A stretch of DNA of 64,000 nucleotides from Dielma fastidiosa (GTDB taxonomy: Bacteria > Bacillota_I > Bacilli_A > Erysipelotrichales > Erysipelotrichaceae), in NCBI RefSeq assembly GCF_000313565.1, contig NZ_HE578930.1:62001-126000 (forward strand), given 5' to 3'. The notes below the pieces were generated by a model. It was not told the DNA's origin. It did not search any database and was given only the letters and a program-made list of their open reading frames with translations. This document shows positions 1 to 64,000 of the stretch, one piece after another; the stretch's first letter is position 1; every line of letters begins with the position of its first letter. The translations under genes were made by a program, and so were the position numbers.

Positions 1-1
1 T

Positions 2-346
2 TTTCTTGATTTTATACAAGATGAAGATCATTCAATATTCTTTTCTTCACACATTACCAGTGATCTTGAGAAGATTGCTGACCGCATTATCTTTATCCAT
101 AAGGGAAAAATTCTTTTTGAAAAGGATAAGGATGAATTAAAGGATAATTATGGTGTATTAAAAACCCAAAATGAAGAAATCTTAAAAGATGCTCATAAGC
201 TGCGTCTAATGCGGAATACCTTTGGCTGTGAATATCTGATTGATAATCGTCAAGAAATTCATCAGGCATATCCGGAAGCGGTTTGTGATCCGATATCGAT
301 TGATGATTTAATGGTTTTCTATGTGAAAGGAGATGAGCTGGCATGA
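2..346 (+). CDS. ABC transporter ATP-binding protein, C-terminal part (cut by window start)
   Basis: The open frame enters from the window edge and ends at TGA 344-346. The visible 114 residues are the end of an ABC ATPase: the switch-histidine region reads FFSSHITSDLEKIADRI, followed by IFIHKGKILF, the usual last strand of the nucleotide-binding domain. An accessory tail of about 75 residues follows. Walker A, signature and Walker B motifs lie outside the window. The stop overlaps the ATG of the next gene (ATGA), so the two are translationally coupled and form one exporter of the bacitracin/lantibiotic-immunity or YtrB/YhcH type. The substrate cannot be read from this fragment. Confidence 0.85.
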   Translation, partial: FLDFIQDEDHSIFFSSHITSDLEKIADRIIFIHKGKILFEKDKDELKDNYGVLKTQNEEILKDAHKLRLMRNTFGCEYLIDNRQEIHQAYPEAVCDPISIDDLMVFYVKGDELA

Positions 347-975
347 AGGGATTAATACTGAAGGATCTCATAACTTTAAAAAGCTATGGTAAATCACTCT
401 TATTAATTTTTGCTTTATTTCTGTTTTTAGGTTTAAGCAGCGGATCACCGTTAAGCGGTGCGATGATGGTAATGCCAATTTCAATCATGGCAGCCTATGT
501 GACTTTCTCCTATGATAAATTATCTAATTGGGATTGTTATGCATGTACCATGCCGATGAAACGCAGTGAAATTGTTATTGCCCGCTATTTTGTAACGATT
601 ATTTTATCATTACTGTTTTTCGCAGCCTCATTGTTAAGCTATTTATTTACAGCGGTTATTATGCAGAATTTCAGTGAAGTCTATCTGCTCATACCTTCAT
701 ACAGTGTGCTTTTTGGACTTATCATGATTCTGATCTCACTGATTCTGGTATTGAATTATAAGTTTGGCCCTGATAAGGCCAGAATCGCTTTGATTCTCAT
801 CTTTATTCTGCCTAGTATTTTCACAGCCCTTATCACTCAAAGTAATGTTCCAATGCCTGTCATATCAGAAAGTACGATCATGCTGTTTTGTACGATCATG
901 CCGATACTGGGCATTGCTGCTCTGCTGCTCTCTTATCTGATGGCAGCCAAGATTTACCAGCATAAAGAATTTTAA
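343..975 (+). CDS. ABC-2 type transporter permease
   Basis: A 210-residue, strongly hydrophobic protein with about six predicted membrane segments (roughly residues 18-34, 37-53, 80-107, 118-135, 146-162 and 180-202). It contains the phrase NWDCYACTMPMKRSEIVIARY, which is typical of ABC-2 permeases paired with YtrB/BcrA-type ATPases. It starts at the ATGA overlap with the upstream ATPase gene, so it is the membrane half of the same exporter. A terminator follows directly, so it is the last gene of its operon. Substrate unknown; an antimicrobial peptide or envelope-stress role is possible by family only. Confidence 0.85.
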   Translation: MKGLILKDLITLKSYGKSLLLIFALFLFLGLSSGSPLSGAMMVMPISIMAAYVTFSYDKLSNWDCYACTMPMKRSEIVIARYFVTIILSLLFFAASLLSYLFTAVIMQNFSEVYLLIPSYSVLFGLIMILISLILVLNYKFGPDKARIALILIFILPSIFTALITQSNVPMPVISESTIMLFCTIMPILGIAALLLSYLMAAKIYQHKEF

Positions 976-1003
976 ACAAGCCGGGCATGTCCGGTTTGTT
1001 TTT
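974..1003 (+). terminator. Intrinsic terminator after the ABC exporter
   Basis: The stem AACAAGCCGG / CCGGTTTGTT (one G-T pair) with a short loop GCATGT runs into TTTTTA. It separates the exporter operon from trkA. Confidence 0.8.
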
Positions 1004-1030
1004 ATTTCATCCGGATTAGCTTGGCCCGGC

Positions 1031-1060
1031 TTGAAGTTTCAGCCTGAATTGTGTTATAGT
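1031..1060 (+). promoter_or_regulatory. Candidate sigma-A promoter of trkAH
   Basis: TTGAAG (1031-1036) and TATAGT (1055-1060) are separated by 18 bases and lie 33 bases before the trkA start codon. Confidence 0.5.
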
Positions 1061-1093
1061 TCAATCAGATAAAATGCATACAAGAGGTAGGAT

Positions 1094-2449
1094 ATGAAAA
1101 CAATCATCGCAGGCTGTGGAAAAGTGGGTTCCACATTAGCTGAACAGCTTAATCGAGAAGGCCATGATATTACATTGATCGATGTTAACCGTACTGCTTT
1201 AGAAAAAGCATCTTCTTCCTATGATGTGATCGGTATTGTCGGCAATGGCATCAGTTATAGTGTACAAAGTGAAGCCGGCATTGAAGACGCGGATTTATTT
1301 ATCGCGGTTACTGATTCAGATGAAATCAATCTGCTTTCCTGTCTGATCGCCAAAAAGGCTGGAAACTGTAAAACAATTGCGCGTGTCCGCAATCCAATCT
1401 ATGATAATGAAACTGCCTTTTTGCGTAATGAATTAGGCATTTCAATGATTATTAATCCTGAAATGGCGGCAGCCAGAGAAATCGGCAGACTAGTGCTTTT
1501 TCCTTCGGCAATTGAAATTGACACCTTTGCCCGTGGCCGGGTCGAATTGCTTAAAATACAGATTCCTAAAGATAGTGTACTGCATCAGCTGCATATTTTT
1601 GAGCTGGTGGAAAAGCTGCGCTGTGATGTATTAATCTGTGCGGTTGAACGTGAGGATGCGGTAATCATTCCCGATGGTAATTTTGTATTACAGGAATTAG
1701 ATACGATTTCTTTTGTCGCTTCACCCAAACAGACCTATAACTTTTTTAAGAAAATCGGCATTAAAACGACAAGCATTAAGCATTGTATGATTGTTGGCGG
1801 CGGTAAAATCGCTTATCATTTAGCTAAACAGCTATTAGGGCTTGGCCTGCATGTGAAAATTGTTGAGCGGGACAGAGCACGCTGTGAAGAACTGAGTATC
1901 TTATTGCCTGATGCCGTTATCATTCAAGGTGACGGTACGAATGAAACACTGCTGCAGGAAGAAGGCATCGAGTACGCGGAATGTTTTGTCTCATTAACTG
2001 ATGTTGATGAGGAAAACATTTTATTATCACTTTATGTTGCTTCATGCTCTAAAGCAAAAATCGTGACAAAGATCAACCGAATTTCCTTTACAGAAATCAT
2101 TGCCCATCTAAACCTCGGCAGTATCATATGTCCTAAAAATATCACTGCTGAATATATCCTGCAGTATGTAAGAGCGATGCAGAATTCAATGGGCAGCAAT
2201 ATCGAAACATTGTACCGAATTGTCAATGACAAGGTGGAAGCCCTCGCTTTCAATATCAAGAAAGATTCCCCAATCATCGGCAAAACCTTTGATAAATTAT
2301 CACTGAAAAGCAATCTGCTGATTTGTTCAATCATCCGCAAGGGAAAAACAATCACTCCGCGCGGTCAGGATATGATCATGGTTGGCGATCAGGTGATCGT
2401 TGTTACGACGAACAGCGGTTTAAAAGATATCTGTGATATTCTGCGTTAG
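1094..2449 (+). CDS. trkA: Trk potassium uptake system, NAD-binding regulatory subunit
   Basis: A 451-residue cytosolic protein with the full-length TrkA plan: two RCK_N Rossmann domains, each followed by an RCK_C domain. The first nucleotide-binding loop is GCGKVG at residues 7-12 (IIAGCGKVGSTLA) and the second is IVGGGKIAYHLA near residue 232; each is followed by an acidic strand end (LIDVN, IVERD). TrkA gates the TrkH channel in response to nucleotides, which fits trkH starting 8 bases downstream. The start is preceded by AGAGGTAGG. The second loop reads GGGKIA, so the last glycine is replaced by alanine, as is common in the second domain. Confidence 0.95.
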   Translation: MKTIIAGCGKVGSTLAEQLNREGHDITLIDVNRTALEKASSSYDVIGIVGNGISYSVQSEAGIEDADLFIAVTDSDEINLLSCLIAKKAGNCKTIARVRNPIYDNETAFLRNELGISMIINPEMAAAREIGRLVLFPSAIEIDTFARGRVELLKIQIPKDSVLHQLHIFELVEKLRCDVLICAVEREDAVIIPDGNFVLQELDTISFVASPKQTYNFFKKIGIKTTSIKHCMIVGGGKIAYHLAKQLLGLGLHVKIVERDRARCEELSILLPDAVIIQGDGTNETLLQEEGIEYAECFVSLTDVDEENILLSLYVASCSKAKIVTKINRISFTEIIAHLNLGSIICPKNITAEYILQYVRAMQNSMGSNIETLYRIVNDKVEALAFNIKKDSPIIGKTFDKLSLKSNLLICSIIRKGKTITPRGQDMIMVGDQVIVVTTNSGLKDICDILR

Positions 2450-2457
2450 GGTTCTTT

Positions 2458-3894
2458 ATGAATTATAAAATTATACGTTACATACTCGGCAGTGTCGTCT
2501 GCTTTGAGGGTTGCTTTTTATTACTTCCTTGTATTGTCGGTGTCATTTATCATGAGCAAGTTGGTTTGGCTTATCTGATTGTTTCTTTAATCTGTTTTTT
2601 ATGCGGCGGCTTATTGATTCTAAAAAAGCCAAAAAGCTTAAAGCTTTATACGCGTGAAGGCTTTCTTACCGTTGCCTTAAGCTGGATCGTTCTTAGTTTG
2701 TTCGGAGCTTTACCATTCATAATCAGCGGTGAAATTTCCAATTTTGTGGACGCTTTATTTGAAACCGTGTCTGGTTTTACTACAACCGGCGCCAGTATTC
2801 TGCCGAATGTCGAACTGCTGTCACAGACGAGCTTGTTTTGGCGCAGCTTTACACACTGGATCGGCGGCATGGGTGTGTTAGTCTTCATTCTCGCGATTCT
2901 GCCATTATCAGGCGCTTATAATCTGAATCTGATGCGGGCGGAGAGTCCCGGTCCTTCGGTAAGTAAGCTTGTACCTAAAATTCAGTCAACCGCAATAATT
3001 TTGTACGGTATCTATATTTTTCTGACACTGCTGCAGATCTGCCTGTTAATGCTTAACGGACTGCCGCTATTTGATTCCTTGATTATCAGCTTTGGCACTG
3101 CCGGTACCGGCGGCTTTGGTCATAAAGCAGACAGTTTGGCAAGCTTTTCATCCAATGTGCAGGTAATCACAACCCTTTTCATGATTTTATTTGGAATTAA
3201 TTTTAATGTCTATTTCCTATTGCTTTTTAAAAAGCCGAAACAGGCGTTAAAGAGCGAAGAGGCGCGTTATTATTTAGGCATCATTGCCGCGGTAACCGCA
3301 TTGATTGTCTGGAATGTGCGGCCGATGTTTGAAACCTTTGCACAGGCACTTAAACATGTTGCCTTTCAGGTAGCCTCCATCATTACAACCACCGGTTTTT
3401 CCACCACTAATTTTGACCAGTGGCCTGAATTTTCCAAGGGGCTGCTGGTAGCCTTGATGTTTATTGGCGCCTGTGCGGGAAGTACCGGCGGCGGTATTAA
3501 AGTGTCGCGGTTTCTCATCCTATTTAAAACGATGAAAAAAGAAATCCAACAAATCATTCATCCGCGCAGCATAAAAGTTATACGCTTTGAAGGCAAACCC
3601 GTCGAACACGGTGTCCTGCGTTCAATCAATACATATTTTGCGGCCTACATGCTGATCTTTATCGTCTCGCTGATTCTGATCTGTCTGAATAATTTTGATT
3701 TAATCACTAATTTTACAGCCGTAGCCGCTACCTTAAACAATGTCGGTCCCGGTCTTCAGTTAGTAGGACCTACCGGCCATTTCGGCGATTTCAATGCCCT
3801 GTCCAAGCTAGTCATGATTTTTGATATGCTGGCAGGCAGGCTTGAATTATTCCCATTGCTGCTGCTGATCGTACCTAGCTCATGGCGTAAATAA
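2458..3894 (+). CDS. trkH: Trk potassium uptake system, channel subunit
   Basis: A 478-residue integral membrane protein of the TrkH/KtrB superfamily, which carries K+ across the membrane. All four pore-loop selectivity segments are recognisable: SGFTTTGAS (about residue 105), FGTAGTGGFG (about 212), TTTGFSTTNF (about 310) and LNNVGPGLQ (about 426). GACAGSTGGGIKVSR precedes the third long loop, as in canonical TrkH. It starts 8 bases after the trkA stop, so the two subunits are co-expressed. The length is normal, and a strong hairpin follows the stop. Confidence 0.95.
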   Translation: MNYKIIRYILGSVVCFEGCFLLLPCIVGVIYHEQVGLAYLIVSLICFLCGGLLILKKPKSLKLYTREGFLTVALSWIVLSLFGALPFIISGEISNFVDALFETVSGFTTTGASILPNVELLSQTSLFWRSFTHWIGGMGVLVFILAILPLSGAYNLNLMRAESPGPSVSKLVPKIQSTAIILYGIYIFLTLLQICLLMLNGLPLFDSLIISFGTAGTGGFGHKADSLASFSSNVQVITTLFMILFGINFNVYFLLLFKKPKQALKSEEARYYLGIIAAVTALIVWNVRPMFETFAQALKHVAFQVASIITTTGFSTTNFDQWPEFSKGLLVALMFIGACAGSTGGGIKVSRFLILFKTMKKEIQQIIHPRSIKVIRFEGKPVEHGVLRSINTYFAAYMLIFIVSLILICLNNFDLITNFTAVAATLNNVGPGLQLVGPTGHFGDFNALSKLVMIFDMLAGRLELFPLLLLIVPSSWRK

Positions 3895-3928
3895 AAAGCA
3901 TTGTTCAAACTAAGAACAATGCTTTTTA
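3894..3928. terminator. Bidirectional terminator between trkH and dps
   Basis: A 13-bp stem AAAAGCATTGTTC / GAACAATGCTTTT has a run of T on one side and of A on the other. It therefore serves both converging genes. Confidence 0.85.
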
Positions 3929-3932
3929 TTAT

Positions 3933-4364
3933 TTAATCTTCAACGACTTGACGAATCATCCAAATAGATTTACTGAATTGTTTGATGTATTCATCCATCA
4001 ATGAAGAAATCAGATAATTGCTTTCTTCATCGGCAGCGGCTTTAATATCCTTTACACTCGCCAGCAGATAACTGAAATCAGCAAGCACATCTTTATAAAT
4101 ATCTTTAACCTTCTTGTGATCTTCATCTGCCTCTTTGATTTCTGCGAGTTCCAAGTAAGCCTTCAGGCTTGCCTTAGGGCTGCCGCCAACCATCAGAATA
4201 TTTTCAGCAACCTCATCAACTGCCTCGTTGATATAGTCATAGAATTCTTCCAGCTTAGCATGAGCGGCAAAGAAATCTTTACCTTTCACATACCAGTGAA
4301 AATTCTGTAGCTTATGATATTCAACGACTAAGTCTGCTAATAATTTATTTAATTTGTTTTCCAT
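3933..4364 (-). CDS. dps: Dps-family ferritin-like protein
   Basis: A 143-residue protein beginning MENKLNKLLADLVVEYHKLQNFHWYV. It has the Dps ferroxidase helix motif (NFHWYVKGKDFFAAHAKLEEFYD) with the ligand-type residues H, D and E in the expected spacing. Family members form 12-subunit shells that oxidise and store iron and protect DNA from peroxide. The start at 4364 is chosen because GAGGAGG lies 9-10 bases upstream; a longer in-frame reading from 4439 adds 25 residues with no homologous look. It is a single gene transcribed toward trkH and stopped by the shared terminator. An inverted repeat sits in its leader. Confidence 0.9.
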   Translation of the reverse strand: MENKLNKLLADLVVEYHKLQNFHWYVKGKDFFAAHAKLEEFYDYINEAVDEVAENILMVGGSPKASLKAYLELAEIKEADEDHKKVKDIYKDVLADFSYLLASVKDIKAAADEESNYLISSLMDEYIKQFSKSIWMIRQVVED

Positions 4365-4388
4365 ATATTTAGTTCCTCCTCTATGGTT

Positions 4389-4447
4389 AAAGTTAACCTT
4401 GTTTAACTTTATGTCTATATTAAACACCATAATCATCAAGCTGACAA
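4389..4447 (-). promoter_or_regulatory. dps promoter with an inverted-repeat operator candidate
   Basis: On the minus strand TTGTCA (4442-4447) and TTTAAT (4419-4424) are 17 bases apart. Just downstream lies an 8-bp inverted repeat, AAAGTTAA / TTAACTTT (4389-4396 and 4403-4410, loop 6). It does not match the usual PerR box, so the binding protein is unknown. Confidence 0.5.
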
Positions 4448-4530
4448 TTCATTTGCTCATAAATTTAATCGTTTTATTTTATTTATAAGAAACATCATCA
4501 GCAGACTTCAGAAGTGGAATTAAAGATTGC

Positions 4531-4989
4531 TTATCGAACCCTCTGTCCGTCTATTTTCGCATTGATATGCCATTCATTTTCTTTTACGGTAACATTCAGC
4601 CAGTGAAATTGATGATCATCGATATCCGTGAAAATCCACTTTCTATTTTCATCATCAATATTGGTGAGTACAATCATATCCTCTTGTTTTTTTGCTTCAA
4701 GCCGGAATATTTTGCCAGTGTAGCCATAGGCAACATCCCAAGCGCATGTATTGGGATTATAAATCCGCAGTGATGTACCGTATTCATAACCCGGCAGAAT
4801 GATTACATCCTGTACAGCCATGCCCTCAAGTGCCCATGTGAAATGCCATTCACCCTTGATTGCACGGGAATTATCACATTCTACATAATCAATTTGCCAG
4901 CTGCCGATCAGCTTGCCAAAATAATTCAATGTTTCCGGCAGTGCCGGGTTTTTACTTTCACTCGTTAATGCTTCGATAAAATTACGCAT
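4531..4989 (-). CDS. DUF1579-like protein of unknown function
   Basis: A 152-residue soluble protein. After a short N-terminal helix it contains FGKLIGSWQIDYVE, then GEWHFTWALEGMAVQDVIILP, alternating beta strands as in the DUF1579/lipocalin-like beta-barrel group, which often act on small ligands. The start at 4989 is chosen from the ribosome binding site GAGGAGA five bases upstream; an upstream in-frame ATG (5013) falls inside the ychF terminator hairpin. It may be read through from ychF at a low level, because only the hairpin separates them. Function is not known. Confidence 0.6.
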   Translation of the reverse strand: MRNFIEALTSESKNPALPETLNYFGKLIGSWQIDYVECDNSRAIKGEWHFTWALEGMAVQDVIILPGYEYGTSLRIYNPNTCAWDVAYGYTGKIFRLEAKKQEDMIVLTNIDDENRKWIFTDIDDHQFHWLNVTVKENEWHINAKIDGQRVR

Positions 4990-5004
4990 AGCTGTCTCCT
5001 CGAA

Positions 5005-5027
5005 AAAAAGCAAGACACGCTTGCTTT
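5005..5027 (-). terminator. Terminator of the ychF transcript
   Basis: The 8-bp stem AAAGCAAG / CTTGCTTT is followed on the minus strand by a run of T. It lies between the ychF stop and the DUF1579-like gene. Confidence 0.7.
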
Positions 5028-5036
5028 CTAACTTTT

Positions 5037-6140
5037 TTATACATTAAATCTGAAATGCATTACATCGCCATCCTGAGCGATATATTCCTTACCTTCAATA
5101 CGCAGCCTGCCAGCCTCTTTAACAGCCTGTTCACTGCCATACTTGTCAATATCCTCAAAGCTGTATACTTCAGCCTTAATAAAACCACGCTGAAAATCCG
5201 TATGGATCACACCGGCACATTCCGGAGCAGTCATTCCCTTATGGAAAGTCCACGCACGGCATTCGTCTTCACCGGCCGTCAGGAAGGTGCATAAACCAAG
5301 AATGTTATAAGCCGCCTTGATAACCTTATCCAAGCCGCTCTCACTGATCCCCAGATCCTGAAGGAACATATCCTTATCTTCCTTATCCATTTCAGATAAT
5401 TCTTCCTCAATCTTGGCACTGATAGGAATAACCAAATTATTTTCAGCTTCCGCGTAAGCTTTCACCTTTTGATAATTTTCATTATTCTCAGGATCACCGA
5501 TTTCTTCTTCAGACATATTAGCTACATAGATCATCGGCTTCAACGTCAGCAACGCGAAATTCTTAACCAGCAATGTTTCATCCTTATCCAGATCAAGACT
5601 GCGGGCAGGCTTGCCTTCCAGTAAGACTTCTTTTATCTTTTTTAAGATATTATATTCTACAATCGCATCTTTTTCTTTAGCCATTGTCGCCTTACGTTCT
5701 ATTTTGCCAATACGGTTTTCGACCGTCTGCAGATCGGCCATTACCAATTCCAGATTAATGATTTCAATATCACGGATTGGATCAACGCTGCCCTCAACAT
5801 GAGTGATGTCAGCATCCTCAAAGCAGCGGACAACGTGACAGATCGCATCACATAGACGGATATTGGACAGGAACTGATTGCCTAGTCCTTCACCCTTGCT
5901 CGCGCCTTTTACCAAACCGGCAATATCCGTGAATTCAAATGTTGTATAAATCGTTTTTTTAGGTTTAAATAATTCTACTAAGCGATCAATTCTCGCATCC
6001 GGTACTTCAACCACACCGACATTTGGCTGGATTGTCGCAAACGGATAATTGGCCGCTTCTACCTGACTTTTAGTAATCGCATTAAACAATGTTGATTTTC
6101 CGACATTTGGAAGACCAACAATCCCCGCTGTTAACGGCAT
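5037..6140 (-). CDS. ychF: Redox-regulated ATPase/GTPase YchF (Obg-like, OLA1 family)
   Basis: A 367-residue protein with an N-terminal G domain: P-loop GLPNVGKST at about residues 8-16 and G3 DIAGLVKGASKGEGLGNQFL, the YchF signature. The G4 position reads YVANMSEEE instead of NKxD, which explains the ATP preference of the family. The C-terminal TGS domain ends AQDGDVMHFRFNV. Known family role: a ribosome-associated ATPase involved in oxidative and translation stress. The start at 6140 follows GAGAGGATG; the longer reading adds six unconserved residues. Confidence 0.95.
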   Translation of the reverse strand: MPLTAGIVGLPNVGKSTLFNAITKSQVEAANYPFATIQPNVGVVEVPDARIDRLVELFKPKKTIYTTFEFTDIAGLVKGASKGEGLGNQFLSNIRLCDAICHVVRCFEDADITHVEGSVDPIRDIEIINLELVMADLQTVENRIGKIERKATMAKEKDAIVEYNILKKIKEVLLEGKPARSLDLDKDETLLVKNFALLTLKPMIYVANMSEEEIGDPENNENYQKVKAYAEAENNLVIPISAKIEEELSEMDKEDKDMFLQDLGISESGLDKVIKAAYNILGLCTFLTAGEDECRAWTFHKGMTAPECAGVIHTDFQRGFIKAEVYSFEDIDKYGSEQAVKEAGRLRIEGKEYIAQDGDVMHFRFNV

Positions 6141-6201
6141 AAAATCATCCTCTCTCAATTACCATTATAGTTTACATTTTTTTATGCGCAGATACAAGCT
6201 A

Positions 6202-6399
6202 TCATTCGCTGTCTTTCGCATGTTCGACAACTTTTTTCAGCTTTTTCTCAAATTCTGAGCGTGGGAAAAGGATACTAGTCCCACATCCTAAGCATTTAAT
6301 TCGGATATCGGCACCCATGCGGATAATCTTCCATTGCTTGCTTTTATGACACGGGTGTTCTTTTTTCATCTCAACAATATCGTTTAAATCGTATTCCAT
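6202..6399 (-). CDS. DUF951 family small protein
   Basis: A 65-residue protein that begins MEYDLNDIVEMKKEHPCHKSKQW and contains KCLGCG, giving a Cys/His pattern (HPC...KCLGC) that could bind zinc. Both phrases are hallmarks of DUF951, a Firmicutes family commonly located beside ychF. The start at 6399 is supported by GGAGAGGACTC. It overlaps the 3' end of the nucleoside hydrolase gene by 16 bases, so it is probably translated by coupling. Function unknown. Confidence 0.85.
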   Translation of the reverse strand: MEYDLNDIVEMKKEHPCHKSKQWKIIRMGADIRIKCLGCGTSILFPRSEFEKKLKKVVEHAKDSE

Positions 6400-7346
6400 G
6401 AGTCCTCTCCTTTTGTCAGTGCCGATGACAGTAATTCCATAAAGGTTATCATATATGCTTTCGCATCTACATCCAAACATACCTTTACATTTGGATCAGG
6501 AGCATTTACTTTTTGATGATTGCCAATCGTTCTGCCTGCTGATGGGCCTTCAGTTTCAACCGTTAAATGCATTTGATGCACCTTAGCCAGCGTTGGTTCA
6601 ATCGCTATGCCGACCGCCAAAGGATCATGCAGAGCACAGCCGTTCAGGTTATCATATTTCAAATAGGCATCGATATAGTAATCAATCATATCCGCAAACA
6701 GGCTGCCTGCTTGGCTCAATTTTCTGAATTGTGCGGTATCAGCTTTAGTCAGCAGTGTTTTCAAGGTAACATCAAGCCCGACCATCGTGATTGGCTGTGA
6801 GCTTTCAAAAGCTTGCTTAGCTGCCTGTGGGTCTGCGTAGATATTCGCTTCCGCAAATAGATTCGTGTTGCCGGGTACCGTTAATGCGCCGCCCATCAGC
6901 ACAACCCTAAACTTGCCAATTAAATCTTTGCGTTTGCTCAGCAGCTCCGCCAGATTTGTCAGCGGACCGGTAGGCACTAATGTCAGCTCTTGACCGTATA
7001 TTTCAATCGCCTCACTGATGAATTCTACCGCTGTTTTTTCACTCTTAACCCGCTTAGAAAACTTAAAATCTACTTCACCCAGACCGTTTACACCATGAAA
7101 AACTACACTGCCGCCTTCTGGTGTATAGCTGTCTGAACCGATTGGCGCGGCCGCTCCTTCAAACACCTCAATCTCAGGATGACCCAAATAATCAAGAATG
7201 GTTAATGAATTGCGGGTTGCATCCTCAACTTTCACATTCCCGAAGGTTGTCGTTATCCCAATCAATTCCGCATCAGGATGCGCACAGGCATAAGCTATTG
7301 CCATTGCATCATCAATGCCAGTATCTAAATCTAAAATCAGTTTCAT
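6384..7346 (-). CDS. Inosine-uridine preferring nucleoside hydrolase family protein
   Basis: A 320-residue cytosolic enzyme that splits ribonucleosides into base and ribose. The N-terminal DLDTGIDDA carries the DxDxxxDD calcium-binding signature (residues 5-12), and CALHDPLAVGI near residue 238 carries the catalytic histidine and last calcium ligand. The length fits the family (310-330). Its start overlaps the folD stop by four bases (ATGA), so it belongs to the dtd-folD-hydrolase-DUF951 series on this strand. Substrate preference (purine or pyrimidine) cannot be decided by eye. Confidence 0.92.
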   Translation of the reverse strand: MKLILDLDTGIDDAMAIAYACAHPDAELIGITTTFGNVKVEDATRNSLTILDYLGHPEIEVFEGAAAPIGSDSYTPEGGSVVFHGVNGLGEVDFKFSKRVKSEKTAVEFISEAIEIYGQELTLVPTGPLTNLAELLSKRKDLIGKFRVVLMGGALTVPGNTNLFAEANIYADPQAAKQAFESSQPITMVGLDVTLKTLLTKADTAQFRKLSQAGSLFADMIDYYIDAYLKYDNLNGCALHDPLAVGIAIEPTLAKVHQMHLTVETEGPSAGRTIGNHQKVNAPDPNVKVCLDVDAKAYMITFMELLSSALTKGEDSWNTI

Positions 7347-8209
7347 ATGTTTTTCCCCATCTCTTTCATTTTATAAGCGGTAATTGCACTATGCAGCAGC
7401 ATCGCATTGGTTACTACACCGACACCCTTCGGTACAGGTGAGATTTTACCTACCTTATCAATTACATCATCAAAATCAACATCGCCGCATAATTTACCAT
7501 TTTCATCACGATTGACACCTACATCGATAACTACCGCACCGGGTTTGATCCAATCTGATTTGATTAAACGCGCCTTGCCGATTGCCGCAATCAGCACATC
7601 AGCCCTTGAGGCTTCTTTCTCAATATCCGCAGTTCTGGAATGACAGATCGTTACCGTCGCATGCGCGGCCAGACATAATTCTGCCACTGGTTTGCCAACC
7701 ACATTGCTGCGGCCCAATACAACCACATGCTTGCCCTTTAAATCAATGCCGCTCGCCTCAATAAAGGCCATTACACTTTCAGCGGTACATGGTACAAATG
7801 CCGGCTGATTCATCCATAGCTTACCCACATTCATCGGATGAAATCCATCCAAATCCTTGTTAGGATCAATATGCAGAATCGCTTCATCGGCATTAATCTG
7901 CTTAGGCAGCGGCATCTGTAATAAAATACCATCGGTTTCATCATCATGGCTGATCGTATCCAGCACATCATTCAGCTCCTGCTGCGAAACACTTTCCTTT
8001 AAAACGGTTAAGGTATATGCCATACCGACACTGGCGCACAATTTTTCAAACCCTGAAATATAGGAAAGTGAAGCCGGTGAATCATTGGCCAATACAACAT
8101 TTACCTTTGGACACCGTTTTCCCTGCTTTTTCATTTCATCGATAAAAGCTTTAGTTTCCATATTAGTACGATCGGCAATTGGTTTGCCATAAATTAATTT
8201 TTCTTCCAT
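7343..8209 (-). CDS. folD: Bifunctional methylenetetrahydrofolate dehydrogenase / methenyltetrahydrofolate cyclohydrolase
   Basis: A 288-residue protein that interconverts 5,10-methylene-, 5,10-methenyl- and 10-formyl-tetrahydrofolate in one-carbon metabolism. The catalytic-domain segment SPASLSYISGFEKLCASVGM holds the conserved Tyr and Lys. ILLQMPLPKQI and the NADP-binding GRSNVVGKPVAELC follow, with the C-terminal PVPKGVGVVTNAMLL. The reading frame is complete and of normal length. It is preceded by GGAGGCAGC. It lies between dtd (9 bases away) and the nucleoside hydrolase (overlapping). Confidence 0.96.
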   Translation of the reverse strand: MEEKLIYGKPIADRTNMETKAFIDEMKKQGKRCPKVNVVLANDSPASLSYISGFEKLCASVGMAYTLTVLKESVSQQELNDVLDTISHDDETDGILLQMPLPKQINADEAILHIDPNKDLDGFHPMNVGKLWMNQPAFVPCTAESVMAFIEASGIDLKGKHVVVLGRSNVVGKPVAELCLAAHATVTICHSRTADIEKEASRADVLIAAIGKARLIKSDWIKPGAVVIDVGVNRDENGKLCGDVDFDDVIDKVGKISPVPKGVGVVTNAMLLHSAITAYKMKEMGKNI

Positions 8210-8217
8210 GCTGCCTC

Positions 8218-8670
8218 CTACCTGATAACTTCATCACTGTCCAGCATAATGGTAACTGGACCATCATTTAATAGTTCAATTTTCATATCAGCACCAAATA
8301 TACCAATTGCGACATTAATTCCTTCATGCCGCAGCGCCTCATTAAATGCTTCATAAAGCGGCTGTGCCTGATCCGGCTTGGCGCTTTTTTCAAATCCCGG
8401 ACGTCTTCCCTTACGGCAGTCTGCATATAATGTGAACTGTGAGACAGACAGCACACTGCCGCCTATATCCTTTAAAGATAAATTCATCTTATCATCCGCA
8501 TCGCTGAACACCCGTAAATTGATGACTTTCAAAGCCATTTTCTCAATGATATCTATATTATCTTCATGAGTTATGCCAACTAATGCCAAATAACCCTTTT
8601 CTATCTGACCATTGCATTGATGATCAACCGTACAGCTGGCATGCGTAACTCTCTGCAGAAGTACCCGCAT
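8218..8670 (-). CDS. dtd: D-aminoacyl-tRNA deacylase
   Basis: A 150-residue protein that removes D-amino acids mischarged onto tRNA. It begins MRVLLQRVTHASCTV. It contains the catalytic segment SVSQFTLYADCRKGRRPGF (about residues 77-95) and the cross-subunit Gly-Pro motif NDGPVTIMLD near the end, all diagnostic of DTD. A strong AAGGAGGAC lies ahead of the ATG. It is the first gene of the minus-strand group dtd-folD-nucleoside hydrolase-DUF951. Confidence 0.96.
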   Translation of the reverse strand: MRVLLQRVTHASCTVDHQCNGQIEKGYLALVGITHEDNIDIIEKMALKVINLRVFSDADDKMNLSLKDIGGSVLSVSQFTLYADCRKGRRPGFEKSAKPDQAQPLYEAFNEALRHEGINVAIGIFGADMKIELLNDGPVTIMLDSDEVIR

Positions 8671-8736
8671 CTTATGTCCTCCTTAAGTTCAGTTCTATTA
8701 TACATGATTTAACCAACAGTTTGAAAGGGTGAACCT

Positions 8737-9285
8737 ATGTCTTCTTTTGATTTATTATTACTGGGTCTGGCTTTAGCGATGGATGCCTTTGCGGTATCAA
8801 TTGCCAAGGGCATGGTTATCCGGCGATACTTATTGCCTAACGCGTTTAAAATTGCGTTCTTTTTCGCATTCTTTCAAGGCTTGATGCCCTTTTTAGGCTT
8901 TATGTTTGGCTGTATTTTTGATGAAAGACTGACAGCTGTATCCCACTTGCTCTCATTCTTAATTTTAACCTTTTTAGGCATCCAAATGATCCGCAGCCAT
9001 GAGGAACCCGATGACTGTCTGGATATTAAAAATATTCTTGTGCTTGCCGTTGCCACCAGTCTTGACGCGATGGCTGCCGGTTTAAGTCTTGCCTTTTTAG
9101 AAGTTGACATTATCATTGCTATCCTCTATATAATGGCCGTTACCTTCTGCCTCTGCTTCGCAGGTGCTATATTAGGGAAGAAATTGAATAAAATCTTAAA
9201 GAATAAGGCAACGATGTTTGGCGGTTTATTGCTGATTTTTATCGGTATAAAAATTATTATCGACCAAATCAGCAGTTTGGGGTAA
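8737..9285 (+). CDS. mntP: Manganese efflux pump MntP
   Basis: A 182-residue membrane protein with six predicted helices arranged as two repeats of three. Each repeat carries the conserved acidic motif, LALAMDAFAVSIAKG near residue 12 and VATSLDAMAAGLSLAF near residue 112, as in MntP, which exports Mn2+. The RBS GAAAGGGTG precedes the ATG. It is divergent from dtd. No yybP-ykoY Mn riboswitch fits in the 66-base gap upstream. It is followed closely by rarA, which starts 21 bases after its stop. Confidence 0.92.
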   Translation: MSSFDLLLLGLALAMDAFAVSIAKGMVIRRYLLPNAFKIAFFFAFFQGLMPFLGFMFGCIFDERLTAVSHLLSFLILTFLGIQMIRSHEEPDDCLDIKNILVLAVATSLDAMAAGLSLAFLEVDIIIAILYIMAVTFCLCFAGAILGKKLNKILKNKATMFGGLLLIFIGIKIIIDQISSLG

Positions 9286-9305
9286 AATAAGTTCAGGTGA
9301 TCCTA

Positions 9306-10565
9306 ATGAACGAACCTTTAGCTTTTCGCATGCGGCCAACAACCATTGATGAAATTGTCGGTCAGCAGCATCTTTTAGGTAAAAATGGAGTAATTCGACG
9401 CTGCATTGAACAGAAGCGTCTTTTTTCAATGATTTTTTATGGGCCGCCGGGCTGCGGCAAAACAACGCTGGCGATGGTGCTCGCCAATGAATTACAGCTG
9501 CCTTATCGATTATTTAATGCCGTTACCGGTAATAAGAAAGAGCTGGAAATTATTTTCAATGAAGCTAAATTCTCACCGGGTCTGGTTGTTATTATCGATG
9601 AGGTTCATCGCTTAAACAAAGATAAACAGGATCTGCTGCTGCCGCATGTTGAAAATGGATTGATCACGCTGATTGGCGCTACGACTTCCAATCCATTATT
9701 TGCAATCAATCCGGCAATCCGCTCACGCACCCATCTTTTTGAGATAAAATCAAATACCGCAGAGGATATCAGCGCCGCTTTGATGAATGCCATTCATTCA
9801 CCTAAAGGGCTTAATGACTCCGTTACTATCACTGATCCGGCATTAACAATTATTGCCCGTCATGCCAATGGCGATATCCGCTATGCGCTGAATATTCTTG
9901 AAATCTGCGCGCTGGCGTGTGAAACCGGCGAGATTAATGAAGCTTTAGTTGGACAATACAGCCAATTCCCCAACATGGGTTTCGATAAGGGAGACGATGG
10001 CCATTACGATGCTGTCAGCGCCTTTCAAAAGGCGATCCGCGGCAGTGATGTTGATGCTGCTCTCTATTATCTTGGCCGGTTAATTATGGCTGGTGACATG
10101 GATTCGATTGAGCGGCGGTTATTGGTGATTGCTTATGAGGATATCGGATTAGGCAATCCCGCGGCGGTAGCAAGAGTGATTAACGCCATTGATGCCGCTA
10201 AGCGAGTGGGTTTCCCTGAAGGAAGGATACCGTTGAGTGTCGCTATTATCGATTTATGCTTATCACCAAAATCTAAATCGGCAGAAGCCGCTATCGATCA
10301 GGTAATGTCTGAATTAGAGCGGCAGCCATTGCCAGTCCCTGATTACCTGAAATTCACACCGGTAAATTTGGCAGCTGATAAAAAATATCCTTATGATCGG
10401 CCAGATCTTTGGAATAGAATACAATATCTGCCGGATAAAATTGCCGGTATGCAGTTTTATCATCCACAGTTATCTGGTACCTATGAACAAACACTGGCAA
10501 ATAATTATGAAAAGCTGAAAAAGCAGCCGCGTTCGAATCGGCTGGATCTATTAAAGAAAAAATAA
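9306..10565 (+). CDS. rarA: Replication-associated recombination protein RarA (MgsA)
   Basis: A 419-residue AAA+ ATPase that acts at stalled replication forks. It begins with FRMRPTTIDEIVGQQHLLG. Walker A is FYGPPGCGKTT near residue 44 and Walker B is VVIIDEVHRL near residue 95; GATTSNPLFAINPAIRSR is the sensor-1/arginine-finger region. A C-terminal tetramerisation segment follows. The ATG at 9306 follows AGGTGA by five bases and is preferred to the in-frame GTG at 9297. It probably shares a transcript with mntP. Confidence 0.94.
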   Translation: MNEPLAFRMRPTTIDEIVGQQHLLGKNGVIRRCIEQKRLFSMIFYGPPGCGKTTLAMVLANELQLPYRLFNAVTGNKKELEIIFNEAKFSPGLVVIIDEVHRLNKDKQDLLLPHVENGLITLIGATTSNPLFAINPAIRSRTHLFEIKSNTAEDISAALMNAIHSPKGLNDSVTITDPALTIIARHANGDIRYALNILEICALACETGEINEALVGQYSQFPNMGFDKGDDGHYDAVSAFQKAIRGSDVDAALYYLGRLIMAGDMDSIERRLLVIAYEDIGLGNPAAVARVINAIDAAKRVGFPEGRIPLSVAIIDLCLSPKSKSAEAAIDQVMSELERQPLPVPDYLKFTPVNLAADKKYPYDRPDLWNRIQYLPDKIAGMQFYHPQLSGTYEQTLANNYEKLKKQPRSNRLDLLKKK

Positions 10566-10592
10566 AGATGGCACAGTACAGCCATCTTTTTA
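10564..10592. terminator. Terminator between rarA and the split regulator gene
   Basis: The 9-bp stem AAAGATGGC / GCCATCTTT has a T run on the plus strand and A-rich sequence on the other side. It can stop both converging transcripts. Confidence 0.8.
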
Positions 10593-11599
10593 CTTTACGC
10601 CTATAGCCTGTTCACTTTCCAATTCAGAATCCCTGCGTTTGATTTTATAAAACCAAACGATACTCAAGCCGTCAAGCAGCAGCAATATTGTCGAAATCAG
10701 AGGCTGTCCCTGTTGGCTTTTAGTCACCGGATCTTTTTTATACACGCTTCGCGCTTCATCATTAAAGCCAATTATGCCGCGGTATTCAATCAAACGATCG
10801 ATTGATTCAATTGCCTTATCTAAACCGGTTGGGTCAATGACCTTTAAATCATTTGAATAGGCAATATCTAAATCATAGACATAAAGCAGCCATTGATATT
10901 GATCTTTAAAAGTATCATAGCTTTGCTGAGTGTCAAATGTAATCGTATCTACGTGATTAACTGCTGCCCGATACAGTCCAAAACTGCCGCCAAGTATTAC
11001 TGTAAAGATGATAAGCAGTTGGGTCATCGAATGCTTGATCGTTTGTTTGCTTATACTGATTTGCACAGTATTCATTAACAGTAAAACAAACATACTGATC
11101 GTAACTAGAATCGGCAGCCATCGTATATAATCGCTGAATGTTAGATATACATAGGAAACCGTGTCATGAGCTGTCAGCTTTTGAAGCAGTAAATTGGCGC
11201 ACGGCATGACTAACAGCTGTGTTATCACCCATAGAGAACATACATTAAATAAACCAGTTGATGCCTGTTTACGGCTGATCTGATAGGCTTGTGAGCGCTG
11301 ATAAATCCGCAGAGCTATAACCAAGGCAAATAAATCGAAAATTAATTTTATCGCATAGGGTATGGAGAAATGATGAAGATAGAAATAAATGCCATAAAAC
11401 AGCAGTGTTCCGCCAATAAGCAGACAATAAGCAAACAGCAAGTAATCCTTATAATTTCCCATTAATAGCGTCTTCGTCATTATTTCATTTGGGATTGCGT
11501 TTTGATTCTTTTGATTCAGCAGTTCATCAAGCTTCATATCATATATTTCAGCAAGTCTTACCAGCATTACAATATCCGGCAATGTTCTGCCGGTTTCCC
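10590..11599 (-). pseudogene. C-terminal part of an XRE-family membrane-anchored regulator split by the mobile element
   Basis: The open frame enters from the element edge as ETGRTLPDIVMLVRLAEIYDMKLDELLN, the second half of an HTH_XRE domain (the usual W-E-x-G...LPDI pattern). Four to six hydrophobic segments and a long extracytoplasmic-looking loop follow. The missing first half of the domain, ending SQWETG, lies at 19665-19808 in the same orientation. Both pieces share GGGAAAC and join in frame to a 372-residue protein. No ribosome binding site serves this fragment, so it is probably not expressed unless the element excises. Confidence 0.85.
11593..11599. other. Left attachment core (GTTTCCC)
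   Basis: A seven-base sequence shared with the right end. It lies in the codons for Trp-Glu-Thr of the interrupted regulator. Family recombinases of this kind exchange strands at a central dinucleotide, so the true crossover is inside this core. Confidence 0.75.
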
Positions 11600-11625
11600 T
11601 TAGTTAAAAATATTACTCTTGTTGA

Positions 11626-13239
11626 TTACTCAACTTTTCCAATAAATCGGTAATATATCTCAATTTCCTGTATTCTTTCGTTATCCTCATTCGTTGTTGC
11701 TTCATGTATGAGGATTTTTTCTATCATGGCATTTAATAATGGTGCTGTCAGTTCCTTTGGTACGGAATATTCCTTGATTAACTCAATCCACTTTTCAGCA
11801 CCTATCATATCCTGTTCCATTTTACTTAGTTCTTCTCTTAGGCTTGTTATCTGCTGTTCCAGTTCTATCTGTTCTTTTTGGTACTTGCTGGACAACATCA
11901 CAAAATTTCGCTCTGTTATCTTCTCACAGGCTCTATCTTCATACATTTTCGCAAATAAACGGTCAATCTCATTTTGTCTGTTCTCGGCTTTCTTCAATGT
12001 ACTTGCCTTTTTCTTCTTTTCCCGTATTCTCTCTGCATTGCCAGCTTTCTGTATCTTGTTCAATACCTTTTCTTCGTCCTGCTGTACTGCCTTAGCCCAA
12101 TACTGCAAGCGTTCCAATACGGCTTGATACAGCACATCATAACGAATGTAGTGCATAGAACAATTACCTTTGCCAAACTGCCCGTAGTAACTGCAAGCAT
12201 AATAACTGTAAGGCGTTTTATTTGTCTTATTCGTTCCAAATCTCATAGACCAACCACAATCCGCACACTTGACAAGCCCTGCAAAAATCGGCGTTGCCTT
12301 TTCCTTTGTCTGTCTGCGTCTTGATTTTATCTGCTCCTGCACACGATAGAACACTTCCTTGTCAATAATCGGCTCGTGAGTGTTTTCTACTCGAAACCAT
12401 TCACTTTCGGGCTTACGCACTTTCTTTTTGCTCTTGAACGATACCGTAGACTGCATATTGTGAACACTGTTTCCGATATAAACCTCACTTTTCAATATCG
12501 CCTTGACATGAGCAATCGTCCACTCATAACGCTTACTTTCGGGTTTTCCCTCAAAGATATGTGCAAAAGTACCGTATCTTGTAAAATTTAGCCATGACGC
12601 TGTCGGAACTTTTTCTGCTCTTAACTGCTTTGTGATTTTTGCACTTCCGTAACCTTGATAGGCTAGGGAAAAGATTTTTTCAATAATCCATTTTGTTTCA
12701 TCATCAACCAACAGTTTTCCTTTGATGTCAGGGTGTTTCTTATATCCTAACGGAGCATAAGCACCGTAATGAGCCCCCTCCGCAAACTTTGTCTTAAATG
12801 CTGATTTGACTTTACGGCTTGTATCTCTTGCCACCCATTCATTGATGATGTTCTTAAATGGTGCAATCTCACTTTCGCCTTTTTCGCTGTCTACACCGTC
12901 ATCAATCGCTATGTAGCGGACATTATGACTAGGGAAATACAATTCTGTATATTGTCCTGTCATAATATAATTTCTGCCAAGACGGGAAAGGTCTTTCGTT
13001 ACAACACAGTTGATTTTTCCTGCCTCTATATCCTCAATCATTCTTTGAAAACTCGGTCTGTCAAAATTTGTTCCCGACCAGCCGTCATCAATATATTCAT
13101 CAATGACATTCAAATGATGTTCTTTTGCATATAAACGCAACATACTTCTCTGTGTGGTAATGCTGGAACTTTCGCCCTGTAATTCATCATCTCGGCTTAA
13201 CCTAAGATAAAGTGCAGTATTGTAAATCTGTTGTTTCAT
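11626..13239 (-). CDS. Large serine recombinase (TnpX/TndX-type)
   Basis: A 537-residue site-specific recombinase expected to excise and integrate the element. The N-terminal resolvase domain (about 1-160) has the catalytic serine in YLRLSRDD (S15) and VVTKDLSRLGRNYI with conserved arginines. A recombinase domain follows (GYGSAKITKQLRAEKVPT, about 170-300). Next comes a zinc-ribbon with CADCGWSM and YYACSYYG about residues 325-360, and then a long coiled coil rich in Glu and Lys (about 395-480). It is at the extreme left edge with its 3' end facing outward, as in Tn4451 and Tn5397. GGAGGATAACTGACA precedes the ATG. Confidence 0.95.
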   Translation of the reverse strand: MKQQIYNTALYLRLSRDDELQGESSSITTQRSMLRLYAKEHHLNVIDEYIDDGWSGTNFDRPSFQRMIEDIEAGKINCVVTKDLSRLGRNYIMTGQYTELYFPSHNVRYIAIDDGVDSEKGESEIAPFKNIINEWVARDTSRKVKSAFKTKFAEGAHYGAYAPLGYKKHPDIKGKLLVDDETKWIIEKIFSLAYQGYGSAKITKQLRAEKVPTASWLNFTRYGTFAHIFEGKPESKRYEWTIAHVKAILKSEVYIGNSVHNMQSTVSFKSKKKVRKPESEWFRVENTHEPIIDKEVFYRVQEQIKSRRRQTKEKATPIFAGLVKCADCGWSMRFGTNKTNKTPYSYYACSYYGQFGKGNCSMHYIRYDVLYQAVLERLQYWAKAVQQDEEKVLNKIQKAGNAERIREKKKKASTLKKAENRQNEIDRLFAKMYEDRACEKITERNFVMLSSKYQKEQIELEQQITSLREELSKMEQDMIGAEKWIELIKEYSVPKELTAPLLNAMIEKILIHEATTNEDNERIQEIEIYYRFIGKVE

Positions 13240-13264
13240 TGTCAGTTATCCTCCTTTATAACTA

Positions 13265-13325
13265 ACCCGTGTTTACAATACCTGCTTGCAAGTAAAGTAT
13301 AACACGGGTACTTTTTGTCATTCAA
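13265..13325 (-). promoter_or_regulatory. Recombinase promoter with an overlapping inverted-repeat operator
   Basis: On the minus strand TTGAAT (13320-13325) and TATACT (13296-13301) are 18 bases apart. A perfect 9-bp inverted repeat, ACCCGTGTT / AACACGGGT (13265-13273 and 13301-13309), brackets the -10 and start region. It suggests repression by a dimer. The sequence between the arms (CCTGCTTGCAAG) recurs at the right end of the element. Confidence 0.6.
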
Positions 13326-13350
13326 TCTATTTCTTACAACTGCACCGATT

Positions 13351-13518
13351 TTATGCGATTGTCTGCTTTGCTTTTTCCAGCATGACATCAGTTAGAAGTT
13401 CTTCCATTGTTTTGCCCTTTTCGGAAAAATGCTCTTTTACTACAATCTTTGTCTTTCCTCTGTTGCCAATGCCACACTTGCCATTTTTCTTTTGAATTGT
13501 TTTTACAGCATTATCAAT
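13351..13518 (-). CDS. TnpW-like transposon-encoded small protein
   Basis: A basic protein of 55 residues reading IDNAVKTIQKKNGK, then KTKIVVKEHFSEKGKTMEELL. This is the pattern of the TnpW family (a KTI-K-IG start, then VHFSxTSKET-like text), found next to TnpX-type recombinases. No ATG or good GTG/TTG precedes the conserved start. The position matching the family methionine is ATT at 13516-13518, eight bases after AAAGGGGG, so ATT may be the start. A longer reading from TTG at 13560 has no ribosome binding site. Role in transposition not established. Confidence 0.6.
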   Translation of the reverse strand: MDNAVKTIQKKNGKCGIGNRGKTKIVVKEHFSEKGKTMEELLTDVMLEKAKQTIA

Positions 13519-13960
13519 AACACATACCCCCTTTCTGTAAAATCTTTCTAAGCAATTCAACGGCTTTTGTCATAGCCCACAGGAGTTCCACCTCTGCATA
13601 GTTCTTATGTAGCCGTACCCATTGCGTGCGACGCTCTTAATGCTCAAGCTGTGGCTGTACGGGAGTATCATTATCTGACAGTACAGGTCATGGCGATAAA
13701 AGAGGACAAATCTTTTACAAGAACACAAATAGGTTTTCGCTCGCTCTTGCAGGGGAAAGGTCGTGGCGTATTTGTTTCAACGGCTAGCTGTCTGTCAAAC
13801 GTATTGAATTACTTTATTCAGTTGTCAAAGAACGATTGAAAGAAAAAAATCGTCTTTCCTATATATCGCGTTGGAAAAGAGGAGAAACGTAACCAAAATC
13901 CAAAACTTTTTCCATTATTAGTACAAATGGAACGGTTCATTTTGGCAATCAACGGTTGAT
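13519..13960. other. Intergenic region with a short open stretch upstream of the TnpW-like gene
   Basis: No complete gene is recognised. On the minus strand, 40 sense codons (13514-13636, after a TAA) read a protein-like helix, QWVRLHKNYAEVELLW, and end with a TGA overlapping the TnpW-like start. It lacks a convincing start codon, so it may be the remnant of a larger gene coupled to the next one. The rest is A/T-rich and leads into the repeat array. Confidence 0.35.
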
Positions 13961-14515
13961 TTTCTCCTTTTTCACTACTATCTGTACAGCAAACGTCCAT
14001 TTGCTAAGTTTAAATGGAAAAATTTTAACTTCTTTTCATGCACCATATAGGGATAGAAAATGTCATTTTGCTAAGTTGATGATGAAAAAAGAATATTTTC
14101 CTTTTCACACCCTAACTACCCAAACCATACCGTTACTGCCAACAATAGAATGAAATATTTTCTTTGCACCATATAGGGAACGGAAACCTTAAATTGTTAA
14201 GTTGAGAACAAAGTATTTTCATCTTTTCACATCAACACTCAACTGCTAATGCCTGTTTGAATACAAAATGATGATGTTTTTCCTCTTTTCACAGAAGACT
14301 GTCCACTAATCACGAATTTCCGTCATTTTTTCAAAACTTTTTTCTTCTTTCACTTCATATAGGGACAGCAAGCCCCGATTTAATGACCTATTTTCAAAAA
14401 AAGTTTAGATTTCCTTTTCTCGCACCATATCTGTACGCAAGTAGCCATTTTGTTGCAGATTTAATAAAAAATTTATTTTTCTTCTTTCACTTCACATAGG
14501 GAATGAAAACAGCTC
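13960..14515. repeat. Array of about nine degenerate direct repeats with ~65-bp period
   Basis: Units begin near 13966, 14031, 14101, 14158, 14223, 14286, 14347, 14413 and 14480, that is every 57-70 bases. The common core is TTTTCA-n-CACCATATAGGGAA followed by GAAAA, and a second block resembling TTTTGCTAAGTTGA. Five units keep CATATAGGG or CATATCTG; others have drifted. The array fills the gap 3' of mobT and holds no reading frame. Placement beside the relaxase gene suggests an iteron-like or single-strand-origin role, but this is inference. Confidence 0.65.
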
Positions 14516-14548
14516 TTTGCTGACTAAATCTGAAATTTTTCAATTACA

Positions 14549-15763
14549 TTAAAAAATACCGTCATTCTCTTGTGGAACAGCGGTATCTATACGTTCTTCT
14601 ATGGTTGATTTCTCTAATTGTAATAAATGTTTATGCTTGTCTTTTAGTTCTGCCTGCTCAATCATATCTTTCAGTATCGTTGTACGATTTTCTCTGTCTA
14701 ATGCCTGTACCATTTTTATGGTTGGTGCGACTTGTCTTTGTAGCCAATGCAACGCTTTTTGTAAAGTGTAAGGCTCTGGCTTTGTGGTTAAGCGTATCGG
14801 CTCTCTGTTTTCCCCTACAAACCATGCCCAATCATCATTTGTTATCCATTGACTTTTTGGCTTGTCGTCCTCTCTGTCAACAAAGCGGACATAATGATTG
14901 ATGATAGAAAAAGCGGTGCGTTCAGCGTCCCGATAGGTCAGTAAATCTACAACCGCATAATAGGCTCGTTCGTTCTTCATGCGTATTTCAAAACGGTTCT
15001 TAATCTCCGTATCTTCAATTTCTGTGCCATTCTTGACATACTGCTCATAATTTTTCTGATAAGCACACATATATAATTCGCTACTTGTTGAACCGAGATA
15101 TAAGGTTTCTCCTGTATTCTTTGGTAAATCGCTACCGCATTTTTCTGTACCGCTGTAATCTTTCTGCATACGGAAGTAGGAGATACATTCGCCAGCCTTG
15201 TATTTTTCCTTTAACTTTGGAATATCCAATATTCCTGCTTTATCATTGATAGCCAAATCAAGCCGTTTCATCACACCACCAGCCGTCATACAATCCAGCA
15301 TGAAGTCATACCATGAGCGTTCCTGTGCCAGTAGATAACATTCCATTTGCCGACAGCCTTTGCCTTTCAGTTCCAATAAAACACCTAAATGCTCCTGCAT
15401 GGAACACATGATATTGATGTCGCCAAGTACATATTTGCTTTCATATCCGTATTTTCCATAATCTTCATAAAGCATGTAATTAGATTTCAGTTGTAATACA
15501 TCACGGATAATCGCCAATGCGTCCGTAGTAGGAAAGCGGACACGAAAGTAATCAATCAATAAGAATAGTGGTTCTTGCGGATTGAAACGCTCAATCTGTT
15601 TTTCTATGATTTCTCTTAATTCGTCATTCAATGGCTGTTTTCCTTTTTCAATGCGGTTGTAATATTCACGGCTGATACCACAGGCAACAGCAAGCCTTGT
15701 TTGTGTTACTCCGTATTCCTCACGCTTTTGTCTTAGTTCTTCAATAAAGTTTTTATCATTCAT
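14549..15763 (-). CDS. mobT: MobT-type relaxase / replication initiation factor (Tn916 Orf20-like)
   Basis: A 404-residue protein. Residues 8-60 form an XRE-type helix-turn-helix (KREEYGVTQTRLAVACGISREYYNRIEKG). The rest matches the Rep_trans/replication-initiation-factor family: FLLIDYFRVRFPTTD, LDLAINDKAGILDI, GETLYLGSTSSELYMCAYQKNYEQ, IKNRFEIRMKNERAYYAV, and the tail LHWLQRQVAPTIKMV. The length equals Tn916 Orf20. Such proteins nick oriT and also start rolling-circle replication. It starts after GGAGGAATTGAAGA. Two hairpins lie upstream of it, so its level may be controlled by attenuation or termination. Confidence 0.9.
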   Translation of the reverse strand: MNDKNFIEELRQKREEYGVTQTRLAVACGISREYYNRIEKGKQPLNDELREIIEKQIERFNPQEPLFLLIDYFRVRFPTTDALAIIRDVLQLKSNYMLYEDYGKYGYESKYVLGDINIMCSMQEHLGVLLELKGKGCRQMECYLLAQERSWYDFMLDCMTAGGVMKRLDLAINDKAGILDIPKLKEKYKAGECISYFRMQKDYSGTEKCGSDLPKNTGETLYLGSTSSELYMCAYQKNYEQYVKNGTEIEDTEIKNRFEIRMKNERAYYAVVDLLTYRDAERTAFSIINHYVRFVDREDDKPKSQWITNDDWAWFVGENREPIRLTTKPEPYTLQKALHWLQRQVAPTIKMVQALDRENRTTILKDMIEQAELKDKHKHLLQLEKSTIEERIDTAVPQENDGIF

Positions 15764-15781
15764 TCTTCAATTCCTCCAATC

Positions 15782-15866
15782 AAAAAAGGCAACTACCATA
15801 ATTGATAATTGCCTGTCATTAAAAATCTGTATAGAAAAAGCAGTCAATCCTAAGACTAACTGCTTT
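15782..15866 (-). terminator. Tandem hairpins between the GyrI-like gene and mobT
   Basis: Reading the minus strand, hairpin one is AAAGCAGT / ACTGCTTT followed by TTCT. Hairpin two is GGCAA / TTGCC (with more imperfect pairing inside) followed by TTTTTT, only a few bases before the mobT ribosome binding site. A related pair of hairpins occurs at 16765-16865. Confidence 0.65.
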
Positions 15867-15890
15867 GTGTGTATGGATATAAAATTGCTT

Positions 15891-16361
15891 CTAATCTTGA
15901 ATAGGTATCCAAATTTCAATAACTGAATTATCACTATTCCAATGAAAACGATAATCGTATTTTTCAAAGTGTAGGATAATATCTTTTATAGGAATATACG
16001 ATGTACTAGGAATAATTTCTTCATAAATCTTGCCATAAGTTTCATATATTTTATCCATAGCACCAATATGCTCCACAACCAAATATTTATAAGACGGTAT
16101 TTCTTTATACAGAAAGCCCTCTGGGGTAATGGTTCTTTGGGGAATAGAACAGAAATAATAAAGTTTTCCATTTCTTCTTTCCATAAAAGCATATTTTACC
16201 CAATTTCCTGATTGTGAAAGATACGCTTTTTTCAAACTACTGTTAAACTTTCTCCAAAACTGTGTACTAATCTGAATATTCTTTTTTTGATAATTAGTCA
16301 GTTCTACTTCCTGCCCAATAACTGCAAATGCGTTTAATTCCTTTATAGAAAAATTTATCAT
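15891..16361 (-). CDS. GyrI-like / AraC effector-binding domain protein
   Basis: A 156-residue stand-alone effector-binding protein: MINFSIKELNAFAVIGQEVEL, then FWRKFNSSLKKAYL, KLYYFCSIPQ, then YKYLVVEHIGAM and the C-terminal strand VIEIWIPIQD, the typical ends of the GyrI/SOUL-like fold that binds small hydrophobic compounds. Its ATG overlaps the stop of the DUF3781 gene (ATGA), so the two are co-translated. Cargo of the mobile element; a drug-sensing or sequestering role is possible by family only. An alternative upstream start (16418) lies inside the DUF3781 gene. Confidence 0.8.
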   Translation of the reverse strand: MINFSIKELNAFAVIGQEVELTNYQKKNIQISTQFWRKFNSSLKKAYLSQSGNWVKYAFMERRNGKLYYFCSIPQRTITPEGFLYKEIPSYKYLVVEHIGAMDKIYETYGKIYEEIIPSTSYIPIKDIILHFEKYDYRFHWNSDNSVIEIWIPIQD

Positions 16362-16600
16362 TTTACCTTGTGAGAAGTGATAACGGTATAACTGTACGCA
16401 TTTACCGTTATAATACAATTATCAATCGTTATATACCAGTTTTTTCCTTTTCTTGTGATTTCCGCATTAGAAAGGCTAATTTTTTCTTTGCACCATTCAA
16501 TTACATTTTCTACATTCAAAGATAAGTTCTTTTTAATTCTAATAACGCCAAGTTCAGTTGTGTGAAGTCTTCCTAAGTTTTCCAGTAATTCATTTTCCAT
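16358..16600 (-). CDS. DUF3781 family protein
   Basis: An 80-residue protein with MENELLENLGRLHTTELGVIRIKKNL, then VIEWCKEKI and GKNWYITIDNCIITVNAYSYTVITSHK, the pattern of DUF3781 (LHTTELGxxRIKKNL...DNCxITINAxSYTIITAH). Function is unknown. Members often sit beside GyrI-like or AraC genes, as here with a four-base overlap. The start at 16600 was chosen over the in-frame one at 16615 to fit the family start; neither has a strong ribosome binding site. Confidence 0.8.
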   Translation of the reverse strand: MENELLENLGRLHTTELGVIRIKKNLSLNVENVIEWCKEKISLSNAEITRKGKNWYITIDNCIITVNAYSYTVITSHKVK

Positions 16601-16865
16601 ATTTTGATACCTCATTTTTCAGCAAATTTATTTGTATGTTTTATACCCCAATTATAACATTCTCATATCAGCACTACAATAAAAATAATTAAGCACCAAT
16701 AATCTTATTGAACATCTCCAACCGTAAATCTTTCACACCATCAGTGATAAACACTGAGCTGACAGCAATTACGACAACTACCATAATTGCCTGCACTTAA
16801 ATTTCTGCAAAAGAAAACGACAATCAATTTCTTATTTTTTGAAATCAACTGTCTTTCTCATATTT
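16601..16865. other. Leader region upstream of the DUF3781 gene with a second hairpin pair
   Basis: No gene. On the minus strand an imperfect hairpin, GACAGTTGATTTC / GAAATTGATTGTC, is followed by a T-rich run (16820-16862), and GCAATTA / TAATTGC brackets CAACTACC (16765-16790). The text CAACTACCATAATTG and its surroundings also occur at 15790, ahead of mobT. The module is therefore duplicated on both sides of the DUF3781/GyrI pair. Confidence 0.5.
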
Positions 16866-16869
16866 ACTA

Positions 16870-17110
16870 TTCAATTTTCATAGTGATATAGGTACAATTT
16901 ATATCACTACTGTAAAAATGGGGTTTTGCCTTATAAATACAGCGTTTTCCGCTTGTTAGTGTATAGTGTTTCTTGTTTTTTGTGCCCCCCTTGTTAGATA
17001 ACGGGGGCTTTGAACGGCTCGCAAGCTCGCCGAACCGCCGAAGCGAACCGCCCCCTTGCAAGCATGGCGGAAAAATCTTAAGGATTTTCCCGCCAACGTG
17101 GTCGGATCGC
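16870..17110. other. Candidate origin of transfer (oriT)
   Basis: A gene-free, G/C-rich region packed with inverted repeats. TAGTGATATA / TATATCACTA lies at 16879-16909. The stem GCCCCC / GGGGGC encloses TTGTTAGATAA (16984-17008). Another pair, GGCGGAAAAATC / GATTTTCCCGCC, lies at 17064-17093. On the minus strand the central hairpin reads CCCCCGTTATCTAACAAGG, which resembles the C-rich / TAACA / G-rich nick region known for MobT relaxases such as those of ICEBs1 and Tn916. It lies 5' of mobT, as in Tn916, separated by the DUF3781/GyrI cargo. Confidence 0.6.
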
Positions 17111-17145
17111 TCCGTCGGTTTAACAGCTTTTCTGTTTCTCTCTAG

Positions 17146-17676
17146 TTATCTACGCATATAAATCAAATCGGTTATTCCGTTATAAGTCTGTGTTTTACAA
17201 AGCCTTAACTTTATTTCCCTGTCTATGTTGCCCAAAAGACGAACCCCATTTCCTAACAGAGTAGGAATAACAGAAATGTAATATTTATCAATCATATTTT
17301 TGCTTACCAACTGCTGAACAAGATTTGCTCCGCCACAAATCCAAATATCCTTTCCTGCTTCTTGTTTTAGCCGTTCCAATAATAAAACAGGATTTTCACT
17401 TGTAAAATGAATTTGTTGGGAAGAATTGCACTCTTTATGTGTTAATACATAAGTTGTAAATTTATTATATACCCATTCTTGCGGAGAAAGTTCAGTAACA
17501 ACCTGATGAGAAGTATTCCACCCCATTAAGACAGTATCTATATCTTTGGTAAATTCTGTATAAGTGTCGATGTTTTCATTGTCATTTCCATGACCATTTA
17601 GCCAAGCTACTCCACCATTACCGTCCGCAATATATCCGTCAAGGCTCATGGCAATAAATAAAACTACTTTTCTCAT
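17146..17676 (-). CDS. Dihydrofolate reductase family protein (RibD C-terminal type)
   Basis: A 176-residue protein with the RibD_C/YwjB-type DHFR fold: MRKVVLFIAMSLDGYIADGNGGVAWL at the start, TVLMGWNTSHQVV in the middle, and DIWICGGANLVQQLV with the NADPH-binding GG. It is shorter and different from true folA enzymes. Proteins of this group occur as cargo in Firmicutes mobile elements; the substrate is not known. The gene lies beside the oriT candidate and upstream of the tiny membrane ORF, all on the minus strand. It has a weak ribosome binding site (AAAAGAGAAAAA). Confidence 0.85.
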   Translation of the reverse strand: MRKVVLFIAMSLDGYIADGNGGVAWLNGHGNDNENIDTYTEFTKDIDTVLMGWNTSHQVVTELSPQEWVYNKFTTYVLTHKECNSSQQIHFTSENPVLLLERLKQEAGKDIWICGGANLVQQLVSKNMIDKYYISVIPTLLGNGVRLLGNIDREIKLRLCKTQTYNGITDLIYMRR

Positions 17677-17706
17677 TTTTTCTCTTTTATAAATACAAAC
17701 AGGAAT

Positions 17707-17802
17707 TTATTTCTCTTTTTTACTCATAAGGGAACAACTGATTGCTACAAATAAACCCATTAAAATCCATGGAAATGCTGCTCTTATAAAATCACTAACC
17801 AT
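17707..17802 (-). CDS. 31-residue predicted membrane protein
   Basis: A small ORF, MVSDFIRAAFPWILMGLFVAISCSLMSKKEK, read here from its parts: a short polar start, one hydrophobic helix of about 18 residues and a KKEK end. A textbook ribosome binding site AAGGAGG lies seven bases before the ATG, which argues that it is translated. It sits between the broken DinB gene and the RibD-like gene in the element cargo. No function can be assigned. Confidence 0.6.
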   Translation of the reverse strand: MVSDFIRAAFPWILMGLFVAISCSLMSKKEK

Positions 17803-17857
17803 ACTTTATTCCTCCTTAAATTCCAATTTCCTTAGTTCTACAAACTGAAATTTTTGC

Positions 17858-18514
17858 CTATGAATGTATCTTGTTCTTTATACGCAAACAGGCTTCTGTG
17901 TGCATAATCCAATGTCTTGAAAACGGCATTTGAATTAGTCCACAAATATCTTTATTACACCAATAATCAATCAGCCAAATTGCTTTTTCATTGTCGTTTA
18001 CTACATTCAACGATTCTAAGTATCCTTTTCTTTCTTTCGGTATTTTTCTTTTCAATTCATCATAAGATAACCGTTCAAGCATTTTCTCAGTGCTTTCCCA
18101 TACTTCGAAAATATATAAATATAATTCTTCCAGATTAAGCTGTTTTGAAAAGTCTGCAATCTGCTGTTTCATGAGTTCATTTCCTGTTGTAATGATAGGT
18201 GAATTGATACGCTCTTGATAATTGCCTGCAAAAAATACTTGTTCATCTTCATTTATCACTGTATGCACAACTATATCTTCAATGCGGAAAATATGCCAAA
18301 TAGAATAAGCAATCGTCTTACTATGATAACCATCAGCGTTTATGAAGGGGATTGAGTTAAAATCTTCTCAGCATAATTCTTCTTTGAAAGATACTAAGGT
18401 TTGTATTAACTGACTTCGTAAAGTAAGTAAAGTATCAATACCCCTCTTATAAGTATCTTTCTTTTTTATTTGTGCCTGCATTGTTTTATTAAGTTCAGAC
18501 CATTCCTTATTCAT
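17858..18514 (-). pseudogene. DinB-family protein gene interrupted by an in-frame TGA
   Basis: The frame starts at ATG 18514 (MNKEWSELNKTMQAQIKKK) and reads to FKEELC, where TGA (18368-18370) interrupts. It continues in the same frame as EDFNSIPFINADGYHSKTIAYSIWHIFRIEDIV to the natural end at 17858, 218 codons in all. The last part has the four-helix DinB/DUF664 look with metal-ligand histidines (IWHIFRIEDIV; FSRHWIMHTEACL). A CGA-to-TGA change giving the family's L-R-E-D text would explain the stop. The downstream part alone could start at ATG 18268 but would lack the first helix and part of the metal site. Cargo next to dfrF. Confidence 0.75.
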
Positions 18515-18651
18515 ATTCAATACTCTCTCAAATTCTGATTTTATCGCCCCATACAAATTATTTCGTAAACAATCGGCGTCAGGACAGAGGAAAAAGCAGA
18601 CTACATTTAGAATGTATCTGCCCATTCCTCTGGACTGCACACCGATTTTTA

Positions 18652-18717
18652 CCAATTGAACCAAATCGCTGCGCCACAGCCTTGGCAGGCCATCGCGCAG
18701 CGATTTGGTTCAACTGG
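18652..18717. repeat. 23-bp inverted repeat with 20-base loop
   Basis: CCAATTGAACCAAATCGCTGCGC (in two pieces: CCAATTGAACC at 18652 and AAATCGCTGCGC after it) pairs with 18695-18717 with one mismatch. The loop is G/C-rich (AGCCTTGGCAGGCC), unlike the A/T-rich surroundings. It has no T run, so it is not a standard terminator. It could be a scar or end of an older insertion between the DinB gene and dfrF. Confidence 0.7.
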
Positions 18718-18796
18718 AATTTGTCTTACAACAATTTATATATGCATAAAAAGCAATATATTTATGAAAACACCCTAAATCCAAAATTTACTCAAT

Positions 18797-19270
18797 TCAT
18801 TTTTTCCTTACATAAAATGTTCTCGTATATTTCACTTCCTCACCAAGTGTTTCCCCTATCAAAACTTCAAAATCATTGATATCAAATTCTGGAAAGAATG
18901 TATCTCCATCTTCAATATTTAAATCTACTTCTGTGATATACATTTTATCTACTATTTGCAAAGCTTCCTTAAATAGTCCATATCCACCAGATATGTATAC
19001 ATCTCGTCCTTTAGCCAATAATAATGCATCTTCTAATGATTTAACTGAAACTAAATTATCTCCTTGATACTCTGTTGTGGTGGAAACAACAATATTCATT
19101 CTATTAGGCAACGGATGACCGATTTCTTCATAAGACTTTCGCCCCATAATAACCACATTACCCGTTGTTAACTCTCTAAATTGCTTTTGTTCTCCCTTTA
19201 TTTTCCATGGTATATTACCATTCTTGCCTATAACATTATTCTTTGACCTCGCAACAATCAAACCTATCAT
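18797..19270 (-). CDS. dfrF: Trimethoprim-resistant dihydrofolate reductase, DfrF-like
   Basis: A 157-residue DHFR that reduces dihydrofolate to tetrahydrofolate. It begins MIGLIVARSKNNVIGKNGNIPW, with the conserved IGKNGxIPW substrate loop, then VVIMGRKSYEEIGHPLPNR (NADPH binding), DVYISGGYGLFKEAL and MYITEVDL, the usual DHFR order. The text matches my recollection of DfrF from enterococci and streptococci, which confers trimethoprim resistance. It is on a mobile element, which fits acquired resistance. It has GGAGGATG ahead of the ATG and its own promoter. The host's own folA is not in the window. The name should be confirmed by alignment. Confidence 0.82.
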   Translation of the reverse strand: MIGLIVARSKNNVIGKNGNIPWKIKGEQKQFRELTTGNVVIMGRKSYEEIGHPLPNRMNIVVSTTTEYQGDNLVSVKSLEDALLLAKGRDVYISGGYGLFKEALQIVDKMYITEVDLNIEDGDTFFPEFDINDFEVLIGETLGEEVKYTRTFYVRKK

Positions 19271-19392
19271 CTATTTCATCCTCCATAATATGATGTCGTA
19301 CCTGTGATTCCATCAAGTGCACCACATCTTAACAAACTCAAAATTATCTCGAACTAACCAGCTCGACAAATTCCTTTTTTGTCTTCATCTGC

Positions 19393-19422
19393 ATTATATC
19401 ATATTGTTATAAGCATTGCCAT
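19393..19422 (-). promoter_or_regulatory. Candidate dfrF promoter
   Basis: Minus-strand TATAAT (19393-19398) with ATGGCA 18 bases upstream. It lies about 120 bases before the dfrF start, leaving a long leader. Confidence 0.45.
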
Positions 19423-19426
19423 TTCT

Positions 19427-19548
19427 TTTCTGCTTTTGAAAAGTTACTTATCAGCCTATGTTTTGTAAAGGGTGATATTCAGCATTTCTCACGCAACAAG
19501 CCCTTGACAAACCATAGACTAATAAGTTTTAAGGTAATCAAGCAGAAA
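19427..19548. repeat. Long imperfect inverted repeat near the right end of the element
   Basis: Arms of about 46-48 bases share TTTCTGCTT at the outer end and, with a few changes, ACTTATCAGCCTATG then TTTGTAAAGGG at the inner end. The loop is 28 bases. The mismatches keep many pairs, so a cruciform or long RNA hairpin is possible. No T run follows. Confidence 0.7.
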
Positions 19549-19574
19549 TGAAATAGTCTGCTGTTTCACGGCAA

Positions 19575-19611
19575 CAAAAAAGAGATACCAACACACTTAT
19601 GTAGTATCTCT
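19575..19611 (-). terminator. Terminator facing transcription from the interrupted regulator
   Basis: Minus-strand stem AGAGATAC / GTATCTCT followed by TTTTTTG. It would stop transcripts entering the element from the regulator promoter on the right. Confidence 0.75.
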
Positions 19612-19635
19612 TAGTCTAGTAGCAATATTCTTTTG

Positions 19636-19657
19636 TTTGCAAGCAGGTAAACATGGG
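19636..19657 (+). repeat. Right-end copy of the sequence found in the recombinase promoter
   Basis: TTTGCAAGCAGGTAAACATGGG here resembles the minus strand of 13266-13292 (CTTGCAAGCAGG, then GTAAACACGGG after a four-base insertion). The two copies are in opposite orientation and may bind the same protein. Confidence 0.55.
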
Positions 19658-19664
19658 CTGTTTC

Positions 19665-19808
19665 TTAATATCTTTTTGTTTGGGAAACACCAGTTTCCCA
19701 TTGACTGATTGTTTTATTTGAAATATGCAGCTTATCCGCCAGCTGCTGCTGAGTCAGGTTGGCATTTTTACGCAAATAGAGTAAACGTTCGTTCAGCTTC
19801 TCCATCAT
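19665..19808 (-). pseudogene. N-terminal part of the XRE-family regulator split by the mobile element
   Basis: Starts MMEKLNERLLYLRKNANLTQQ and continues QLADKLHISNKTISQWETG, a complete first half of an HTH_XRE domain (about 40 residues). It then runs seven codons into element sequence and stops at TAA 19665-19667. GGAGGGATCA precedes the ATG. The remainder of the protein is at 10590-11599. As it stands, the cell could make a 47-residue peptide with most of the DNA-binding helices but no membrane part. Confidence 0.88.
19693..19699. other. Right attachment core (GTTTCCC)
   Basis: Matches the left core. Next to it on the element side is an inverted copy: GGGAAAC-ACCA-GTTTCCC spans 19682-19699, giving the right end a small palindrome that the left end lacks. 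Confidence 0.75.
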
Positions 19809-19893
19809 TGATCCCTCCTTCTACCTTCATTGTAACTGAAAAAGCCTAGTCTTTCGCTCTATAAATAAAAGAATTTATCAATCAATTACAGAA

Positions 19894-21447
19894 TCAGCTT
19901 TCAAAGTTAAATGGCTTGCCTGTATATTTCTTAAAATCTTTGACGATCCGTTTGAAATTCTCCCGTTCATAAATTTCTAAAATCCTGCCATTGATAAACG
20001 CCAGTTCCTTTTCCCTTGGTAGCTTGGAGATTGTCAGCAAATGATCACTGGTTGTTTGCATCGGCACCGTCGTGAGAATCAAATCATAATCACGCAAATC
20101 ATCATTGCCCTCAACTTGATAAGGAATGATTTTCAAGATACTGATGCAGGGTATCTTTTTCAGCAAGATAGAAAATAGCGTTTTATATTCAAAACTATTG
20201 CAGTCATGAATTACGACTGTACGCAGACTGACTTTGTTCTTTTCAATACAGTAATCAATGATATAAGTCAGATTATGGATAAAACGGTTTGTATAAGTAA
20301 TCTTATAGTAATTCATTGAAACAGCTAAAATTTCCTTGGCAACTTCTTTAATGACATAAAAGTTCAAATGTGAGAGGGCGTAATAATCATCGCGTGTCGG
20401 GTTATTATCACGGACATTGTAGATTGCTTCCCGCATGATCAATGAATTATAATCATTCTTGAATTCATTTAGAGAACTTTCATTTAAAGCAAAGTGCTGT
20501 TTCAGACAGTGCGTCACTTCATCGATGCAAGATTCAGGCATCTTTAATAATGGCACGGTAATTTTATCAACATGTTCATGATTTGTAGTTGCTACCGATA
20601 GCAGAAGAACAAAAAGATAGATTCGCTCATCCTGCGGCAATGTGATTTTGAATAAATCCTCAGCCAGCGTGTTCATATAATTAAGATATGGCTTCATTTC
20701 AGCTGTATTAATTAATTTCAGTTTATTCTCAGTCATCGTTACAAAATGACTTTCACTGATCCGCACAATTGCCACTAAAATGAAGATTCTCAAGAAATTC
20801 CGATCATACTTAGATATAAATAAATCATATTGCTTAACAATTTGCGTGATGAATTGTTTCACATCATCAAAAGGGATACGATCAGTATACGCTTTAAGGA
20901 TTTGGGTAAGATCCAGCGGACATTGATCATCCGCAGCATTCATTGACTCCGCAATCAGATGCGCAATTGCCAGCCGGAGCCGTTTCTCCCCATAATAAAT
21001 CTTCAGTCCGTTTTTGCGTGATACTAACAGATCGATGTGATATACATTCAGCCAAGCTTTCGCAGCTTCAATAATTGGTTTAATCGAAGAACGGGAAATA
21101 TGAAAGTAAACTTCTAAATCAGAAATATACAGTTCACTTTGTTTGACCATCAGCAAATATAACAGAAAATAGAGCTTTTCATCCTTGGAAGGCTCTTCTT
21201 TTTCTTCATAGATAATCATTGATCCAATCGATAGTTTTTTCTCAGCTACTTCATTAATAAAATATCCCTTACCCCGAACACATAAAAGCTCGCACTGCTT
21301 TTCTTCACAAATGCGTTTTACTTGCCCCATATAAGTTTTAACACTGCGGCTCGATATCATTAACTTATCCGCAAGGGCTTGAGATGTAATATATTCATTG
21401 CTTTCACATAAGATTTTAAATATTTTTAACGTTAACAGCTGTTCCAT
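19894..21447 (-). CDS. PRD-type (BglG/MtlR-like) transcriptional regulator
   Basis: A 517-residue regulator. It has an N-terminal HTH_11-like domain (LKIFKILCESNEYITSQALADKLMISSRSVKTYM), a second Mga-like HTH (about 105-185), helical PRD-like segments (about 200-400) and a C-terminal EIIB-like Rossmann part (SLRTVVIHDCNSFEYK). Such proteins are phosphorylated by PTS components and switch on the adjacent sugar operon, which begins divergently 137 bases away. The start at 21447 is preferred because GAGAGGG lies five bases upstream; the ATG at 21537 has none. Being a DNA-binding activator rather than an RNA antiterminator is inferred from the HTH domains. Confidence 0.8.
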   Translation of the reverse strand: MEQLLTLKIFKILCESNEYITSQALADKLMISSRSVKTYMGQVKRICEEKQCELLCVRGKGYFINEVAEKKLSIGSMIIYEEKEEPSKDEKLYFLLYLLMVKQSELYISDLEVYFHISRSSIKPIIEAAKAWLNVYHIDLLVSRKNGLKIYYGEKRLRLAIAHLIAESMNAADDQCPLDLTQILKAYTDRIPFDDVKQFITQIVKQYDLFISKYDRNFLRIFILVAIVRISESHFVTMTENKLKLINTAEMKPYLNYMNTLAEDLFKITLPQDERIYLFVLLLSVATTNHEHVDKITVPLLKMPESCIDEVTHCLKQHFALNESSLNEFKNDYNSLIMREAIYNVRDNNPTRDDYYALSHLNFYVIKEVAKEILAVSMNYYKITYTNRFIHNLTYIIDYCIEKNKVSLRTVVIHDCNSFEYKTLFSILLKKIPCISILKIIPYQVEGNDDLRDYDLILTTVPMQTTSDHLLTISKLPREKELAFINGRILEIYERENFKRIVKDFKKYTGKPFNFES

Positions 21448-21516
21448 AAGATCCCTCTCTTTCTTTAAGTCTACAATTTCACTTGAGCTAGTGCAAGGTT
21501 TTGTACATATATTTCC

Positions 21517-21565
21517 TTGTAAAGCGTTTTCAGTCATTGTAAATTAAAAATGTAGATAGCGCTAT
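21517..21565 (+). promoter_or_regulatory. Promoter, cre-like site and palindrome of the epimerase-PTS operon
   Basis: TTGTAA (21517-21522) and TAAATT (21540-21545) are 17 bases apart. TGTAAAGCGTTTTCA (21518-21532), a cre-like sequence with one extra base, overlaps the -35. A perfect 10-bp palindrome, ATAGCGCTAT (21556-21565), bracketed by TGTA and TACA, lies just downstream and may be the site of the divergent regulator. Confidence 0.5.
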
Positions 21566-21583
21566 TACAAATGGAGGGTTGGT

Positions 21584-22306
21584 ATGAAACACATTAAAAT
21601 TGCAGCCGGAATGGCTGACTCTTTCGATTTTGGTTACGTTAACCGCAATATGAAAGAAGCATTAGATGCCGGAGCCGATATCTGTCACGCGGATGCCGCT
21701 GACATGATTGATTTAAAAAATCAACAGCTGATTGGGGGACATCTGATTATCAAAGCAGTTCGCAGTATTACCGATAAAGAAATAGAATGTCATTTATATG
21801 CAAAGGAATGTGACCGGCTCTTTATTGAAAAAATTGCCAATGCCGGCTGTACGATGCTGATTATACCGGCGGAGAATTTTCTTGGAGCACCGCTTGCCTA
21901 TATTATTAACTGGTGTCATGAATTCAATATGAAGGTTGGGTTAACCATTGGCTGTTATACACCGCTGTGTTTTGTGGATGAAGCCATCTATGATATTGAT
22001 CGTCTGCATATCGTGATTCACGGAGCTGGAACTCCGCCTGCGGGTGAAACTACTTGGGCTTGGCGCCGCAGTGCTCTGCAGCTTGTGAAAAAGGCTCGCA
22101 AAATGATCGATGAATGCAACCCCGCTTGTGAATTAGCGGTTGATGGCGGTATCCGGCCGCATAATCTTGATCCGATTGTGGCCTGTAACCCAGATGTATT
22201 AATCTTCTCAACGGCGCTTTATGAAGATCCTGAAGGAATCAGCGCCGGCGTAAGAAAGTGCCGAGTAGCGATTGATGATGCCGTTAAGCGTTATGGATTG
22301 GAGTAA
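21584..22306 (+). CDS. Ribulose-phosphate 3-epimerase family protein (copy 1)
   Basis: A 240-residue TIM-barrel protein. The metal ligands of the RPE family can be placed: H35 and D37 in CHADAADM, H70 in CHLYA, and D187 in LAVDGGI. The text between them is divergent; GLTIGCYTPL replaces the usual GLALNPxTP. It probably epimerises or otherwise handles a ketose phosphate made by the PTS that follows (EIIA starts four bases after its stop). A close paralog lies at 24252. The allulose-6-phosphate type of activity is one option but cannot be read from sequence. Confidence 0.75.
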   Translation: MKHIKIAAGMADSFDFGYVNRNMKEALDAGADICHADAADMIDLKNQQLIGGHLIIKAVRSITDKEIECHLYAKECDRLFIEKIANAGCTMLIIPAENFLGAPLAYIINWCHEFNMKVGLTIGCYTPLCFVDEAIYDIDRLHIVIHGAGTPPAGETTWAWRRSALQLVKKARKMIDECNPACELAVDGGIRPHNLDPIVACNPDVLIFSTALYEDPEGISAGVRKCRVAIDDAVKRYGLE

Positions 22307-22309
22307 ATT

Positions 22310-22783
22310 ATGAAATTAACTGATGTAACTAATGAAAAGCTTGTCATGATCGATACGGAGTTTAATTCCAAGGAGGAATGTATCGATGCATTGTGTGAGC
22401 GTTTGGCACAGGCAGGCAAAATTAAAAATATTGATGATTTTAAACAGGCAGTCCGTGAACGTGAGGATTTATGTTCTACTTATTGTACCATGGAAATTGC
22501 CATCCCGCACGGTATTACCAGCACCGTACTTTCTTCTTCATTATGCTTCTTAAAAAATAAGCAGTGTTTTGACTGGGACGGTGATGGTGAAACACCTGTG
22601 CGTTATCTTTTCCTGATTGCAGTCAGCGGTGATAATCACACGGGTGAAAATAATGAGCATATGGCAATTCTTTCAAAGATTGCGACACTTACCATTGAGG
22701 ATGATTTCCGAGCAGCGCTGGCTGATCTGAAATCTGCCGATGAATTTATTAATCTATTAAACGGGATAGAAAAGGAGAATTAA
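22310..22783 (+). CDS. PTS fructose-family EIIA component
   Basis: A 157-residue cytosolic phosphocarrier of the PTS_EIIA type 2 family. The phospho-accepting histidine is H67 in MEIAIPHGIT. The end has the usual MAILSKIATL segment followed by DEFINLL. It receives phosphate from HPr and passes it to the EIIB two genes downstream. It begins four bases after the epimerase-like gene and ends two bases before EIIC, so the operon is tight. Confidence 0.92.
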   Translation: MKLTDVTNEKLVMIDTEFNSKEECIDALCERLAQAGKIKNIDDFKQAVREREDLCSTYCTMEIAIPHGITSTVLSSSLCFLKNKQCFDWDGDGETPVRYLFLIAVSGDNHTGENNEHMAILSKIATLTIEDDFRAALADLKSADEFINLLNGIEKEN

Positions 22784-22785
22784 AA

Positions 22786-23907
22786 ATGGCTGTAAATAAT
22801 AATGATTTAGACCTGGATTTTGAAGTTGAAGTCGGCGGTTCTAATGAAACCCAAAAAGAAAGTCTGAAAGATATGTTTAAAGATCCGTTCTCACATATGA
22901 GAACCGGTATTTCCTACATGCTGCCCTTTATCATGTTGGGTGGTATTCTCAAAGCTCTTGGTATTTTGATTCGGGTCTTCCCTGATGTTGAGTTCTTCAA
23001 TATGTGTACAACCTTAGGAAGTGTGGGTATGAATTTCTTCGTACCATTCTTTGGTGCTTATATTGCCTACTCGATTGCCGATAAACCGGGTCTGGCGCCT
23101 GGCTTTGTCTGCTCCTACATTGCAAATTCAAATGGTTCCGGTTATTTAGGCGCATTGATTTCTGGCTTTATGGTTGGTTATCTGACCTTATTCCTTGTGA
23201 AAGCAATTCGTCCAAGTAAAATGTTCCAACAGATTTGGTCAATGTTTGCGCCGGTAATTGCCTGTCTGATTGTTGGTGTATTCCTGCTGGCTGTATTGAC
23301 TGGCCCGATTTCAGCATTTACTTCATGGGCTGCCGCAGGTCTGTCTAATCTTGATTCTTCACAGGGTGCTGTATTGGGTGCTATCATGGGTGTGCTTGAT
23401 GGTATTGATTACGGCGGCCCGATATCTAAAATTGCTTCTACTATTGCCGGTGCTGCCTTCTCTGAAGGAATTACGACTTTCTATGGTGCCCGCATTTCCG
23501 CGATCATGGTGCCGCCTTTAGGTCTGATGATTGCCAGTATGATCAAGCCTCGCTTATTTACAAAGAGTGAACGTGAATATTCAAAATCAGGAATCCTGCT
23601 GACTTTTATCGGCGGTTATACTGAATTAGCATTGCCAATTGTATTAAACGATATTATCCGCTGTACCATTGCCAGCTTCTGTGGTGTTGTAACAGCTTCA
23701 ACGATCGGCGGTTTCTTTGGCCAAACATTATCTGTACCGGCGATGGGTCTGCCGTCTTGGTTCTTTGTCGGCAATATTCCAGCCTATATTCTCTCGATTG
23801 TTGCTGGTACGACAGTTACTTGTGTATTAATCATCCTATTGAAGACTTTCTGGAAACGCAAAGACTTTGATCCAGATGCCGAAGATGAAATGATGTCTGT
23901 TCTATAA
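22786..23907 (+). CDS. PTS fructose-family EIIC permease
   Basis: A 373-residue membrane permease with about nine to ten hydrophobic segments after a polar start of about 35 residues. It contains GISYMLPFIMLGGILKALG, PGLAPGFV and YGGPISKIA, matching the fructose EIIC signature order (GVSxMLPFVVxGGILIA; PGLAPG; GGPxNK). It carries the sugar and phosphorylates it on entry with the help of the separate EIIA and EIIB proteins. The acidic N-terminus (NNNDLDLDFEVEV) is unusual but short. Confidence 0.92.
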   Translation: MAVNNNDLDLDFEVEVGGSNETQKESLKDMFKDPFSHMRTGISYMLPFIMLGGILKALGILIRVFPDVEFFNMCTTLGSVGMNFFVPFFGAYIAYSIADKPGLAPGFVCSYIANSNGSGYLGALISGFMVGYLTLFLVKAIRPSKMFQQIWSMFAPVIACLIVGVFLLAVLTGPISAFTSWAAAGLSNLDSSQGAVLGAIMGVLDGIDYGGPISKIASTIAGAAFSEGITTFYGARISAIMVPPLGLMIASMIKPRLFTKSEREYSKSGILLTFIGGYTELALPIVLNDIIRCTIASFCGVVTASTIGGFFGQTLSVPAMGLPSWFFVGNIPAYILSIVAGTTVTCVLIILLKTFWKRKDFDPDAEDEMMSVL

Positions 23908-23918
23908 GGAGGAACGTT

Positions 23919-24239
23919 ATGAAATTAGTTGTTGTCACTGCCTGTCTGGCAGGTGTTGCTCATAGTAAAATGGTAGCTGCCGCACTAAAGAAAGAAGCTG
24001 AGGCGCGCGGCCATGAATGCTTTACTGAAATGCAGGGAGGTTATAATATGACCGACCGTTTATCTAAAGATGTATGTCAAGCGGCTGACGTTGTCATTTT
24101 CGCGCATGCCATTGCGGTTGCCAATGCTGACCGTTTTAATGGCAAGCCAATTATTAAAGTACCGATTGATAAGGCAATCCGCAATATTCCGGCATTGATG
24201 GATAAGGCTGAAGAAGTATATGCTCAGCAGCAGAAATAG
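23919..24239 (+). CDS. PTS fructose-family EIIB component
   Basis: A 106-residue domain protein. The phospho-accepting cysteine is C9 in VVTACLAGVAHSKM, the exact position in fructose EIIB proteins (TACPTGIAHTxMA). The text AADVVIFAHAIAV follows as in the family (ADVVIxAxDixV). GGAGG lies six bases ahead of the ATG. It lies between EIIC and the second epimerase-like gene. Confidence 0.93.
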   Translation: MKLVVVTACLAGVAHSKMVAAALKKEAEARGHECFTEMQGGYNMTDRLSKDVCQAADVVIFAHAIAVANADRFNGKPIIKVPIDKAIRNIPALMDKAEEVYAQQQK

Positions 24240-24251
24240 AAGGGATGAACA

Positions 24252-24974
24252 ATGAAACATATTAAAATTGCCGCCGGTATGGCCGGCAGCTTCGATTATG
24301 GAAATGTATGCTTAAATATGAAAGAAGCATTAGACGCAGGCGCTGATATTTGTCATTCAGATGCGGCTGATATGCTTGATTTAAGAAATTTGCAGCTCGT
24401 GGGCGGACACTTAATTATTAAGGCCGTCCGCAGTATTACTGATAAAGAAATAGAATGTCACTTATATGCCCAAGAATGCGATCGCTTATTTATTGAAAAA
24501 ATCGCGGCAGCCGGTGCTACAATGCTGATCCTGCCGGTAGAGAATTTTATTGGTGCGCCTTTGGCTTACATTATTAATTGGTGTCATGAATTTAATATGA
24601 AAATCGGTCTGACGATTGGCTGTTATACACCCTTATGCTTTGTTGATGAAGCTATTTATGATATTGACCGCCTGCATATTGTGATTCATGGTGCCGGTCA
24701 GCCGCCAGCGGGTGAAAAGACTTGGGCATGGCGGCGCAGTGCGTTAAATCTTGTGAAGAATGCACGCAAAATGATTGATGAATGCAATCCTGCCTGTGAA
24801 TTAGCCGTTGACGGCGGTATCCGTGTCAATAATCTGGCGCCGATTGTAGAATGTAATCCAGATGTATTGATTTTCTCAACCGCGTTATATCAAGACCCTG
24901 ACGGTATTGCTGCCGCTGTTAAAAAGGTGCGCAAGGCCATCGATGAAGCGGCCTGCCAGTTTAACCTTGAATAG
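24252..24974 (+). CDS. Ribulose-phosphate 3-epimerase family protein (copy 2)
   Basis: A 240-residue paralog of the protein at 21584, with the same length and no gaps apparent; long runs are identical (HLIIKAVRSITDKEIECHL; HIVIHGAG). All metal-ligand positions are kept (CHSDAADM, CHLYA, LAVDGGI). Small differences include A-to-S in the first motif. Two retained copies in one operon suggest sub-function (for example two epimerisation steps or a heteromer) or a recent duplication. Its end overlaps the start of the HAD gene by 32 bases. Confidence 0.75.
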   Translation: MKHIKIAAGMAGSFDYGNVCLNMKEALDAGADICHSDAADMLDLRNLQLVGGHLIIKAVRSITDKEIECHLYAQECDRLFIEKIAAAGATMLILPVENFIGAPLAYIINWCHEFNMKIGLTIGCYTPLCFVDEAIYDIDRLHIVIHGAGQPPAGEKTWAWRRSALNLVKNARKMIDECNPACELAVDGGIRVNNLAPIVECNPDVLIFSTALYQDPDGIAAAVKKVRKAIDEAACQFNLE

Positions 24975-25743
24975 ACCGCGAGCTTTGTTTCTTGATATCG
25001 ACGGCACACTTTACAACAAACAGAGTCACAGTATTTCTGATCTTACGATGTACGCAATTCATGAGCTAAAAAACAATGGTGTACAGATTATTTTGAATAC
25101 AGCCCGTTCAGTTCAGGAAGCAGCCTGTCTGCCCGCTTCTCTGATTGCGTCAGCAAATGGCCTGCTGCTTTTGTCTGGTTCAATTATCGATTTATGCGGA
25201 AAAAGGCAAATTACATTAATTGAACCATCAGCATTAAAGCAATTACTCGCTTATATTAATGAAAAACAATTAAGCTATCGCTTTGTTGACGCGGATGAAC
25301 ACGATTATTTGACTCATGATGATGAAACGATTAAACGGGGCTTTATTCGCAATTATAACTGGGTACCCGATATCAAGGCTTATGAGCAGGAAGCCTTGAT
25401 TCAGCTGTTAGTCTTTCTGGATGATCCAAAGCAAGGCAATGAGCTGAATGAAATAGCCCCTGATTTATCATATGTAAAGCTGCCAAAGGTTTGTGAGATC
25501 ACCCCAAAAGGCTGTGATAAAGGGGCGGCACTGCGCAAGGCCTGTGAATTATTAGAAATCGATTTATCCCAGGCTGCCGCGGTGGGTGACGGCGCTAGTG
25601 ACATTCCCATGTTTGAAGCCGTATACGGTATCGCGATGGGTAACAGTGAGGACAGTGTAAAAGCTAAAGCTGATTTCATCGCTGAATCGATCACTGATGA
25701 TGGCTTCTATAAGGCGGTTAAACGTTTGAATTGGATTGAATAA
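24943..25743 (+). CDS. HAD-superfamily (Cof-type) phosphatase
   Basis: A 266-residue hydrolase with motif I FLDIDGTLYN (nucleophile Asp) and the C-terminal Cof signature CDKGAALRKACELLEI followed by AAVGDGASDIPMFE. It would dephosphorylate a sugar phosphate, in keeping with the PTS and epimerases upstream. The start is uncertain: ATG at 24943 has AAGG six bases upstream and overlaps the previous gene; TTG at 24967 is the other option. A hairpin closes the operon. Confidence 0.85.
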   Translation: MKRPASLTLNRPRALFLDIDGTLYNKQSHSISDLTMYAIHELKNNGVQIILNTARSVQEAACLPASLIASANGLLLLSGSIIDLCGKRQITLIEPSALKQLLAYINEKQLSYRFVDADEHDYLTHDDETIKRGFIRNYNWVPDIKAYEQEALIQLLVFLDDPKQGNELNEIAPDLSYVKLPKVCEITPKGCDKGAALRKACELLEIDLSQAAAVGDGASDIPMFEAVYGIAMGNSEDSVKAKADFIAESITDDGFYKAVKRLNWIE

Positions 25744-25765
25744 AGCTGTCTCATTGAGACAGCTT
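25743..25765 (+). terminator. Hairpin after the HAD gene
   Basis: A 10-bp stem AAGCTGTCTC / GAGACAGCTT with a three-base loop. The T run after it is poor, so termination may be partial and the dehydrogenase gene downstream may be partly co-transcribed. Confidence 0.6.
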
Positions 25766-25790
25766 CTTACTTAAAAATGGAGGTTATACA

Positions 25791-26927
25791 ATGAAATTTA
25801 CACATAATCAACCAACCAAAATTCATTTTGGTGTCGATGAATTCGAAAAACTAGGTGAATTAGCTGGACAATATGGAAAACGCTGTTTGCTGGTAATGCA
25901 GACAGATAATCCAACTTTTGAAAAGCTGGCAAACAATACACAGGAACAATTAAAAAAACAAGGCTTTACCGTACAGATCTTTGATCAAGTTCGGCCCAAT
26001 CCTACGGAAATGGATATTTTAAAAGGCATCCAACTTGCCCATGAATTTAATCCTGACTGCATAGCCGCGATAGGCGGCGGCAGTGTAATTGACAGCGCTA
26101 AAGTAATAGCTTATTACGCAATAGATGGCAATGCTGACTGGCAAGCCTTTTACGATTCAAACTATAAGTTTAAGAGTCAGCCATCATTCAAATCTAATGT
26201 TGTACCTTTAATCACAATACCTACTACCGCCGGAACAGGCTCCAACGTAACCCAGGCAGCCGTTATTAGTGATATGAACAATAAGAAAACAACGGTATTC
26301 CGTCAGGAATTCTTTGCGAAAGAAACGATTATTGATCCTAAGCTTACGCTAAGCCTGCCAGCTTCACTGACCGCTTCCACAGGCTTTGATGCCTTCTGTC
26401 ACCTCGCTGAATCATATTATAACGGACAGTTTTCACCGCTGTGTGAACAAATGGCATTAACTGGACTGAAAATTATCGGTGAAGTTCTGCCTAAATTAAT
26501 GAGTGAAAACAAGATTGAATATCGTGAACAAATGGCTTTAGCGGATCTATATGCCGGTATCTGTCTGTCTAACGGCGGCGGCAACGCTCCGCATTTCTAT
26601 GGTGAAATTATTTCTTCCCGAGCTTACAAGGTAAATCATGGCTGTTCACTGGCTATTACTTTCCCGCATTTCGCAAAAATTGCTTATAACGAACGGATGA
26701 AAACAATCATTGATTGTGTGAAACCCAGCGGTTTCGCAAATGAAAACGGCGAAGATGCTTATGAAATCATGATTCAATTTCTCGCGTCAATCAAACTGCC
26801 TACCTCATTAAAAGATTATTCGCTGGATGCGGAAGCATTAGAAAATATTCGCCATGATTACGAAAATCAAACACGCTTTGAAATGAATGAAAGAGAGCAG
26901 CGATTGATAGCGTCAATCTTGAACTGA
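25791..26927 (+). CDS. Iron-containing alcohol dehydrogenase
   Basis: A 378-residue NAD(P)-dependent dehydrogenase of the Fe-ADH family. It has AIGGGSVIDSAKVIAYY (about residues 85-101), the ITIPTTAGTGSNVTQAAVI loop, and the metal site STGFDAFCHLAESY with Asp and His, then KVNHGCSLAITFPHFAK with further His ligands. The fold type is closest to butanol- or lactaldehyde-type dehydrogenases; the substrate is unknown. TGGAGGTTATACA precedes the ATG. The YitT-like gene follows with one base between. Confidence 0.9.
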   Translation: MKFTHNQPTKIHFGVDEFEKLGELAGQYGKRCLLVMQTDNPTFEKLANNTQEQLKKQGFTVQIFDQVRPNPTEMDILKGIQLAHEFNPDCIAAIGGGSVIDSAKVIAYYAIDGNADWQAFYDSNYKFKSQPSFKSNVVPLITIPTTAGTGSNVTQAAVISDMNNKKTTVFRQEFFAKETIIDPKLTLSLPASLTASTGFDAFCHLAESYYNGQFSPLCEQMALTGLKIIGEVLPKLMSENKIEYREQMALADLYAGICLSNGGGNAPHFYGEIISSRAYKVNHGCSLAITFPHFAKIAYNERMKTIIDCVKPSGFANENGEDAYEIMIQFLASIKLPTSLKDYSLDAEALENIRHDYENQTRFEMNEREQRLIASILN

Positions 26928-26928
26928 T

Positions 26929-27537
26929 ATGAAACGAGTGCTTATTGAATTTATCCGCATCGCGGCCTCTTCCCTGCTGATTGCCATTGCTGTTAACATC
27001 TTTTTCTCCCAGCATTCACTGGCACCCGGCGGACTGACCGGCCTGGCGATTATTATTTCCAACTTTCTACAGCTGCCAACTTCATTAGTTACGCTTTCGA
27101 TTACCGGACCGCTTTTAATCTGTTCCGCGATCTTCTTAGGCCGCGGATTTGGAATTAAAGTATTATTTGCTGCCTTAATGTCCCCCTTTTTAATCAGTCA
27201 GGTACCGCATCTAAGTATCCCTTATATTACGGATAACATTTATGTATGTGCGGTATTAGGGGCATGCTGTGTCGGTACAGCCATCGGCAACTGCCTTCAA
27301 GTAGGAGCCGCAACCGGCGGCACCGATACATTGAGTCTATTGATTCAAAAGGTACTGAAAGGTGTGCCTTTAAGAGTGATTATGTTCTGTATTGACGGCT
27401 CAATCATTCTATTCAGCGGCTTGCTCACAAAGAACCTGATGACTTCAATCTTATCAGGCGGTTCATTGCTGATCATTATTACGATTGTTTCATTTATGAC
27501 TAAAAATACTTCTGAAGGAGGAATTACTAATGGATAA
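26929..27537 (+). CDS. YitT-family membrane protein, short form
   Basis: A 202-residue membrane protein with five to six helices. It carries LAPGGLTGLAIIISN near residue 30 and QVGAATGGTDTLSLLIQK near residue 124, the paired YitT/DUF161 motifs. Typical YitT proteins (about 280 residues) have an extra cytosolic DUF2179 domain, absent here. The function of the family is not settled. It is embedded between the dehydrogenase and a UPF0303 gene with one-base and eight-base contacts, so it shares their transcript. Confidence 0.8.
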   Translation: MKRVLIEFIRIAASSLLIAIAVNIFFSQHSLAPGGLTGLAIIISNFLQLPTSLVTLSITGPLLICSAIFLGRGFGIKVLFAALMSPFLISQVPHLSIPYITDNIYVCAVLGACCVGTAIGNCLQVGAATGGTDTLSLLIQKVLKGVPLRVIMFCIDGSIILFSGLLTKNLMTSILSGGSLLIIITIVSFMTKNTSEGGITNG

Positions 27538-27985
27538 GAGCTGTTTAAATGAAGAGAATGCAGTTTTTGACTGCTTTACAGCTGACATGGCTTTTGCGCT
27601 GGGTACTTTTTTCTATAAGTATGCGAAAGCACATCAAATTGATCTATGTGCTGATATTTATGCCAACGGCAGAACGCTCTTTCATTTCAGCACTGATCAT
27701 TGTACTGCTGATAAGGATAATTGGCTGCGCCGTAAGCGGAATACGGTCTTACACTTCGCGCATTCAACCCAATTCATGTATACTAAATGTAAGGGAGATG
27801 AGAATCTGCTGGCCAGTAAATATGGGTGTTCGCTGCAGGATATGACCTTAACTCCTGGTGCTTTCCCCATCCTTGTGAAAAAGGTAGGCTGCATCGGCGC
27901 TGTCGCTGTTTCCGGTTTGAAGCCTGAGGAAGATCATCAGCTGATTTTAAAAGGTTTAGAAACACTTTTAGGAGGTAATGATTGA
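27530..27985 (+). CDS. UPF0303 / heme-degrading-domain family protein
   Basis: A 151-residue protein of the GlcG/HbpS-like fold. It contains AFALGTFFYKYAK, then DNWLRRKRNTVLHFAHSTQFM and TPGAFPILVKKVGCIGAVAVSGL, a close fit to UPF0303 (WxxRKxNTVxxFxxSS...GGFPIxVxGxxIGxIxVSGL). Biochemical function unknown in bacteria. It overlaps the preceding YitT-like gene by eight bases and the next gene by one base, so all three are probably coupled. Confidence 0.85.
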   Translation: MDKSCLNEENAVFDCFTADMAFALGTFFYKYAKAHQIDLCADIYANGRTLFHFSTDHCTADKDNWLRRKRNTVLHFAHSTQFMYTKCKGDENLLASKYGCSLQDMTLTPGAFPILVKKVGCIGAVAVSGLKPEEDHQLILKGLETLLGGND

Positions 27986-28965
27986 TGAAAATTTTATCTA
28001 TTAATGCAAGTGATCGTGATATTAAATATCTGACAAAGCTGAATGATCAGGAATTTCATTTCGATTTAACTATTCTTCATGAAGACTTGAATGAAGAAAA
28101 TGCGGGGCTACTTACTGATGTTTTTGCCATCATTACCAACAATTTAGGGGTACGCCCATGCGGACATGAATTCTTTTCCTTGATGCAGCAATATAACGTG
28201 CATTATCTGATCACTAAATCAACCGGTTATGATCACATTCAGATAGATTTAGCTAAACAATACGGTGTTCATGTCGCAAATGTACGAGCCTATTCACCCA
28301 ACGCTATCAGTGAATTAACCGTAGCCTTAGCCTTGGCAATGAATCGAAATTTATTTGAAATTGCTGATCTAGGCAAAGGCGGCTATTTTCCTAAACGGCC
28401 AACCTTATTTACAGAGATCCGTGACAGTGTAGTCGGAGTTATCGGCACCGGTGCAATTGGTGCTGAAACTGCCAAAGCCTTTATGGGCTTAGGTGCTGAT
28501 GTAATTGTTTATGACAAATATCCAAGAGCTGATCTGAATAATGTTTCATTAGATGTGGTCATTGCCCGCAGTGATATTTTATGCCTGCATCTGCCCTATT
28601 TTCCGGATCAAAACTATCACTTTATCAATGCCGAGCGTTTAAAGCAAATGAAAAAGGGCAGTATTTTAATCAATACCGCCCGCGGTGAATTAGCTGACAT
28701 TGACGCGATTGCCGACGCGATTGAAAGCGGCCAGCTTGGCGGTTATGCCTGCGATGTAATCGAGAACGAAAAAAACCTTTTTGGTAAACAAGCCGCTGAA
28801 ATTGATGATCCAAGAATCAAGCGTCTAATCGCCTTGTTTCCAAAAGTAATCATAACCCCGCATATTGCTGGTTTAACGGTACATGCTAAAGAAGCACTGG
28901 CCCGTACAGCCTTGCAGAACTGCCTTGATTTTCAAGCCGGTGAATGCAAAAATCAAATTATATAA
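27985..28965 (+). CDS. D-isomer 2-hydroxyacid dehydrogenase (D-lactate dehydrogenase-like)
   Basis: A 326-residue NAD-dependent dehydrogenase. It has the substrate-binding segment STGYDHIQIDLA (about residue 75), the Rossmann loop GVIGTGAIGAETA (about 149), the catalytic arginine in NTARGELAD (about 231), the glutamate in DVIENE and the histidine in ITPHIAGLT (about 293). These match LdhA/VanH-type enzymes, which reduce pyruvate or related oxoacids. The ATG at 27985 follows GGAGG by nine bases and overlaps the upstream TGA. It is the last gene of the operon and is followed by a terminator. Confidence 0.9.
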   Translation: MKILSINASDRDIKYLTKLNDQEFHFDLTILHEDLNEENAGLLTDVFAIITNNLGVRPCGHEFFSLMQQYNVHYLITKSTGYDHIQIDLAKQYGVHVANVRAYSPNAISELTVALALAMNRNLFEIADLGKGGYFPKRPTLFTEIRDSVVGVIGTGAIGAETAKAFMGLGADVIVYDKYPRADLNNVSLDVVIARSDILCLHLPYFPDQNYHFINAERLKQMKKGSILINTARGELADIDAIADAIESGQLGGYACDVIENEKNLFGKQAAEIDDPRIKRLIALFPKVIITPHIAGLTVHAKEALARTALQNCLDFQAGECKNQII

Positions 28966-28967
28966 TC

Positions 28968-28995
28968 AAAGCCCATCAAACGACGGGCTTTTTTA
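28968..28995 (+). terminator. Terminator after the hydroxyacid dehydrogenase
   Basis: Stem AAAGCCC / GGGCTTT followed by TTTT. Confidence 0.8.
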
Positions 28996-28999
28996 ATGG

Positions 29000-29326
29000 T
29001 TAAAACCAAAAATAAACAACTACGCAATTGACCAGCAACGGCCAAATCAGATACAGACATTGTTTGCCTGTCAGCTTCAGCTTTTTGCTTTGTTCCTTAT
29101 TTTTAACTTCATCAAGAGCCTTTGCTTCCATTTTATCGCTTAGCTCATCCTGAAATTTATTTAATTTATATTTAGGCCGCTGACTGTCACTGCGTAAAGT
29201 CACAAGCAGCAGAACCAAAACACCGCCAAGCCAAAACATACTTAAATCAATCTTAGTGACATAAGCAAAAACATTCAGTCCTAAAATAACCGCAACATAG
29301 ATCAGATAGCCCAGACGTTTGTTCAT
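29000..29326 (-). CDS. Small membrane protein of unknown function
   Basis: A 108-residue protein with two N-terminal membrane helices (about 5-24 and 28-42), a charged middle (FQDELSDKMEAKALDEVKNKEQSKK) and one C-terminal helix (about 85-107). GGAGGG lies five bases before the ATG at 29326, which decides the start over one at 29350. It is the last gene of the minus-strand ABC-2 operon. I do not recognise the family. Confidence 0.7.
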   Translation of the reverse strand: MNKRLGYLIYVAVILGLNVFAYVTKIDLSMFWLGGVLVLLLVTLRSDSQRPKYKLNKFQDELSDKMEAKALDEVKNKEQSKKLKLTGKQCLYLIWPLLVNCVVVYFWF

Positions 29327-29367
29327 AATATCCCTCCAGCTATCTATCATTCTATCATGTTTAGCCT

Positions 29368-29829
29368 TTATTTTACCAGATTCTTTAAACTAAACTTTTC
29401 ATATAACAAAGTCGCAGCCAGCATAACAGTCATGAAAAGAACTGAAGGTGTCACATTGACACGGGCGATAATATTTAATTCAATCAATGCGATCAATACC
29501 AAAAGCTCACACCGCAGGGTCATCAAACCATAAAGAATACGCTCCTTTTTATAGTAGCGGGTCAAGGAATCCATAGGATAAGCTTCCAGCCGCCGGTCAA
29601 TGTATTTACTGGCTTTCAGCCATTGCGTAAAACCATATATCAAAAGCGTAACAGCTAGGAAAAATAACAGCAAGTAGCGGCTGCCGCTTAAAATTGTATG
29701 TCCCCGCTGATCTTTTAATAAAGCGACGGTATCCGGCATCGACTGCCAGCCAGTAAGCAGCATCAATATCAATAGACTAAGCAGAATCAAACTTACTAAT
29801 TCCAGTGTTTTCATTCCTTTTCGATTCAT
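29368..29829 (-). CDS. Four-helix membrane protein of unknown function
   Basis: A 153-residue protein with helices at about 8-26, 50-68, 104-122 and 127-143. It has a loop WQSMPDTVALLKDQRGHTIL between the first two that faintly recalls DUF1648-type proteins. The start overlaps the stop of the ABC permease gene by four bases (ATGA). It is therefore probably an accessory part of the exporter or a regulator of it. No clear family. Confidence 0.65.
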   Translation of the reverse strand: MNRKGMKTLELVSLILLSLLILMLLTGWQSMPDTVALLKDQRGHTILSGSRYLLLFFLAVTLLIYGFTQWLKASKYIDRRLEAYPMDSLTRYYKKERILYGLMTLRCELLVLIALIELNIIARVNVTPSVLFMTVMLAATLLYEKFSLKNLVK

Positions 29830-31103
29830 GATTTCTCCTTTCCGGGATGATCAAGGATCCCTTTAATAACACCCAGCGCCCCCTTGCTTGAATAATCAAG
29901 AACACCGCGCTGATACACAGCACTGCCCTTTTTCACAACGAAGAATATGGCACTAAACGATATCATATAAGACAGCATTAACTCAAACATTGATACATTT
30001 TGAATCAGCAGCCGGCAGGGCATAAATAACATTGAGAAAAAAGGCAGGAAGGATAAAATAAAGCCAATGCCTTCACTCATCTGATAAGGAGTATTCACCG
30101 ATAAAGCAAAATAATACACACCCATCAGAATCAGATAAAAGGGCGCCTGAATGTTGCCGGCTTCTTCTACATTGGCTATAAAGCTGGACAGAATCACTAA
30201 AATCATTTGAATAAACAAAATCCCTGTATATAAGAAAGCCAGAATAAAGAGCAGCTTTAAAATGAAAGAGGGCTCTAAATGAATCTGTCCCAACAATTCC
30301 GCAAAGGTTTTACAGCCGTTATTCAAAAGACCCGCCTTTTCAATGAACAGCAGCAGCTGATTCCCCTGATCGAAACTATTGCGGATGATAAACCAAAGCA
30401 GCAGATATCCGCATACCAACAGCATCTGGATAAAAATCGCCAGCCAGCCAACAACCATCTTCGATAAAAAATGCGCTTTGGCACTGACTGATGTAAGAAT
30501 CAGCTCTAATGTTTTCGTCGATTTTTCATAGATAACTTCATTCGCAACCGTTGTGGAAAAGCTCAGCATTGTGAAATAAATTGAAGTAATAACCATAAAA
30601 ATCAAGTTCTGACGGTCTTCTGAAACTTCAATCCCCTCATTCTGCACTTGATTCTCAATCAGAATCGGTGACATAATACTCTCAAATTCTTCACTGCTTG
30701 TAACTAAAGACAATAAGGCCAGCGTCTGATGCGTCTGTGAAAGCAATGCTGACAGTGAATGAACCAGCAGACTGTCAGCCTTATAAAGTGTATGCAGGAT
30801 GTATCCCTGCTGATACTCCAGCACCATCGCCCGGTTATCTTCTGTGATCAAGTGCTTAGGATCTTCCTCACTGACAATAAATTTCAAACCGCTCTGTTCA
30901 CTTTCAAACAAGCTGTCAACAATCCGCTCATCAAGATTGCATAAATAGATCACTCGTTCCTCAAAAAGCTGAGGATTAATCAAATCAACCAGCTTATCAG
31001 CGAAAAAGGCGGCACCCAATACCAGACAAAGCATCACATTCAATAAGATCGTTGCCGTATTCACAAACCGGCGTTTCAATGAGAATTTAACCAGCTCGCC
31101 CAT
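29826..31103 (-). CDS. ABC-2 type exporter permease (NatB-like)
   Basis: A 425-residue permease. One N-terminal helix (about 18-40) is followed by a large extracytoplasmic domain (about 45-165) and then five to six helices (about 170-410), the NatB/ABC2_membrane_3 plan. The text VANEVIYEKSTKTLELILTSVS is the diagnostic cytosolic coupling segment (E-KSTKT-E-ILTSV). It pairs with the ATPase encoded just upstream, whose stop it overlaps. NatAB-type transporters export sodium or drugs; the substrate is not known here. Confidence 0.9.
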   Translation of the reverse strand: MGELVKFSLKRRFVNTATILLNVMLCLVLGAAFFADKLVDLINPQLFEERVIYLCNLDERIVDSLFESEQSGLKFIVSEEDPKHLITEDNRAMVLEYQQGYILHTLYKADSLLVHSLSALLSQTHQTLALLSLVTSSEEFESIMSPILIENQVQNEGIEVSEDRQNLIFMVITSIYFTMLSFSTTVANEVIYEKSTKTLELILTSVSAKAHFLSKMVVGWLAIFIQMLLVCGYLLLWFIIRNSFDQGNQLLLFIEKAGLLNNGCKTFAELLGQIHLEPSFILKLLFILAFLYTGILFIQMILVILSSFIANVEEAGNIQAPFYLILMGVYYFALSVNTPYQMSEGIGFILSFLPFFSMLFMPCRLLIQNVSMFELMLSYMISFSAIFFVVKKGSAVYQRGVLDYSSKGALGVIKGILDHPGKEKS

Positions 31104-32007
31104 CTAATGCCTCCCTGATTAAATCCTGCAAAGCCACTGTTTCACAGCGAAAATCAGTAATCTTATTACGCAGACACTTGCGTGTCAAGCGGTCTGCGGC
31201 CTGCTGGCTTTCAACTTTAAGCGTTGTCCAATTACCCTCTCTGCTGACACTGATGACACCTGCCTCATCAATAAAATCGCCTGCACAGTCATTGCACAGT
31301 GAAAAGATGCGGAATGCGCTTCGCTGTTTTAATTGCTGAAGATTGCCTTTAAATAAACAATCACCCTGTGATAAATAAACAACATCATCGCATAGATCTT
31401 CAATGTTATTGTACTGATGGGATGAGATCAGAATCGTTTTACCCTGCTGCTTTAATTTCAGACACAGATTTTTAAACAGAATCACATTATCCAGATCAAG
31501 TCCGTTTAACGGTTCATCAAATATCAAAATCTTCGGATCATGAATCAGCGAACAAATAACCTGTACCTTTTGCTGATTGCCCTTTGATAATTCAATGATT
31601 CGCTGTGAACGATATTGTTCAATTTTCAATTCTGCCAGCCATTGATCCAAAGCCATTTCAATTTCTAAACGCTCCATCCGTTTCAATCGAGCGAGATAGG
31701 CAATCTGATCCTTTACGCTCAAATCTCTAAGCATACTGCGCTCCTCCGGCAGATAACCAAATAATCGTTTATCCTGATGATCCAGCTCTTGTTTGCCATA
31801 ATAAATATGCCCGCTGTTTTTTTCAATCAAGCCAAGCAGCATGCGAAACGTTGTAGTCTTGCCTGAACCATTTGTACCCAAAATACCGATAATATGCCCG
31901 GCCTTGGCGGTAAAGGATAAATCGCATACACCCCTTTTCTCGCCATAAAGCTTACTGACATGATCCAAACGCAGTGTTTCAGCCTTGCTGATCTTTTTCA
32001 TTCTCAT
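31087..32007 (-). CDS. ABC exporter ATP-binding protein (NatA-like)
   Basis: A 306-residue ATPase. Walker A is GTNGSGKTT near residue 43, the signature is ELSKGNQQKVQV near 137, Walker B is ILIFDEPLNGLD near 156, and the switch is ISSHQYNNIEDLCD. A C-terminal accessory domain of about 80 residues follows, as in NatA. The start at 32007 is favoured by AGGT upstream; ATG at 32001 is also possible. It overlaps both its neighbours, so the operon is translationally linked. Confidence 0.92.
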   Translation of the reverse strand: MRMKKISKAETLRLDHVSKLYGEKRGVCDLSFTAKAGHIIGILGTNGSGKTTTFRMLLGLIEKNSGHIYYGKQELDHQDKRLFGYLPEERSMLRDLSVKDQIAYLARLKRMERLEIEMALDQWLAELKIEQYRSQRIIELSKGNQQKVQVICSLIHDPKILIFDEPLNGLDLDNVILFKNLCLKLKQQGKTILISSHQYNNIEDLCDDVVYLSQGDCLFKGNLQQLKQRSAFRIFSLCNDCAGDFIDEAGVISVSREGNWTTLKVESQQAADRLTRKCLRNKITDFRCETVALQDLIREALDGRAG

Positions 32008-32329
32008 CAATCAATACCTGTATGTGTGTCAGCTGATCTTTTAGCAGTACCAATGCCTTGCAGATGGATGAACGAGCGGCGGCATCATTAATAAATTCAA
32101 TTATCGCTGTCTTAATAATTAACTTCATTTCATCCTCCTGTTCAATCAAGCTTAAAAGGTCATTGGATGAGCCTTGGTAATTGCTGTATTTTAATAAGGT
32201 AACAAATAATTCCTCCTGCATGATTAAATAAAGCATTGCCATCATTTCCCAGCATTCATCATCATTCAATAAATCTTTAACCTCTTCTTTAATCTGATGT
32301 TTAAACTGCCAAAGCTTACTCTCCTCCAT
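31979..32329 (-). CDS. Helical protein of unknown function heading the ABC operon
   Basis: A 116-residue, acidic, all-helical soluble protein (MEESKLWQFKHQIKEEVKDL; later LLKDQLTHIQVLIDENEKDQQ). GGAGGCGTTGT precedes the ATG. It is the first gene of the five-gene operon and overlaps the ATPase start by about 29 bases. No helix-turn-helix motif is clear. Possibly a regulator or adaptor; I do not recognise the family. Confidence 0.65.
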   Translation of the reverse strand: MEESKLWQFKHQIKEEVKDLLNDDECWEMMAMLYLIMQEELFVTLLKYSNYQGSSNDLLSLIEQEDEMKLIIKTAIIEFINDAAARSSICKALVLLKDQLTHIQVLIDENEKDQQG

Positions 32330-32448
32330 ACAACGCCTCCTAGTTCTATATACGCGCTGTAAGCTCTTCTCTTTAAATTTAATTTTATTTTTTACTTTCC
32401 ATTAACCGCTATTTATGAGAAAATAGGAACAGTTTTGGGAGGATCATA

Positions 32449-33321
32449 ATGAATACACAAACAAAAGCGAAACTTTGTCTATTATCAACCGCTGTAATCT
32501 GGGGACTGGGCTTTGTCGGTGTCCAAGGTGCGCTTGATGCTGGCTGGCAGGCTTTCCCCTTGCTGTTTATGCGCGGCTTGATCGGCGGTCTGGTTTTATT
32601 TCCTTTTTCAATAAAAAATAAATGGTGGAAGAATAAAGATTTATTATTAAGCGGTGCTGTTACGGGTTTAATGTATTTTTTAGGCTTTGCGTTTCAAACT
32701 CTGGGCCAGCAAAGCTCAACAGTTGCCAATTCAGCATTTTTAACTGCTTTAAATGTAATTTTTGTTCCTTTACTGCTTTTTATCATTTTTAAACAAAAAG
32801 TTGAACGCAGGGTTTTTATCGGTTGCTGCTTTGCATTAGTAGGTACTGCCGTACTTTCTCTTACTTCTGCATTAACAATCATGCCTGGTGATTTATTACT
32901 GATTCTGGGAGCTGTTTTCTTTGCTCTTCAAATCATATTTGCTAATCGTGCAGCCCAGTTTGGTGATCCGGTTGCCATTACTGCCATCCAATTATTTATG
33001 ATGGCAATCTGTTCTATTATTTTTATGCCGATCACTGCACAGACCGAAATTCCTCATGTCGGCTGGTTCTCAGTCTTGTTTGTCGCTATCTTCAGCAGTG
33101 CATTGGCTGTTCTCCTGCAGATGAAGGGTCAGCAGCATGTACCGGCATCAACGGCTACGATTTTGCTGTCACAGGAATCAACCGTCGGCACTTTGGCTGG
33201 TGTTGTCATACTTGGCCAACCGCTGACCATCCGTATTGTCATCGGCGGCTGCCTGATGCTGACTTCGGTATTCGTCTCGGAAGGTATATTTGAAAATTTA
33301 TTCAAGAAGAAAGCGGCTTAG
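32449..33321 (+). CDS. EamA/DMT-family transporter
   Basis: A 290-residue membrane protein with ten predicted helices in two EamA repeats. It begins LCLLSTAVIWGLGFVGVQGAL and contains FMRGLIGGLVLFPF, then the second repeat with ALQIIFANRAAQFGDP and ending SQESTVGTLAGVVILGQPLT, the typical DMT text. Exporters of metabolites or drugs; the substrate cannot be inferred. GGGAGGATCATA lies before the ATG. It is monocistronic, with a terminator formed partly by its own last codons. Confidence 0.9.
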   Translation: MNTQTKAKLCLLSTAVIWGLGFVGVQGALDAGWQAFPLLFMRGLIGGLVLFPFSIKNKWWKNKDLLLSGAVTGLMYFLGFAFQTLGQQSSTVANSAFLTALNVIFVPLLLFIIFKQKVERRVFIGCCFALVGTAVLSLTSALTIMPGDLLLILGAVFFALQIIFANRAAQFGDPVAITAIQLFMMAICSIIFMPITAQTEIPHVGWFSVLFVAIFSSALAVLLQMKGQQHVPASTATILLSQESTVGTLAGVVILGQPLTIRIVIGGCLMLTSVFVSEGIFENLFKKKAA

Positions 33322-33335
33322 TTCGCTTTTTTTGC
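33309..33335 (+). terminator. Terminator of the EamA transporter gene
   Basis: AAAGCG / CGCTTT with an eight-base loop and TTTT after. The first arm is inside the coding sequence. Confidence 0.75.
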
Positions 33336-33478
33336 GTAATAACTCTAACAATGGGTTCGTATTTATTGCTCTAAGCCTAACCTAGTCTACTGTTCAGCGG
33401 CGGCAAAATTCTCATCTGATGCCTTACTGAACTTACATGCCATCTTATTAATCTATTCCGCATCATTGTTTGCATTTA

Positions 33479-33564
33479 GCTGTTCAGCAATTATCATATA
33501 ATATTATTTTACGAAATATTTGCTGTTCAGCAATTATCATATAATATTATTTTACGAAATATTT
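33479..33564. repeat. Perfect 43-bp tandem duplication
   Basis: Two identical copies (33479-33521 and 33522-33564) of an A/T-rich unit starting GCTGTTCAGCAATTATCATA. The unit contains the inner repeat GCTGTTCAGC, a small palindrome. It lies in a stretch (33336-33695) where I see no gene. Confidence 0.95.
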
Positions 33565-33695
33565 AGAGATAGGACATTTATATATTGACGGAATGACATA
33601 TTTAAGTGAGAATTAAGTTAGAAATCATCACTGTATTATTGATTAGTTATTATGCTTATTGTTAATTTAAGGTTTGTCATCAAAAGGAGTTGATT

Positions 33696-33893
33696 ATGAT
33701 GTATTTTTTAAGTGGAGTTATAGCTTTAGTAGGTGCTGCTTTAGTTATTTGCCTTGCATCTTTATCCCCTAATGGTCTTACGGGCGGAACCATGTATAGT
33801 AACAGCCTTCCTTTAAATTACGGAGGATTAATGGCAATCGTCTTGTTTCTGCTTTCTTTATACTGTTTTTATAAACATAACAAAGAGAAATAA
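33696..33893 (+). CDS. Small two-helix membrane protein
   Basis: A 65-residue protein with hydrophobic helices at about 3-23 and 41-58, a Gly/Asn-rich loop between them (SPNGLTGGTMYSNSLPLN) and a charged tail YKHNKEK. AAAAGGAG lies seven bases before the ATG at 33696. It is flanked by repeats and by a partial copy of the EamA gene end, so it sits in a rearranged patch. No family recognised. Confidence 0.55.
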   Translation: MMYFLSGVIALVGAALVICLASLSPNGLTGGTMYSNSLPLNYGGLMAIVLFLLSLYCFYKHNKEK

Positions 33894-33903
33894 TAACACT
33901 CAC

Positions 33904-33945
33904 TTTTGAAAATCTATTCAAGAAGAGAACCGCTTAGTTCGCTTT
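33904..33945 (+). repeat. Degenerate copy of the 3' end of the EamA transporter gene
   Basis: GAAAATCTATTCAAGAAGAG followed by AACCGCTTAGTTCGCTTTT matches 33291-33331 (GAAAATTTATTCAAGAAGAA then AGCGGCTTAGTTCGCTTTT) with a few changes. The two copies lie about 615 bases apart in the same orientation. Confidence 0.75.
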
Positions 33946-34020
33946 TAAGCATGCCTGCTTCAAAATTTCTAATACTTAATGTTAATTAATTTATACAGAT
34001 AATTAAATGGAGGTACTGCA

Positions 34021-34283
34021 ATGTCTGAACAATATGAGCCGCGCTTATTGAATTTAAAACAGAGGAAGATGTCGGTGTAAATGTCGGAACAAATGAAGAA
34101 AAAATTCTTCTATTGTTGAGGCATAATCCTAAATTAACAGCTGACCGTCTTGCTGAACAGCTGGCTCTAACAAAACGGCAAATTGAACGGCTGCTTGCCC
34201 GTTTAAAAGCTGAAGGCAAAATCCAACGCGTTGGAGCCACTAAAAACGGCAGCTGGCACGTATCTGATGCTAAGCCAAAATAA
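34021..34283 (+). pseudogene. Frameshifted winged-helix protein remnant
   Basis: GGAGGTACTGCA and an ATG at 34021 open MSEQYEPRLL, which stops after 19 codons. A second frame entered near 34045 continues EFKTEEDVGVNVGTNEEKILLLLRHNP, then LAEQLALTKRQIERLLARLK to the TAA at 34281. The second part is the winged helix found at the C-terminus of AlbA_2/Schlafen-type ATP-binding regulators (VGVNVGxNEEKIL...LAExLxxTxRxIER). A single-base shift rejoins the two. Only the tail of such a protein is present, so this is a decayed remnant or a small stand-alone wHTH. Confidence 0.6.
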
Positions 34284-34312
34284 AACCTCCCAGATCAAAA
34301 CCGGGAGGTTTA
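34283..34312. terminator. Bidirectional terminator before the sulfatase gene end
   Basis: 9-bp stem AAACCTCCC / GGGAGGTTT with T-rich and A-rich flanks on opposite sides. Confidence 0.8.
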
Positions 34313-34314
34313 TA

Positions 34315-35778
34315 TTATTTATCCAGACCTAAACGCAGCCATTGTTCATTGGGTGCGAAATGTTCGCTCATCGCTTTGCTTAATTTCTGTTCCATATCTT
34401 TAATAAGCATTCCGTCAGAAATTGAATGAAGCTGCTGCGGATCACTTTCAATATCATATAAGGCATCCTGTTTCAGATATTGGTTATCGCTGACAATTGC
34501 ATTCTTGACTGCCGGAACTTTATACACCGGCAGATCTACATCTTTCATGAAGTGTCCGCATTCAATCTTTTCCGCAATCTCTTTTCCCAGCCAATTGCGT
34601 ATCGTGGTCAGTGAAGTCGTATATTCAAAACAGCAGTCATCACGTCTTGGTGCTCTGAAATAAGTATATCTGCCATCAAACAGATTGACACTTAATCCAT
34701 GACAGCCGTAGAGTGCATACTCTTTAACCGGCCTTTTTTCGTTAATCAGCGGCCATAATGATTTACCTGTTACCCGTTCTGGAATATCAACTTTATGATA
34801 TTCTAAAATGGTTGGCATTAAATCAATATTCTGCGTGATTTCATTACGGTGTTCACCCGCATGCTCATGCTTAGGCAAATGAATAATTAAGGGTATATTG
34901 GATAATTCATTATAGTACGGCATATAATTCTTACCGATAAATTCACGCTCACCAAGACAATAGCCATGGTCAGTTGTCAAGATAATCATGGTATCCTCAT
35001 ACATACCTGCCGCTTTGAGCTTATCAATAAATAATCCCAGATTTTTATCCGTCATGGTAATCAGTGCCTTATATCGATGTTTCAGATGCTCCATAGCCTC
35101 TTCTGTTTCTTCATCGATTTTATGATACTTAGGCAAATCAAAATGCGGACCATCATAATCATCATGGTATAAATCAAGATATTCCCTTGGTACGTCAAAA
35201 GGCTCATGCGGATCAAAGGTTTCTACCATCAGGAAGAAATCATCACTGTCCTGGTTGGCATCTACCCAATCCATCGCAGCCTTAAAGCATTTCACACTTG
35301 GATAATCGGCTTCGCCTTTCAGCTTCGTGCGGTTGCATTCATACTGACGTTTAACCTCACCGAAGAAATCCTTCGGCATCTTAGGATCGTCAATCAGGGA
35401 AACCCATGGATCGCTCTCCTGACCGCGGAAGAACTCATACGTTGAAAATTGCTGACAGTAGTTCTCACCGCCGATTCTGAAGTAGTGGGCATGATCAGTA
35501 ATCATATGCGAACGTATACCTTTATTACTTAAAGTTTTAGGCAATGTTTCATCGAATATCTCAATCGGCCCCCAGCTGCGGTCAAGGAAATTTAAACGGC
35601 CGCACATTATATCACGCCGTGCCGGCATACATGGCATAGAACCGGTAAAATGCTTATTGAAAACAATTGAATCGGCAGCCAGCGCATCCATATTGGGCGT
35701 TTTTACATCCGTATCCGGATTGTAGCATGACAGCATATCTCTTCTTAATGTATCATGCAGAATCATAATTGTACGCAT
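34315..35778 (-). CDS. Sulfatase (Cys-type), cytosolic
   Basis: A 487-residue alkaline-phosphatase-superfamily sulfatase that removes sulfate esters. The maturation motif C-x-P-x-R is present as CMPARRDIMCGR (C50), the cysteine becoming formylglycine; metal-binding TTDHGYCLGE lies near residue 268. MILHDTLRRDML at the start replaces the usual D-D-x-x. No signal peptide is visible, so it acts inside the cell. It is the last gene after PTS EIIB-C-D-A on the same strand (12 bases from EIIA), which suggests the PTS imports a sulfated sugar that is desulfated as its phosphate. An anaerobic sulfatase-maturating enzyme would have to be encoded elsewhere. Confidence 0.88.
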   Translation of the reverse strand: MRTIMILHDTLRRDMLSCYNPDTDVKTPNMDALAADSIVFNKHFTGSMPCMPARRDIMCGRLNFLDRSWGPIEIFDETLPKTLSNKGIRSHMITDHAHYFRIGGENYCQQFSTYEFFRGQESDPWVSLIDDPKMPKDFFGEVKRQYECNRTKLKGEADYPSVKCFKAAMDWVDANQDSDDFFLMVETFDPHEPFDVPREYLDLYHDDYDGPHFDLPKYHKIDEETEEAMEHLKHRYKALITMTDKNLGLFIDKLKAAGMYEDTMIILTTDHGYCLGEREFIGKNYMPYYNELSNIPLIIHLPKHEHAGEHRNEITQNIDLMPTILEYHKVDIPERVTGKSLWPLINEKRPVKEYALYGCHGLSVNLFDGRYTYFRAPRRDDCCFEYTTSLTTIRNWLGKEIAEKIECGHFMKDVDLPVYKVPAVKNAIVSDNQYLKQDALYDIESDPQQLHSISDGMLIKDMEQKLSKAMSEHFAPNEQWLRLGLDK

Positions 35779-35790
35779 AATTTCCCCCTT

Positions 35791-36195
35791 TTACTCATCG
35801 TCATCATTTTCTGACTGCTGATAAGTATTCATATAAATTAACTGATTCCGTGCTTCTGCCACAATATCTGCCACCTGTGCCGCGGTCAGTCTGCCTTCCG
35901 GCTGCAGCGCCAAGGTTAAAGCCAACGGCAGATTCATGCCGCAGATAACATGTACATGATCATTCATTCTGCCAAAGAATTTCTGATTCACACTGCCGCC
36001 CAGCATATCCGTTAAAATAAAGATTTCATCTTCTTCATCAAATTCATTAAACAGCTTATCAATCTGATCTTCAATCAATGTCTCATCGATATAAGCACTG
36101 ATCGCAGATACATTTTCCATGGCGCTTAGAAACTGTAAAGTATCCTTCAGTCCATCTGCCATTTGATGATGTGACGCTAATACAATTCTTCGCAT
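35791..36195 (-). CDS. PTS mannose-family EIIA component
   Basis: A 134-residue EIIA of the mannose/sorbose family. The start reads MRRIVLASHHQMADGL with the phosphorylated histidine at H9. FILTDMLGGSVNQ follows in the usual place (LTDLxGGSPxN). It begins two bases after the EIID stop. The in-frame reading from 36243 would overlap EIID and is not favoured. It passes phosphate to the EIIB encoded at 37793. Confidence 0.92.
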   Translation of the reverse strand: MRRIVLASHHQMADGLKDTLQFLSAMENVSAISAYIDETLIEDQIDKLFNEFDEEDEIFILTDMLGGSVNQKFFGRMNDHVHVICGMNLPLALTLALQPEGRLTAAQVADIVAEARNQLIYMNTYQQSENDDDE

Positions 36196-36196
36196 A

Positions 36197-37003
36197 TTAG
36201 GCCAACAATCCAAAGGCTGCGCAGACCATTGAGAATACCACAATGATTAAAATAAGCGCTGTAACCTTGACCTTTCCTGAACGGATCAGCTTATAAGCGA
36301 TAAAGGTGCATAAAACAGGCAGCATAAACGGCAGAATAGCATCAAAGACACCTTGAATTTCCTTGGTAACTTCCCCGGCTGTAAAGGTCAGCGGCGTGCT
36401 TACCTTCACGACAGATGGAATCAAAGCACCGGCAACAATCAAACCCATTACTGACATTGCCTCTGTAAATTGAGAAAGCTTAGCCCCTAATGTAGTAATC
36501 AGCTTGGAACCTGATTCATATCCCCATTCAAACATTTTTACTCTTAAGAAGATACAGAGAATATTGAGAATCAGCCATGCTATGGCACCAATTGCACTGC
36601 CCTCTAACGCCATGTAACCGGCAATTGAACCAATAATTGTCGGATAAAGCACCCAGATCAATGTATCGCCGATGCCAGCTACCGGCCCCATCATACCTAC
36701 CTTAAAACTTTGCACAGCCTCCAATGAATCAACACCGCCGTTATCCTCAATACCTAAAGCGGCTCCTAAGATCAAAGTCGCAAGCCAAGGATGCGTATTA
36801 AAATAATTATAATGATTGTTTAATGAAGCCACATAATGATCATCATTATCCGCATATATTTTACGCAGTGCCGGTGAAAGTGAATACACGATTGAGCCAG
36901 CCTGCTGATATTGATAAGTATATGTATTGACCGCCATCGGAATCCAGCGCATCGCTGCCTTGCGGATATCCTTCTTTGTTAAAACTGGTGTCTGATTACT
37001 CAT
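36197..37003 (-). CDS. PTS mannose-family EIID component
   Basis: A 268-residue membrane component. It contains NNHYNYFNTHPWLATLILGAALGIEDN (about residues 60-90) and KVGMMGPVAGIGDTLIW, both EIID hallmarks (FFNTHPxL...GxxMGPLAGIGDS). Helices occupy the C-terminal half. The start at 37003 has GGAGG eight bases upstream; this overlaps the EIIC end by eight bases. Together with EIIC it forms the sugar channel. Confidence 0.95.
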   Translation of the reverse strand: MSNQTPVLTKKDIRKAAMRWIPMAVNTYTYQYQQAGSIVYSLSPALRKIYADNDDHYVASLNNHYNYFNTHPWLATLILGAALGIEDNGGVDSLEAVQSFKVGMMGPVAGIGDTLIWVLYPTIIGSIAGYMALEGSAIGAIAWLILNILCIFLRVKMFEWGYESGSKLITTLGAKLSQFTEAMSVMGLIVAGALIPSVVKVSTPLTFTAGEVTKEIQGVFDAILPFMLPVLCTFIAYKLIRSGKVKVTALILIIVVFSMVCAAFGLLA

Positions 37004-37763
37004 CTTCAAGTCCTCCATTCACAACTGCATTGCTGCTTTCATTCTTATATGCATAAAATACCATGGCGATAATCGCGCTGACGATAGCTACACCAAGCAT
37101 TGATATATTCATGAATGCCACTAAGAAATAGCCAAGCAAGATTGCCGGCAGATACTTTTTAGCTGGCATGTAATTCAGCAGCAGCGCAACACCAACTACC
37201 GGCAGCATTTTAGATGCGATACTTAAACCGCCGGTAAACCACTGCGGCATCGCTGCTAAAACCGCATTTACAACATCAGCGCCAATCAATAAGGCAATTC
37301 CTACCGGCACCGCGGCAGTAAGTCCCATAATAAATGGCCCGCACATTAAAATGAGATTCATTTCTTTAAACTTTTTCTTATTACAGAAATCCTGAGACAG
37401 ACGCACGATTACGGATTGAGAGATCTTAGCGATCACATCAAATTGAACCATCAGCATCGCAACCGGAATACCGATTGCCAGACCGCTTTCAACACTGCCT
37501 GAAGATACCCCAATAGCTACGCCGATGACAGCGCCTACACCATATTCCGGCACACTTGATCCACCGATCGACGCGACACCTAATGACATCAGCTGCAAAG
37601 TACCGCCGATGATTAATGCTGTATTCATATCGCCGACAATAGCACCGGCAATCATTGCTGTAATAACCGGCCAGCGAAGCCCAAATGTAAAGCCATATTT
37701 ATCGACCGGTACCATAAAAGCGAGAATGATTAAGGCAAGATTCTGCCATAGTGATAAAACCAT
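36996..37763 (-). CDS. PTS mannose-family EIIC permease
   Basis: A 255-residue membrane protein with about seven to eight helices. It has RWPVITAMIAGAIVGDMNTALIIGGTLQLMSLGVASIGGSSVPEY, the EIIC mannose-family core (G-x-x-GD...G--LQL--LG----G---P). It continues the B-C-D-A order and overlaps EIID. The substrate is not readable from EIIC, but the sulfatase in the operon suggests a sulfated amino sugar or galactose. Confidence 0.94.
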   Translation of the reverse strand: MVLSLWQNLALIILAFMVPVDKYGFTFGLRWPVITAMIAGAIVGDMNTALIIGGTLQLMSLGVASIGGSSVPEYGVGAVIGVAIGVSSGSVESGLAIGIPVAMLMVQFDVIAKISQSVIVRLSQDFCNKKKFKEMNLILMCGPFIMGLTAAVPVGIALLIGADVVNAVLAAMPQWFTGGLSIASKMLPVVGVALLLNYMPAKKYLPAILLGYFLVAFMNISMLGVAIVSAIIAMVFYAYKNESSNAVVNGGLEDE

Positions 37764-37792
37764 AATCCCTGTTCCTCCTGTTAATTAATTGA

Positions 37793-38287
37793 TTACTTAA
37801 GATATTCAGAGAAATCATGCGGTGTATCCGCCGCCAAATATTGAACATATAAATGTACTCCCTGCTCACAAAGTGATTGGGCAATACGCATTTCCTCTGA
37901 ATCAAAGGATGCAAATTTAGATAAAACAGTCCTCTCCTTCATCGCTTCAGCGCTTACTTGAGCGGTAGCTCCGATATTGATCGCCTTGATCCTTACACCT
38001 GTTTCCTGTATTAAACGCTGATAGGTTTGAAGCTTTTTGGTGATTATATAAATCGTTTCATTGCCATATTTACCATTTTTAATATTTGTGATTGCTGTAT
38101 CCAAAGCAATAATTGATAATGCCATACCAGCCGGACGCGCTAATTTCATACTGGCTTTCATCATTTCATTGCCAGCTGTTTCATCATCGATGACCATCAG
38201 CCGCTGAGCCTGTGAGCGCGGTGCCCATTGTGAAGCGGTAATACCATGAAGTAAGCGATTATCAATGCGAGCCATTACAATTTCCAT
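37793..38287 (-). CDS. PTS mannose-family EIIB component
   Basis: A 164-residue cytosolic protein. ARIDNRLLHGITASQWAP carries the phospho-accepting histidine H14 (family text RIDxRLIHGQV). The reading HGIT in place of HGQV is slightly unusual. AAGGAGAAAG lies before the ATG. It is the first gene of the PTS-sulfatase operon and is preceded by a structured leader. Confidence 0.93.
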   Translation of the reverse strand: MEIVMARIDNRLLHGITASQWAPRSQAQRLMVIDDETAGNEMMKASMKLARPAGMALSIIALDTAITNIKNGKYGNETIYIITKKLQTYQRLIQETGVRIKAINIGATAQVSAEAMKERTVLSKFASFDSEEMRIAQSLCEQGVHLYVQYLAADTPHDFSEYLK

Positions 38288-38302
38288 ATTCTTTCTCCTT
38301 AT

Positions 38303-38314
38303 CCAAACGTTTGG
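38303..38314. promoter_or_regulatory. Perfect 12-bp palindrome in the PTS leader
   Basis: CCAAACGTTTGG lies 15 bases before the EIIB start codon, next to the ribosome binding site. The centre AAACGTTT recalls LacI/CcpA-family operators, but the outer bases do not fit the cre consensus. Confidence 0.45.
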
Positions 38315-38320
38315 TTTCTT

Positions 38321-38406
38321 GATGTAATCAGATGCGAATTATGAATGTGCACTTCATAGCTTCGCTGGTTACATCTTCATTATAGTACAGAAAACATCAT
38401 ATACAA
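38321..38406 (-). promoter_or_regulatory. Promoter and 5' leader hairpin of the PTS-sulfatase operon
   Basis: Minus-strand TTGTAT (38401-38406) and TATAAT (38379-38384) are 16 bases apart. The predicted transcript start falls at the beginning of a long imperfect stem (38321-38375): GATGTAACCAG / CTGATTACATC, then TTCGC-like and TATGAA / TTCATA pairing, with a seven-base loop. The mRNA would begin with this hairpin. Confidence 0.55.
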
Positions 38407-38412
38407 GGGCTT

Positions 38413-38498
38413 ACATGATTAAATTAACACTATTTTTGATTATTTAAGCATTCTCATAATCAAATAATCATTTACTTTGGTTATTTATATGATATAAT
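38413..38498 (+). promoter_or_regulatory. deoR promoter with repeated operator-like half sites
   Basis: TTTACT (38471-38476) and TATAAT (38493-38498) are 16 bases apart. The text TGATTATTT or its complement AATAATCA recurs near 38416, 38438, 38463 and, as TGGTTATTT, near 38478. Multiple A/T-rich half sites like these are typical DeoR-family operators. They lie between the two divergent promoters. Confidence 0.5.
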
Positions 38499-38520
38499 GC
38501 TTATGAAAAGGGGAATAATT

Positions 38521-39261
38521 ATGAAATATCAACAACGAAGAGACATTATCCTTCATTTATTAGAAGGAAAAGAAAAATTATCCTTTCAGGAAATAGAAAC
38601 AGCGGTTGATGCATCGCCCGCGACTTTGCGAAGAGATCTTGAACGCATGGAAAGCAATCAGCTGATTCAGCGCTACCATGGCGGTATCCGCAGCATTGAT
38701 ACCGTTACTGCAGAAACCCCAATCAAGGAGCGGCATAATGTCAATCTGTCAGAAAAAAGACGGATCGCTCAGAAAGCGGCCTCTCTGATTCAGCCTAATG
38801 AACTGATTTTTATCGACAGCGGGTCAACCACCTTGTCAATGATTGATTTCATTACCGATAACTCAATTACGGTTATTACCAATGGAATCCTGCAGGCCCA
38901 GAAGTTTAAAGAAAAGAATATTAATTGTTTCCTGCTGTGCGGCTTTATGTCGATGCGATCTAACGCGGTGATGGGTAAAGAAACCGTGCGTTTATTAAAA
39001 AGCTTTCGCTATGACAAAGCCTTTCTCGGCGCCAACGCGATTGATTTAAAGCTTGGCATATTAGCTCCTGATGATAATGAGTGCGAATTAAAAACAGCCA
39101 TCCTCGGCTGTACGAAAGAAACCTATGTATTAGCAGATAATTCTAAATTCGGCAAAAAATCCATGTTTGCCCTTCAGGATGCCGATACAGCTTCACTCAA
39201 GGTAATCACAGACAAGGCATTTCCTGAGTTTACTTGTTACGAATTAATGATCGCCGATTAA
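38521..39261 (+). CDS. DeoR-family transcriptional regulator
   Basis: A 246-residue repressor. The N-terminal HTH is MKYQQRRDIILHLLEGKEKLSF, then SPATLRRDLERMESNQLIQRYHGG, the DeoR signature. The C-terminal sugar-phosphate-binding domain has FIDSGSTTLSMIDFI and ADNSKFGKKSMF. It is divergent from the PTS-sulfatase operon and probably controls it, with a phosphorylated sugar as effector. The start at 38521 follows AAAAGGGG; an upstream in-frame ATG (38500) overlaps the -10. Confidence 0.9.
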   Translation: MKYQQRRDIILHLLEGKEKLSFQEIETAVDASPATLRRDLERMESNQLIQRYHGGIRSIDTVTAETPIKERHNVNLSEKRRIAQKAASLIQPNELIFIDSGSTTLSMIDFITDNSITVITNGILQAQKFKEKNINCFLLCGFMSMRSNAVMGKETVRLLKSFRYDKAFLGANAIDLKLGILAPDDNECELKTAILGCTKETYVLADNSKFGKKSMFALQDADTASLKVITDKAFPEFTCYELMIAD

Positions 39262-39296
39262 AACAGCTGACTTACGCTTGGTAGGTCAGCTGTTAT
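39262..39296. terminator. Bidirectional terminator between deoR and the NSS transporter gene
   Basis: 10-bp stem AACAGCTGAC / GTCAGCTGTT, with A/T-rich flanks on both sides. Confidence 0.75.
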
Positions 39297-39297
39297 T

Positions 39298-40671
39298 TTA
39301 TGCAAATTTATCAATGATTCCCATGATGAAGATAAACAATACCGCACATGGCAGTATATAACTGATATAAAATCTTGTCCACTGCGGGAAATGAAACCCT
39401 TTGCCAGTATTCGCTTCTTCAATGAAGTGCTGCCAGCCCCAGCCGCGTTTTGTCGTACAGAACAAGATAATCAAGACGGCACCTAAAGGCATGATGACAT
39501 TGCTGACGAGGAAATCTTCCAAATCAAGGATTGCCGAACCAGCCCCGAATGGCTGAATGCCGCTCAATATTGAAAAGCCTAACGCGCATGGAATGGACAA
39601 GAGGGTAATCAGTACAAAATTAACGATACAGGCGCGCTTTCTTGTCCAATGAAATAAGTCCATACTGAAAGCCATGATATTTTCAAATACAGCTACAATC
39701 GTTGTGATTGCCGCAAAGTTCATAAAGATAAAGAATAAACTGCCCCACAGGGTACCAAATGGCATTGCATTAAAAATATTAGGCAAGGTTACAAAAACCA
39801 GACCCGGCCCCTGATCTGCCGGTACACCATAGGCAAAGCAAGCAGGGAAAATAATTAAACCTGCGGTAATAGCTACAAAGGTATCCAGCAGCATGACATT
39901 TAACGCTTCTCCGCCTAAAGTACGTTTTTTATCAAGATAGCTGCCAAAAATCATCATGCCGCCCATTCCCGCGCTTAAGGTAAAACACGCCTGTCCCATA
40001 GCTGCATAGATTGCATTGTAAATACCGGCTTCCCGCAGCTTATCAAAATCAGGAATCAAGTAAAACTTAAGCCCTTCTAATGCATTAGGCAAGGTCACTG
40101 AACGCACAACTAAAAGCAGCATTACAGCTAAAAGACAGGTCATCATAATTTTCGTAATTCTTTCTACGCCATTCTGTAAGCCTAATGAACAAATTACGAT
40201 ACCAATTAAAATAATCGCCGCCATAAATAAGACACTTTGAATTGGGTCCTGCTGAAGCGCTGAGAATGTATCTGCCACACCCGCCTGATCCAAGCCTGCA
40301 AATGAACCGCTGACCATTTTAAGAAAATATGCCAGCATCCATCCGGAGATAGTCGTATAAAACATGACTAATAAATAGTTCCCCGCCATTGCCGCATAGC
40401 TGAACAAATGCCATTTCTGGCCTTTTTTCTCTAATACATCAAAAGCTCTCGCGATACTGAGCTGCGACCTGCGGCCGATTGAATATTCCATTACCACAAC
40501 CGGAATACCTAATACAACTAAGAAGAACAGATAAATCAGCACAAAAGCGCCGCCGCCATATCTGCCTGTTATGTAAGGAAACCGCCAAATGTTTCCTAAG
40601 CCGATTGCACATCCCGCTGAAAGGAAGATAAAGCCTAACCGGGAGGACAATTTTTCTCTTGTATGTTCCAT
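39298..40671 (-). CDS. Sodium-dependent transporter, NSS family
   Basis: A 457-residue membrane protein of the neurotransmitter:sodium symporter (LeuT) family with about eleven helices. The first helix has FIFLSAGCAIGLGNIWRFPYITGRYGGGAF, the unwound sodium- and substrate-binding segment. Members import amino acids with sodium; the substrate is not clear. It is monocistronic with a near-consensus promoter and an operator-like inverted repeat. Its length is that of prokaryotic members. Confidence 0.93.
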   Translation of the reverse strand: MEHTREKLSSRLGFIFLSAGCAIGLGNIWRFPYITGRYGGGAFVLIYLFFLVVLGIPVVVMEYSIGRRSQLSIARAFDVLEKKGQKWHLFSYAAMAGNYLLVMFYTTISGWMLAYFLKMVSGSFAGLDQAGVADTFSALQQDPIQSVLFMAAIILIGIVICSLGLQNGVERITKIMMTCLLAVMLLLVVRSVTLPNALEGLKFYLIPDFDKLREAGIYNAIYAAMGQACFTLSAGMGGMMIFGSYLDKKRTLGGEALNVMLLDTFVAITAGLIIFPACFAYGVPADQGPGLVFVTLPNIFNAMPFGTLWGSLFFIFMNFAAITTIVAVFENIMAFSMDLFHWTRKRACIVNFVLITLLSIPCALGFSILSGIQPFGAGSAILDLEDFLVSNVIMPLGAVLIILFCTTKRGWGWQHFIEEANTGKGFHFPQWTRFYISYILPCAVLFIFIMGIIDKFA

Positions 40672-40703
40672 AAAATCCTCTTTCTAATTCGTGTAATATA
40701 TAG

Positions 40704-40741
40704 ATTGTACCCAATCTTTAAAGCCTTGTCAAAAAGATTGG
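40704..40741 (-). promoter_or_regulatory. NSS transporter promoter with inverted repeat
   Basis: Minus-strand TTGACA (40727-40732) and TACAAT (40704-40709), spaced 17, a near-perfect sigma-A promoter. The 9-bp inverted repeat CCAATCTTT / AAAGATTGG (40711-40719 and 40733-40741) brackets the -35 and is a likely operator. Confidence 0.7.
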
Positions 40742-40784
40742 CCATAAAAAGGCATAAACACAAAAGTAAGTATTTTCATATTGA

Positions 40785-40812
40785 TTGAATCTCTGACCTT
40801 TAGCATTATAAT
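40785..40812 (+). promoter_or_regulatory. Promoter of the GNAT gene
   Basis: TTGAAT (40785-40790) and TATAAT (40807-40812), spaced 16 bases, upstream of an 18-codon leader ORF. Confidence 0.6.
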
Positions 40813-40839
40813 AAATATATTAAGAAAGGAATGATCAAA

Positions 40840-40896
40840 ATGAAAAAAACAGCAGCTATAACTAATAATCAGACTTGGAGGGATATCACACTTTGA
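40840..40896 (+). CDS. 18-residue leader ORF upstream of the GNAT gene
   Basis: ATG-initiated MKKTAAITNNQTWRDITL, with AAAGGAATGATCAAA ahead of it, ends 24 bases before the GNAT start codon. The gap contains its own GAGGAG binding site. It may be a leader peptide that controls the next gene or a chance ORF; nothing like a regulatory codon run is seen. Confidence 0.35.
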   Translation: MKKTAAITNNQTWRDITL

Positions 40897-40920
40897 CCCT
40901 CACTAAATAGAGGAGAAACA

Positions 40921-41469
40921 ATGACAAAAATTATACTTAGACCTTTAATATTATCAGACTTAGAAAGTTATTATGACCTTAATAAACCATCACGAAAATT
41001 TCATGAATTTAATGGGCCTTACTTCGAACACGAAACTGAAGAAGAGCTTCTGCAAAGGATTGAAGTATTAAGAAATGACCTGACAGCCGGCACCTATAAA
41101 AGCCATAATTTAATGATTGCCAATGCAGATACTAATGAACTAATTGGACAAGTTACTTGGCACTGGAAGTCAAAAGAAACCAATTGGATGGAAATTGGCA
41201 TCGTTATTTTTAATGAAGATTACTGGCATCAAGGAATTGGATTTACAGCCCTTAAAATGTGGATAGACAGACTATTTGCTGAGCATGATGAAATTGTAAG
41301 AATCGGTCTTACAACTTGGTCGGGCAATAAAGCGATGGTAAAACTCGCGGAAAAGCTGGGACTAAAGCTTGAGGCAAGATACAGAAAAGCACGTATTGTC
41401 GCTGGGACCTATTATGATTCAGTGAGCTATGGTATCTTAAGGGAAGAATGGGAAGCAATGAATCAATAG
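40921..41469 (+). CDS. GNAT-family N-acetyltransferase (RimJ/RimL type)
   Basis: A 182-residue acetyl-CoA-dependent acetyltransferase. It begins IILRPLILSDLESYYDLN and contains the acetyl-CoA loop region EDYWHQGIGFTALKMWIDRLF, then RIGLTTWSGNKAMVKLAEKLGLKLEARYRKA, the RimJ/RimL-like end. The substrate could be a small amine, a protein N-terminus or a drug. GAGGAG lies before the ATG. Base use is more A-rich than in neighbours. Confidence 0.9.
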   Translation: MTKIILRPLILSDLESYYDLNKPSRKFHEFNGPYFEHETEEELLQRIEVLRNDLTAGTYKSHNLMIANADTNELIGQVTWHWKSKETNWMEIGIVIFNEDYWHQGIGFTALKMWIDRLFAEHDEIVRIGLTTWSGNKAMVKLAEKLGLKLEARYRKARIVAGTYYDSVSYGILREEWEAMNQ

Positions 41470-41514
41470 CATTGCTGCTTCACTTTATAAGACAGTGAGA
41501 TAATTTGTAGACGT

Positions 41515-41556
41515 AATACCGCTTTGCTGATTTCACATCAGCAGGCGGTATTTTTT
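41515..41556 (+). terminator. Terminator after the GNAT gene
   Basis: Two-part stem AATACCGC / GCGGTATT with inner GCTGAT / ATCAGC, followed by TTTTTT. Confidence 0.85.
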
Positions 41557-41651
41557 GCCTGCCAAATCAGTGATTTCATCAATTATTGATTAGATGAGCG
41601 CTAATACTTATCATCTGTGTTAAAATGATAGCTGTGAAAGGCGGGAACGTT

Positions 41652-42560
41652 ATGAAAAAAACATTATTTATCGGTTCAACGGTACTGGATATGGTTGTTG
41701 AACTTCCCCATCTGCCAAGCTTAAAAGAAGATATTAACACATCTGCAATGAATGCTGCCTTAGGCGGCTGTTCCTATAATGCTTCAAGTATTGCCCATCA
41801 TTTATCTTTGCCATATATTCATTGTTCACCATGCGGTGAAGGCTTTTTTGCGGACTGCATAAAACAGCTGCTGGCTGCGCAAAACCGCCGGCCCTTTGTG
41901 TGCATCCCAGACTTAGATAATGGCTGCTGCCTCTGTTTAGTTGATGAACAGGGAGAACGCACATTTATTTCCCATCACGGTGCTGAATATCTCTTTGACA
42001 TTGAATGGCTTAAAGATCTGCATGAGGATTGGGATATGATCTATGTCTGCGGACTTGAAATCGAGGAAAAAACCGGAGAAGCATTAATTCAATATCTGAA
42101 TGAATCAGCACATGCTGAAATTATCTTTGCCCCTGGTGCCCGCATTGACAAGATTCAGCCCGAACGGCTGCAGGCGATGTTTCAGCTGCGGCCAATCCTG
42201 CATCTCAACGATGACGAGGCGCTTGCCTATACCAGCTCAAAAACCGTAAATGAAGCTGCGGATAAGCTGTATCAGCTTACGCATAATACCGTTATTATAA
42301 CTTGCGGAAGTGACGGCGCCTATTTGAAAAATAATGATGATGAAAAACTGATTGCAGGATTTAAAACTGATGTCATCGATACGATTGGTGCCGGTGATTC
42401 ACATATCGGAGCATGGATCTGCGCTAAAAAGCTAGGAATGAATGATTCAGAAGCTATTCGTTTTGCTAATTATACAGCGGCTGAAACAGTCAGCACCAAA
42501 GGCCCTGCCCTTTCTGAGCAGAGCTATGCTAAAATTAAAGCTTATTTACAAGAAATGTAA
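41652..42560 (+). CDS. PfkB-family carbohydrate kinase
   Basis: A 302-residue ribokinase-type kinase. The start is MKKTLFIGSTVLDMVVELPHLP, with the glycine pair NAALGGCSYNASSIAHHL near 36. The C-terminal anion hole and catalytic Asp lie in DTIGAGDSHIGAWICA near 252. It phosphorylates a sugar or nucleoside; no neighbour specifies the substrate. The start at 41652 follows AGGCGGG; the ATG at 41625 lacks a binding site. Confidence 0.9.
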   Translation: MKKTLFIGSTVLDMVVELPHLPSLKEDINTSAMNAALGGCSYNASSIAHHLSLPYIHCSPCGEGFFADCIKQLLAAQNRRPFVCIPDLDNGCCLCLVDEQGERTFISHHGAEYLFDIEWLKDLHEDWDMIYVCGLEIEEKTGEALIQYLNESAHAEIIFAPGARIDKIQPERLQAMFQLRPILHLNDDEALAYTSSKTVNEAADKLYQLTHNTVIITCGSDGAYLKNNDDEKLIAGFKTDVIDTIGAGDSHIGAWICAKKLGMNDSEAIRFANYTAAETVSTKGPALSEQSYAKIKAYLQEM

Positions 42561-42636
42561 TTTATATTAAATGAATTTGTCATAAATTTTTCAGAATTAT
42601 AGTGTACACTTACAGACATAACAGGCAGGTGACACT

Positions 42637-43239
42637 ATGAAAAATTTATTAATCGATCTATATGAATTAGCAGCCGTGATGCTTCCCTTTTTCATCGTCT
42701 ATGCACTCCTCAGCAAAAAGCCTAAAAAGCTTGAGCATTTTATCATGGCTTTCATTTTCGCGTGCTATATTTTTGCTGTCTACCATCTTACAAATACCGG
42801 CACACTTTATGATTTATTAGTTTATAAAATGTCTCATACCGCTGATATTATCAATTTTGAACCCTTCTCGATGACTATTGATTGGGTTGGCTATCTGCAG
42901 AATATACTCTTGTTTATTCCCTTTGGAATGCTGCTGCCGCTGTTTTTTAAGCGCCCTAATTTCTTACTTTGTACCCTATCCGGTACTTTGTTTTCATTAA
43001 TGATCGAGTGCAGTCAATTGTTAAATAAACGCAGCAGTGATGTGGATGATTTGATTATGAATACATTAGGCGCTCTGATTGGTTATCTGCTTTACAAGCT
43101 GATCCTTGAAAGACTGCTTAAGGGCAAGCTGCAGAATCTTTCCAGACTAGAACCTTTATTTTACATACTGGCGATGTTTGCCGGCAGATTCTTTCTCTAT
43201 AATGAATTAGGCTTAGCAAAAATCCTTTATGGATTTTAA
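42637..43239 (+). CDS. VanZ-like family membrane protein
   Basis: A 200-residue protein with five to six helices. It has NFEPFSMTIDWVGYLQNILLFIPFGMLLPLFF, the VanZ core (NxxxFxPFG...P), then SLMIECSQLLNKRSSDVDDLIMNTLGALIGYLLY, matching the E-x-x-Q...R-x-x-D-x-D-D---N--G motif. VanZ in enterococci lowers teicoplanin binding; most homologs have no known role. GGCAGGTGACACT precedes the ATG. The lipoprotein gene follows 18 bases later. Confidence 0.88.
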   Translation: MKNLLIDLYELAAVMLPFFIVYALLSKKPKKLEHFIMAFIFACYIFAVYHLTNTGTLYDLLVYKMSHTADIINFEPFSMTIDWVGYLQNILLFIPFGMLLPLFFKRPNFLLCTLSGTLFSLMIECSQLLNKRSSDVDDLIMNTLGALIGYLLYKLILERLLKGKLQNLSRLEPLFYILAMFAGRFFLYNELGLAKILYGF

Positions 43240-43257
43240 TCGGCAAAAGGCTAAAAT

Positions 43258-43860
43258 ATGAAAAAGCTAATAATTATTATATGCTGCATTACTGCTTTAT
43301 GCGGCTGTCAGAGATCAAAAACTGTTGTTACTCAAATCCAAAGCAGGCAGGATCCTTTCATTGAGACTTATTATTCAGCCCAAAATGATTCAGCATTTAA
43401 AATGCTGAAGAAAGCAATCTTTAAAGAGCTGCTTAACGGCTGGACAGCAGATACGGTTAAAAACCCCATTTGGATCTATGGAGACTTCACAAAATATACG
43501 ATATTAAATAGTGATTTAAGCGTTAACGAAGAATTTGATAATTATTATATGTGTACCTATATTGCTGATGATGACCAATTTGGTTATGTCATACTAGCCA
43601 AAGAAGCGGACAGTCTTGCCAAGATTGAAGCGGTACAAACCGCTTACCGTTATGATTATCAGGCTAACATTGAGTTCATTCATGAAGCACTGGCTGCCTC
43701 TGAAATTGATTCAGCAAGTGCCAAGGCTGAACGGGTGAGCATTATTAATGACAATGAAAATAAGGAAGCTTTGAAAATTACCGATGCATACGGACATTAC
43801 CTTCTGATCTATTTTGAAGCAGAAGGTCCAATTCTATACAAAAGCAGCAAGCCCCTCTAA
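43258..43860 (+). CDS. Predicted lipoprotein of unknown function
   Basis: A 200-residue protein with a lipoprotein signal: MKKLIIIICCITALCGCQRS, lipobox LCGC with the modified cysteine at about residue 17. The mature part is polar with mixed helices and strands and no known motif. It is probably co-transcribed with the VanZ-like gene and ends in a terminator whose first arm is in the coding region. Confidence 0.75.
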   Translation: MKKLIIIICCITALCGCQRSKTVVTQIQSRQDPFIETYYSAQNDSAFKMLKKAIFKELLNGWTADTVKNPIWIYGDFTKYTILNSDLSVNEEFDNYYMCTYIADDDQFGYVILAKEADSLAKIEAVQTAYRYDYQANIEFIHEALAASEIDSASAKAERVSIINDNENKEALKITDAYGHYLLIYFEAEGPILYKSSKPL

Positions 43861-43878
43861 GGCTTGCCGTTTTTATTT
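43846..43878. terminator. Terminator between the lipoprotein and HAD genes
   Basis: GCAAGCC / GGCTTGC stem with TTTTTATTTTA on the plus side; the A-rich opposite flank is weaker. Confidence 0.7.
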
Positions 43879-44628
43879 TAATAGATCTTCAATACAGTCA
43901 GCCAGTCCATGATAACAATGAACTGCCTTGCGCTTTACTTCATCCGGTGCCCCTTCAACGCTAAAGCCTTGAAATGCTTCAATCATTTCAATATCATTAT
44001 GACCATCACCGATAACATAAACCTCATGACTGCCAAACAGCTTCATCAGCTCAATGATACCGGTGCGCTTGCTGACACCTGCAGCTGAAACATCAATCGT
44101 TCCGGCATTGTAATGAAAAGCCATCCGTCCTTTAAAACGTTCACTCAGCTCCTTATACAATATACCGGTTTTTGATTTCGTTTCATCACGCAGATAGAAG
44201 GAATTAATCTGCTTTCTGCTAATGATTTGCTGCGGATCAATTGGCTGAACATCAATCAGCGTTGATTCACCCTCGTCCTCCGGTGACTGAAGATTGCCGA
44301 AATCATCACCGTCACTGATGCCAAACATGACCGTTGGTTTGCTTTTCAATAGTTCAATCAGCTCCATTGCGGCATCAAAATCAATATCATGACGCCAGAT
44401 GATTGAAAAATCAGCGTCGGTAATTACCCCGCCGTTCGTGCCGATCATAAAATCACAAGACACATGATAATGAGCCAGTTCATTCTTAAGCATGCCGACA
44501 CTGCGGCCTGTCACGATTCCAAAGCGATGCTGCTGTTCACGAAATAACTTGATTGCATCTAAATCACAAGCATCAACCTTTAAATTACGGCGCAGTGTGC
44601 CATCCCAATCAGAAGCTAACAGTTTCAT
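43873..44628 (-). CDS. HAD-superfamily phosphatase (Cof type)
   Basis: A 251-residue hydrolase. Motif I is LASDWDGTLRRN with the nucleophile Asp; GIVTGRSVGML is motif II; VYVIGDGHNDIEMIEAF is motif IV. It starts four bases into the nagA end (ATGA overlap), so it is the last gene of the PTS-amino-sugar operon. It would release phosphate from a pathway intermediate; the substrate is not known. Confidence 0.88.
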   Translation of the reverse strand: MKLLASDWDGTLRRNLKVDACDLDAIKLFREQQHRFGIVTGRSVGMLKNELAHYHVSCDFMIGTNGGVITDADFSIIWRHDIDFDAAMELIELLKSKPTVMFGISDGDDFGNLQSPEDEGESTLIDVQPIDPQQIISRKQINSFYLRDETKSKTGILYKELSERFKGRMAFHYNAGTIDVSAAGVSKRTGIIELMKLFGSHEVYVIGDGHNDIEMIEAFQGFSVEGAPDEVKRKAVHCYHGLADCIEDLLK

Positions 44629-45806
44629 TTTGCGCTCATGACATCAAGAAATGCCTGATTAAAGATATGGGTATCAATTTCATGATCATAGACCTTACGT
44701 CCTTCACTGTATGTCTGTAAAGCCTGATAATCATCACTGATAATTACAAAATCAGCATCCTTGCCTACACGCAGTGAACCCTTTGTATCACCGACACCGT
44801 ATACCCGGCATGGATTCAGTGATGCCATTTTGCTGACTGTTTCCAGCGGCAGCTCTAATTCCTCTACAAGATTGCGGATGCCGAATAATACCGGCTTTGT
44901 TGAACCGCATAAGCGCCCGGTATCTGTCAAACAATAGCCCTTTTCATCAATGTTAACTGCCAGATCTTTATCGATCATATATCGGCCAATCGGCGCCCCG
45001 GCCATCGGCACATTATCAGAAATCATCATAAATTTATCATACGGCTTGCATTTAAACATAATCTGCAGCATTTCCTTAGATACATGAAGCAGATCACAGA
45101 TAATCTCATTATTTACATAAGGATCAAGCAGACAAGCACCCAGACCGCCCATCCGGCGGTGATGAATGCCGCTCATTACATTTGCGGTATGTGTTGTCAC
45201 GGTAATTCCCTTGCGGAACGCGGCAATCGCTTCATCATAGCCGCAGTTGCTGTGCGTAAATGCTACCCGGATACCGCGTTCAGTCAAAAACTCAATTGCC
45301 TTATCCGCGTTTTCAAGCTCAGGTGCTAAGCCTACCAGCTTTAAGGTTCCCTCAGCCGCATCAATCATCGCCTGAAGATGATCTAAACTGATATCTGGAT
45401 GACCGGTATCAATCGCCTTTTCACCGACACGATTCAGATAAGGGCCTTCTGAATGAATACCGATGATTTTCGCGCCGTCATTATCTTCTTTTGAAACCTT
45501 CGCGATAACAGGGAATAATTCAAATTCAGCAGTCGGCAAAATCGCCGTAACACCTTGTGACGCTAAGCCTTTTAAATAGCCGCGCACATTAGCCTCATCA
45601 TCACTGACCGCACTCATCATCGCATAACCCATCGTACCATGATTATGTGTATCAAAAATACCCGGAATGATCCGATATTGTGAAGCATCTACATCTACCG
45701 GACCGATCTCACGCTGGGTAATCCGCTTGATTTTCTTACCTTCAATTTCAAGATAACCGTCAACAATTCCATCTTCAGTCACAATTCTTTTACATTTGAT
45801 AATCAT
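44625..45806 (-). CDS. nagA: N-acetylglucosamine-6-phosphate deacetylase
   Basis: A 393-residue amidohydrolase that turns GlcNAc-6-P into GlcN-6-P and acetate. It has GIFDTHNHG at the first metal site (about residue 50), HSEGPYLN with the metal-binding Glu, FTHSNCGYDEA and THTANVMSGIHHR with the His ligands, and MISDNVPMAG with the catalytic Asp. The order and length fit NagA/AgaA. GalNAc-6-P is the alternative substrate. No nagB or agaS lies nearby, so deamination must be supplied from elsewhere. Confidence 0.9.
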   Translation of the reverse strand: MIIKCKRIVTEDGIVDGYLEIEGKKIKRITQREIGPVDVDASQYRIIPGIFDTHNHGTMGYAMMSAVSDDEANVRGYLKGLASQGVTAILPTAEFELFPVIAKVSKEDNDGAKIIGIHSEGPYLNRVGEKAIDTGHPDISLDHLQAMIDAAEGTLKLVGLAPELENADKAIEFLTERGIRVAFTHSNCGYDEAIAAFRKGITVTTHTANVMSGIHHRRMGGLGACLLDPYVNNEIICDLLHVSKEMLQIMFKCKPYDKFMMISDNVPMAGAPIGRYMIDKDLAVNIDEKGYCLTDTGRLCGSTKPVLFGIRNLVEELELPLETVSKMASLNPCRVYGVGDTKGSLRVGKDADFVIISDDYQALQTYSEGRKVYDHEIDTHIFNQAFLDVMSAK

Positions 45807-45807
45807 T

Positions 45808-46608
45808 TTAGTTCTCCTTTAAATCATCATAAGTAATTAATTCAATCTGATTCATTTCAATAAACTTCTTCACATCCGGCGAGGTCGCAGCTGCCAGATC
45901 TTTCAATCGTATTATCGTATAGGAAGAATACTTAAACAGCTCTTCTTCCGCAAAACCAGCATGACAGACAAACACATTCAGCTCATGATCCAAAACCTGC
46001 GGGAGTACAGACATCAGATTTGCTTCTACATTTGTTGCCAGCTGCTGTTCAATCGGAAAGGGTTTAGGTGTCCACTCACAAGGCAGCATATAAAGTTCCT
46101 TTTCCTTCCAGACGTTGAAGGATACTGGAATCTCATACTTTTCACTCATCGCTTGGATTGCTTTGACAATATTATTTGTAATCAAAGAATGCCCATGCAG
46201 ATAGCCCGGCTTGCGGCCAACCAATTCAATAAAACGCTTCAGCTGATTCTCAATCTCCAACACCGTTTCATCATACGGATAGGGATCAGTCTCAAAATCA
46301 GCCCGCATCGTATCGCTTAATGATTTCATCTTCTTCATCCGTACACCAGACGGTATAAAGTCACCCTTCGCGTCAACTAAGGAAGGAACCAACGCCGGAT
46401 CGCTGACCGGCTTGCCGGCTACCAGATTGAAATCGATGCCGAGGCAGACATTCTTTACATCCTTAATCAGCTTTGCGGAATATTCACTGGCCGGCATGTT
46501 CACAAACAATCCGGTATTTCGGATTACCCCTTCACGAATCCCCTTGAGGATACCGCAGGCCGTTGATTCACATAGGCCGAAATCATCAGCCTGAAATAAT
46601 AATTTCAT
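45808..46608 (-). CDS. ChbG/YdjC-like carbohydrate deacetylase
   Basis: A 266-residue protein of the ChbG/HpnK/YdjC family. It starts MKLLFQADDFGLCESTACGI with the catalytic and metal-binding Asp pair, then LGIDFNLVAGKPVSDP (the family's G-H-L has become G-I-D-F-N-L) and GYLHGHSLITN with metal histidines. ChbG removes one acetyl group from diacetylchitobiose-6-P. Beside NagA and the PTS it may deacetylate an imported disaccharide phosphate. The start at 46608 has GAGGTGAGG upstream. Confidence 0.85.
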   Translation of the reverse strand: MKLLFQADDFGLCESTACGILKGIREGVIRNTGLFVNMPASEYSAKLIKDVKNVCLGIDFNLVAGKPVSDPALVPSLVDAKGDFIPSGVRMKKMKSLSDTMRADFETDPYPYDETVLEIENQLKRFIELVGRKPGYLHGHSLITNNIVKAIQAMSEKYEIPVSFNVWKEKELYMLPCEWTPKPFPIEQQLATNVEANLMSVLPQVLDHELNVFVCHAGFAEEELFKYSSYTIIRLKDLAAATSPDVKKFIEMNQIELITYDDLKEN

Positions 46609-46673
46609 TTTCCTCACCTCACTTTAAATAGCAAAGAGCTGGGAATTTTTATCCACAGCTCAATTTTTATATC

Positions 46674-47492
46674 CTAGAAAATACCGATAAATGCACCAAT
46701 CATACCAAATGCAAGAATGCCCAGAATCAGCTGTGTAGGACGCGCACCCTTTTTGATTAATGTAACTAAGCCAAACAATAAGATTACACCTAATAAACCA
46801 GGGAAGATTGATTGGAATACATCATTGACAACCAGTGAAGTTTCACCGATATTCAATGTCAGATTCAGCGGTACATTCACCATTGAAGCCGTCATTGCGC
46901 CAACCATTGTAAGACCTAATACAGAAGCTGATTTAGATAAAGCACCCATTAAGCCAGATGAGAAAACCATATCGATGAAGGATGTACCAAATACATAGCC
47001 CCAGTTAACAAAGAAATATTTAACGACTGATTGTGAAACACCATAAATCAGAATGAAAATCAAAGTACCGAGGATACTTCCCTCTGAACAAAGACCAATA
47101 GCGATACCAGCCGCAATAATACGCAGACAGTTAAAGAATAAGCTGTCAAACATACCGGCTGTTGGCCCCATCAAGGCAGCCTTGATACTTTCGATTGTCT
47201 GACCATCAATTGAATTCTTTTCTTTATGCTCCTTCTCCATCGCATAGCTTAAGCCTGCGATAAATGAGAAAGGAACCGCATGTGTATTGAAGAAGTTCTG
47301 ATGACGGATGTAAGCTTCTTTTTTACCCTCAGGATCATCTTTATAGATTGATTCAATGGCTGGTGCCATAGTACATGTGAAACCATTAGCCTCCATCTTA
47401 GCCATATTAAAGGTTGAGAATACAAGATGAGAACGGAAGAACATTGATTTTAATACTTTCTTTTCATCTTGAGATAATTGTTTCTTTTCCAT
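46674..47492 (-). CDS. PTS mannose-family EIID component
   Basis: A 272-residue membrane protein with FFRSHLVFSTFNMAKMEANGF, then FFNTHAVPFSFIAGLSYAMEKE and ALMGPTAGMFDSLFF, the EIID signature positions. GPTAGMFDS replaces the usual GPLAGIGDS, and MAKMEANG replaces N-x-E-x-x-Q-x-x-G; this marks a divergent subgroup. The gene overlaps EIIC by one base. A 65-base gap leads to the deacetylase gene. Confidence 0.92.
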   Translation of the reverse strand: MEKKQLSQDEKKVLKSMFFRSHLVFSTFNMAKMEANGFTCTMAPAIESIYKDDPEGKKEAYIRHQNFFNTHAVPFSFIAGLSYAMEKEHKEKNSIDGQTIESIKAALMGPTAGMFDSLFFNCLRIIAAGIAIGLCSEGSILGTLIFILIYGVSQSVVKYFFVNWGYVFGTSFIDMVFSSGLMGALSKSASVLGLTMVGAMTASMVNVPLNLTLNIGETSLVVNDVFQSIFPGLLGVILLFGLVTLIKKGARPTQLILGILAFGMIGAFIGIF

Positions 47493-48289
47493 TAGAAGAA
47501 GTCCTCCTCATCATTACTTACTGTGTTTGGATTCGCCGCCAAACTATTTTTCAAATCAATAACTCGCTTTTCACTGAAGAACATCGTAATAGCGATAACA
47601 CCGCCGATAATAGCGATTGGCAATGTTCCCATACCAAGATAAGCAACTAATACATAACCAAAGAAGAAGAAACAGCCAACCTCTTTGTTCCAGATCATTG
47701 ATGTTAAGATAGCAAATCCAACCGCCAGCATCATACTTGTAGAAGCACCTAAGCCAGTCATAACCCATGCCGGAAGTGATACAAGGAATGATTGAAGGCC
47801 TTCAACACCATATGCTACCGCAAAGAATAAGATAACAGTATTGATTAATGGGGTAATCATATTCACCGCCATTGTCTGTATCATAAATTTCTTAGGATTG
47901 CATTCTGCGGCAAGCTTTTCCCAATAAGCGGCTAATGAAGCCCATAAAGGTGTAAACATATTGGCAATTGAAGCCATTACGGTACCGATTGGCAATGCGA
48001 TAGCAAGACCGGCTTCTGCCGTAGAACCTGTTAAAATAGTATAAGCAACTGCAATAATACTTGCTGTTGTAGCATCGGCAGGAATTGAACCGCCGATTGC
48101 GGAAATACCCATGAAGATCGATTCAAGCGCGGCTCCCATAACAATACCGGTATGGAAATCACCTAAAACAAGACCGGCAAGCGGGGCAACAACGATTGGA
48201 CGGTTAATACATTGCCATGAGAGAATGTATGGGTCCAAGAGTGAGACAATATAATAGACTAGGCATATTTGCAATGCTGATGAGACCAT
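47492..48289 (-). CDS. PTS mannose-family EIIC permease
   Basis: A 265-residue permease with about eight helices. It has RPIVVAPLAGLVLGDFHTGIVMGAALESIFMGISAIGGSIPAD, the EIIC core with GAALES in place of GGxLQL, matching the GalNAc/AgaC-like subgroup more than the mannose one. A C-terminal KRVIDLKNSLAANPN tail is cytosolic. It is flanked by EIIB and EIID. Confidence 0.93.
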   Translation of the reverse strand: MVSSALQICLVYYIVSLLDPYILSWQCINRPIVVAPLAGLVLGDFHTGIVMGAALESIFMGISAIGGSIPADATTASIIAVAYTILTGSTAEAGLAIALPIGTVMASIANMFTPLWASLAAYWEKLAAECNPKKFMIQTMAVNMITPLINTVILFFAVAYGVEGLQSFLVSLPAWVMTGLGASTSMMLAVGFAILTSMIWNKEVGCFFFFGYVLVAYLGMGTLPIAIIGGVIAITMFFSEKRVIDLKNSLAANPNTVSNDEEDFF

Positions 48290-48311
48290 GATAGTTCCTC
48301 CTTATAGTTCA

Positions 48312-48806
48312 TTAAATCCCTAAAACTTTATTCAGCTTTTCAGGAATATCTTCTGGTGTTGTCTGATAGACTGTTTCAATTCCCATATCCAGAATCTGTT
48401 TGAAAAGCTCAACTTCTGACGGATACGCATATAAATTACTTCCATAAGTCTTGCGCTGTTCATCACCCTGCTTTGGCGCGATTCTTCCATAATTGCCGAC
48501 ATTGATCAACGGAATATCTTTCACATTCTTAACCATTGCCAGCAGATCCTCCGGTGAAGCCACAATCAATAAAATTGAGTGATTGGCTGCTTTCGGATCA
48601 GAAAGTAATTTTATAGCATCAGCAACCGACTTAATCGCAACCTTAGCGGTAGGCGGCGCTGCCATCATCAATGACTTCTGCACGATAGGATTTGATGCGG
48701 CGGCATCATTAGCGACAATAATACGATCCACACCGGTATGTCTTGACCATTTAATCGCTACCTGTCCATGAATCATACGTTCATCTAAACGAATTAGTTT
48801 AATCAT
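48312..48806 (-). CDS. PTS mannose-family EIIB component
   Basis: A 164-residue phosphotransfer protein. IRLDERMIHGQVAIKWSRH carries the phospho-accepting histidine H13; the later LINVGNYGRIAPK is the usual substrate-specificity loop. AAAGGAGGAAATGA precedes the ATG. It lies between EIIA and EIIC in the order A-B-C-D. Confidence 0.94.
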   Translation of the reverse strand: MIKLIRLDERMIHGQVAIKWSRHTGVDRIIVANDAAASNPIVQKSLMMAAPPTAKVAIKSVADAIKLLSDPKAANHSILLIVASPEDLLAMVKNVKDIPLINVGNYGRIAPKQGDEQRKTYGSNLYAYPSEVELFKQILDMGIETVYQTTPEDIPEKLNKVLGI

Positions 48807-48820
48807 TTCATTTCCTCCTT

Positions 48821-49228
48821 TTAAAAGAAATCTTCTTCCGTAGTTTCTACACTGTCATCCTTGACAACCCGAAGCATTTCCCGTGATCTTTCCACAATTT
48901 CTTCAAGCTGTTCATCACTGACACTTTCCTGAATAGAAAGCTCAAGGACACAAGCCAGATTTACACCCGCCACTAAACGGGTATTGGGTTTATGCAGATA
49001 AGTAAACATTACCTGATTAACACTGCCCCCATACATATCCGATAATAAAATAACTTCATCATTCTCACTCACTGATGCATAGAACGCGTCCAGTTTTTCC
49101 TGAACCGAACATTCATCAACATAAGCATCAAACACACTCACCTGATCACTGTTTCCTAACAGGATATCCAATGAGGTTTTCATACCGCTGGCCAGATGAC
49201 CATGCGATGATAAGAATAGCTTCAGCAC
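48821..49228 (-). CDS. PTS mannose-family EIIA component
   Basis: A 135-residue EIIA. The start is GTG at 49228 with AAGGAG ten bases upstream, giving MLKLFLSSHGHLASGMKTSL with the phosphorylated histidine H9. LSDMYGGSVNQ follows in its usual place. The longer in-frame reading from 49381 covers the promoter and cre site and is rejected. It is the first gene of the second PTS operon. Confidence 0.9.
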   Translation of the reverse strand: MLKLFLSSHGHLASGMKTSLDILLGNSDQVSVFDAYVDECSVQEKLDAFYASVSENDEVILLSDMYGGSVNQVMFTYLHKPNTRLVAGVNLACVLELSIQESVSDEQLEEIVERSREMLRVVKDDSVETTEEDFF

Positions 49229-49264
49229 AGCGCCCGCTCCTTTCGTTTTCCATTTGCTGAGTAA

Positions 49265-49301
49265 AGAATACCATTGACTTATAAAAATGTTAACGTTTAC
49301 A
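49265..49301 (-). promoter_or_regulatory. Promoter with CcpA cre site upstream of the second PTS operon
   Basis: TGTTAACGTTTACA (49288-49301) fits the cre consensus TGWNANCGNTNWCA fully. On the minus strand, TTAACA (49288-49293) and TATTCT (49265-49270) are 17 bases apart, so the cre overlaps the -35 and binding would block the promoter. Confidence 0.65.
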
Positions 49302-49352
49302 TTTTGCTGAACATTAGTGAAACTGCCTCCCTTTTCACTCTCATTAGTGCAA

Positions 49353-49379
49353 AAGAAAAGCCTCATATCACAATGAGGC
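49353..49379 (-). terminator. Hairpin with minus-strand T run upstream of the PTS operon
   Basis: GCCTCAT / ATGAGGC stem with TTTTCTTTT following on the minus strand. It would end the transcript of the PRD regulator before the PTS promoter. Confidence 0.7.
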
Positions 49380-49446
49380 ACGGTTTATAGATCAATTTTA
49401 TTCAAAAAATAACTCTTTATATCATTCAAGCACTATTTTCGATTTA

Positions 49447-51453
49447 TTAATTAGATAAGAATTTATTCGTAACAGCTTCAATGAAACAGCTGCGGTAAGC
49501 ATCATCAACACTTTCAAAAGCCATCTGAATGTATTTCACACGATAATATAAATAGAAAAGAATCTTATTTACCAGCTTTAAATCAGTAATCTTAATATCA
49601 TGCTTGAGACTTACCACAATAATATATTTAACTTCATATGGCTTATCCCAAATCATTTTAGTAGCCGGCTGATAAATTTCAATAAATTCCTTTTGCGTAT
49701 GCTTATATTGGCAGAAAATCATCGCCACCTGTGAAGACTTATTATAATAGCTGAGATTTTGACCGCAGCTGAATAAGGAATCAAACATTTCCTCTGCCTT
49801 GCCATTTACCGCATGCTTATAGCACATCAGCTTCATAAATGTTACATAAACATCACAGTCAAATTTAGGATAAGTAGAGGTTATATTACTCATATGTTTA
49901 ACAACTTCTGTAGAATAACCCTTAATAAATACCTCATTAAATAAATTCATCGTTTCATCCTCGATTCCCAGACCAGTAAATGTGACAAAAGGAATCGGGT
50001 AATAATTATAGGTTGAAGGTGTTTCAATTAAAGCGCAGTCATAATCGCTGAAATTGATCCGCCGCATTTCATATTGATTGTAGATATGCAGGGTATCAAT
50101 CATATTGCCGCAGGATTTGCGCAGCATATCCGCTCGGGCATGTGCGACAGCCCGGCCAGCCTGTGAGATCACCGCCAGACGGCGTTTCGTATACTGATAA
50201 TTAATCCGTTTCAGCATATAATCAATTAATAACGATATGGGTGTAAACACACTGGCATCAATTTCATCATTCAGAATTTCCTGGGAAATAGTAAGCATGA
50301 CACGCGCCATCTGCATTGCCAGCGGTGATTTATCCGCCTCCGCTAGCTCATCACAATATGTAACCAGACGCATTTTCTTATTCGAATCATAATAAGAACG
50401 CAGATAAATCGGCATCAGCAGTGATTCAAAACTCGTGCGGAACACATCAAATAATTCCAATTCAAATAAATTGCCGCCCAATTCATTTTTCATGCATGCA
50501 ATCAATTTATCCAGGTAATCACTTGTCTGTGAGATATGATCAACAGGAATAGTCGCCAGATCATCCTTATTGGACAAATCAATATCCCGATAACACATCA
50601 GCATCTTCGCAAATTGTAATTTTTCATCCTCATTATAATTGACGATATATTCAGTATTAAACACTTGTTCCGCAATCTTATATTCATATAAAGTTTTAAT
50701 ATGTGCGGCTGTCTTGGAATCAATTTTAACACCATGCCCGCTCATTAACCGATTCTGCATCAGGCAAAGATATGTAGCCATTTTCTTAGTATTGACATCC
50801 AGCACAGACATACAGCTCTCTCTGAGTATTTTCAATAAGGCATGACGAAGATCAGCATAATACTGATGGTCATCATAGAACATATGTTCAAATTCCTTCA
50901 CATCATACTGTAATGAAATATCATGATACTGACTGCAGAATACCTCAACCATCAAATAACGGATATTTTCTTCACTGCCCTTAGGACTTAATCCCTTCCC
51001 AGGTGTTGAAACCAACTCAACATCATAACTGGCAAAGAAAGACGTAACCCAGGCAAGATCATTTTTAATAGCGGACTTTGTAAGGAAAAGCTGATCCGCT
51101 AAATCATCGACCAGCGTATATTCATGATAAAGCAGATTCTGCGCCATCATGATTCTTCTGGCTATTTTCTCCATATCCTCATTTCGGAAGAAGCCATATT
51201 CCTTTAACACCATTTCTTTAAACGCTAAATATTTAGCTGTATCGATGGGCTCAAGATAATAACCCTTGGAACGTGTAGATATGATATGAGCGATTTCCTC
51301 TTTCGATAATTCATCATTTAATTCCGCAATATCTGATTTAACCGTTCTTGCTGATGACAGGGAAAAATCTGCCAGATCATCAGAAGTCACTACACCATCA
51401 TGATTCATGATTGCAAATAATATGGATAAATGGCGGCCTTTTGTGATTTTCAT
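49447..51453 (-). CDS. PRD/Mga-type transcriptional regulator with PTS-like C-terminus
   Basis: A 668-residue regulator. An N-terminal HTH (MKITKGRHLSILFAIMNHDG, then LSSARTVKSDIAELN) is followed by a second HTH (about 85-150, TLVDDLADQLFLTKSAIKNDL), long helical PRD-like segments (about 170-480) and C-terminal mixed regions that resemble EIIB/EIIA modules. It is transcribed toward the second PTS operon and probably activates it when the sugar is used. The start at 51453 follows GAAAGAGGG; the ATG at 51522 has no site. Confidence 0.8.
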   Translation of the reverse strand: MKITKGRHLSILFAIMNHDGVVTSDDLADFSLSSARTVKSDIAELNDELSKEEIAHIISTRSKGYYLEPIDTAKYLAFKEMVLKEYGFFRNEDMEKIARRIMMAQNLLYHEYTLVDDLADQLFLTKSAIKNDLAWVTSFFASYDVELVSTPGKGLSPKGSEENIRYLMVEVFCSQYHDISLQYDVKEFEHMFYDDHQYYADLRHALLKILRESCMSVLDVNTKKMATYLCLMQNRLMSGHGVKIDSKTAAHIKTLYEYKIAEQVFNTEYIVNYNEDEKLQFAKMLMCYRDIDLSNKDDLATIPVDHISQTSDYLDKLIACMKNELGGNLFELELFDVFRTSFESLLMPIYLRSYYDSNKKMRLVTYCDELAEADKSPLAMQMARVMLTISQEILNDEIDASVFTPISLLIDYMLKRINYQYTKRRLAVISQAGRAVAHARADMLRKSCGNMIDTLHIYNQYEMRRINFSDYDCALIETPSTYNYYPIPFVTFTGLGIEDETMNLFNEVFIKGYSTEVVKHMSNITSTYPKFDCDVYVTFMKLMCYKHAVNGKAEEMFDSLFSCGQNLSYYNKSSQVAMIFCQYKHTQKEFIEIYQPATKMIWDKPYEVKYIIVVSLKHDIKITDLKLVNKILFYLYYRVKYIQMAFESVDDAYRSCFIEAVTNKFLSN

Positions 51454-51544
51454 ATTTAACCCTCTTTCACCCTTTATCTTATCATAGATTAACGTAAAAA
51501 GCTGATTATAAATTTTTACCAATCAAAAATCACTGCGAACGTGT

Positions 51545-52888
51545 TTATGCGTATTTCTTCATCCAGCCGCTCTTGAAGTAATGCACGGTACATAAAACCA
51601 TCGCCAAAATCCAAGTTAATGTATAACCCCAGAATACTACCGCTATATTCTGAAAATACGGCATCGCAAAGAAAATCCAGATTTGACGGGCTACACAATA
51701 GCTGAAGGTAAGAATCAGCATCGGTGTAATCGCATCGCCGGCACCGCGCAGGGCTCCGCATAAGATATTGGAAACCGCGAGAAAGATATAACCAGGTACT
51801 AAGATGCTCATCATATAATGCCCGTAATACAAAACCTGTGATTCACTTGAAAAGATTGAAAGCAGACGGTCAGCCTGTGTAAAAATACCCAAAGAAAGAA
51901 GAATCGTAGCACATAGTGTCATGCTCATACAAATACGGATACCCTTTTTAACCCGCTCATATTCCCTAGCTCCCATGTTTTGACCGACAAAGGTTGTAAT
52001 TGCCAGATTGAAGCTTTGTATCGGCAGATTGGCAAAGGCATCAATCTTGTTATAGCTGGAACAGCCAGCCATCGCAAATGAACCAAATGAATTGATCTGC
52101 GACTGCACAAGCAGGTTAGAAAAGGAAATGATTGACTGCTGAAGACCAGACGGCAGCCCGATTTTCACAACTCTCAGCAGGACATGTTTTTCAAAACGAA
52201 TTTCTTTCAGTTTAATTCGATAATCATCTTTTACGGTAATTAAATGAAACAAGCCTAGCAGGCAGGAAGCACTCTGAGCAATTAAGGTTGCCCACGCGAC
52301 GCCGGCTACCCCCATTTTAAAATAAATAACAAAGACTAAATCAAGCACAATGTTGATGCCGCAGCTGACGAACAAATAAATCAATGGCCGCCGTGAGTCA
52401 CCGATTGCCCGCTGGATACCGGCGCACATATTGTAAAGCATGACCGGTACGATTCCTAAAAAGTATATCCGCAGATAAAGAATTGAACTGTCCAGCACAT
52501 CTGCCGGCGTACCGGTCGCTGAGAGCATCCACGGTGACAGCAAATAACCGATTGCCATTAAAATCAAGCCGCTGCAGAAAGCCAGCGCTATTGATGTATG
52601 CACTGAATCATGCAGTCCTTCTTTATTCTTAGCACCGTAGTATTGAGAGACGATAACACCGGCCCCCGTTGACAGTCCCATAAAAAAACCAACCAGTAAA
52701 TTAATGATTGGATTGCTTGCGCCAACGGCAGCCAAAGCCTGCGGTCCCACATAGTTACCGACCACTACTGAATCTACCGTATTATAAAGCTGCTGAAAAA
52801 GATTACCAATCAGCAGCGGGATTGTAAATATTAAAAGCTGTTTCCAAATGACACCCTCGCTCATCATTCCGCTATTTTTTCGTTCCAT
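51545..52888 (-). CDS. MATE-family efflux transporter
   Basis: A 447-residue multidrug/Na+ or H+ antiporter-type protein with twelve helices. VIWKQLLIFTIPLLIGNLFQQLYNTVDSVVVGNYVG is the MatE start, and the second MatE half begins near SFNLAITTFVGQNMGAREYERV. It is close in plan to the MATE gene that runs off the window at 63425. The start at 52888 has GGGGTG upstream. It is a stand-alone gene between the regulator and gpmI. Confidence 0.92.
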   Translation of the reverse strand: MERKNSGMMSEGVIWKQLLIFTIPLLIGNLFQQLYNTVDSVVVGNYVGPQALAAVGASNPIINLLVGFFMGLSTGAGVIVSQYYGAKNKEGLHDSVHTSIALAFCSGLILMAIGYLLSPWMLSATGTPADVLDSSILYLRIYFLGIVPVMLYNMCAGIQRAIGDSRRPLIYLFVSCGINIVLDLVFVIYFKMGVAGVAWATLIAQSASCLLGLFHLITVKDDYRIKLKEIRFEKHVLLRVVKIGLPSGLQQSIISFSNLLVQSQINSFGSFAMAGCSSYNKIDAFANLPIQSFNLAITTFVGQNMGAREYERVKKGIRICMSMTLCATILLSLGIFTQADRLLSIFSSESQVLYYGHYMMSILVPGYIFLAVSNILCGALRGAGDAITPMLILTFSYCVARQIWIFFAMPYFQNIAVVFWGYTLTWILAMVLCTVHYFKSGWMKKYA

Positions 52889-52980
52889 GCTGCACATCAC
52901 CCCTGAATAATTTATTAGTATACTCTTATCATCGGGATTTTTAAAGTCTAATTTTTACACTTATGCATAAAGCAAAAGAA

Positions 52981-53004
52981 AAGCCATATCTTTCGATATG
53001 ACTT
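52981..53004 (-). terminator. Terminator of gpmI
   Basis: AAGTCATATC-GAAA-GATATGGCTT: a 10-bp stem (one G-T pair) with a GAAA tetraloop, then TTCTTTTG on the minus strand. Confidence 0.8.
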
Positions 53005-53009
53005 ATTCG

Positions 53010-54581
53010 TTATTTAATGATTGCAGGCAGCCAGTGAGAATCTGGTTCAAGCTCAAGCAGCTTCGCAACTGTTGAAGCTACATTGGCAAGACCAAAGTCA
53101 CCCTCAGCAATTTCAACATCCTTATTATAAATAATAAATGGAACCTTATTTAGTGTATGAGAAGTCTTAGCCTTTGGCTTATCGCCTTCCTTCTTAGGTT
53201 TTTCATACATTTCATCAGCGTTGCCATGGTCAGCTGTTACGATCAGGATACCATTAACCTTCTTCACAGCCTTCATGATTCTTTCCAGACATAAGTCTAC
53301 GGCTTCAACACCGATAATTGTAGCTTCATAGTTACCTGTATGACCAACCATATCACCATTAGGGAAATTCGTTCTCAGGAAATCATATTTGCCTGATTCA
53401 ATCGCTTCAACTAAAGTATCCGTAATTTCCGCAGACTTCATCCAAGGGCGCTGTTCAAATGGTACAACATCAGATTTGATTTCTACCCAGTCTTCAAGTT
53501 CTTCTGAGAATTTCTGTGAGTTGTTGCCGTTCCAGAAATACGTTACATGTCCATATTTCTGTGTTTCTGAAATTGCGTAAGAACGAATGTTGTTCTTTAC
53601 AAGATATTCAGATAATGTATGTTTGATCTTTGGCGGATAAACTAAGAAATTATTAGGAATCTTTAAATCGCCGTCATATTGCAGCATACCGGCATACATT
53701 ACATCCGGTTTGCGGACACGGTCAAATTCGGTGAATACTTCACTGTCAAAGGCCAGTGAAATTTCCTGAGCGCGGTCGCCGCGGAAGTTAAATAATACAA
53801 CGCTGTCGCCGTCTTCGATAGTGCCGACTGGTTTGCCGTCCTTGGCGATAACGAATGCTGGCAGATCCTGATCGATCACACCAGTTTCACTGCGGTAAGT
53901 CTCTACGGCTTCTTTAGCGCTGGCAAATTGTCTGCCTTCACCTAATACATGCGTATGCCAGCCAGCTTCAACCATTGGCCAGTTTGCTTGATAACGGTCC
54001 ATCGTAATCTTCATACGGCCGCCGCCTGATGCGATGCAGGCATGGAAATGATCATCATTGACAGTGTTAAAGAATGCTTCAATCTGATCTAAATAAATCA
54101 ATGCGCTGGTTTCCGGTACATCACGTCCGTCTAATAACGCGTGAACACGAACTTCTTTGATACCATCAGCCTTCGCCTGTTCAATTAATGCCATTAAATG
54201 ATTAATATGTGAATGAACATTACCATCAGATAATAAGCCGATGAAATGCATCTTGCCATGATCTTTACATTTATCAACCAATGCCTTCCATGTATCTGTT
54301 TTAAAGATATCCTTGGATTCAATGGATTCATTTACTAATTTTGCGCCTTGGCTGTAAATTTGTCCGCAGCCTAATGCGTTATGACCAACCTCTGAATTTC
54401 CCATATCGCCATCGCTTGGCAAACCAACTGCTAAGCCATGGGCTTTAATTGCTGTATTTGGAGATGTTGCCTTTAATTCATGAAGTGTAGGCGTATATGC
54501 GTTATTAACCGCATTGCCATAATCTTTATCGCTAATACCGACACCATCCATTACTACTAATACTACCGGTCTTTTACTCAT
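53010..54581 (-). CDS. gpmI: 2,3-bisphosphoglycerate-independent phosphoglycerate mutase
   Basis: A 523-residue glycolytic enzyme of the alkaline-phosphatase superfamily that interconverts 3- and 2-phosphoglycerate with two Mn2+. It has VLVVMDGVGIS at the first metal site, SDGDMGNSEVGHNALG with the phosphorylated serine (about residue 63), LLSDGNVHSHINHL, and TADHGNADEMY near the end. Full length. AAGGAGGAAACTCAA precedes the ATG. Single gene with its own terminator. Confidence 0.97.
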   Translation of the reverse strand: MSKRPVVLVVMDGVGISDKDYGNAVNNAYTPTLHELKATSPNTAIKAHGLAVGLPSDGDMGNSEVGHNALGCGQIYSQGAKLVNESIESKDIFKTDTWKALVDKCKDHGKMHFIGLLSDGNVHSHINHLMALIEQAKADGIKEVRVHALLDGRDVPETSALIYLDQIEAFFNTVNDDHFHACIASGGGRMKITMDRYQANWPMVEAGWHTHVLGEGRQFASAKEAVETYRSETGVIDQDLPAFVIAKDGKPVGTIEDGDSVVLFNFRGDRAQEISLAFDSEVFTEFDRVRKPDVMYAGMLQYDGDLKIPNNFLVYPPKIKHTLSEYLVKNNIRSYAISETQKYGHVTYFWNGNNSQKFSEELEDWVEIKSDVVPFEQRPWMKSAEITDTLVEAIESGKYDFLRTNFPNGDMVGHTGNYEATIIGVEAVDLCLERIMKAVKKVNGILIVTADHGNADEMYEKPKKEGDKPKAKTSHTLNKVPFIIYNKDVEIAEGDFGLANVASTVAKLLELEPDSHWLPAIIK

Positions 54582-54691
54582 TTGAGTTTCCTCCTTCTTT
54601 ACCTAATAAATATACCATTTTTTCAGATAAATGGCATTATAAACTATCTAAATTCGTGAATTAATTTGCATAATCGGCACTCAGTAAGCTG

Positions 54692-54726
54692 ATTCGCGCA
54701 TATACTGCAATAGCGGCGAATATAAT
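54692..54726 (+). promoter_or_regulatory. asnB upstream region: -10 box with inverted repeat
   Basis: TATAAT at 54721-54726 lies about 24 bases before the asnB start codon. ATTCGC / GCGAAT (54692-54697 and 54716-54721) forms a 6-bp inverted repeat across the -35 region. No T-box features are present. Confidence 0.4.
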
Positions 54727-54749
54727 ATCGTCAGAAGGAGTGTGAATTT

Positions 54750-56585
54750 ATGTGTGGTATTGCAGGTGTCTTGGACAGCCGGCATGATATTACGAATCAA
54801 AAGCCGATTTTCCGTGAAATGATGAATACATTAAAGAACCGTGGGCCTAATGATGAGGGTGTATATACAAATCGGCATGTGGCGCTGATTCATACACGGC
54901 TGGCTGTTGTCGATCCGGAAAATGGCCAGCAGCCAATGTTTTTTACGGAAGATAAAAAGCGTTACGTCATCGTTTATAACGGAGAATTATACAATACAAA
55001 TCAGGTACGCAAGGAATTGATTGAGCTTGGTTATGAATTTAAATCACACAGTGATACAGAGGTGGTTCTAAGAGCCTATGTCGCATGGAAAGAGAAATGT
55101 GTAGACCATTTTAACGGCATCTTTGCTTTTGCGGTATGGGATGACGCGCAGGAGCGTTTATTCTTGGCCCGTGATCGGGTGGGTGTAAAACCGCTGTTTT
55201 ATGCCGTTGTTCAAGATACATTCCTATTTGGCTCTGAGATTAAGGCATTGCTGGCTCATCCGCTGCTTGACGCTGAAATTGACGTGCACAGTATTGCCGA
55301 AATTATGCTGATTGGACCGGGAAGAACACCGGGTTATGGTGTATTTAAGCATGTAGAAGAGCTTAAACCTGGTGAGTATGCTTTTGTAAAGGGCTGTGAA
55401 ATCGATAAGCATCGTTATTTTACCCTAAAGGATAAGCCGCATACGGACAATGAAGCACAGACAATCAGAAAAGTCCGTGAACTGGTAGTGGATGCCATCC
55501 AGCGTCAGCTAGTGTCAGATGTACCCATTGGTACCTTCCTGTCCGGCGGTCTTGATTCAAGTCTGATTTCCTCAGTCGCATCCCGTTATATGAAAGAGCG
55601 CGGCAAAAGGTTAAAGACCTTCTCCGTTGATTATGTAGATAACGCTAAATATTTTAAGGCCAGTCATTTTCAGCCGAACAGTGATGCTGATTTCATTGGC
55701 AAGATGGTTAAATATCTGGACAGCGACCACACCACGATCACCCTTGGCACCGACGATTTGATTGAGAGCCTGTTCTTAGCTGTTGATGCCAGAGATCTGC
55801 CGGGTATGGCCGATGTTGATGGTTCACTGCTGCTTTTTGCGAAAGAAATCAAAAAGCAAGTAACGGTGGCCTTATCCGGTGAATGCGCGGATGAAATCTT
55901 TGGTGGTTATCCATGGTATCGAGACAAGGATATCCGTGAAGCTGACGGCTTCCCATGGTCACAGAGTACCTTATACCGTGCTTCCTTTATGCAGGATAAA
56001 TGGCTGAACGGCTTAACTGCCAATGATTATGTGCATTCGCGTTATCAGCAGACATGTGATGAGACAGATAAATTGCCCGGTACTTCCCCTTTAGAAGCCC
56101 GCATGAAAGAAATGATGAACCTGAATGTTAATTGGTTCATGCAGACGCTGCTTGACCGCAAAGACCGCATGAGCATGGCAAACGGCCTAGAGGTCAGGGT
56201 ACCTTTCTGTGATACACGTATTCTTGAATATCTCTACACAGTGCCATGGTCACTAAAAGATTATGAAGGCCGGGAAAAAGGACTGCTGAGGGTTGCGATG
56301 AAGGATTATCTGCCTGATGAAATTCTATGGCGCAAAAAGAGTCCTTATCCTAAAACTCATCATCCCGCTTATTTACAAAAACTGCGGGAAATGCTCGATG
56401 ACTTATTAAATGAGTGCAATGCCCCGCTGTGGCAGATTGTTAAACCGGAAGCGGCAAGAAAGCTGTTAACCGATGAAACCGCTCAGCCATGGTATGGTCA
56501 GCTGATGACGACACCACAGACAATTGCTTATTTCCTCCAAATCAATTATTGGCTTAAAAAGTATCATATTAAAATTAGTGAGTGA
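54750..56585 (+). CDS. asnB: Asparagine synthase (glutamine-hydrolysing)
   Basis: A 611-residue enzyme. The catalytic Cys of the glutaminase domain follows the start Met (MCGIAGVLDS), with VIVYNGELYN and SDTEVVLRAY in the N-terminal half. The synthetase domain has the ATP-binding PP-loop FLSGGLDSSLIS near 262 and SGECADEIFGGYPWY. It makes asparagine from aspartate, glutamine and ATP. Length is normal. GAAGGAG precedes the ATG. The gene is not linked to other amino acid genes. Confidence 0.96.
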   Translation: MCGIAGVLDSRHDITNQKPIFREMMNTLKNRGPNDEGVYTNRHVALIHTRLAVVDPENGQQPMFFTEDKKRYVIVYNGELYNTNQVRKELIELGYEFKSHSDTEVVLRAYVAWKEKCVDHFNGIFAFAVWDDAQERLFLARDRVGVKPLFYAVVQDTFLFGSEIKALLAHPLLDAEIDVHSIAEIMLIGPGRTPGYGVFKHVEELKPGEYAFVKGCEIDKHRYFTLKDKPHTDNEAQTIRKVRELVVDAIQRQLVSDVPIGTFLSGGLDSSLISSVASRYMKERGKRLKTFSVDYVDNAKYFKASHFQPNSDADFIGKMVKYLDSDHTTITLGTDDLIESLFLAVDARDLPGMADVDGSLLLFAKEIKKQVTVALSGECADEIFGGYPWYRDKDIREADGFPWSQSTLYRASFMQDKWLNGLTANDYVHSRYQQTCDETDKLPGTSPLEARMKEMMNLNVNWFMQTLLDRKDRMSMANGLEVRVPFCDTRILEYLYTVPWSLKDYEGREKGLLRVAMKDYLPDEILWRKKSPYPKTHHPAYLQKLREMLDDLLNECNAPLWQIVKPEAARKLLTDETAQPWYGQLMTTPQTIAYFLQINYWLKKYHIKISE

Positions 56586-56637
56586 TTTCACTTGCGCTGA
56601 CTGTCACCTTTAAGTAAACTTAAGGTGAGGTGATTTC

Positions 56638-57273
56638 ATGTTTAGAAAAATACTATTGAGCCTGTCACTGCTTAGTTGTTTTATGCTTCCAGTGCATGCT
56701 GAAGAAGCCCTGCGGGAAGATGAAACAGCATTGATTGAACGCTATGAAACATCAGTCTTTAAGCTAGGCAGCTGTGATGCCACGGAATATCCGAAAATGC
56801 CGAAGAGCTTCATTGAAGCCGCCCGGCAGGTAATTATTGAAAATGATTTTTCTGAAGAAGAAATCCAAATACTGAATCAGGGCTTTGATCAAATCCTAGA
56901 GATACTGGATACTTTTGTGAAAGCAAATGTTGTCATCACCGCAGATGAATTTAACACAGGACTGCGCGGTGAAGCCGATGACCGCTTTTATGACTTTACT
57001 GCCCTGCGATCTGATCTGCAGAAAGCCGCTTATCAGGCATATAATGACGCAGGTTATAAGGTGCTTGGCCTTGATGGCATCAAACCGCTGTTAGAAAAAG
57101 ACGCGTCACTGAAAAAACCGATTGAAAACGATCCGCTTGAATTAGATGTTAAAGCTCAGTCAGCGAATGAAGGAATGAGTCTCTATGATACGATCAAGCT
57201 TATTGTTGAAGCGGCTTCGGCAGTAATTCTGCTGCTGGGAATTTATGGCTTCATCAAAAGTAAACGTAAATAA
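56638..57273 (+). CDS. Secreted/membrane-anchored protein of unknown function
   Basis: A 211-residue protein with a Sec signal peptide (MFRKILLSLSLLSCFMLPVHAEEA, cleavage after VHA near residue 21). A helical extracytoplasmic part follows, then one C-terminal membrane helix (about 184-204, LIVEAASAVILLLGIYGFI) and a KSKRK tail. The arrangement predicts a surface protein anchored at its C-terminus. No known domain. It is preceded by AAGGTGAGG and may be read with asnB, 52 bases upstream. Confidence 0.7.
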   Translation: MFRKILLSLSLLSCFMLPVHAEEALREDETALIERYETSVFKLGSCDATEYPKMPKSFIEAARQVIIENDFSEEEIQILNQGFDQILEILDTFVKANVVITADEFNTGLRGEADDRFYDFTALRSDLQKAAYQAYNDAGYKVLGLDGIKPLLEKDASLKKPIENDPLELDVKAQSANEGMSLYDTIKLIVEAASAVILLLGIYGFIKSKRK

Positions 57274-57275
57274 AA

Positions 57276-57333
57276 GAAGGAAGGTTTCTTCATTATGCAC
57301 ATTGCATTATGATTGAATCCCTTCCTTTTTATT
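57276..57333. terminator. Hairpin between the surface protein and aminotransferase genes
   Basis: AAGGAAGG / CCTTCCTTTTT outer stem with an inner CATTATG-type repeat; the T run lies on the plus strand. Confidence 0.65.
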
Positions 57334-57334
57334 A

Positions 57335-58456
57335 TTATAGCTGATTCGCAAAACGGGTGATGGCTGCCAAACCATCCTTTAATACCTGTTCCTCACAGGC
57401 ATAACCGATACGGAAGCTATGCGGCTGTTCAAAGCAGTCACCCGGTGTTACAAAGGCACCGGTCTTGGCATACATCTGTTTACAGAAAGTATAGGAATCA
57501 AGATCAAAATCATAATAAATCAGCGATGTTGTGCCAGCCTTAGGTTTTACATAAGAAAAATGCGGATTTTCAGCAATCCATTGATCAAGGATTGCCAAAT
57601 TGTTTTGAATCAGCTGAATATTGCGTTCCAACAGCTTATCGGCATGCTTTAATGCGGCTGCCGCAATCATTTCATCCAGCATCCCACAACTGATCATATT
57701 ATAATCACGATGTGATAAACATGCCTCAATTACCGCCTTATCCTTTGAAGCAACCCAGCCAAGACGGACACCGGCCAATGAGAAAATCTTCGACATACTG
57801 CTTACACTGATTCCCTTTTCATATAAATCTACAATGCTTTCGGTATAGCTGCCATCCTGATTCAGACCGCGGTATACCTCATCACAGAGAATATAGGCAT
57901 CAACTGAACGGGCAATCGCTACAATTTCCTTTAAAATATCTAAAGGAATCAGCGCACCAGTAGGATTGTTTGGATTATTCAGACAAATCATTTTAGTTTT
58001 TTCATTCACCAATTGACGCAGCTCTTTCACATCTGGCAGATAATCATTTTCTTTCTTTAAATGTAAAAGCTGCACATCCGCATGAAAAGCCTCTGGGATT
58101 GAATAGAGCTGCTGATACGTCGGCAATACAGAAATAACCCGGTCCCCTGGCTCAATCAGCGAATAAAAGACTAAATGATTCGCGCCCGCTGCACCATGTG
58201 TTGACAGTACATTTTCAGGCTGGATATTACGATATCTGCCGCAGATTCCCGCTTTAAAAGGCGCCGCGCCCTGAATTGCGCCATAGGTGAGCCGCTGTGA
58301 AGCCAGATCATCTAAAAAAGCATTGCGATTAATGCCAGTCAACGCTAATAATTCATCAAGCGAAATTGAATCAACACATGTTTCCGCAATATTATAAACC
58401 GCATCATCCTCATATTCATTCATCCATTCCTCTACTTTAAATGGTTTAATTTTCAT
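57335..58456 (-). CDS. PLP-dependent aminotransferase class I/II
   Basis: A 373-residue fold-type I aminotransferase. TYGAIQG and TAGAANHLVF-like text (STHGAAGANHLVF) precede CLNNPNNPTGALIP (about 155) and CDEVYRGL; the Schiff-base lysine lies in SSMSKIFSLAGVRLGW (about 222). It resembles the MalY/aspartate-aminotransferase-like group; the substrate is unknown. The start at 58456 has GAGGTGG six bases upstream. The PucR-type regulator gene lies just upstream on the same strand. Confidence 0.9.
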   Translation of the reverse strand: MKIKPFKVEEWMNEYEDDAVYNIAETCVDSISLDELLALTGINRNAFLDDLASQRLTYGAIQGAAPFKAGICGRYRNIQPENVLSTHGAAGANHLVFYSLIEPGDRVISVLPTYQQLYSIPEAFHADVQLLHLKKENDYLPDVKELRQLVNEKTKMICLNNPNNPTGALIPLDILKEIVAIARSVDAYILCDEVYRGLNQDGSYTESIVDLYEKGISVSSMSKIFSLAGVRLGWVASKDKAVIEACLSHRDYNMISCGMLDEMIAAAALKHADKLLERNIQLIQNNLAILDQWIAENPHFSYVKPKAGTTSLIYYDFDLDSYTFCKQMYAKTGAFVTPGDCFEQPHSFRIGYACEEQVLKDGLAAITRFANQL

Positions 58457-58553
58457 ATATTTCCACCTCGCAACATTATCATAAACAATTGAAAGGAATT
58501 CCTCAATGGTCAAAATAAAAAATTAATCAACATTTTTTGGTTAAAATACAAAA

Positions 58554-59630
58554 CTAATCTTTAGTATTTTCATTCATTAACACAAACCACATCAGCTGTG
58601 ATTCAAAGTAATCAGGTTCATGATCAGCTGTAAGTGCTTCTTTGATCCGCCCCAGACGATAACGCACTGTGTTCTTATGTACATGAAGCAGCTTTGCCGC
58701 CTTTACAACATCACCCTGAGCCATAACATATGCCTGCGCGGTCTGCATAAGATCCTCATGACTGCTTTCTTTTTCAATCATTGATTTCATATCAGCACAA
58801 TAATTGCGCACCCATAAATTATCTCTTAATGGATAAATCAGCTGAAAGATGCCGATATCCGTAAAGGATACGTGAGGCAGCTTAAACTTGTCTGCATATT
58901 CATAGGCAAACAGGCTTTCCTTGAGAGCCAGATCTATTTCATCTAAATTGTCATGGCGCTTGCCAAAACCGATTGGCTGTGTTTTTTCCCGGATGCTCTC
59001 CGGATGCAGATTGCCCACTAAAAAGCTGCCTTCTTCATATGCATAACAGAAGCAATCACTGGCTCTGAGATAGGCTGGCGGCATCTTCTTTTTCACATAA
59101 GCGGCACTAAAAGGAACCGATAGATTAGGGAATAGCTCTTCAGCCAAGACCCGCTGACTGCCGGCGGATAATTTTTCATTCATCAGCAGCTTTAGTTTTT
59201 GTTCGTTTAATTCTTCATTTCCCCGCGCTTCAATCAATGCGCTCAGCTCAGTGATTAAAGTCTCAAAATAACCGCCTTCACGTTTAAACATCAAGATTGG
59301 AAATGCTTGCTAATTCGCGTACTCAATAACCTCATTCGGCAGCTCATGATAATAAATCTCCTTGATTGCCAAGGCAGACGCGCCATCCTGAATCAAGAGC
59401 TTAATGGATTTTAAAATCATTTCCGGGTGATGCTTCGCAAACAGCAGACTCGTTAATACAAAGGCTTCCTTCTCAAAAAGGCCGAAGGGTTCTGAATCAC
59501 TAAGTGCGTCATATTCAAAATCAAGGATGTTTACCTTGCTGACAGAACGATTGAGACCATTGATACCGGCGGCGATACGAAAAGCGGAAAACGCAGGCTG
59601 CTGCAGTAATTCTGAAATCTTGATGCTCAT
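58554..59630 (-). pseudogene. PucR-family regulator gene interrupted by one in-frame TAG
   Basis: The first part (59310-59630) reads MSIKISELLQQPAFSAFRIAAG to LPNEVIEYAN, the PucR N-terminal domain. A TAG (59310-59312) follows, and the same frame continues QAFPILMFKREGGYFETLITE to a C-terminal HTH_30 domain (GDVVKAAKLLHVHKNTVRYRLGRI). In PucR proteins the text E-Y-A-N-E-x-x-F-P-I is continuous, so TAG stands where Glu (GAG) or Gln is expected. Total 358 codons. The downstream half could restart at ATG 59288 or TTG but lacks a clear binding site. It overlaps the HD gene by four bases. Confidence 0.8.
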
Positions 59631-60196
59631 TGCGCAGACAGCTCATTCAGCTTGGCTAAAGTATCCAGCTTCAGCTTTTCACGCAGCCTTTTCATATAGG
59701 CAAACTCTTCGCATTCCTTTTGACCGTGTGTTTGATTTAATTCATATTCCAGCTCAATCCATGTATCCAGCGCCGCCTCATTATGCTGGAGCACTACCTC
59801 ACACTTATCGATACATTTATATAATCTCGCTTCCGGTGTTTTCAGTTCATCCATCTCCTCAAACAAGGCTTTTAAAGTATCCTTAAAAGAACCGCTGACT
59901 GTGCTTAACAGCTGATCGATCGCATCCAGCTCAACCACTTCATCCGTTGCGGTTTTATAAAAGGTCGGAATATCTCCGGTAATTGCCTCGCCAAGATCAT
60001 GAATCAGACACATCTTGATGACCTTATTCATATCCAGCTCGCTGAATTCATCAGCCACAGCCATTGCCATTAGGCCCATCCGCCAGCTATGCTCTGCCAC
60101 ACTTTCATGACGGCCGCTGCTTGTCCAGCTATGTCTTGTGTTGCACTTTAACTTTTCTGCAATATTCATAAAGACGATACATTCATTGATATCCAT
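59627..60196 (-). CDS. HD-domain hydrolase (YfbR-like)
   Basis: A 189-residue metal-dependent phosphohydrolase. It has VAEHSWRMGLMAMAVADEF with the first His, MCLIHDLGEAITGDIP with the HD pair near residue 68, and YKCIDKCEVVLQHNEA with the last Asp. This is the HD_3/YfbR plan of 5'-deoxynucleotidases. The start is uncertain: ATG 60196 or GTG 60205. Its stop overlaps the PucR start (ATGA), so both share a transcript. Confidence 0.88.
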   Translation of the reverse strand: MDINECIVFMNIAEKLKCNTRHSWTSSGRHESVAEHSWRMGLMAMAVADEFSELDMNKVIKMCLIHDLGEAITGDIPTFYKTATDEVVELDAIDQLLSTVSGSFKDTLKALFEEMDELKTPEARLYKCIDKCEVVLQHNEAALDTWIELEYELNQTHGQKECEEFAYMKRLREKLKLDTLAKLNELSAQ

Positions 60197-60246
60197 TTTC
60201 CGCACTCACTTTCCAGTATTTTTACTTTAAGTGTATTATAGCATTT

Positions 60247-60342
60247 AAGCCGCTGAACTTCGATTGCTGATTCTGCATTTACTCACTGAATGCTTCTGTT
60301 CAGCTTAAAATCATTCACTTTCGACATGATTTGATGTAAAAT
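60247..60342 (+). promoter_or_regulatory. Promoter region of the S9 peptidase gene with a nested hairpin
   Basis: GCTGAAC / GTTCAGC (60252-60306) encloses GCATT / AATGC. TTCACT (60314-60319) and TAAAAT (60337-60342) follow with 17-base spacing. The hairpin lies upstream of the predicted promoter and may act as an operator. Confidence 0.4.
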
Positions 60343-60362
60343 GAAAAACAAATGGAGGCTTT

Positions 60363-62357
60363 ATGAAAAAAATAGAACTTGAAGATTTTTCTAATTATCA
60401 ATATTTATCAGAAATTAAACTTACTGAAGATGGGAAGCGCTGCCTGTTTGTTGTCAGTCAGGCTGATTTGGATCACAACAGCTATCAGCATCACATCTGG
60501 ATGGCTGACTTAATCAACAACAAGGTTATGCAATGCAGCGGCGGCGGCAAGGAACGCGGTATAATCCTAGAATCCGCAGACACTATTTTATTTCCTGCTG
60601 ACCGTGACGGGCTTGTTAAGAAAGCGAACGCAGAGCATCAGGAGTGCAGTGCCTATTACCGTTTAAATTTAAACGGCGGTGAAGCGGTTTTAGCCTTTAC
60701 CTTACCGCTTGCCGTTACCTCTTTAAAACTCATCGATGAACAATATGCGGTTGCGATTGCCAATGTGGATCTGAATAAACCTGATCTTTCTGCTTTAAGC
60801 GGTGACGAATTAAAACAGACGATTCAGGCACTGAATGAAGAAAAGGATTATGAGGTACTTGATGAGCTGCCTTACTGGTTCAATAATCAGGGCTTTATCA
60901 ACAAGCACCGCAAACAGGCTTTTCTGGTCAATCTGCAAACCGGCGAACACAGCCTGCTCTCACCAACCTTAATGAATGTCAATGAAATGGCACTCAGTGA
61001 GGATAAGAAGACATTGATCCTATGCGGCAGTGAGTATCAGGATATCCGCCAGCCTTATTCAGTCATTCTTAAAGTTAATCTTGATACTAAGGAAACGGAA
61101 CCATTATTGGCAGATAATCAATATAATGTCAGTCATATCGCATTAAGTAAGGATTGTTTAATCTTTACCGGCACAGATTTAAAAACATGGGGTACAAATG
61201 AAAATGATAAATTCTTTGCCTGTGATCTGCATACTAAAGAGCTGACATGTTTCTTTGATCCTGACTGGGGCATCGGCTCAAGCGTTGGTTCTGACGCGAA
61301 GCTCTATGGCGGCATCAGTTTTAAATATGTCAACGATAAGCTATACTTTATCGCTACGGTGGATAATGCGTCTAATCTGTATGAATTAACATTAGATGGT
61401 GAATGCAAGGCGCTGACTCAGCAGGAAGGCAGTGTTGAATGCTTTGATATAGTTGATGAAACAGTAGTATTTATCGGTATGCGTAATATGCTGCTTCAGG
61501 AAGTCTATCAGCTGAAGCAAAATCAGGAAATAAGACTGAGTGATATCAATACGGCTGCCTTAGCGGATACTTATGTAGCCAAGCCTGAGAAGCTTTCCTT
61601 TATCAATGAGGATCAGGAACGGGTAGACGGCTGGGTGCTGAAGCCTTATAATTATGATCCGGATAAGAAATATCCGGCGATTCTGGACATTCACGGCGGA
61701 CCTAAGGTGGTCTATGGCGAAACCTTCTTTCATGAGATGCAGGCGTGGGCATCACAGGGTTATTTTGTATTCTTTGCCAATCCGCATGGCAGTGACGGCC
61801 GCGGGAATCGATTCATGCATATGGTAAACCGCTATGGTACCATTGATTATAATGATTTAATGACCTTTACTGATGAGGTATTAAAACAATATCCAGCGAT
61901 TGATCATCAGCATATCGCGGTAACCGGCGGCAGCTACGGCGGTTTCATGACGAATTGGATCATCGGCCATACAAATCGTTTCTGCTGCGCGGGCAGTCAG
62001 CGTTCAATAGCTAACTGGATCAGTAAATCATTAACGACTGATATTGGCTATTATCATAACATGACTCAAATGGCCGCGACACCTTGGCAAGACGTTTCAA
62101 AGATGTGGGACTTTTCACCTTTAAAATATGCGGATCAATGTGTCACCCCTACCTTATTTATTCAATCTGATGAGGATTATAGATGCTGGATGTGTGATGC
62201 CATGCAGATGTTTCATGCCTTAAAGCTTCATCATGTAGAGACGAGAATGTGTTTATTTAAGGGTGAAAATCATGAGTTATCAAGAAGCGGTAAACCAAAG
62301 CATCGGCTGAGACGATTAAAAGAGCTGACTCATTGGTTTGATCGATATTGTAAATAG
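60363..62357 (+). CDS. S9-family peptidase (acylaminoacyl-peptidase/DPP-like)
   Basis: A 664-residue serine peptidase without a signal peptide. The N-terminal half (about 1-390) is a beta-propeller with TolB/WD40-like repeats (LSEDKKTLILCGS; LYFIATVDNASNLYELT). The alpha/beta-hydrolase half has ILDIHGGPKVVYGE (oxyanion), the nucleophile in TGGSYGGFMTNW (about residue 527), the Asp in IQSDEDYRC and the His in KGENHELSRSGKP. It cleaves short peptides in the cytosol. TGGAGG precedes the ATG. Confidence 0.94.
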   Translation: MKKIELEDFSNYQYLSEIKLTEDGKRCLFVVSQADLDHNSYQHHIWMADLINNKVMQCSGGGKERGIILESADTILFPADRDGLVKKANAEHQECSAYYRLNLNGGEAVLAFTLPLAVTSLKLIDEQYAVAIANVDLNKPDLSALSGDELKQTIQALNEEKDYEVLDELPYWFNNQGFINKHRKQAFLVNLQTGEHSLLSPTLMNVNEMALSEDKKTLILCGSEYQDIRQPYSVILKVNLDTKETEPLLADNQYNVSHIALSKDCLIFTGTDLKTWGTNENDKFFACDLHTKELTCFFDPDWGIGSSVGSDAKLYGGISFKYVNDKLYFIATVDNASNLYELTLDGECKALTQQEGSVECFDIVDETVVFIGMRNMLLQEVYQLKQNQEIRLSDINTAALADTYVAKPEKLSFINEDQERVDGWVLKPYNYDPDKKYPAILDIHGGPKVVYGETFFHEMQAWASQGYFVFFANPHGSDGRGNRFMHMVNRYGTIDYNDLMTFTDEVLKQYPAIDHQHIAVTGGSYGGFMTNWIIGHTNRFCCAGSQRSIANWISKSLTTDIGYYHNMTQMAATPWQDVSKMWDFSPLKYADQCVTPTLFIQSDEDYRCWMCDAMQMFHALKLHHVETRMCLFKGENHELSRSGKPKHRLRRLKELTHWFDRYCK

Positions 62358-62359
62358 AA

Positions 62360-62398
62360 AACAAGCTGTGTTCTAAAATTCTGAAACACAGCTTTTAT
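62360..62398. terminator. Bidirectional terminator between the S9 peptidase and lysR genes
   Basis: 10-bp stem AAGCTGTGTT / AACACAGCTT with T-rich (plus) and A-rich (minus) flanks. Confidence 0.8.
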
Positions 62399-63288
62399 TT
62401 TACCTTTTCAACAAGCAGATCACGCATTGCTCTGGCCGCGATGCTTAAGCCATGGTGGGTATCCTGGATCAGACAAATCGTGCGGTCTAATGTTTTTTCA
62501 ACTAATTGTATTTCAATGATTTCACCTTTACTTAACGCTTCCTGAGCAAATTCAGCCGGAATAAAACCTAAACCCAGACTGTTTTTTACCATTGGCAGAA
62601 TTAAATCAGAGGTCGCAACTTCAATATCAGGTTCCCATTCCAAGCCATGATCCAGATAGAATTTATTATAAAGCTCATAGGTACGGGTATTCTGAGCCAA
62701 GCTGATCAGCGGATATTGCGTCAGTTCTTTTAGATGCAGCTTTTTATTGGCTAATGATGTGAAAGATGATGAAGCTATCAATATTTCATGAATTGTTTTA
62801 AGTTTAATTTCTTGGAGTGAACCGCTGACTTTAGTAGGTGATGTCACCACCGCAAAATCAATTTGACCGCTTTTTAACGCATTGATGGCCTGCGGGGTCG
62901 TATAATTGAAGATTTTCAAACGCACAGCCGGATAAGCCTCATGAAATTGACGCAGGATGGGCAGCAATAAACCATGCAGCGCTGTTTCACTGGCACCGAT
63001 ATAGAGAATGCCGCTTTGCAGACCAGCATTTTGCGACAGCTCAGCCTCACCTCTCTGCAGCTGTTCAAAGGCGATGGCAGCATGTTTATAAAGCTGCTCC
63101 CCTTCAGCCGTTAACGTGATGCCGCGGTTATTTCTGATAATCAGCCGGCAGCCTAATTCATTTTCAAGATTATTGATCACCCGGGTTACATTGGGCTGAC
63201 TGCTCATTAATGCAGCCGCTGCCTGTGTCATGCTGCGATATTTTGCGACATAGTAAAAGATACGGTAATATTCAAAATTAACAGCCAT
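62395..63288 (-). CDS. LysR-family transcriptional regulator
   Basis: A 297-residue regulator. Residues 1-60 form the LysR HTH (FEYYRIFYYVAKYRSMTQAAAALMSSQPNVTRVINNLENELG), followed by the effector domain with GILYIGASETALHGLLLPIL and GLGFIPAEFA. It is divergent from the MATE transporter gene at 63425 and probably regulates it. The start at 63288 has GGGAGG six bases upstream. Confidence 0.92.
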   Translation of the reverse strand: MAVNFEYYRIFYYVAKYRSMTQAAAALMSSQPNVTRVINNLENELGCRLIIRNNRGITLTAEGEQLYKHAAIAFEQLQRGEAELSQNAGLQSGILYIGASETALHGLLLPILRQFHEAYPAVRLKIFNYTTPQAINALKSGQIDFAVVTSPTKVSGSLQEIKLKTIHEILIASSSFTSLANKKLHLKELTQYPLISLAQNTRTYELYNKFYLDHGLEWEPDIEVATSDLILPMVKNSLGLGFIPAEFAQEALSKGEIIEIQLVEKTLDRTICLIQDTHHGLSIAARAMRDLLVEKVK

Positions 63289-63341
63289 CAGCAACCTCCC
63301 GGATATAACTATTTATGATATCAGCTATATCAACTATATAT

Positions 63342-63370
63342 TATTCATCTGATACTATATAGAGTATAAT
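63342..63370 (+). promoter_or_regulatory. Candidate promoter of the second MATE gene
   Basis: TATAAT (63365-63370) with a weak -35 TATTCA 17 bases upstream, as expected for a LysR-activated promoter. The region also has GATAT-n5-ATATC repeats (63317-63331) that could be LysR contacts. Confidence 0.4.
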
Positions 63371-63424
63371 ACGAAGCTGGTTAGGGTTCAATCTTTTATA
63401 CAAAATAACGAAGGGATGATGGGT

Positions 63425-64000
63425 ATGAATAACGATTTAACCGTAGGAAAGCCGTCAAGTGTCTTGTGGAGATTCTGCTTGCCGCTGTTTGGCAGTATTC
63501 TCTTTCAGCAGCTGTATAATATCGCTGACAGTTTTGTGGCGGGCAAATTCATCGGTGAACAGGCATTGGCTGCGGTCGGCAACAGCTATGAAGTAACCTT
63601 GATCTTTATAGCCTTTGCATTTGGCTGCAACATTGGCTGTTCGGTCGTTGTATCACAGCTATTCGGTGCTAAAAACTATCGTGATATGAAAACCGCGGTC
63701 ACCACAACATTAATTGCCAGTGCTGTTTTATGCGGCTTATTAATGCTGGGCGGCCTGACCCTTTGTACTCTGCTGTTAGAGCTGATCCATACACCCTCAG
63801 AAATAATCGCAGCTTCAAAATTATATCTGGATATCTATATCTTAGGACTTCCTTTTATGTTTTTCTATAATGTTTCAACCGGTATCTTCTCAGCATTGGG
63901 TGATTCACGGACACCCTTTATTTTTCTGGCGGTTTCCTCATTATCCAATATTGCCGTCGATATCCTTTTCGTTAAAGCATTCCAGATGGGGGTGGCCGGT
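63425..64000 (+). CDS. MATE-family efflux transporter, N-terminal part (cut by window end)
   Basis: 192 codons are visible from ATG 63425, preceded by GAAGGGATGATG; an in-frame ATG at 63419 is also possible. The start reads MNNDLTVGKPSSVLWRFCLPLFG, then FQQLYNIADSFVAGKFIG and EQALAAVGNSYEVTLIFIAFAFGCNIGCSVVVSQLFGA, the MatE pattern, with four to five helices so far. It is divergent from a LysR gene, so it may be inducible. Distinct from the MATE protein at 51545. Confidence 0.9.
   Translation, partial: MNNDLTVGKPSSVLWRFCLPLFGSILFQQLYNIADSFVAGKFIGEQALAAVGNSYEVTLIFIAFAFGCNIGCSVVVSQLFGAKNYRDMKTAVTTTLIASAVLCGLLMLGGLTLCTLLLELIHTPSEIIAASKLYLDIYILGLPFMFFYNVSTGIFSALGDSRTPFIFLAVSSLSNIAVDILFVKAFQMGVAG

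Follow-up and report, generated by a model that had tools for sequence, protein, structure and literature searches.

The window, i.e. the whole stretch of 64,000 nt of Dielma fastidiosa DNA that was analysed (contig NZ_HE578930.1), contains a probable integrative mobilizable element (IME) with cargo genes and a candidate transfer origin (oriT; Table 1). The IME carries its own recombinase and mobT, and no T4SS gene was detected among the 10 proteins examined with Pfam. Neither was a coupling protein found among these ORFs, hence transfer of the element should depend on a helper. Positions 11589-19701 are matched at 99.9% in the Enterococcus faecium plasmid NZ_CP065930, in which 95% of the region 11500-19900 is present in pieces of 99.9% identity, split by copies of IS1251. 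In four related loci (L003, L004, L006 and L010) the aligned similarity to the window stops at or near the same IME ends. Near-identical copies occur in records of Enterococcus, Blautia and Eubacterium; an element with trimethoprim resistance sits nearly unchanged in E. faecium and several gut anaerobes.

Table 1. Features of the IME and its predicted oriT, given as positions in the window.
Feature	Position	Strand	Remarks
Integrative mobilizable element (IME)	~11590-19702	.	~8.1 kb; GTTTCCC at both ends
Large serine recombinase, 537 aa	11626-13239	-	Resolvase, Recombinase, Zn_ribbon_recom, DUF4368
mobT relaxase, 404 aa, N-terminal HTH	14549-15763	-	Rep_trans PF02486 (E=3.5e-72), Rol_Rep_N, HTH_3
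Hairpin resembling a terminator, with T run, directly ahead of the mobT ribosome-binding site	15787-15814	-	1 found vs 0.8 expected in shuffles
Cargo insert between oriT and mobT, missing from compact relatives	15849-16782	-	alignment to L006 interrupted at 15848 and 16783
GyrI/Cass2-like small-molecule-binding protein (cargo)	15891-16361	-	
DUF3781 protein (cargo)	16358-16600	-	
IR2, predicted site of the MobT HTH, TAGTGATATA-n9-TATATCACTA	16881-16909	-	centre 102.5 nt from nick
IR1-IR2 spacer, 74 nt	16910-16983	-	
IR1 nic hairpin	16984-17008	-	predicted nick T16996/A16995 (CT'AA, in loop); CT'AA rule from PMC9371924
Two direct repeats GCGAGC adjoining IR1	17017-17030	-	
Branched hairpin 5' of nick: long outer stem, inner hairpin 17065-17095	17035-17118	-	covariation, model R1, folding vs shuffles
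RibD_C/dihydrofolate-reductase-like cargo gene	17146-17676	-	Pfam
dfrF, trimethoprim-resistant dihydrofolate reductase	18797-19270	-	DHFR_1; annotated dfrF in the matching E. faecium plasmid

The mobT product combines a Rep_trans domain (PF02486) with an N-terminal HTH, as is characteristic of MOBT relaxases. Against the NCBIfam model MobT (NF041493) it reaches 571.7 bits over 381/383 positions, which is under the curated cut-off of 600 bits, a naming threshold and no defining trait of the family. The conserved motif-III tyrosine of this class is present as Y235, which is invariant in 13/13 aligned MobT proteins. Judged from the YxxxY motif, it would be the counterpart of Y252 in RelSt3. The alignment places the recognition helix at R32-E33-..-R37. 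In a structure model, residues 32-39 are helical (pLDDT of the block 87) and the HTH belongs to the best-predicted parts; the mean pLDDT of the model is 63 and only the HTH part was used. The closest PDB entry by sequence is the GST Rep protein 4cij, and no structure of a MOBT relaxase was among the PDB sequence matches.

An initial annotation of this DNA had proposed an oriT at 16870-17110 around a hairpin GCCCCC-n13-GGGGGC. This hairpin, here called IR1, is exact at 16984-16989 / 17003-17008; its minus strand reads GCCCCCGTTATCTAACAAGGGGGGC and contains ATCTAACA, as claimed. It is accompanied by two further inverted repeats, at 16881-16890/16900-16909 (10 nt, perfect, 9 nt apart) and 17065-17077/17083-17095 (13 nt, 92%), and lies 5' of mobT, the gene being 3' of the hairpin on the same strand. 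The proposed span takes in IR2 and the nic hairpin as well as the greater part of the structure 5' of the nick, which reaches to ~17118-17123 and hence past 17110. A GC-rich hairpin with CT'AA in its loop is the arrangement of MOBT oriTs. Within the 64 kb, the pattern C-run/CTAACA/G-run matches at this site only, with two overlapping hits; 100 dinucleotide-preserving shuffles yielded no match. The 271-bp oriT region is present as a single copy in the whole D. fastidiosa genome. A genome scan with the MobT of the window as query gave 24 related loci, 19 of which have IR1 according to the strict pattern; the covariance model R1 adds IR1 in L022 and, more weakly, in L023. Tn916-family oriTs (L030, L034) have the core TATCTAACA in common with it, likewise within a C-rich/G-rich hairpin. 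The site of ICEBs1 is presumably alike (PMC9371924).

The loci L041, L046 and L053 contain oriT-like copies that are decayed or orphaned, with no recognised mobT in the surrounding ~1.5 kb; in L046 the 5' structure is mostly gone. In many small viral contigs (L161-L323), the same CTAACA/G-run hairpin precedes Rep_trans-like ORFs for which no HTH was aligned; these hairpins are probably rolling-circle origins of small phages with the same nic sequence. A scan of viral contigs with the MobT of the window found no relative, and a class-wide search with the protein of L122 gave no new lineage.

The second element, IR2, lies at a fixed downstream distance, as in MOBT oriTs. Among readable relatives its centre is found 100.5-104.5 nt from the nick, while the distance from nick to mobT ranges from 123 to 4248 nt; IR2 therefore belongs with the nick and not with mobT. 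When the strongest inverted repeat was sought freely in the range of 45-150 nt from the nick, other hairpins were often chosen, e.g. a terminator-like one near +140, and this search was abandoned. The centre was then restricted to 92-112 nt, which biases the result towards IR2, and a palindrome profile over all centres served as control. For 68 distinct oriTs this profile peaks 102.5 nt from the nick, where 24 have a score ≥ 6 compared to 0-7 at the other listed centres; the remaining 44 are below 6 at exactly this position, with shorter arms or centres 1-2 nt off. Comparison of 16 distinct rows gives 9 two-sided changes in the arms, a number reached by 0/500 shuffles, and 4 pairs with a two-sided change, reached by 38/500. 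In L122, the half-sites are ~27 bp apart rather than 16-17, about one helical turn more, at nearly the same centre.

The initial annotation had called the separation of the oriT from mobT by two cargo genes unusual. This holds with respect to most relatives, since 12 of 18 loci (those from the MobT scan with both IR1 and a mobT start) have 203-252 nt between nick and mobT, but the separation is not unique: L003, L004, L005, L007, L008 and L013 have 1002-1542 nt. Since these six hold cargo in the gap and the cargo differs among locus groups, the gap is a recurring cargo slot. A segment of ~53 bp with a terminator-like repeat (15835-15887) has matches of 82-98% in several genomes, often close to ICE genes, and is also present in further plasmid records. 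Together with 16630-16783, it may delimit a cargo cassette that can be exchanged. Two hairpins with T runs, 16783-16858 and 15787-15814, lie between oriT and mobT; they are kept in compact relatives and could attenuate mobT. In the E. faecium plasmid copy (L002, 8253-11259), IS1251-type elements lie just past IR2, which results in a nick-mobT distance of 4248 nt with IR1 and IR2 intact.

On the other side of IR1, the mobT (minus) strand forms a structured 5' flank (17118-17009). In 17 IME-type rows, 11/17 pairs of the outer stem show two-sided changes. The covariation score of the whole structure, 0.296 compared to 0.161 (sd 0.014) in shuffles with 0/500 as high, is overstated by these shuffles because the rows are related; it is also far above that of slid versions. 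Among 289 cells of the outer stem, 27 G.T and 3 A.C pairs indicate the mobT-sense strand, with 9 of the 27 in one column pair and the structure having been chosen on that same strand. Upstream regions of MOBT oriTs fold with z < -2 in 63/66 distinct cases (median -4.7), downstream regions of the same oriTs in 27/66 (median -1.7). Among 392 genomes sampled across the phylum, model R1 found strong matches (E < 1e-17) in five besides the own one. No Rfam family came near its gathering score over 15500-19900, hence the flank is no known RNA. No published description was found in the literature, available partly as excerpts, and the flank may still be described somewhere. It was considered as positional counterpart of a known ICE single-strand origin (sso), and this was rejected because sso1 of ICEBs1 is located downstream of nicK (PMC4595007) and sso916 downstream of orf19 (PMC9154091). 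An sso function is still conceivable, since most RCR plasmids have the sso upstream of the double-strand origin (PMC4595007). Perhaps the folded flank is a single-strand origin or a relaxosome platform.

The recognition helix was compared with the half-sites of IR2. Of 48 distinct helix/IR2 combinations collected, 35 were readable for both and all 35 agree: E33 goes with G at half-site base 4 (TGTGA, 26/26), Q33 with C (TGTCA, 4/4, one having A in the left arm), and T, P or N33 with T (TGTTA, 5/5, one readable only in the left arm). The others comprise three combinations without helix residues in the alignment and ten without a readable IR2 (L015/L016 with one arm only, L027, L028, L029, L040, L121, L123, L126, L143). 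The MobT of L010 is 93% identical to that of the window; of the 30/404 differing positions, 12 fall within residues 33-52, and both arms of IR2 have changed as well. Such natural pairs with changed helix and changed arms make the rule directly testable.

Two scans of viral contigs, selected solely by the IR1 pattern, had already been run when the rule was fixed, but were analysed only afterwards. The scans gave at least 163 sites, at least 108 of them with a Rep_trans-like ORF. Among the matches listed, 14 distinct rows had an aligned HTH helix (the spurious L244 was dropped by hand) and 12/14 were readable, L211 and L175 being unreadable. All nine rule-covered rows among the matches listed agree (L322, whose IR2 was read by eye, L283, L284, L209, L176, L270, L181, L312 and L182); most are near discovery members, and L182 is the clearest new lineage. 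Three rows go beyond the rule, given as residues 33 and 37 and base: L316 (Q,K: C), L288 (P,D: C) and L238 (S,K: C). A rule on residue 37 alone was discarded, as L316 (Q33, K37) has C. A tree of the catalytic domain, built from 62 rows of which 51 have an IR2 base, requires at least 6 changes of this base and at least 8 of residue 33. For E against not-E there are three independent pairs, all of which agree (p 0.25, with significance out of reach at this number). From these comparisons, the core base of IR2 appears to track residue 33, with few phylogenetically independent cases. The balance tips slightly towards a code in which MobT residues 33 and 37 set base 4 of TGTNA (E with R/K: G; Q: C; T/P/N with Q/M: T), beside a strongly folded 5' flank, conserved among MOBT oriTs in general, whose fold is kept although its sequence varies. 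In E. coli CRP, Arg180 contacts G2, while Glu181 and Arg185 contact the G4:C4 pair of TGTGA (PMC11253593). The R-E-x3-R spacing of R180-E181-R185 is the same as that of R32-E33-x3-R37 in MobT, a likeness of spacing and target, not homology.

Several known systems share parts of this anatomy. In ICESt3, as described in PMC9371924, the GC-rich hairpin also has CT'AA in its loop, and RelSt3 binds through its HTH to IR2, 68 bp beyond IR1 (74 bp here), with two 13-bp arms (10 bp here) which are likewise 9 bp apart. There, IR2 is needed for mobilization, and the exchange R32A-R35A in the corresponding helix abolishes IR2 binding. The half-sites found here are of TGTGA type (AGTGA in the window) and deviate from the published consensus TGTCAC; since the source itself calls this consensus only "almost systematically present" (PMC9371924), it is no strict mark of membership. 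Unlike in ICESt3, the relaxase gene is 1.2 kb off and the element is an IME. Tn916 and relatives (Orf20) share the core, an IR2 at ~101 nt and a structured 5' flank, but have TGTCA in IR2, 5' hairpins unrelated in sequence, and an oriT that lies 127-128 nt before the relaxase gene and adjoins the coupling-protein gene. Streptococcal MobT IMEs (IME_oriTs and others) are also small, with their own Rep_trans relaxase, and borrow ICE machinery (PMC7563843). In contrast to these, the element described here has a serine recombinase and is not integrated in an ICE oriT. Its MobT has an HTH and is 54% identical to a Tn916-type protein; the relaxase of IME_oriT, by contrast, is reported to be only remotely related to known MobTs. 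Double-strand origins of pT181 type share the CT'AA hairpin and a binding repeat, which, unlike here, is directly beside the nick and read by the Rep C-terminus (PMC9371924).

The proposal of a transfer origin is thus supported: IR2 lies at the position of the RelSt3 site in ICESt3, and the oriT as such is conserved in whole-element relatives. Very probably, as judged from sequence comparison, 16881-17118 is the oriT, and probably also a rolling-circle origin, of a MOBT-type IME. This kind of oriT is already known; what is new, and testable, is the rule linking helix and base, together with the folded flank. An oriT which was once guessed is now defined and testable, on an element with trimethoprim resistance.

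Based on the anatomy, conservation, spacing and covariation observed here, and on ICESt3 and Tn916 work as regards binding, nicking, covalent attachment, looping and helper use, the following working is proposed. The serine recombinase would excise the IME circle first. A MobT dimer would then dock by its HTH on IR2, i.e. on two TGTGA-type half-sites about two helical turns apart. With IR2 kept ~102 nt from the nick, the spacer could loop back such that the IR1 hairpin enters the active site, where Y235 would cut CT'AA on the minus (mobT-sense) strand and stay attached to the 5' end. AACAAGGGGGG, IR2 and mobT would lead into the recipient and the structured 5' flank would enter last. By analogy, the IME should borrow pore and coupling protein from a helper, as another Rep_trans IME does from an ICE (PMC7563843). 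A candidate is the Tn916-type ICE in the same genome, which has genes for an FtsK-domain (TcpA-like) coupling protein, a second MobT (54% identical) and TcpF. Its helix reads TRQ and its IR2 arms TGTAA and TGTCA. According to the helix-base rule, this relaxase should not serve the IME, and the IME should therefore bring its own MobT. If the code is true, neither the resident ICE (Q33, TGTCA) nor the IME (E33, TGTGA type) should recognise the IR2 of the other, and oriT cross-talk between co-resident ICEs and IMEs becomes predictable from sequence; a residue-to-base rule for MOBT relaxases would allow predicting which integrative elements mobilize which.

The site could instead be a double-strand origin only, at which MobT nicks the excised circle for a stabilising rolling-circle replication without conjugative transfer. 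Rep_trans initiators have the same CT'AA hairpin (PMC9371924), the viral contigs mentioned above carry it before ORFs without an aligned HTH, and no coupling gene was seen in the IME. Yet the near-identical copies in Enterococcus, Blautia and Eubacterium need cell-to-cell transfer, and an IME with a Rep_trans relaxase was shown to transfer (PMC7563843), which makes this reading improbable. An oriT left as a relic, severed from its relaxase by the cargo insert, would resemble the degenerate copies without a recognised mobT nearby (L041, L046, L053), but here, as in the near-identical copies of several genera, IR1, IR2 and the 5' structure are all intact, the mobT reading frame is open, and relaxases act in trans (PMC6499999); we regard it as highly improbable.

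Two alternatives concern single parts of the predicted oriT. HTH_3 proteins are often repressors, and in compact loci IR2 sits between nick and mobT, which would fit an operator for self-repression of MobT in place of an oriT binding site. Such an operator is unlikely given that IR2 stays at its set distance from the nick, but not from mobT, when ~0.75-4 kb intervene, and that its ICESt3 counterpart is needed for mobilization (PMC9371924); both roles may coexist. More room is left for a role of the 5' structure (17009-17118) as RNA instead of DNA, in which it would serve the mobT operon as a terminator or an antiterminator: it lies on the same strand as mobT, the excess of G.T over A.C (27 vs 3) in the outer stem fits RNA, and an RNA antiterminator, canT, is known from another part of Tn916 (PMC11658703). 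Still, this is doubtful, as the structure adjoins IR1 in intact copies while its distance to mobT varies, no T run follows it, and no Rfam family reached the gathering score. The G.T bias itself does not separate RNA from single-stranded DNA, because the transferred strand is the same strand.

Two minor observations concern the setting of the IME. The element appears to split an XRE-type regulator gene, whose C-terminal part would be the ORF 10590-11582 (the flank, from 19703 on, was read by eye); a Pfam scan of this ORF gave no match. Between the cargo genes, ~66 bp at 18652-18717 match their own opposite strand at 82% and thus form a long imperfect palindrome.
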